21,296 nucleotides of DNA, from IMG/VR virus record IMGVR_UViG_3300029266_000927, positions 1 to 21,296 of that record; one strand, 5' to 3'. The position numbers were made by a program, and so were the translations under genes. Of the stretch, positions 1 through 21,296 are shown piece by piece (the stretch's first letter is position 1; each line of letters opens with the position of its first letter). The notes below the pieces were generated by a model. It did no database searches. It worked only from the letters and a program-made list of their open reading frames with translations, and was not told the origin of the DNA. Origin of the DNA: a virus.

Positions 1-2
1 GG

Positions 3-317
3 AAGAAGTCTGACTGGAAATACCTAAACGATCCTACTATGAGAGGTGATATTGTTGGTGGATCAGTAAATGGACTTTTAGTTCCAGCTGGTTCAACTAC
101 AGTATATGACCAAATCTTAGGAAAGAACGCTAAGAGACCATTCTTACATGTTAGATATAGAGCTTCTGAAACTGAAGACAGACGTTACAAAACTTGGATT
201 ACTGGTTCTGCTGGTGGTGCAAGAACTTCTGATCTTGATGCGATGGAAGTAAACTTCTTGAGTGAAAGAGCTGTATGTACTTTAGGTGCAAACAACTTCT
301 TTATATTCCAAGACTAA
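3..317 (+). CDS. Major capsid protein, C-terminal part (5' end outside window)
   Basis: The reading frame is open from base 3 (codons AAG AAG TCT GAC TGG) to TAA at 315-317, so the gene starts before the window; the ATG at 39 is internal. About 104 residues are visible. The motifs GLLVPAGSTTVYDQ, RPFLHVRYRAS, YKTWITGSAGGA and a closing LGANNFFIF look like the C-terminal axial-domain end of HK97-fold major capsid proteins of Bacteroidota phages, including, from memory, crAss-like ones. Family knowledge: such proteins assemble the icosahedral shell around a portal and scaffold. The position just before head and tail genes and the strong hairpin after the stop fit a highly expressed capsid gene. 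The product name rests on motif recall and gene order, not on a search; another abundant head protein is the main alternative. Confidence 0.72.
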   Translation, partial: KKSDWKYLNDPTMRGDIVGGSVNGLLVPAGSTTVYDQILGKNAKRPFLHVRYRASETEDRRYKTWITGSAGGARTSDLDAMEVNFLSERAVCTLGANNFFIFQD

Positions 318-336
318 TATAACAATTTGTAATTTT

Positions 337-360
337 TACCCTCGTTTTTAAACGGGGGTA
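337..360 (+). terminator. Strong hairpin after the capsid gene (terminator or mRNA stabiliser)
   Basis: TACCCTCGTT and AACGGGGGTA face each other around a four-base TTTA loop; all ten pairs form, with one G-T wobble. It starts 19 bases after the capsid stop codon. The bases that follow are A/T-rich (ATTATTACTTTATAAATTTT) but have no clean T-run, so it may be a weak or partial terminator, or a 3' stabiliser of the capsid mRNA. No TAnnTTTG promoter is visible between it and the next gene at 404, which favours partial read-through. Confidence 0.6.
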
Positions 361-403
361 ATTATTACTTTATAAATTTTAAATTAAATTAAATCTTTTT
401 ATT

Positions 404-1162
404 ATGAAAAAACCAAGTAAATTTGTAGATAAATTCTACAGACTAAAAAGAGATGTAGCTCCATTATCTTATATGTTAGCCTCTCGAAATTCAAGACGAT
501 TCCCATTATTACATTTTGATGAAACTGAAGGTGTAAACAAACCTTTACGTTATGCAAGAAATCAAAAAACACCTTTTGAAGATGAACAAGATGGAAATGC
601 TATTTTAGAACCTATTGTGTTTGAAGATGGAGTTTTATATGTTCAAAAACAAAATCAAATATTACAACAATTTTTACATTTACATCCACAAAACGGAGTT
701 GTCTTTGAAGAAGTAAATTCTGCAAGAGATGCGGCTGAAGAGTTGGAAGTTGTAGAGATGGAATTAGATGCACAAATATTAGCTAAAAATTTACCTTTAG
801 AAAAAATGCTATCAGTATCTCGTATACTTTTAGGCAGAGGTGTAGATAAAATGTCTACTATTGAAATCAAAAGAGATATTTTATTATATGCTAAACAAGA
901 ACCTCAAGATTTTATGGACACTTTGAATGATCCAATGTTAGAATTACAAGACACAGTGTTCAAGTTTTTTGATGCAGGATTTTTAATGTTTAGAAACAAT
1001 CAAAGAGATGTGTATTTTAATTTACCAAAAAACAAGAAAAAAATACTAACTGTTCCTTTTGGAGAAGACGCTGAGTTTATTGTAGCTTCTTATTTTCAAT
1101 CTGAAGATGGTTTAGAAACATTTAAAGGATTGTCAAAACGCTTAAAAGATCAATCGAAATAA
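404..1162 (+). CDS. Conserved head-region phage protein, function unknown
   Basis: 252 residues starting at an ATG after an A/T-rich leader with no Shine-Dalgarno sequence. I do not know its function. It is soluble, with no signal peptide or membrane segment. The N-terminal third is basic then mixed (VAPLSYMLASRNSRRFPLLHFDE, residues ~19-41, has many large hydrophobics), followed by RNQKTPFEDEQDGNAI and FLHLHPQNG around residue 90. The middle is a long acidic helical stretch (residues ~105-180, AAEELEVVEMELDAQ), and the end has FNLPKNKKKILTVPFGEDAEF near residue 205-225. The first and last motifs feel familiar from other marine phages, where the gene usually carries no functional name. The place between the capsid gene and the small 92-residue protein suggests a head or capsid-assembly role, but this is inference from position only. 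Confidence 0.75.
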   Translation: MKKPSKFVDKFYRLKRDVAPLSYMLASRNSRRFPLLHFDETEGVNKPLRYARNQKTPFEDEQDGNAILEPIVFEDGVLYVQKQNQILQQFLHLHPQNGVVFEEVNSARDAAEELEVVEMELDAQILAKNLPLEKMLSVSRILLGRGVDKMSTIEIKRDILLYAKQEPQDFMDTLNDPMLELQDTVFKFFDAGFLMFRNNQRDVYFNLPKNKKKILTVPFGEDAEFIVASYFQSEDGLETFKGLSKRLKDQSK

Positions 1163-1165
1163 GCG

Positions 1166-1173
1166 TATCTTTG
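1166..1173 (+). promoter_or_regulatory. Bacteroidota-type promoter -7 element (TATCTTTG)
   Basis: TATCTTTG matches the Bacteroidota -7 consensus TAnnTTTG and lies four bases after the stop of the preceding gene. I see no good TTG at the expected -33 distance. The inferred start site falls around 1177-1180, giving a leader of about 40 bases before the ATG at 1217. The same nine bases TATCTTTGT recur in the gaps at 1558 and 10040. Confidence 0.65.
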
Positions 1174-1176
1174 TTA

Positions 1177-1190
1177 TGAGAATATTCTCA
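1177..1190. promoter_or_regulatory. 14-bp perfect palindrome at the predicted transcription start
   Basis: TGAGAATATTCTCA reads the same on both strands and begins three bases after the TATCTTTGT promoter element. A perfect two-fold symmetric site overlapping a start site looks like an operator for a dimeric regulator. As RNA it would have no proper loop unless the centre opens, so a 5' hairpin is the less likely reading. No regulator gene is visible in the window. Confidence 0.4.
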
Positions 1191-1216
1191 ATAACCCATT
1201 AAAAACTTTTTATAAA

Positions 1217-1495
1217 ATGGTAAAATTTCTAAAAATTTCAAACGCTCCTATTACTGGTCAATTAATCAGTCTTGACGGAGTTAAAGCAGTATCAACAGCA
1301 ACAGCTACAGCAGTAACTGTAACAATCGATTATGTTGATGGAACTACTACTACAGTAACAACAGCAGCTCAGGTTGCTCATGATGTTTACAATGCAATAT
1401 TAGACAATGCAGAGGTAGCATTAGGTACATCTTGGCAGAAACCTTATTATGTGGTAACTCTTCCAAAAGCTGTAACAAGTATCGTTAATGCTTAA
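1217..1495 (+). CDS. Small abundant virion protein candidate (head decoration type)
   Basis: 92 residues. The sequence begins MVKFLKISNAPITGQLISLDGV and is rich in Thr, Val and Ala (TATATAVTVTIDYVDGTTTTVT), predicting several beta strands, then a short helix (AAQVAHDVYNAILDNAEVAL) and a final strand KPYYVVTLPKAVTSIVNA. There is no signal peptide, membrane span or catalytic motif. It forms its own transcription unit: a promoter at 1166 and a strong terminator at 1521-1555. A short beta-rich protein next to the capsid gene with private strong signals is what one expects of a decoration or cement protein made in many copies; this is inference, since I recognise no named family. Small proteins with a similar opening and ending occur, from memory, near capsid genes of other environmental phages. 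Confidence 0.7.
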   Translation: MVKFLKISNAPITGQLISLDGVKAVSTATATAVTVTIDYVDGTTTTVTTAAQVAHDVYNAILDNAEVALGTSWQKPYYVVTLPKAVTSIVNA

Positions 1496-1520
1496 TAAGC
1501 AAATTAACTAACTAAATAAG

Positions 1521-1555
1521 AAGAGGTTACAAATAAAGTAGCCTCTTTTTTTTTT
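1521..1555 (+). terminator. Rho-independent terminator
   Basis: AAGAGGTTAC pairs with GTAGCCTCTT (ten pairs, one G-T wobble) around the loop AAATAAA, and the stem runs directly into eleven T residues ending at 1555. It is a textbook intrinsic terminator, 25 bases after the stop of the 92-residue gene, and separates that gene from the tail operon, whose promoter starts at 1558. Confidence 0.9.
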
Positions 1556-1557
1556 GT

Positions 1558-1565
1558 TATCTTTG
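1558..1565 (+). promoter_or_regulatory. Bacteroidota-type promoter of the tail operon (TATCTTTG)
   Basis: TATCTTTG follows the terminator T-run by two bases and lies 15 bases before the ATG at 1581. The predicted start near 1570 leaves a leader of roughly ten bases. As at 1166, no clear -33 TTG is present; the upstream slot is occupied by the terminator stem. Back-to-back terminator and promoter suggest that the head and tail units are transcribed independently. Confidence 0.65.
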
Positions 1566-1580
1566 TAAAAAGAATTTATT

Positions 1581-2576
1581 ATGCCTATTAATGATGTTAG
1601 AAATACCGTATTAGCTATAGCTAATAAAAACAATTACGGTTACATATCTCCACAAGATTTTAATTTATATGCTCAACAAGCTCAAATGGATATGTTTGAG
1701 GATTATTTTTACCAATACAACAATTGGATTTCAAGAGAAAACCAAAGAACTTCAGGAACAGGATATGCAGATATTGTAAAAAGTTTAGTAGAAGTAATTG
1801 ATAGTTTTTCGGCAGAAATATTCTTAGGTCAATTAGCAGTAGATTTAAACAACACAAATAGATATCAACTTCCAGTAGATTATTATTTAATTAATAAATT
1901 ATTTTATTATCCGACTCAACTATATACTGGAACAAATACAGTAGTCACTGCTTTTAAATTAACCGATAGTACTCAAAATTTTGTAAGTAATCCATCATCT
2001 TTACTTACTCCTGAAATTGGTAGCATTATAGTTAATCAAACGACAGGAGTACAATGTTTTGTTACTAATGTAGACAGTACTACTGTATTGTCTTTAAGTG
2101 CTAACATAATGAATTTAAACGATGCTTACTCTATTTACAGTGCGACTAATATTACTGAAGTAGAAAGAGTTAATCAAAATAAATTATTTTTACTAACGAG
2201 TTCTAATTTAACTGCACCAACAACTCAATTCCCCGCTTATGTTTTAGGGGGAGCAAGTAGTAATGTAGCTACACCTAATGCAATTACTGGAAATACAGTT
2301 GATGTTTATCCATTAACTATACGTCAAGCGTTTGCAGTGAAAGCACAATACATTAGATATCCTTTACCACCACAATGGACTTATTTAAGTTTGCAAACTG
2401 GTGAACCTCTATTTGATTCATCATCAACAAGTTATCAAGATTTTGAATTACCATTGTCAGACGAACCAGCTTTAATAGCTAAAATATGTCAATATGTAGG
2501 AATAGAAATAAGAGAAGACGCTGTATATAAATTTGGACAAGCAGAAGAAATAATGGAATCCCAAGAATCACAATAA
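1581..2576 (+). CDS. Tail ring / head-completion protein
   Basis: 331 residues. The N-terminus (INDVRNTVLAIANKNNYGYISPQDFNLYAQQAQMDMFEDYFYQYN) is helical, with the pattern 'VRNTVL.I.NK...GYI.P..FN..A..AQ..iFE.YFY.YN' that I associate with ring or adaptor proteins in Bacteroidota and marine podoviruses. The middle (residues ~110-230) is beta-rich and Thr/Asn/Ser-rich, and the C-terminus (ALIAKICQYVGIEIREDAVYKFGQAEEIMES) returns to helix, a helix-beta-helix plan shared with portal-adjacent adaptors such as T7 gp11 and P22 gp4, though longer. It has no membrane segment. It is the first gene of the tail unit, and its stop TAA is separated by one base from the next ATG, implying translational coupling. 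The exact ring position cannot be decided from sequence alone. Confidence 0.68.
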   Translation: MPINDVRNTVLAIANKNNYGYISPQDFNLYAQQAQMDMFEDYFYQYNNWISRENQRTSGTGYADIVKSLVEVIDSFSAEIFLGQLAVDLNNTNRYQLPVDYYLINKLFYYPTQLYTGTNTVVTAFKLTDSTQNFVSNPSSLLTPEIGSIIVNQTTGVQCFVTNVDSTTVLSLSANIMNLNDAYSIYSATNITEVERVNQNKLFLLTSSNLTAPTTQFPAYVLGGASSNVATPNAITGNTVDVYPLTIRQAFAVKAQYIRYPLPPQWTYLSLQTGEPLFDSSSTSYQDFELPLSDEPALIAKICQYVGIEIREDAVYKFGQAEEIMESQESQ

Positions 2577-2577
2577 G

Positions 2578-3492
2578 ATGGCATATATAACACAATACGA
2601 ATATTATCAAAATAATGATATAAATCCTACTAATGAAAATTGGGGTTCTTATCAATACATAACACTACAAAACATTGTAAACAATTTTATGTTAATGTAT
2701 CAAGGTAATCATGAATTGCTAAATAACATTGACAGATATCAAGTTATATTTCACGCTAAACGTGGTATTCAAGAGTTGAACTACGATGCAATGAAAGAAA
2801 TAAAAATATTACAAATAGATGTTGATAACAACTATAGGTATATTTTACCTTCTGATTTTGTTAATTGGGTTAGAATATCACAATTTAAAGATGGTATACT
2901 TTATCCCTTAACTGAAAACATACAAACAAATTGGTCATCTGCATACTTACAAGACAATAATGATAATATATTATTTGATCAAGATGGTAATGCGTTAAGC
3001 CCACAAGATTCAGAATTAGATTTGTCAAGAGGATCAACAGGTATTTATTTAAATGACAATAGTCCTTTTAACGGACAACAAGGTGTTGAATTAGATGGGT
3101 GTTGGTATTTTGATTATCAATTAGGTGCACGTTTTGGATTAAATACAGAAACGGCTAATGTAAACCCTACATTTAAAATAGATAAAAAAAGTGGTGTTAT
3201 TAATTTTAGTTCAATGGGTGGCTCAAACTCAGTAGTTTTAGAATATGTTTCAGATGGAATGGAAAATGGAAATGACTCTGCTGTTAGTGTAAATAAATTA
3301 TTTGAAGAATTTATATACGCTTATATTCGCTATTCAATATTAAATGGACGTTATGGAATTCAAGAATATATTGTTAATAGAGCAAGAAAAGATAAAGCTT
3401 CTTTGTTAAGAAATGCAAAAATACGATTGAGCAATATACATCCTGGTAGACTCTTGATGAATATGCGAGGACAGGATAAATGGATAAAATAG
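2578..3492 (+). CDS. Tail tubular / adaptor protein (T7 gp11- or P22 gp4-like role)
   Basis: 304 residues, starting one base after the previous stop. Helical N-terminus with NWGSYQYITLQNIVNNFMLMY and RYQVIFHAKRGIQELNYDAMKEIK (residues ~54-77), then a beta segment NYRYILPSDFVNWVRIS, a variable Asp/Asn-rich middle (residues ~115-200), and a helical C-terminus (LFEEFIYAYIRYSILNGRYGIQEY) ending in IHPGRLLMNMRGQDKWIK. This arrangement and the opening and closing motifs match what I remember as tail tubular protein A-like adaptors of podovirus-type phages, which sit under the portal and connect it to the nozzle. The gene lies directly before the nozzle gene, the usual order. The stop TAG and the next ATG are separated by one base. 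The middle insertion makes it longer than T7 gp11 (about 196 residues). Confidence 0.72.
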   Translation: MAYITQYEYYQNNDINPTNENWGSYQYITLQNIVNNFMLMYQGNHELLNNIDRYQVIFHAKRGIQELNYDAMKEIKILQIDVDNNYRYILPSDFVNWVRISQFKDGILYPLTENIQTNWSSAYLQDNNDNILFDQDGNALSPQDSELDLSRGSTGIYLNDNSPFNGQQGVELDGCWYFDYQLGARFGLNTETANVNPTFKIDKKSGVINFSSMGGSNSVVLEYVSDGMENGNDSAVSVNKLFEEFIYAYIRYSILNGRYGIQEYIVNRARKDKASLLRNAKIRLSNIHPGRLLMNMRGQDKWIK

Positions 3493-3493
3493 T

Positions 3494-6400
3494 ATGGGTA
3501 TAGAAACTACAAATTTTAACAAGGGAAGAATGAATAAGTCTATTGACGAAAGACTTCTTCCTCCAGGTGAGTATATCGATGCTATGAATGTTCGTGTGGG
3601 TGCTACAGAAACTACTGAAATTGGTGCTGTAGAAAACTCACGAGGTAATGAGCAGATGACTACGATTACGTGGAATGGCAAAACTTTTTCATCAGCCGCA
3701 ACTACAATTGGTAGTTTTGACGATGGTATAAATGAAACTCTATATTGGTTTGTACACGATCCAAAAAATGATGCTGTAGGTGGTAATAAATTAGACGCTA
3801 TTATTTCTTATAACACACAAACAACAGGTGTAACACTACATGTAGTGTCTTCATCTGTATTAAATTTTAATCCAACTTACCTTATTACTGGAGTTAATTT
3901 AATAGATGATATGCTTTTTTTTACGGACGATTTAAATCCTCCAAGAAAAATAAATGTTAATCGTAATTATCCAGATCCTCTCACTTCAGCACCATATGCT
4001 GATGTTATAACTGAAGATGATATAAGTGTAATTTTAAAACCACCAGGATTTAATCCTTTAGATACTTTAACTGCACCACTTGTTAAGCTAATAAATGTTC
4101 CAGGAGAAGAAAATTATTTAGAAAATAGATTTATTTCTTTTGCATATAGATATAGGTATTTAGACAATGAATACAGTGCAACTTCTTTATTTACAAATCC
4201 TGCGTTTCAACCCGCAGCGTTTCAATTTGATACCAACAACTATAATAATGTTGGTATGCAAAACTTTTATAATAGTTCACAAGTTTCTTTTAACACAGGA
4301 CCTAAGCAAGTAAAAGAAGTAGATGTTTTATTTAAAGATTCCAATACTAATAATATTTTTATTGTAGAAAAATTCAACAAAAAAGATTATGGTTGGGCAG
4401 ATAATAGTACACAAGTTTTTACTTTTACTAATAGTAAAGTCTATTCCGTTATAGGACAAGATGAACTATTAAGGCTTTATGACAATGTTCCCAGAACTGC
4501 AAAAGCTCAAACAATACAAGGTAATAGATTAATGTATGGTAATTACGTAGACCAATACAATATTTCTAATGATACTGGAAGTCAAATTGCTATCAACTAT
4601 CAAACTTCTTTATTTTCTAACACTATAGATTTTCAAGCATTATCAAATGCAGATTTATCTAATGGAATAGCATATACATTATCAGGCACTTCTATTAATG
4701 TAACAAACTCTTTAGCTACATTTGATTTTTCTGAAATTGCAGATAAATTAAAATTAGACGCAACAATAGGAATTAATTTAAGATTAACTACAGATCAAAT
4801 AAACGGTGATACAGCAGATCCATGTTACAATCCAGAATTTTCTAATGGTGATATATCAGTATCATTATCTTATAGACTGCCTCAAGATTTTGCCAGTGTT
4901 TATGATATGGTTTCAAGTCCGTCATTTGCAAATGCAGTAGGTACAGTAGTAAACGTTAATTTTCAAACTATTGCAAATTGTGCAAATGGTTCAAGTGTTA
5001 CAGATGAATTTAACTGTAATTTAAGTGTACCAACAAATTGCGCAGGTTGGGCAAAATTTAATAGTAGCATTACAGATGCTACAGCGCAACAAGGTTTTAG
5101 GTTAATTACAACTCCAGGATCATCTAACGTAGGGTTTCAACCTATAGCAATGAATTATCGAAACACTAATGATCCAGCTGTAACCACAGATTTATTTGAG
5201 TATTTTAGAGTAGAAGTTGCTACGGCAAACTTTACATCTACAGATGATATTAGTTCTTTACATAGTAATAGAGATTATGAAACGGGAATAGTATATATGG
5301 ATGAATATGCGAGAGCTTCTACAGTTTTAGTATCTGAATATAATACTACATTTGTACCGTCACAGTCATCAATTAATCAAAATAAAATACAAGTAGATTT
5401 AATTAATCTTCCTCCATTTTGGGCAACTAAATATAAATTTGTTTTGAAACCAAGTAAAGGTGGATATGAAACAATATTTTCAAATTTCTTTTATGTAAGA
5501 CCGTCTAATAATGTTATTTATTTTAAATTAGAAGGTGATAATCAAAATAAAGTTACTAAAGGACAAGAGTTAATAGTAAAAAGAGATGTTGATGGTCCTG
5601 TAGAACAACTAACTAAATGTACAATATTAGATGTTACAGCTGAACCAGAAAACTTTTTAGCTTCTTTAAACGAATTAGGAGAAGATACTTTTCAATTACC
5701 TGGTTTATATATGCAAATTAAAGCACAAAACTTTAATATTACGATACCTGCAGATGCAGTTATTGAAGAGGGTGATAAAAGGTATTCAAGTGATAGTGAA
5801 AGCATATGTCGTGCTAAATTGTCTTATCCAGCTTTTACAACTACTGAAGTTAGTGGAGCTGCTGACGTATATAATGTTTACAATATTCCAGCAGGAAGTA
5901 TTATATATATAAATGCGAGATATGGAAGACAAGACAGATGTTGTGGATGTGATGGAAAAAGATATATATTTGAAAAACAATTTGTATCATCATCTGATTA
6001 TGACACTCTTTATGATTGGTTTGTAGGTGATAATATAGATCCTAACACTGGAGAAGTTACAGAAGGCAATATTGGTAACTCTACGTTTAATTCTACAATT
6101 GTAACATCTGAAGATAATCTTACATGCGTAAGAAATTCACCAACATGGCAGTTTTGGCAAGCAGGATATACTGGAACTATAGACATTACAGAACCTTTAT
6201 ATTTAGGTATTCGTACTGGAATATTTGGGTGTAAACATACGTTTCCAGCTAAAGATTCAGACTCACAAATTGATTTAGAAATTATAGTAACAAGAGCTAA
6301 TAATTTAATAGTTTTTGAATCAGAACCAGCTGACGCTAATAGTGAATTGTTTTACGATGCTTCAGAAACATATGATATAAAAGGAGGTTTTCATCAAGCA

Positions 6401-8242
6401 GGTTTAGACTCTGTTACTGATATTAGTCAAACGGCAACTACAAATGCATTTTTGACTCTAAACTTTATGGATTGTTACACGTTTGGAAATGGTGTAGAAA
6501 GTTATAAAATTAAAGATTCAATAGCTGGAAGATCTGTAGTTCTTGGACAAAGAGTTTTAGCAGCAACAAATGCAAATTATGAAGAAGCAGATAGATTTGC
6601 TGACATAACTTACAGTGGTGTTTATAGTAATACAACTGGAGTTAATAATTTAAACGAATTTAATTTAGGGTTGGCTAACTATAAAGAATGTGAAACGGTG
6701 TTTGGACCTATACAACTAATGCATCCTCGAAAAACTGATATATTAGTGTTACAAGAAGATAGAATTACTTATGTATTAGCAGGTAAAAATGTTATTACTG
6801 ATTCTACTGGTGGTGGTGTTATAGCGTCTGTTCCTCAAGTATTAGGAACACAAATAGCACGTATAGAAGAATATGGTATTAGTTTTAATCCAGAAAGTTT
6901 TGCAACGTATGGATATGATATGTTTTTTACTGATACAAAGAGGTTAGCAGTAATAAAACTAAGAGGTACAACTCAAAGCAATGATACATTAGAAATTATA
7001 TCTCAACAAGGAATGCGATCCTTTTTTAGAGATACATTTATAGAACAATTAGCTACACAGAAAATAGGTGGTTTTGATCCTTATATGATGGAATATGTGT
7101 TACACACTAATGATATACCTGTTCCGTTTCCTATTGCTCCAATACCATGTGGGACTACATTAGAATTTAATAATATAACTACTGTAAAACAGTTTGTTTT
7201 TGATTTTGGAAATATAATAGATTCTACAACAACAGTAACTTTAACAGTAACAGGATCTGTAACAGTAACAGGAGTTTGGAATGGTGTTTCAGGAACACCA
7301 GTTACTATAACTAATACAACTGCAAGTTATACGTTTGATAAAAATTTAAACACTCCTACAAATGCAACAATAACAATAACACCAACAGGATCGGCATCTT
7401 ATACATGTGTTGCAGATTGTCCTACGGAAACAGACTTAAAAGTTGTGCAAGTTGTTTTAAATTCATCACTTGATGCAGGAGATTTTATACACGTAGAGTA
7501 TGGATGGAAAACATCAACTCATATAAGTCCTATTGCAAGTACACAAGTAGAGTTTTTAGGCAACTCTACTATTGCAAGTTTATTTGATACTCAAGTTGGT
7601 ATAAGATCACTTGGTGTATTTCCTTATGATGGTGTAGATTTTGTTTTTGGAACTAATAAAATCGGATCAGATGATTTTGATGTTAATGCAAGTCCTTATA
7701 AATTAAGTTTTTTATCATCAGCAACAACTTATAATAACACAACAAATTCTACTACTGGAATACCTGCTTTAGTAGCAGCGGCAAGTGGAAATGTTATACC
7801 TTCTAATTTAATTACAAATCCAGGGTCTGATATTTATATTGCAACTGTAACACCAAGCACAACCCCTGCTTTTAGTTTACCTATCGGTAATCAATATCTA
7901 TATTTAATATATGATTTTAGAGTAACAACTGCTCAACAATTATGTTATGATGCTGCAAGTGCTGTTAATGGATGTTGTGATTGTACTGTAACATGTACAT
8001 CATTTTCTGGAGGTTCTAATCAAGTTAATTCATTTGATGCGTGTCAACAACCGTTATCTTTTACGTATTATTTTTTAAATACACAAGTTGCAACAATAAC
8101 ACCAGTTGTAGGTAGTTTAGTATTTACCTCTTCTACGTGTGATTCGACAACTACTTTACCAGTAGGGTTTTATAGATATCAAAATGGATTTTTAGAAGTT
8201 AATAATCAAGGAATAGTAATACAAGCAGGAAGTTGTGCTTAA
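3494..8242 (+). CDS. Giant tail nozzle / DNA-stabilisation protein (P22 gp10- or T7 gp12-like role)
   Basis: 1582 residues, about two to three times longer than T7 gp12 or P22 gp10. The N-terminus NFNKGRMNKSIDERLLPPGEY...DAMNVRVG...GAVENSRGN (residues 7-54) is the typical opening of phage stabilisation/nozzle proteins, beta-propeller proteins that plug the tail and hold the packaged DNA. Most of the chain is predicted beta strand, rich in Asn, Thr, Ser and aromatics, with no signal peptide. A cysteine knot-like cluster (CCGCDG) lies at residues 816-821. Residues ~1216-1310 form a Thr/Val-rich beta-sandwich-like insert with TVTLTVTGSVTVTG. A second cluster, CCDCTVTC, is at 1494-1501, and the last 66 residues form a module ending LPVGFYRY...GSCA that is repeated in the next gene. 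Family assignment is from motif recall; the C-terminal third looks like an added host-contact region. Confidence 0.75.
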   Translation: MGIETTNFNKGRMNKSIDERLLPPGEYIDAMNVRVGATETTEIGAVENSRGNEQMTTITWNGKTFSSAATTIGSFDDGINETLYWFVHDPKNDAVGGNKLDAIISYNTQTTGVTLHVVSSSVLNFNPTYLITGVNLIDDMLFFTDDLNPPRKINVNRNYPDPLTSAPYADVITEDDISVILKPPGFNPLDTLTAPLVKLINVPGEENYLENRFISFAYRYRYLDNEYSATSLFTNPAFQPAAFQFDTNNYNNVGMQNFYNSSQVSFNTGPKQVKEVDVLFKDSNTNNIFIVEKFNKKDYGWADNSTQVFTFTNSKVYSVIGQDELLRLYDNVPRTAKAQTIQGNRLMYGNYVDQYNISNDTGSQIAINYQTSLFSNTIDFQALSNADLSNGIAYTLSGTSINVTNSLATFDFSEIADKLKLDATIGINLRLTTDQINGDTADPCYNPEFSNGDISVSLSYRLPQDFASVYDMVSSPSFANAVGTVVNVNFQTIANCANGSSVTDEFNCNLSVPTNCAGWAKFNSSITDATAQQGFRLITTPGSSNVGFQPIAMNYRNTNDPAVTTDLFEYFRVEVATANFTSTDDISSLHSNRDYETGIVYMDEYARASTVLVSEYNTTFVPSQSSINQNKIQVDLINLPPFWATKYKFVLKPSKGGYETIFSNFFYVRPSNNVIYFKLEGDNQNKVTKGQELIVKRDVDGPVEQLTKCTILDVTAEPENFLASLNELGEDTFQLPGLYMQIKAQNFNITIPADAVIEEGDKRYSSDSESICRAKLSYPAFTTTEVSGAADVYNVYNIPAGSIIYINARYGRQDRCCGCDGKRYIFEKQFVSSSDYDTLYDWFVGDNIDPNTGEVTEGNIGNSTFNSTIVTSEDNLTCVRNSPTWQFWQAGYTGTIDITEPLYLGIRTGIFGCKHTFPAKDSDSQIDLEIIVTRANNLIVFESEPADANSELFYDASETYDIKGGFHQAGLDSVTDISQTATTNAFLTLNFMDCYTFGNGVESYKIKDSIAGRSVVLGQRVLAATNANYEEADRFADITYSGVYSNTTGVNNLNEFNLGLANYKECETVFGPIQLMHPRKTDILVLQEDRITYVLAGKNVITDSTGGGVIASVPQVLGTQIARIEEYGISFNPESFATYGYDMFFTDTKRLAVIKLRGTTQSNDTLEIISQQGMRSFFRDTFIEQLATQKIGGFDPYMMEYVLHTNDIPVPFPIAPIPCGTTLEFNNITTVKQFVFDFGNIIDSTTTVTLTVTGSVTVTGVWNGVSGTPVTITNTTASYTFDKNLNTPTNATITITPTGSASYTCVADCPTETDLKVVQVVLNSSLDAGDFIHVEYGWKTSTHISPIASTQVEFLGNSTIASLFDTQVGIRSLGVFPYDGVDFVFGTNKIGSDDFDVNASPYKLSFLSSATTYNNTTNSTTGIPALVAAASGNVIPSNLITNPGSDIYIATVTPSTTPAFSLPIGNQYLYLIYDFRVTTAQQLCYDAASAVNGCCDCTVTCTSFSGGSNQVNSFDACQQPLSFTYYFLNTQVATITPVVGSLVFTSSTCDSTTTLPVGFYRYQNGFLEVNNQGIVIQAGSCA
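7242..7273 (+). repeat. Short direct repeat inside the nozzle gene (TAACAGTAACAGGA)
   Basis: The 14 bases TAACAGTAACAGGA occur at 7242-7255 and again at 7260-7273, a period of 18 bases, so the frame is kept and each copy encodes a T-V-T-G strand (LTVTGS, VTVTGV). It sits in the beta-sandwich-like insert of the nozzle protein. It may be a small slippage duplication or simply a repeated strand with similar codons. Confidence 0.6.
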
Positions 8243-8251
8243 ATAAAAATT

Positions 8252-9193
8252 ATGGGAGTATTAGGAACATATTATTTTGATGGAGTCAGTTTTGCTAACG
8301 CAAGTATGATTTATATAGACTCATCTTTATCTACACCAGGACCTAACGGTTACTATGGACAAAATGGAATTGTCAGAGAATTAATTGGTAGTCCAACTAC
8401 ACCAGTTTTGTTAGCAGCGTTACCTTGTGATAGTTGCTCCGTACCTTGTGGAACTGGAGTTAATGGTGTTGGTGGAACTGGAAGTTATTCTTTAACTATG
8501 GCTTTAGGAAACTCTATAGGTGCTGTAAAGGTTACCTTTGATCCACAAAATGTGCCAGATAAATGTACATGGACATATGATGGTGTTAGTGCATCTGAAT
8601 ATTCAAGCCCAAGTGAAGGATATTTGCAAGGAATGATAGGTACAATTGCACAAGCTGGAGCTTGTAATTTAACTATGTCAAACGCTAATGGTAGTAATGG
8701 AGCTACTGTAAATGGCTCATCTTTTTTATATGATGCTGGAACAACACAGTTCGTAAACACTGGAACTCCAGTAACATTAGGGCCTTATGGTAATCAAGCT
8801 GCGGGAGGCGTTGATTTTACAACTGCCGCACCTGGTGCTACTATAATGGTTGTTCCTAAACCAAATGTATCGCCAGATACAGTTACCTTTGTAATTGAAG
8901 GGCCTTGTACGGGAACTGGATGGAGTATAGCAGTAGTATGCCCTACAGCAATGACAAGTTTTTCTTCAACAGCCAGAGCAGCAACGGCTGTAGCTTCTTG
9001 TGCACTTTCTCTTACTGAAACTTTTTTTAACATGCCAGTTAGTGGAACTGCGGGAGTTCCTGCAATAAACGACTGGGTATTTAGTGATGCTAATGGGGTT
9101 AGTGAATTGCCAGCAGGTTTTTACAAAACATCCACTGGTGAAGTTTTTCAAGTTGCTAATGGAGTAATAACAGCAAGATTTCTTTGCGCTTAA
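8252..9193 (+). CDS. Beta-sandwich tail decoration / putative host-contact protein
   Basis: 313 residues, nine bases after the nozzle gene, start preceded by ATAAAAATT. Three parts are visible. Residues ~6-59 (TYYFDGVSFANASMIYIDSSL...NGYYGQNGIVREL...LPC) are a short module. Residues ~76-230 are Gly/Thr/Ser-rich and beta-predicted, with SLTMALGNSIGAVKVTFDP, a 'VPDKCTWTYDG' turn, SEGYLQGMIG, and VTFVIEGPCTGTGWSIAVVCP; this pattern recurs in tail genes of Bacteroidota phages as I remember them. Residues ~250-313 (ETFFNMPVSG...VFSDANGVSELPAGFYKTSTG...GVITARFLCA) match the C-terminal module of the preceding nozzle protein, including the final Cys-Ala. No enzymatic motif or membrane segment is seen. 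A role as tail-tip decoration or carbohydrate/receptor binding is inferred from fold type and position. Confidence 0.65.
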   Translation: MGVLGTYYFDGVSFANASMIYIDSSLSTPGPNGYYGQNGIVRELIGSPTTPVLLAALPCDSCSVPCGTGVNGVGGTGSYSLTMALGNSIGAVKVTFDPQNVPDKCTWTYDGVSASEYSSPSEGYLQGMIGTIAQAGACNLTMSNANGSNGATVNGSSFLYDAGTTQFVNTGTPVTLGPYGNQAAGGVDFTTAAPGATIMVVPKPNVSPDTVTFVIEGPCTGTGWSIAVVCPTAMTSFSSTARAATAVASCALSLTETFFNMPVSGTAGVPAINDWVFSDANGVSELPAGFYKTSTGEVFQVANGVITARFLCA

Positions 9194-9206
9194 TAAATAA
9201 TTAATT

Positions 9207-10031
9207 ATGCCACAATATACATTAACATATTCAATAGGAGAGCCGTTTGTAGGATGGCCTTCGTTTTATTCTTTCTTTCCTCAAAACATAAGAGGTATGA
9301 ATAGTTTTTTATATACGTTTAGTGGTGGTAATGTGTTTAGACATAATACAAATCCTTTAAGAAATACTTACTATGGACAGTATACTGCCTCTACTTTAAC
9401 CAGTGTTTTAAATCCAAGACCTACAGAAGACATTAAGTTATTTAAAACTTTATCTTATGAATCTAATACAACGGTAGCAGATTCTTCAGAAGCACGATGG
9501 GATGCGAAAGAACTTTTTACAGATTTAACAGACGGCTCTCCATCTTCAATGTTAGAATCTTATTTTGTAGAAAAAGAAGGTGAATGGTTTTCTTTTTTAA
9601 GAACTAATGATGGAACTGTAAACTTTGCTCAAAGATCAGCAAACGGAATAGGCACAGGAACTGTTGCGGCAGGACAACCAATTGCAGCAACACAAATTAC
9701 TTTTGATGTTCCAGTAGGTTCTATAATAAGTCAAGGTGATAATGTCTATGCAGCTTCATTTGCAGGTGGTATTACTACACAAGCACCAGTATTAGCAGGA
9801 GTAGTTACTTTAGTTGTAAACATAGTAGGTAGTTATAGTATAACTATAGACGCTTCAGGGGCAGGTGCAACCGTACCAACGACTGGGCAATTTATAATGT
9901 TTATAAAAGATGCCGTAGCTGAGTCTCATGGAGCAAGAGGTTATTATCTTCAATTCAAACTTTCCAATAATTCAACTGATCCAGTTGAAATTTATTCAGT
10001 CGGTAGTAGTGTGATGAAAAGTTATCCATAA
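9207..10031 (+). CDS. Conserved tail-associated structural protein
   Basis: 274 residues, starting after TAATAAATAATTAATT, with no Shine-Dalgarno sequence. The N-terminal part contains FVGWPSFYSFFPQ, NSFLYTFSGGNVFRHNT (residues ~32-48), NTYYGQY, IKLFKTLSYESN (76-87) and FVEKEGEWFSFLR (120-132). This series of motifs (GW.SF.SF.P, lY.f..G.l..HN, K.FKT.s.E.n, .EKEGEW....R) is one I recall from structural proteins in tail clusters of Bacteroidota and marine phages, where no function is assigned. Residues ~150-230 are a Gly/Thr/Val-rich beta segment, and the C-terminus GYYLQFKLSNN...EIYSVGSSVMKSYP is again typical of the group. It probably belongs to the nozzle or tail tip together with its two upstream neighbours. 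Gene identity as a virion protein is inferred. Confidence 0.65.
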   Translation: MPQYTLTYSIGEPFVGWPSFYSFFPQNIRGMNSFLYTFSGGNVFRHNTNPLRNTYYGQYTASTLTSVLNPRPTEDIKLFKTLSYESNTTVADSSEARWDAKELFTDLTDGSPSSMLESYFVEKEGEWFSFLRTNDGTVNFAQRSANGIGTGTVAAGQPIAATQITFDVPVGSIISQGDNVYAASFAGGITTQAPVLAGVVTLVVNIVGSYSITIDASGAGATVPTTGQFIMFIKDAVAESHGARGYYLQFKLSNNSTDPVEIYSVGSSVMKSYP

Positions 10032-10039
10032 AAATTTAT

Positions 10040-10047
10040 TATCTTTG
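10040..10047 (+). promoter_or_regulatory. Bacteroidota-type promoter, nearly leaderless (TATCTTTG)
   Basis: TATCTTTG sits in the 22-base gap before the GNAT-like gene, and only six bases (TGGTAA) separate it from the ATG at 10054. In Bacteroidota the start site usually lies a few bases after TAnnTTTG, so the mRNA would begin within about three bases of the start codon. No -33 TTG is clear. It is likely to serve the ejection block as well, because no further promoter or terminator is visible downstream. Confidence 0.62.
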
Positions 10048-10053
10048 TGGTAA

Positions 10054-10464
10054 ATGAAATTAAATATATTACCACTTAAAGAAAGTGATTATGACGAAGT
10101 TCTATGTGGATGGTGGAAGTCGTGGAGATGGACATCACCCCCTAAGAGTTTTTTGCCAGAAAATGGTACAGGTGGTTTTATGATTTATGATGAAGATTTG
10201 CCCGTAGTGGCAGGTTTTTTATATAACACAAACTCAGATGTAGCTTGGGCTGATTGGATTATATCTAACTTTAATTATAAAGATAAGTATAAGCGAAAAG
10301 TAGCAATTAATTTATTGTTATTAGCACTTGAAGAAAGAGCAAAAAAAATAAACAAAAAGTTTATGTACGCATTAGTAAAAAACAAATCTTTAGTAAATGT
10401 GTATAAAGAACAGGGTTACGAAGAAGCTTCTTCGTATACTACAGAATTAATTAAAAAACTATAG
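10054..10464 (+). CDS. GNAT-like N-acetyltransferase domain protein
   Basis: 136 residues, a single small domain. The order of elements fits a GNAT fold: beta1 MKLNILPLKESDYDEV; a Trp-rich loop GWWKSWRWTSPPKSFLPENGTGGFMIYD (residues 19-46); strands VVAGFLYNT and AWADWIISNF (51-73); helix RKVAINLLLLALEERAKK (81-98); and KFMYALVKNKSLVNVYKEQGYEEA (102-125), where 'N.s...vYke.Gye' is the usual GNAT motif B. The acetyl-CoA pyrophosphate loop (Q/RxxGxG/A) is degenerate: KYKRKVAINLL replaces it, so activity is uncertain. I recall similar small proteins with the WWK.W...PP..FLP..GTGG signature in marine phages. It has its own near-leaderless promoter and lies between the tail and ejection genes; its stop overlaps none, and the next ATG follows one base later. 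The substrate cannot be guessed from sequence. Confidence 0.65.
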   Translation: MKLNILPLKESDYDEVLCGWWKSWRWTSPPKSFLPENGTGGFMIYDEDLPVVAGFLYNTNSDVAWADWIISNFNYKDKYKRKVAINLLLLALEERAKKINKKFMYALVKNKSLVNVYKEQGYEEASSYTTELIKKL

Positions 10465-10465
10465 A

Positions 10466-11101
10466 ATGGCAGCAGCAACAGCAATTATTGGAGCAGGTGT
10501 AGGATTAGCTCAAGGAGGTATGTCTTTTATGCAGGCTTCAAAACAAAGAAAAGCAGCAGACAAAGCTAAAGCAGAGTCTGATCGACTGATGACACAAGCT
10601 CGTGCAGATGCACAACAAAACTTTTACGAAGGATTAAATGTTCCTATGGAAGCATTTGGACAACAATACCAACAAAACATGCAAAATCAACAACAAGGTA
10701 TTGCGGCACTACAAGAAGGTGACGCAAGAACTTTAGCTGCAGGTGTTGGTAAAGTAGGTATGGAAGCTTCAAATAATGCAAATTCTATTCGTATGGATTT
10801 ACAAAAAGATTTATATGCTAATTCACAAATGAAAGTGGGTGCAAAAGAAAATGTAAAACAACAACTTATTGGAATGGATGTCGGTAAAGCAAGAGATGAG
10901 TCAATGAGAGAAAAAGATCAATTACAAGGTATGGCTCAATCGATGCAAGATGGGTTTGCAGGTGTAGGTGATTTTGTAGGTGAAGCTGGTAAAGCAAGTG
11001 CTTTGTATAAGCTGAAAGGTGCAAATCCTCCAGCAGCAGGAACACCTGAATATGAAAGTTTAATGGCAATTATAAATGGACCTGTGGTCTCTGGAAAATA
11101 A
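10466..11101 (+). CDS. Internal virion protein with hydrophobic N-terminus (T7 gp14-like role)
   Basis: 211 residues. An Ala/Gly-rich hydrophobic segment AATAIIGAGVGLAQGGMSFM (residues 3-22) is followed by a long Gln/Ala/Lys-rich helical region (ASKQRKAADKAKAESDRL; QQYQQNMQNQQQGIAALQ), consistent with coiled coil, and by a flexible Gly-rich tail. This plan (N-terminal membrane-active helix, then Q/A-rich helices, about 200 residues) is that of T7 gp14 and of equivalent ejection proteins in podoviruses, which enter the outer membrane during DNA delivery. Sequence identity to gp14 is not claimed; the role is inferred from the plan, length and the two larger genes that follow. It starts one base after the stop of the GNAT-like gene, so translation is probably coupled. 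Confidence 0.6.
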   Translation: MAAATAIIGAGVGLAQGGMSFMQASKQRKAADKAKAESDRLMTQARADAQQNFYEGLNVPMEAFGQQYQQNMQNQQQGIAALQEGDARTLAAGVGKVGMEASNNANSIRMDLQKDLYANSQMKVGAKENVKQQLIGMDVGKARDESMREKDQLQGMAQSMQDGFAGVGDFVGEAGKASALYKLKGANPPAAGTPEYESLMAIINGPVVSGK

Positions 11102-11110
11102 TAAATAATT

Positions 11111-13348
11111 ATGGCTATAGATTCAACAAAACCAACTCTAAATACAGTAAATCCTGATTTATATTCTGTTTATGAACCTCAAGATAGTACAACTCGAATA
11201 CAATGGGGAGCTATTGGTAAGGCTGCACAAGGTGTTTTTGATGGAATAGAAAAAGATAAGAAAGATAAAAAAGATCAGTTAGATAAAGATTCTGATGCAA
11301 TTTTTAAAACTATTGCTGAAATAGAATTAAATGCAGATAAAACATTTGATGACGTTGTATTAGGCATGGCTACTAATGTAAAAAAAAATCTATTAATGCA
11401 ACAACAATTTGTTAGAGATGGTTTAATTACTCCAGACAAATTTAGAAGGTTGCAACAAAATGCTAAAAACCAAATGGCAGAATTTGGTATAATGGCTAAA
11501 AGTGCACAAGAATATACAGATGCCTCAGTAATAAGACAACAAGACAATACGGCTGGAGCTTCTGAAACTTATGTACAAGGATCTAATCAAGGATTTGGTA
11601 ATATGAATGGATTAGTAGAATATATTGATCCAGGTTCTAACATGGCCTATATGGTAAGGTTAGATAAAGATGGCAAAATGCCTTCTTATAAAGATAGTCC
11701 TGAATCTTTTCTTCCTGCAAGTTATGTAAACAATCGTAGTAAGTATCAATTTAACAGAGAAAATGCTGATATACAAACACAAACAGCAGCTTTTAAAGTA
11801 AATATGCAAAAATATATAACTTCATTTGCATCAACTAAGGAAGTTAATGGTATGGAAGGTGTTTATATGGTAGAAATTGAAGATGTTAGAAGAAACGTGC
11901 AAGGTTTTAAAGATATGAAAGAACAATTATTTCAATCTTCTTACAATTATGATGATGAAGTTTTATCTAATGCTGCAGCGCAATTTGATGGTAGATTTAA
12001 ATTTGCTCAATCTTTAAAAGAATTTAAAGAAACTAATCCAGGCGTAGACGAAAAGTATTTTATAAAAGTTGACGCTAATAGTTTTCCACCAAAGTTTACT
12101 CCTAATGATAGAGCCTTTGCAGAAAGCGTTGTTAGAGAAGCAAGTGATGATGCTTTTGATATGCAAATGGATGAAATGGTGAAAATAAAAGGAGGGATGA
12201 CATTCCCACAAGCTTCGGCTGCTACAACTTCTAATAACGCCGCAGTATCAAAAGATATAGGGTATTTAGAAAGAGCTAATCAAATAGCTACTGGAGATTT
12301 AAGTAGGTTCAGTGGTTCTTCGGCTGAATCTATTATTGATATGAATAGAGGTCAAACAGATCCAGCCTTAATGATTGATGCTATAACCAGACAGGGAGAT
12401 GTTATTAATATTACATATCAAAATGGTAGAGTTGAACCAGTACCAAGAAGAGATTCAAGTGGTAAGATACGCTCTACAACTGAAATTGCAAGAGAATTAT
12501 TTCAACTTATAAGTCCATCTAATGCTTCTTATGATGATACCTTAAAAGAATATAATGATGCAGGTAGAAGTTTAAATGTTAATGTACGTGATAAAACTGA
12601 TGCTGAAATTAAAAATCTTTTAGAAACTAATGCAGCTAAACTAATACTAAGTGATGCAAGGAGAGTTGAAACAGATACCAGGATAGCGGAAATTAATGCA
12701 GATACTCAACTGAACGATGCTCAAAAAACAGCCGCTATAGCTGATGTAGAGGAAAAAGCAAAAGATGTTGTTCCTACATCGACCGAAATAAACGATGCAA
12801 TTAGAGATAATAATATAGATCTTACAGCGGATGTAGCGCAAGCTAAGTTAGATGGATCAGTTGAATTACAAACTTATACTGGAGAAGATGCGGTAGGATA
12901 TGCATCAAGAGATCCTTTAAAAGTAAAAGCTTCTGGACAAGCTATTATTAAAAGTGCTGGTTCTACTGCTGCTGGATACGATATGACTGGTACTGAAGAG
13001 TTTAATTTAATAAATCCAGGAAGTACCACTTTACCAAGATATTTAACTTTTCCAAAGACGAACAGAAAAGACGCACTTGATGGACCTTTAGATAAAGTGT
13101 TAAAAGCTTATTTACCAAGTTCATTAAGAGGTAAAGTAAAAATTTCACTTGGTTTAGACTCACAAAAAATTGAAGTTACAGTTGGAGGTAAAAAAATTAC
13201 TGTATTTGATGTAACAGATAAAGAATTAGGTCCTTCTACTTCTTTTGTTGATATAGATAAATATGTAGCAATGATTGCATCACAAATAATAGGTGAACGA
13301 AACAATGAATTATCTAATCGAAGGGGAGGAAAACCTTCTGCATATTAA
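11111..13348 (+). CDS. Internal virion / ejection protein (T7 gp15-like role)
   Basis: 745 residues with no recognised enzymatic motif. The N-terminus is followed by a highly charged stretch KDKKDKKDQLDKD (about residues 49-61) and helices rich in Gln, Met and Lys (VKKNLLMQQQFVRDGLITPDKF). The centre mixes helices with short beta strands (GDVINITYQNGRVEPVPRR). Residues ~500-560 form a helical hairpin-like region (NLLETNAAKLILSDARRVETDTRIAEINADTQ). The C-terminus ends with strands KVKISLGLDSQKIEVTVGG and a basic tail (NRRGGKPSAY). There is no signal peptide. It lies between a gp14-like protein and a giant protein, with gaps of 9 and 6 bases, so it is probably a head-packaged protein ejected with the DNA. 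Its length happens to be close to that of T7 gp15 (747), but I see no sequence motif that proves homology. Confidence 0.6.
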   Translation: MAIDSTKPTLNTVNPDLYSVYEPQDSTTRIQWGAIGKAAQGVFDGIEKDKKDKKDQLDKDSDAIFKTIAEIELNADKTFDDVVLGMATNVKKNLLMQQQFVRDGLITPDKFRRLQQNAKNQMAEFGIMAKSAQEYTDASVIRQQDNTAGASETYVQGSNQGFGNMNGLVEYIDPGSNMAYMVRLDKDGKMPSYKDSPESFLPASYVNNRSKYQFNRENADIQTQTAAFKVNMQKYITSFASTKEVNGMEGVYMVEIEDVRRNVQGFKDMKEQLFQSSYNYDDEVLSNAAAQFDGRFKFAQSLKEFKETNPGVDEKYFIKVDANSFPPKFTPNDRAFAESVVREASDDAFDMQMDEMVKIKGGMTFPQASAATTSNNAAVSKDIGYLERANQIATGDLSRFSGSSAESIIDMNRGQTDPALMIDAITRQGDVINITYQNGRVEPVPRRDSSGKIRSTTEIARELFQLISPSNASYDDTLKEYNDAGRSLNVNVRDKTDAEIKNLLETNAAKLILSDARRVETDTRIAEINADTQLNDAQKTAAIADVEEKAKDVVPTSTEINDAIRDNNIDLTADVAQAKLDGSVELQTYTGEDAVGYASRDPLKVKASGQAIIKSAGSTAAGYDMTGTEEFNLINPGSTTLPRYLTFPKTNRKDALDGPLDKVLKAYLPSSLRGKVKISLGLDSQKIEVTVGGKKITVFDVTDKELGPSTSFVDIDKYVAMIASQIIGERNNELSNRRGGKPSAY

Positions 13349-13354
13349 TAAAAT

Positions 13355-16300
13355 ATGAATGAAGTTTTAAAAAAGTTATACGAAAACGGACTTACTGTTT
13401 TTGATTTGCCCGACTACGAGCAATTTCAAGTAGACATGCAAGATGAGGAAAAACTTTCTAAATTTAGAGAGAATATGTCACAACATTTTGACATACCTGA
13501 TCTTGAAACTTTGAAATTTGATATAGGTTTTGAGGCAAAAGATGATGTTGCACCTCAAATGAACGATGAGGGTTTAACTATACCAGTCCCAGAGGTAACA
13601 GATGAAGTGAATACAGAAAGAGTAGGACTAACAGTAGCACCTGGAGAGTCTTTTATAAGTGTAGATGAAGATATAACTAATGAGGATATAACACCTCAGG
13701 GAGATGTCGAAACCATTACAGAAAATGTTAAGTATGATGAAAAAGAAACAGGAGGAAACTTTGATATAACTACTGTAGGTGAAAGTGATACAATTACTTA
13801 TGATTCTACTGCAACACCTTTTGAAAGATCTTTAGCATTTATAAATAGAGATTTATTTACAAGAGATGAAGAACCTGTTGTCAATAGGTTAAACTATCAT
13901 TTTAATGATTATGGATTTGCTTTTGAAGAATCAGGAGTTTTTGATAATGTAACAGTAACAGCTTCTAACGGTGCTCAAGAGCAATTTGCAATAGACTCAT
14001 GGTTTACAGCTAACAATTCTCAAGAGGCAAGAGCTCTTAGAGATTTTCTAAGAAAAAATCAAGAATCCTCTAATATACTTGCTGCACAAACAGCTTATGA
14101 TTCTTCTAAAAAAAAGTATTTTACTGCACAAGCCAGACTTGATGATATTAAATTAATTCAACAGTCATCTCAAGATTTAGTAAAAAGAAATAAAGAATAT
14201 TTTGAAAGACAAGCTCAGCATGAACAGAATATGGAAATATTCACGAATGCACAACCTAATCAATTTGACGATCCAGAGTTTGCTGCTCAATATCAAAGAG
14301 AGTTAGAAGAAGGACGTTACTTAGCTTCTCAAGCTAAAAATCTTAATCAAGAGTTTACATCTTTTAGAGATAATGCAAAAAGCGTAGATTACGCTGTAGG
14401 TGCACATGTTGCAATGAAAGAAAATGATGGTACAGCTGTAGGTACGGCATTCTCTGGAATGTATAATCAATTTGTGGGATATTTTGATCAAGCACTTTCT
14501 ACAATAGGAGGTACAGGAATAGAAGCTTTTTATAATGTTGCTCAAGGTTATTGGGGTAATAATTATGGAATGTCTGAAGAAGAATATAGAACAGAATTTA
14601 TTAGAGTCTATGAAGGATATAAAAATGTAGAAGCTCCAGATTCTGCTAAAGAATCAGAAGAAGGTTTTATAGTTTGGATGAATAGTTTGAAAGATATTAA
14701 CCAGGATGATTCCCAAATCATCAAGGATATTATGGTCGAGAATGGTATGACAGAAAGTGATTTACGAGAGACTTCTACTTTAATGATGCCAGTTTCTGGA
14801 ATGAAACCAAAAGGTTTAATTGATGGGGATCATATCATTGTGGAAGATCCAGGCTTAAGAAGATTACCGTCAAATGAATATGATATTAGTAAAGGTGTTA
14901 GATATAATTGGGGTAATGATAATCTTATTCCTTTAGGTCAACCAAGTATAATGTATGATAAACCACAGGTTTGGAGTATAGAAGAAGACGATTGGGTGGA
15001 TGCACCAAACATATTTAATATAACTAACCTTTATGAGCAAATAGATGATTTAGTTGGAGATCAATTAGTTAAAAAAAGTAAAAAAGCTTTTAAAAGTAAA
15101 TCACGAGATTTCTTCACAGATTTAATTGGTGTTCAAAACGTAAGTGAAGAGAGAGTTGAAGCACAAATGAATGCTCCTGGAGCTTCAGGTATTATAATGA
15201 CTGGTTTATATGGTGGTGCAGAATCTTTACCTGCATTAATACCAATGATATATGGTGCAATTAAAAAGAAAAAGTTAATACTTCCAAAAGGTAAAAAAGC
15301 TAAAAAATTCATGAAAAGAATGGGTCAGTCTATAAAAGCTTGGGCAACTGATGGATATAGACAGACTACTTTAATTTCAATGGCATTAATGCATGCGGAT
15401 AAGCTTAATCAACGAATGGAGCAAAATCCTGAATTTGAATGGGTTACTGAAGAAGAGAAAAAAGCAATTGTTTTACCTTTAGCTATTACCTCTGGAATTT
15501 TAGAATCTTTAGGTTTTAGAAATTTACTTGCAGGTAAATCTGGAACTCAATTCCTTACTAACATAACAACACAAGCATTAGCTAAATTACCTAAAGGAGC
15601 AACTCCTCAAATGTTTAGAGTGGCGGTTGTTAATATAATGGACAATAGACTGACAAGAGGATTGAAGAATTCAGCTGTTGGTAGGTTTGGCAGTAGAGTA
15701 ATTCCTGCAGCTTTAGCAGAAGCAGAAACTGGTGCTTTACAAGAGATGTCTGATATAGGTGGAACAAATTTATACAATTCTTTTAAAGGTAAAGAAATGT
15801 TTAAAAACCCAGATTTGTGGTCTAAAGAATACTTTAATCAAGTAGGTCGTTCGGCTGCCGCTGAGGCTGTAGGAGGATTTGCATTGTCTACTGGACCTTC
15901 ACTTGTTGCTGCATTTACTGGAAAAAAAGGTTTAGCAGATACAGTTATTACCGATGAAATGGTTGCGATGTTTAACAACCTTAAAAACGATAAAACATAT
16001 GTTGAGGGTTATAAAACTAAATTAGAGCAGGAAGTTGCACAAGGATTAAAAAGTAAGGCAAAAGCTAAAGCTGAATTATTAGTTTTTAATGTTTTACGTT
16101 CAGCTGCAATTGATATAGATGTTGCAAGTGATTTATCTCCAACGCAATTAGCAAACGCTTTAAAATTAGTTTTTCAGAAAAAACAATTAACTAATGAACT
16201 TGAAGGACTTGATCCAGATTTAGGTGTTTACAAAGAAAAACAAATTCAGTTAGATAATATAAAACTTTTATTAAATGAAATAGGAAGTTCTGAAGCTACC

Positions 16301-19300
16301 TCACAAGCTGCATTATCTCAAGAACAAGAAGGAATAGTAGATTTTGTAACTGAAGAAGAAGCAGAAAGTAAATTAATAGAAGAGGGTGTGGAAAATCCCA
16401 CTCCAGAACAAATAAAAACTAAACAAGATGCCCTTCAAAAGCAAAGCACAGAGATCTTGGATGCACAAGAATCTTCCGAAGATAGCTCAGAAATGGGAGA
16501 GAATGTATCCAACGACAACACTACCGACAAAAGTGGGAAGACTATCAAAGGAATACAAACAGAAAACGAGGGGCAAACGGAAGAGGAAGTAGATTCTCAA
16601 GAACAAGAAGATGTAGAACAGTTTTTTGATGAAACTAACGAGAGTAATGAAATTGTTACTCCTTCTATAAGTAGAAACAAAGGTAAAACTCCTGTCAATC
16701 GTAATACTGGCTTAGTAACACAAATAATAAAAAACACTAAAAAAGTTGCAGAGTCAATAAAAAAAATATTTCCTAAATCAAGATTTGTTTTACATGACAA
16801 CTCTGAGTTATTTACAAAAGCAACAGGGAAAAAGGGTAAAGGATTTTTTGATACAGATTCAGGAACAATACACATAAATTTAGAAAAAGCTTCTAAATCT
16901 ACAGTTTATCATGAAGTTTCACACGCAATAGCTAATGAGTTAATTAAAAATGACGCGGCAGCTAATAAAGTTTTTGGAAGATTACTGAAAAGTATTGACA
17001 AAGTTTTACCAGCTCAAGCGGGTAATTTAAGAGAACGTATAAATAAATTTACTGAAAAATATGAAGCTAATGAAGTAAATGAGGAAGCTTTTTCTGAGTT
17101 GCTTGGTATTTTAGCAGGTGAGTATAAAACTTTAACTAAACCAAAGAAAAGTAAAGTAAAAGATTTAATAGCAAGATTTTTAAGAAAACTTGGAATTAAA
17201 GTTCCGCCTGTATTAGATACTCTAAATGAAACAGATGAAAATGTTATAGATTTTTTAAATACACTTGCTCAAAAAGTTAGAAGTGGTGAAGAAGTTACAG
17301 AAACAGATTTAAAAGTTATAACAGATTTAACCACTGAAATGAATGAGGTTGGAACTGCTCCAATTGGTGATCCTACAACAATAGTAAACGAAAGGAAAGG
17401 TAAAGAACAAAAAGTTAGTTTTGATGGCGTGTACGCAAATTCACTAATTACTCCAGCAAATGAATTAGATATAGATGCTTTAGTTGAAGACATAGCTAAT
17501 AAAAAACAAAAGGTTTGGTTCTGGATGGCTGATCAGTTAGGTATTGGAACAGTAGATGGAGTGAAAATAGATGGAGGTCCGAGTTATGCTTTCGTTCCAG
17601 AAAATGAACAAAAAAATATTATTTGGGCAAGTGGTATGAGTGAGTCTGCATTAGCAAGAAACTCAAAAGAAGCAGACTATATATTTATAGTAAGTGGTTC
17701 ACCAAAAGCAAGTAAGTTAGCAAACAAAAAAGTTTACGATTTATTTATTTCTAAGTTAGGAAGTTTCGAAGAATTTAAAACTAATGTGAGTAATTTTGCT
17801 AAACCACCTATTAAAGCAGTTAAAGATATACTGGCTAAGTATGACAGTTGGGATGCAATAAAAAATGCAAAATCTAACACAGTTAGAAAAACTTTCTTAA
17901 CTGGTTTAGTGGCTTCAGAACAAACACCAAACACTGATCTTCATAAATTATTAAAAGACTCGGATGCGTTTATAGATTTAGAATCTTTACGTGATGGATT
18001 TTATAAAGCCAATAATTTCAAAATGAATGATATAATGTTGGTTCTAAAACCAACTGGTGCTGGACAACAATCAAATCATTCGACATATACTAATGATATA
18101 TTAGGTGATGTAGTTGGAGTTCCTAATAAATTAATTAATGCATACTTTTTATTACCCGCAGCTATGAGGGATAAGTATGGAAAAGTGTTAAGTGGAGCTC
18201 AACAATCTCAAGTATTAGCTCCATATGGAAGTGGAATTAGAAATGTAGAAAGCCAAACGAAGAAGTCTAAGCCAGAAAAAAAGGAACGAAAAGGAAAAGA
18301 ACAGAAATCAGAACGTGACATTCAACAACAAACTGGAATGCCAGATAGTGGCTTTTATAGTGCTCAAGCTATGGTTTCTGACATACAACGCCAATGGCAA
18401 AGAATAAACCCAGGATACACAGCTGTAAGAGCTAAACAAGGTGCTTATGGTGGTGGTGGTGGTGTCTTTGTGCTTAGACCTAACGGCAGTAGAGTTAAAT
18501 TTAAATCAGGTAAACTACAAAAGTTAGATAGTGAAAATACTATTATTGACATTGTAATGAGAGGACGTGAAGCTGGGTTTAAGGATTCTGCTCTTAAATT
18601 TTATGCAAAAAAAAGAGGGTTTGCGGCAAAATTAATAAATGATGCCATGGCTTTAGAGGAGGATTTATTTACAAATTTTCCAAAAAGTTTTGCAAATATT
18701 GCTGGTGGTTTAAAAAAAGGAGTTTCTTTATTAAGAAAAGTTAATGATGAGTATATACGATTAACAAAAATTAATAATAAAAAAAGAAAAAACAAAGTTA
18801 GTAACGAACAGATTGTAAATGACACTATAGAATTTATGTACAACACTCCTGAATACAAGGAAGTTGGTACTGATGGTTCAAAAAAGACTTCACAACAAAT
18901 GGCTATGGAAGTTGATATATTAAATTATCTATCTCCAGATACATCTGCTAAAAATGGATTAAGAGTTTTAAACTTAAATAAAGATATACGTAATATAAAA
19001 TGGTCTAATAAGGAAGGTAAAAGAATACAAAGAAAACTTAGACAATATATTAGATCAGTTATTCCAAGAGGTATATATGGAAAAAGTGATATCATGAAAA
19101 TGATAGACAAAGTTAATGCTGTTGACGAATCTAATTTTGAAGTTATAGTTGAAGAAATTATTGATGAGGTTACAATAAGAACCAATAAATCTTTAAACGA
19201 TACTATATTAAATATTTTAAATAAAGATCAAACAACTAAACAGTCTGGAAGATTAAAAGGTAAATCCATCAGTAATGCGATAAGAAAACGAATACTTAGC

Positions 19301-21296
19301 ATACAAAAAAACATAATAGGATATGTTCCTGGTAAAAAGAATGAAAAAGGTAAAATCATATTAAAAAAAGATATTACAGCTGATGAAATAACAGCTCAAA
19401 ACCAAAAACTTTTAGATCGAATATCTGCATTAGAAACAGAAGATATCCAAGGCATATCAGTAAATAGAACACTGACTCCAAAAGAGATGGAAACAGTAGC
19501 AGATTTAGGTGTAGCTATTGCATATAATAATACTTTGTTGATGGATATGAAAAATGCTAAAAAAACAAATGGATATGAACAAGTATTGTTTGGATTAAAT
19601 CAATTACAAGATATAGGAGTTTCTTCTTTGCAGTTACAATTATTAAAAGATTCGAGTAAATACATGAATGATGCAATTACCGTTTTAAAAGATATGGGTG
19701 TAACTATCGATCCATTACAAGCATTAAAAGATTCTGGGCAAAAAAATATTAGTCAAGCTGATTTAATTAAAAAATTCTTAGAGTTAAAAAAGAAAGTAAA
19801 AATAGATGCATCAAGATCTAAGATAACAAAATTAAAGGTTCAACAAAAAATAGTGCAATCTGTTAAAGTTGTTACAAAAAAATTGTATGCTTATTTAGGA
19901 ACTGCTGAAGATTTAACTGGTTTAATGGATAGAATATCTTTATCTACAGGAGAATTATTTGGTGGCGTTACTCAAGACTTAGTTACAAAAGAAATTAGAA
20001 TGGCAACACGAACTTTTAAAGGTCGTATGTTAAGGCATGAACTTGCAGTAGCTACAAAAATGACAGAGCTATTTGGGAATAAATGGATGAAATCAAACCG
20101 TCAAAACAGTATTCAAGATGTTTCTATTATTATTAGTGAGTCTAAGGAAAATATACTTCAAAGAGAAAAAGCCAGAATTGAAAAAGATTCTAAGATGGAA
20201 TCTGGTGAAAAAGTACTTTTATTACAAGAAATAGATAAAGAAATAAACTCAAACACTAAAGTTCTTTCACAAAATGAATTATTATATTATAGAAATCAAG
20301 GGCTCGATCCATCTTTAGTGTCTTCTTTTGATTCAACTTTTGAGCCAACTCCTTTTGCTGGATCATTAGCTTATTTAAATACCAAAGCAGGATTCAGACC
20401 TGAATATAGTGAGCGTATTAAAGAAGAAATAACAACTAAATTAGATTCTAAATTAATTGATTTAGGAGATTGGATGGTGAATGATTTTTATCCTTCTCAA
20501 TATGAACATTACAATAAAACATATCAAAAAATATATAGAACTGATATGCCATGGAATAAATACTATGCAGGTAGATTATATAGAGATGGTGAACAAATAG
20601 GTGGAATAGATTTATTAGATTCTAAAGGAAATGATACATGGATGAATTCAGTTTCTACGGCAAGTACAAAGTACAGACAAGAAAGTAAGGCATCTATTAT
20701 GCAAACTAATGCTGTAGATGCTCTATTAAATTATACTCGTGATATGGAGTATTTTGCAGCTTACGCACTTCCCATTAGAAATATAAATAAAATATTTACA
20801 GACAGTGCCGTTAGAGAAACTATTGCACAAAGATTTGGTGAACCAATTAATAAGTATATAAACAATGCAATACAAAAAGTAGCAAATAAAGGAGTTAACA
20901 ATGAAGGTTCTGCTGGTTTAATTAATTTCTTTAACAATTCATTTTTATTATCCAGGTTAGGATTTAATCCTACATTGATTTTAAAACAAATGACATCTGC
21001 CGTTACTTATGGTAATGAAATAGGTTATGATCAATGGTTAAAATATTCAGCTCAAACAGGAATAAAAGGAATATCTAATGATTTAAAAGAAATAATGGCA
21101 AATTCTGTTGTTCTTCAAGATAGATATGGACAACCAATTACAAGAGTACTTGAATCATACCAAGATAGATCTTTTCAGAAACTAAACGGAGAAGATAACG
21201 CTATTAATAAACTTTTCAATAAAGAAAATCAAAACAAATTAGTAAATCTTTTAATGTCATTTACAATGGCAGGAGATAAAGGTGCTCCTTCCCTCC
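13355..21296 (+). CDS. Giant multidomain ejection/polyvalent protein with a zincin-type metallopeptidase domain (3' end outside window)
   Basis: Open for at least 2647 codons, from the ATG six bases after the previous stop to the window end. Seen in order: an acidic N-terminus (residues ~1-190); Gln/Lys-rich helices (~230-350); an Ala/Gly-rich part with hydrophobic stretches near 607-636, 703-728 and 831-857, and AEAETGALQEMSD at 788-800; an acidic low-complexity linker (~1014-1090); a metallopeptidase domain with HEVSH at 1186-1190 and a possible third ligand in NEEAFSEL (1242-1249); an unknown domain with DGGPSY at 1406-1411; a Lys/Glu/Gln linker (~1628-1664); helical segments with RGREAGFKDSALKFYAKKRG (1736-1755) and LRQYIRSVIPRGIYGKSD (1895-1912); and a C-terminal helical region (2465-2570: EYFAAYALPIRNINKIF, then LGFNPTLILKQMTSA) of the type found in phage large polyvalent proteins. 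Such proteins are packed in the head and ejected with DNA (family knowledge). Place as third gene of the ejection block agrees with a T7 gp16-like role; no transglycosylase or RNA-polymerase motif is visible. Confidence 0.72.
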   Translation, partial: MNEVLKKLYENGLTVFDLPDYEQFQVDMQDEEKLSKFRENMSQHFDIPDLETLKFDIGFEAKDDVAPQMNDEGLTIPVPEVTDEVNTERVGLTVAPGESFISVDEDITNEDITPQGDVETITENVKYDEKETGGNFDITTVGESDTITYDSTATPFERSLAFINRDLFTRDEEPVVNRLNYHFNDYGFAFEESGVFDNVTVTASNGAQEQFAIDSWFTANNSQEARALRDFLRKNQESSNILAAQTAYDSSKKKYFTAQARLDDIKLIQQSSQDLVKRNKEYFERQAQHEQNMEIFTNAQPNQFDDPEFAAQYQRELEEGRYLASQAKNLNQEFTSFRDNAKSVDYAVGAHVAMKENDGTAVGTAFSGMYNQFVGYFDQALSTIGGTGIEAFYNVAQGYWGNNYGMSEEEYRTEFIRVYEGYKNVEAPDSAKESEEGFIVWMNSLKDINQDDSQIIKDIMVENGMTESDLRETSTLMMPVSGMKPKGLIDGDHIIVEDPGLRRLPSNEYDISKGVRYNWGNDNLIPLGQPSIMYDKPQVWSIEEDDWVDAPNIFNITNLYEQIDDLVGDQLVKKSKKAFKSKSRDFFTDLIGVQNVSEERVEAQMNAPGASGIIMTGLYGGAESLPALIPMIYGAIKKKKLILPKGKKAKKFMKRMGQSIKAWATDGYRQTTLISMALMHADKLNQRMEQNPEFEWVTEEEKKAIVLPLAITSGILESLGFRNLLAGKSGTQFLTNITTQALAKLPKGATPQMFRVAVVNIMDNRLTRGLKNSAVGRFGSRVIPAALAEAETGALQEMSDIGGTNLYNSFKGKEMFKNPDLWSKEYFNQVGRSAAAEAVGGFALSTGPSLVAAFTGKKGLADTVITDEMVAMFNNLKNDKTYVEGYKTKLEQEVAQGLKSKAKAKAELLVFNVLRSAAIDIDVASDLSPTQLANALKLVFQKKQLTNELEGLDPDLGVYKEKQIQLDNIKLLLNEIGSSEATSQAALSQEQEGIVDFVTEEEAESKLIEEGVENPTPEQIKTKQDALQKQSTEILDAQESSEDSSEMGENVSNDNTTDKSGKTIKGIQTENEGQTEEEVDSQEQEDVEQFFDETNESNEIVTPSISRNKGKTPVNRNTGLVTQIIKNTKKVAESIKKIFPKSRFVLHDNSELFTKATGKKGKGFFDTDSGTIHINLEKASKSTVYHEVSHAIANELIKNDAAANKVFGRLLKSIDKVLPAQAGNLRERINKFTEKYEANEVNEEAFSELLGILAGEYKTLTKPKKSKVKDLIARFLRKLGIKVPPVLDTLNETDENVIDFLNTLAQKVRSGEEVTETDLKVITDLTTEMNEVGTAPIGDPTTIVNERKGKEQKVSFDGVYANSLITPANELDIDALVEDIANKKQKVWFWMADQLGIGTVDGVKIDGGPSYAFVPENEQKNIIWASGMSESALARNSKEADYIFIVSGSPKASKLANKKVYDLFISKLGSFEEFKTNVSNFAKPPIKAVKDILAKYDSWDAIKNAKSNTVRKTFLTGLVASEQTPNTDLHKLLKDSDAFIDLESLRDGFYKANNFKMNDIMLVLKPTGAGQQSNHSTYTNDILGDVVGVPNKLINAYFLLPAAMRDKYGKVLSGAQQSQVLAPYGSGIRNVESQTKKSKPEKKERKGKEQKSERDIQQQTGMPDSGFYSAQAMVSDIQRQWQRINPGYTAVRAKQGAYGGGGGVFVLRPNGSRVKFKSGKLQKLDSENTIIDIVMRGREAGFKDSALKFYAKKRGFAAKLINDAMALEEDLFTNFPKSFANIAGGLKKGVSLLRKVNDEYIRLTKINNKKRKNKVSNEQIVNDTIEFMYNTPEYKEVGTDGSKKTSQQMAMEVDILNYLSPDTSAKNGLRVLNLNKDIRNIKWSNKEGKRIQRKLRQYIRSVIPRGIYGKSDIMKMIDKVNAVDESNFEVIVEEIIDEVTIRTNKSLNDTILNILNKDQTTKQSGRLKGKSISNAIRKRILSIQKNIIGYVPGKKNEKGKIILKKDITADEITAQNQKLLDRISALETEDIQGISVNRTLTPKEMETVADLGVAIAYNNTLLMDMKNAKKTNGYEQVLFGLNQLQDIGVSSLQLQLLKDSSKYMNDAITVLKDMGVTIDPLQALKDSGQKNISQADLIKKFLELKKKVKIDASRSKITKLKVQQKIVQSVKVVTKKLYAYLGTAEDLTGLMDRISLSTGELFGGVTQDLVTKEIRMATRTFKGRMLRHELAVATKMTELFGNKWMKSNRQNSIQDVSIIISESKENILQREKARIEKDSKMESGEKVLLLQEIDKEINSNTKVLSQNELLYYRNQGLDPSLVSSFDSTFEPTPFAGSLAYLNTKAGFRPEYSERIKEEITTKLDSKLIDLGDWMVNDFYPSQYEHYNKTYQKIYRTDMPWNKYYAGRLYRDGEQIGGIDLLDSKGNDTWMNSVSTASTKYRQESKASIMQTNAVDALLNYTRDMEYFAAYALPIRNINKIFTDSAVRETIAQRFGEPINKYINNAIQKVANKGVNNEGSAGLINFFNNSFLLSRLGFNPTLILKQMTSAVTYGNEIGYDQWLKYSAQTGIKGISNDLKEIMANSVVLQDRYGQPITRVLESYQDRSFQKLNGEDNAINKLFNKENQNKLVNLLMSFTMAGDKGAPSL
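18449..18463 (+). repeat. (GGT)5 microsatellite in the giant gene
   Basis: Five tandem GGT codons encode Gly1699-Gly1703 (AYGGGGGVF), a very G-rich spot in an A/T-rich gene. It lies just after the second linker. Repeat number changes would add or remove glycines without breaking the frame. Confidence 0.7.

Follow-up and report, generated by a model that had tools for sequence, protein, structure and literature searches.

A giant polyvalent-type protein of Bacteroidota podoviruses pairs a predicted zincin metallopeptidase with an exchangeable payload slot

Large polyvalent proteins were defined as a class in 2017, with the zincin as their commonest domain, and both co-delivery with DNA and self-processing have been proposed for them (Iyer et al., PMC5512222). 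The same study assigned region 2130-2448 of the N4 virion RNA polymerase (vRNAP) as a peptidase with similarity to lethal factor (Iyer et al. 2017, PMC5512222). Here, we describe a giant protein of this type, encoded in a window—the whole stretch of DNA analyzed, 21,296 b in length—that corresponds to a complete virus record. Like the polyvalent proteins (PMC5512222), the giant is a multidomain protein encoded among virion genes, with the shared zincin and interchangeable effector modules, and its relatives bear ART-PolyVal and LPD23. The traits of the class can also be recognized one by one: disparate domains occur in a single polypeptide, with the zincin present in the giant and ART-PolyVal, GNAT and methyltransferase modules carried by its relatives, and the gene lies among genes for virion or DNA-transfer functions. 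Unlike the polyvalent proteins described in 2017 (PMC5512222), however, the giant family contains regions—X, X2, N1, M and C—that match no described Pfam LPD family, and the main text of that paper does not mention EVE, ASCH, YTH, PUA or Cellulophaga. The family of giants is new, while the giant polyvalent class was already known; since zincin-bearing polyvalent proteins had been described (PMC5512222), the initial annotation was too strong in proposing an undescribed system. The novelty lies in the X and X2 families, in a family-wide layout by which Bacteroidota podoviruses combine one frame, one protease and a swappable slot, and in a possible EVE/YTH-like payload.

The giant open reading frame starts with an ATG and runs for 2,647 codons, free of stops, up to the window end (Table 1). 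Two relatives on viral contigs, L002 and L003, share 63-64% identity with the giant protein across almost its full length, which argues that the frame is a real gene—one uninterrupted frame still open at the window end, as the initial annotation had described it. The complete one of these two relatives has 2,946 aa and its own stop, and another close relative, L014, spans 2,987 aa between stops; approximately 300 C-terminal residues are therefore absent from the window's giant. Searches with the giant protein returned no above-threshold match in Pfam, PHROG, NCBIfam, PADLOC or PDB sequences. Residues 1724-2647 are kept in ~34 relatives and matched no Pfam family, so the polyvalent-type C-terminus suggested earlier holds as a conserved region, but not as a Pfam LPD match. 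The membrane-type hydrophobic segments, also part of the initial annotation, proved weak: the highest 19-residue Kyte-Doolittle mean was 1.43 (residues 702-725) and none reached 1.5, indicating that the giant has no classical transmembrane helix.

Table 1. Position of the giant gene, its regions and its upstream neighbors in the window
Feature	Position	Strand	Remarks
Protein with crassvirus muzzle C-terminal domain PF25729	9207..10031	+	Pfam, E 2e-9, above cut-off
gp14-like internal virion protein, 211 aa	10466..11101	+	Homologue of MS/MS-annotated phi18:3 gp120
gp15-like gene, 745 aa	11111..13348	+	Immediately upstream of the giant gene in 71/79 related loci
Giant polyvalent-type protein, probable virion/ejection protein	13355..21295	+	2647 aa seen, open at window end; ~2950-2990 aa expected
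Conserved region N1, residues 154-413	13814..14593	+	In 43/89 relatives and Manatee Spring phage
Conserved region M, residues 684-983, moderately hydrophobic	15404..16303	+	In 54/89 relatives
Linker ahead of the predicted peptidase, residues 990-1118, polar/acidic (71% of residues charged or polar)	16322..16708	+	Composition
Zincin-like metallopeptidase domain Z (predicted), residues 1118-1350	16706..17404	+	Alignment, model, structure matches
HEVSH motif, residues 1186-1190	16910..16924	+	Sequence, alignment
Invariant residues Y1236 (predicted catalytic Tyr) and E1243-E1244 (predicted third zinc ligand)	17060..17086	+	Alignment
Domain X (new family), residues 1363-1643: PUA-like (EVE/YTH/ASCH) fold predicted, with helical insertion	17441..18283	+	
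Conserved C-terminal regions C0-C3, residues 1724-2647, without known family	18524..21295	+	

The upstream genes of the window match virion proteins of Bacteroidota podoviruses. A 1,582-aa upstream protein shares 38% identity with the Manatee Spring phage MW202828, and it also matches Cellulophaga phi18:3 (Pachyviridae), phi38:1 (Pervagoviridae) and the Flavobacterium elemo phages. The gp14-like protein aligned at E 6e-30 with phi18:3 gp120, the annotation of which derives from MS/MS of virions, and the PF25729 match indicates that this podovirus has a crassvirus tail-tip domain in common. Elemovirus, Pervagoviridae and Pachyviridae are relatives of this virus, a podovirus of Bacteroidota. The location of the giant gene after gp14- and gp15-like genes, pointed out in the initial annotation, recurs in the related loci (Table 1), and of 66 loci, 64 had the longest ORF within the 2.5 kb downstream of the giant gene on the opposite strand. 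Taken together, the gp15-like gene upstream and the opposite-strand ORFs downstream indicate that the giant gene normally closes the structural operon. In this respect the giant resembles phi18:3 gp123 and phi38:1 gp101 of the Cellulophaga podoviruses, likewise the last structural-operon genes after gp14- and gp15-like genes; unlike the giant, these two proteins are shorter, and they have no detectable similarity to it. The annotation of phi18:3 gp123, which occupies the giant's gene position, comes from MS/MS. Since the sequence of this protein shows no detectable similarity to the window's giant, we infer the presence of the latter in the virion from its position. The elemo records use the label 'structural protein', the origin of which could not be traced. 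Judging from gene position, this virus of Bacteroidota probably packs the giant protein in its particle and sends it into the cell with the DNA.

The order of gp14-like gene, gp15-like gene and giant is also that of a T7 gp16-type internal core protein, and it could mean that the giant is mainly a structural ejection-channel protein, the zincin of which opens the envelope locally or trims virion proteins during assembly. We regard this interpretation as quite improbable. It draws on the gene order and on a similarity of the gp14-like protein to T7_gp14 that is weak (E 0.013, below cut-off), whereas the hydropathy profile shows no transmembrane helix, the closest zincin folds (see below) are protein endopeptidases rather than peptidoglycan ones, and the ADP-ribosyltransferase and acetyltransferase modules of the relatives make sense in the cell interior. 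As for a likeness to T7 gp16 in sequence or in its lytic transglycosylase, the giant had no Pfam or PHROG match.

When viral contigs were scanned with profiles, the zincin was detected at no fewer than 188 loci and domain X at 43. Removal of near-duplicates left 89 giant proteins, most of them of 1.9-4.0 kaa, with the shortest ones cut by contig ends. The zincin is present in 89/89 of these proteins, a count that partly results from how the loci were gathered, and domain X in 38/89. Around these modules, the frame regions N1 and M (Table 1) and C0-C4 (in 32-59 giants) recur. X is placed behind the zincin in every X-bearing giant except L007, in which the order is reversed (12674-14500, X then zincin), indicating that zincin and X are two separate modules. 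Several further variations were observed across the family. Seven giants (L077, L085, L070, L098, L118, L120 and L128) have a further stretch resembling a zincin, with HE[VIL]QH, and in L077 and L120—the two scanned with Pfam—LPD23 is matched at this stretch or just ahead of it. DUF3293, an extra unexplained module, occurs in giants including L048 and L022, ahead of the zincin in seven of eight cases. In L028 (6812-14734), the giant ORF stops within C3, unlike in its relatives, possibly through truncation or a frameshift.

The HEVSH zinc-peptidase motif, likewise noted at the outset, occurs once in the giant, against a composition-based chance expectation of 0.006, and falls within a predicted zincin fold. 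Among 84 aligned sequences, T1183, H1186, E1187, H1190, Y1236, E1243 and E1244 are invariant (84/84), H1147 and E1248 are nearly so, and the Y-to-E spacing is 7 residues in 64. Many of these loci were fetched by a pattern containing HExxH; HExxH is also kept in loci retrieved through the X pattern, and the downstream Tyr and Glu lie outside the fetch pattern. Judged by the alignment, HExxH and the following Glu, found in 84/84, constitute a clan MA(E)-like signature, with H1186, H1190 and either E1243 or E1244 as the predicted zinc ligands, E1187 as the predicted base and Y1236 as the predicted catalytic Tyr. The Tyr-Glu spacing of lethal factor and PPEP-like zincins equals the 7 residues of these 64 sequences.

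From a structure perspective, an AlphaFold2 model of residues 1107-1650 had a mean pLDDT of 82, lower in the helices past the active site, and displayed strands ahead of the HExxH helix and helices behind it. VIA-align matched the modeled zincin to anthrax lethal factor (Z 6.9, 89 aligned, 3.7 Å), residues 2126-2367 of the N4 virion RNA polymerase (Z 5.6, 178 aligned, 5.0 Å), PPEP-1 (Z 5.2, 82 aligned, 3.1 Å) and collagenase H (Z 5.2)—moderate Z-scores throughout, as values below 8 can reflect a common arrangement. Set against these moderate scores, the N4 stretch recovered is the very region assigned as a peptidase by Iyer et al. A structural likeness to zincins had been named beforehand as one of the points on which the initial proposal would stand or fall, and the lethal factor, N4 and PPEP-1 matches provide it. 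In a Foldseek search against the PDB, the two-domain (zincin and X) model gave nothing below E 0.3, and single family members matched Tox-MPTase2, Tox-MPTase4, DUF6782 and DUF5700 weakly (by Pfam E-values). The structure matches and the invariant catalytic residues together support the prediction that residues 1118-1350 form a zincin, which would act as a protease. The likeness to lethal factor and PPEP covers predicted fold, HExxH and the downstream Tyr and Glu; however, no sequence similarity to these proteins was found for the zincin of the giant, which has no toxin context and is presumably a phage cargo acting in bacteria. The N4 virion RNA polymerase (gp50) is comparable as a giant injected virion protein with a zincin-like domain, injection of the window's giant being presumed. 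Unlike in N4 gp50, however, no RNA polymerase domain was recognized in the giant, and its peptidase is central rather than C-terminal. The DxDGD motif is absent from the window's giant, and the T7-like RNA_pol family profile, silent even in control genomes, is uninformative on a virion RNA polymerase.

With moderate confidence, we favor as the overall best explanation a polyvalent-type ejection protein with a self-cutting zincin and an interchangeable payload, X. It builds on several observations: the gene and its family, their constant position in the genome, the conservation of the zincin site, the predicted folds and the exchange of payloads. The N1, M and C-terminal regions would serve as a carrier, packed alongside the gp14- and gp15-like proteins, and this carrier would exit the virion with the DNA in a partly unfolded form, as crassvirus cargo proteins are thought to do (PMC10172136). 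Once delivered, the zincin would cut its own polypeptide at polar linkers, allowing the domains behind it to act separately; X would be one of several exchangeable payloads in the slot and, by its fold, would most likely act on nucleic acid. No cleavage site was identified in the giant protein. A somewhat unlikely alternative is that the zincin is an effector acting on a host protein (e.g., a defense or regulatory one) rather than on its own chain, the giant staying whole like the N4 virion RNA polymerase. That polymerase is packaged uncut despite such a domain (PMC5512222), and the nearest solved folds are proteases cutting other proteins, both of which fit a host target. The zincin, however, is the sole module found in all 89 giants, ahead of a varied slot, and this constancy fits a shared processing role, as does the polar linker ahead of the zincin.

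Payloads are exchanged among relatives in the slot behind the zincin. In the 89 giants, the X of 38 proteins gives way to X2 in 22, never both in one protein, and other relatives carry ART-PolyVal, DUF7178, LPD23, GNAT or methyltransferase modules at this site. The slot of L047 (giant residues ~1700-1801) matches the gene 82 protein of Mycobacterium phage L5 (PF25735, E 5e-8, above cut-off). An elemo phage, a cultured phage of Flavobacterium, likewise has X2 directly behind its zincin (L001:4994-6037). When X was compared with X2 by hhalign, the scores were 30.5 and 35.0; the highest of 100 column-shuffled controls was 22.5, although one unrelated comparison gave 27.4. The predicted structure of X matches the X2-carrying elemo giant protein at E 1.3e-6. 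X and X2 may therefore be distant sisters.

X itself is a 280-residue domain with 37 positions that do not vary across 37 sequences, including WFW (1388-1390), D1393-Q1394, GPS (1408-1410), SGS (1447-1449), R1511-K1512 and HSTY (1575-1578). It had no sequence match in Pfam, PHROG, NCBIfam or PDB, and no copies were found in bacterial genomes or in annotated phages. Residues 1363-1643 thus represent at least one truly unrecognized domain. An X-only model reached a pLDDT of 92 and a pTM of 0.88, and 67 of 994 chains reached Z 5 against it in VIA-align. The best 50 entries were all YTH, EVE or ASCH proteins or their close kin, from 4u8t at the top (127 aligned, 3.6 Å, with a Z of 6.7, below the Z of 8 that would convince by itself) to a 5hmC-specific restriction enzyme in last place (Z 4.4), and the alignments span most of the matched domains. 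The PUA-like group surfaced only with the X-only model in VIA-align. Since no unrelated entries occurred among the 50 listed matches, a PUA-like fold is likely for X, with Z values not decisive by themselves and sequence methods giving no confirmation. As regards the latter, an assignment of X to EVE by sequence was set aside, with no hhalign match against 68 EVE proteins and no hit of the Pfam EVE model in 27 X-bearing records, and the ASCH and YTH families gave no match to X in Pfam scans of members. An assignment to MuF-C/PBECR was likewise dropped: it stemmed from one viral structure match with the two-domain model and vanished in the X-only search. Compared with the EVE/YTH/ASCH (PUA-like) readers, X thus shares the predicted fold, but differs in lacking sequence similarity, in its large helical insertion between strands and in its fusion to a phage zincin.

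EVE, YTH and their PUA-like kin are binders of modified bases that are often met in conflicts between phages and hosts (PMC7641849). By this analogy, the predicted fold of X suggests nucleic-acid binding, possibly of a modified base. A link between X and DNA base methylation was considered and rejected, as 43 records held a single Dam gene and no N6/N4 methylase. It is also possible, if on balance doubtful, that X is an enzyme of another kind, with a predicted fold that only resembles a PUA-like barrel—a view compatible with the favored explanation for the rest of the protein. The 37 invariant residues, many of them polar, do look enzyme-like, and Z stays at or below 6.7 without sequence support for a PUA-like assignment; however, one superfamily and no unrelated protein among the 50 listed matches, together with alignments covering the bulk of the target domains, speak for a PUA-like fold. 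A more far-reaching scenario can also be drawn, which we consider unlikely as it stands: a widespread lineage of Bacteroidota phages would inject a protease joined in one polypeptide to a modified-base reader of PUA-like fold (X, perhaps X2), and the freed reader would mark or shield modified host or phage nucleic acid, e.g., against modification-dependent defenses, in the first minutes of infection.

These results pinpoint two new domain families, X and X2, directly behind the protease. If X does read modified bases, it would represent an injected reader of nucleic-acid modifications, of which we found no description in the literature consulted. More broadly, polyvalent cargo proteins emerge as standard equipment across a large and for the most part uncultured group of Bacteroidota podoviruses. 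Finally, the zincin-X2 version is present in cultured Flavobacterium elemo phages, and this makes the packaging, processing and target of these proteins open to direct testing.
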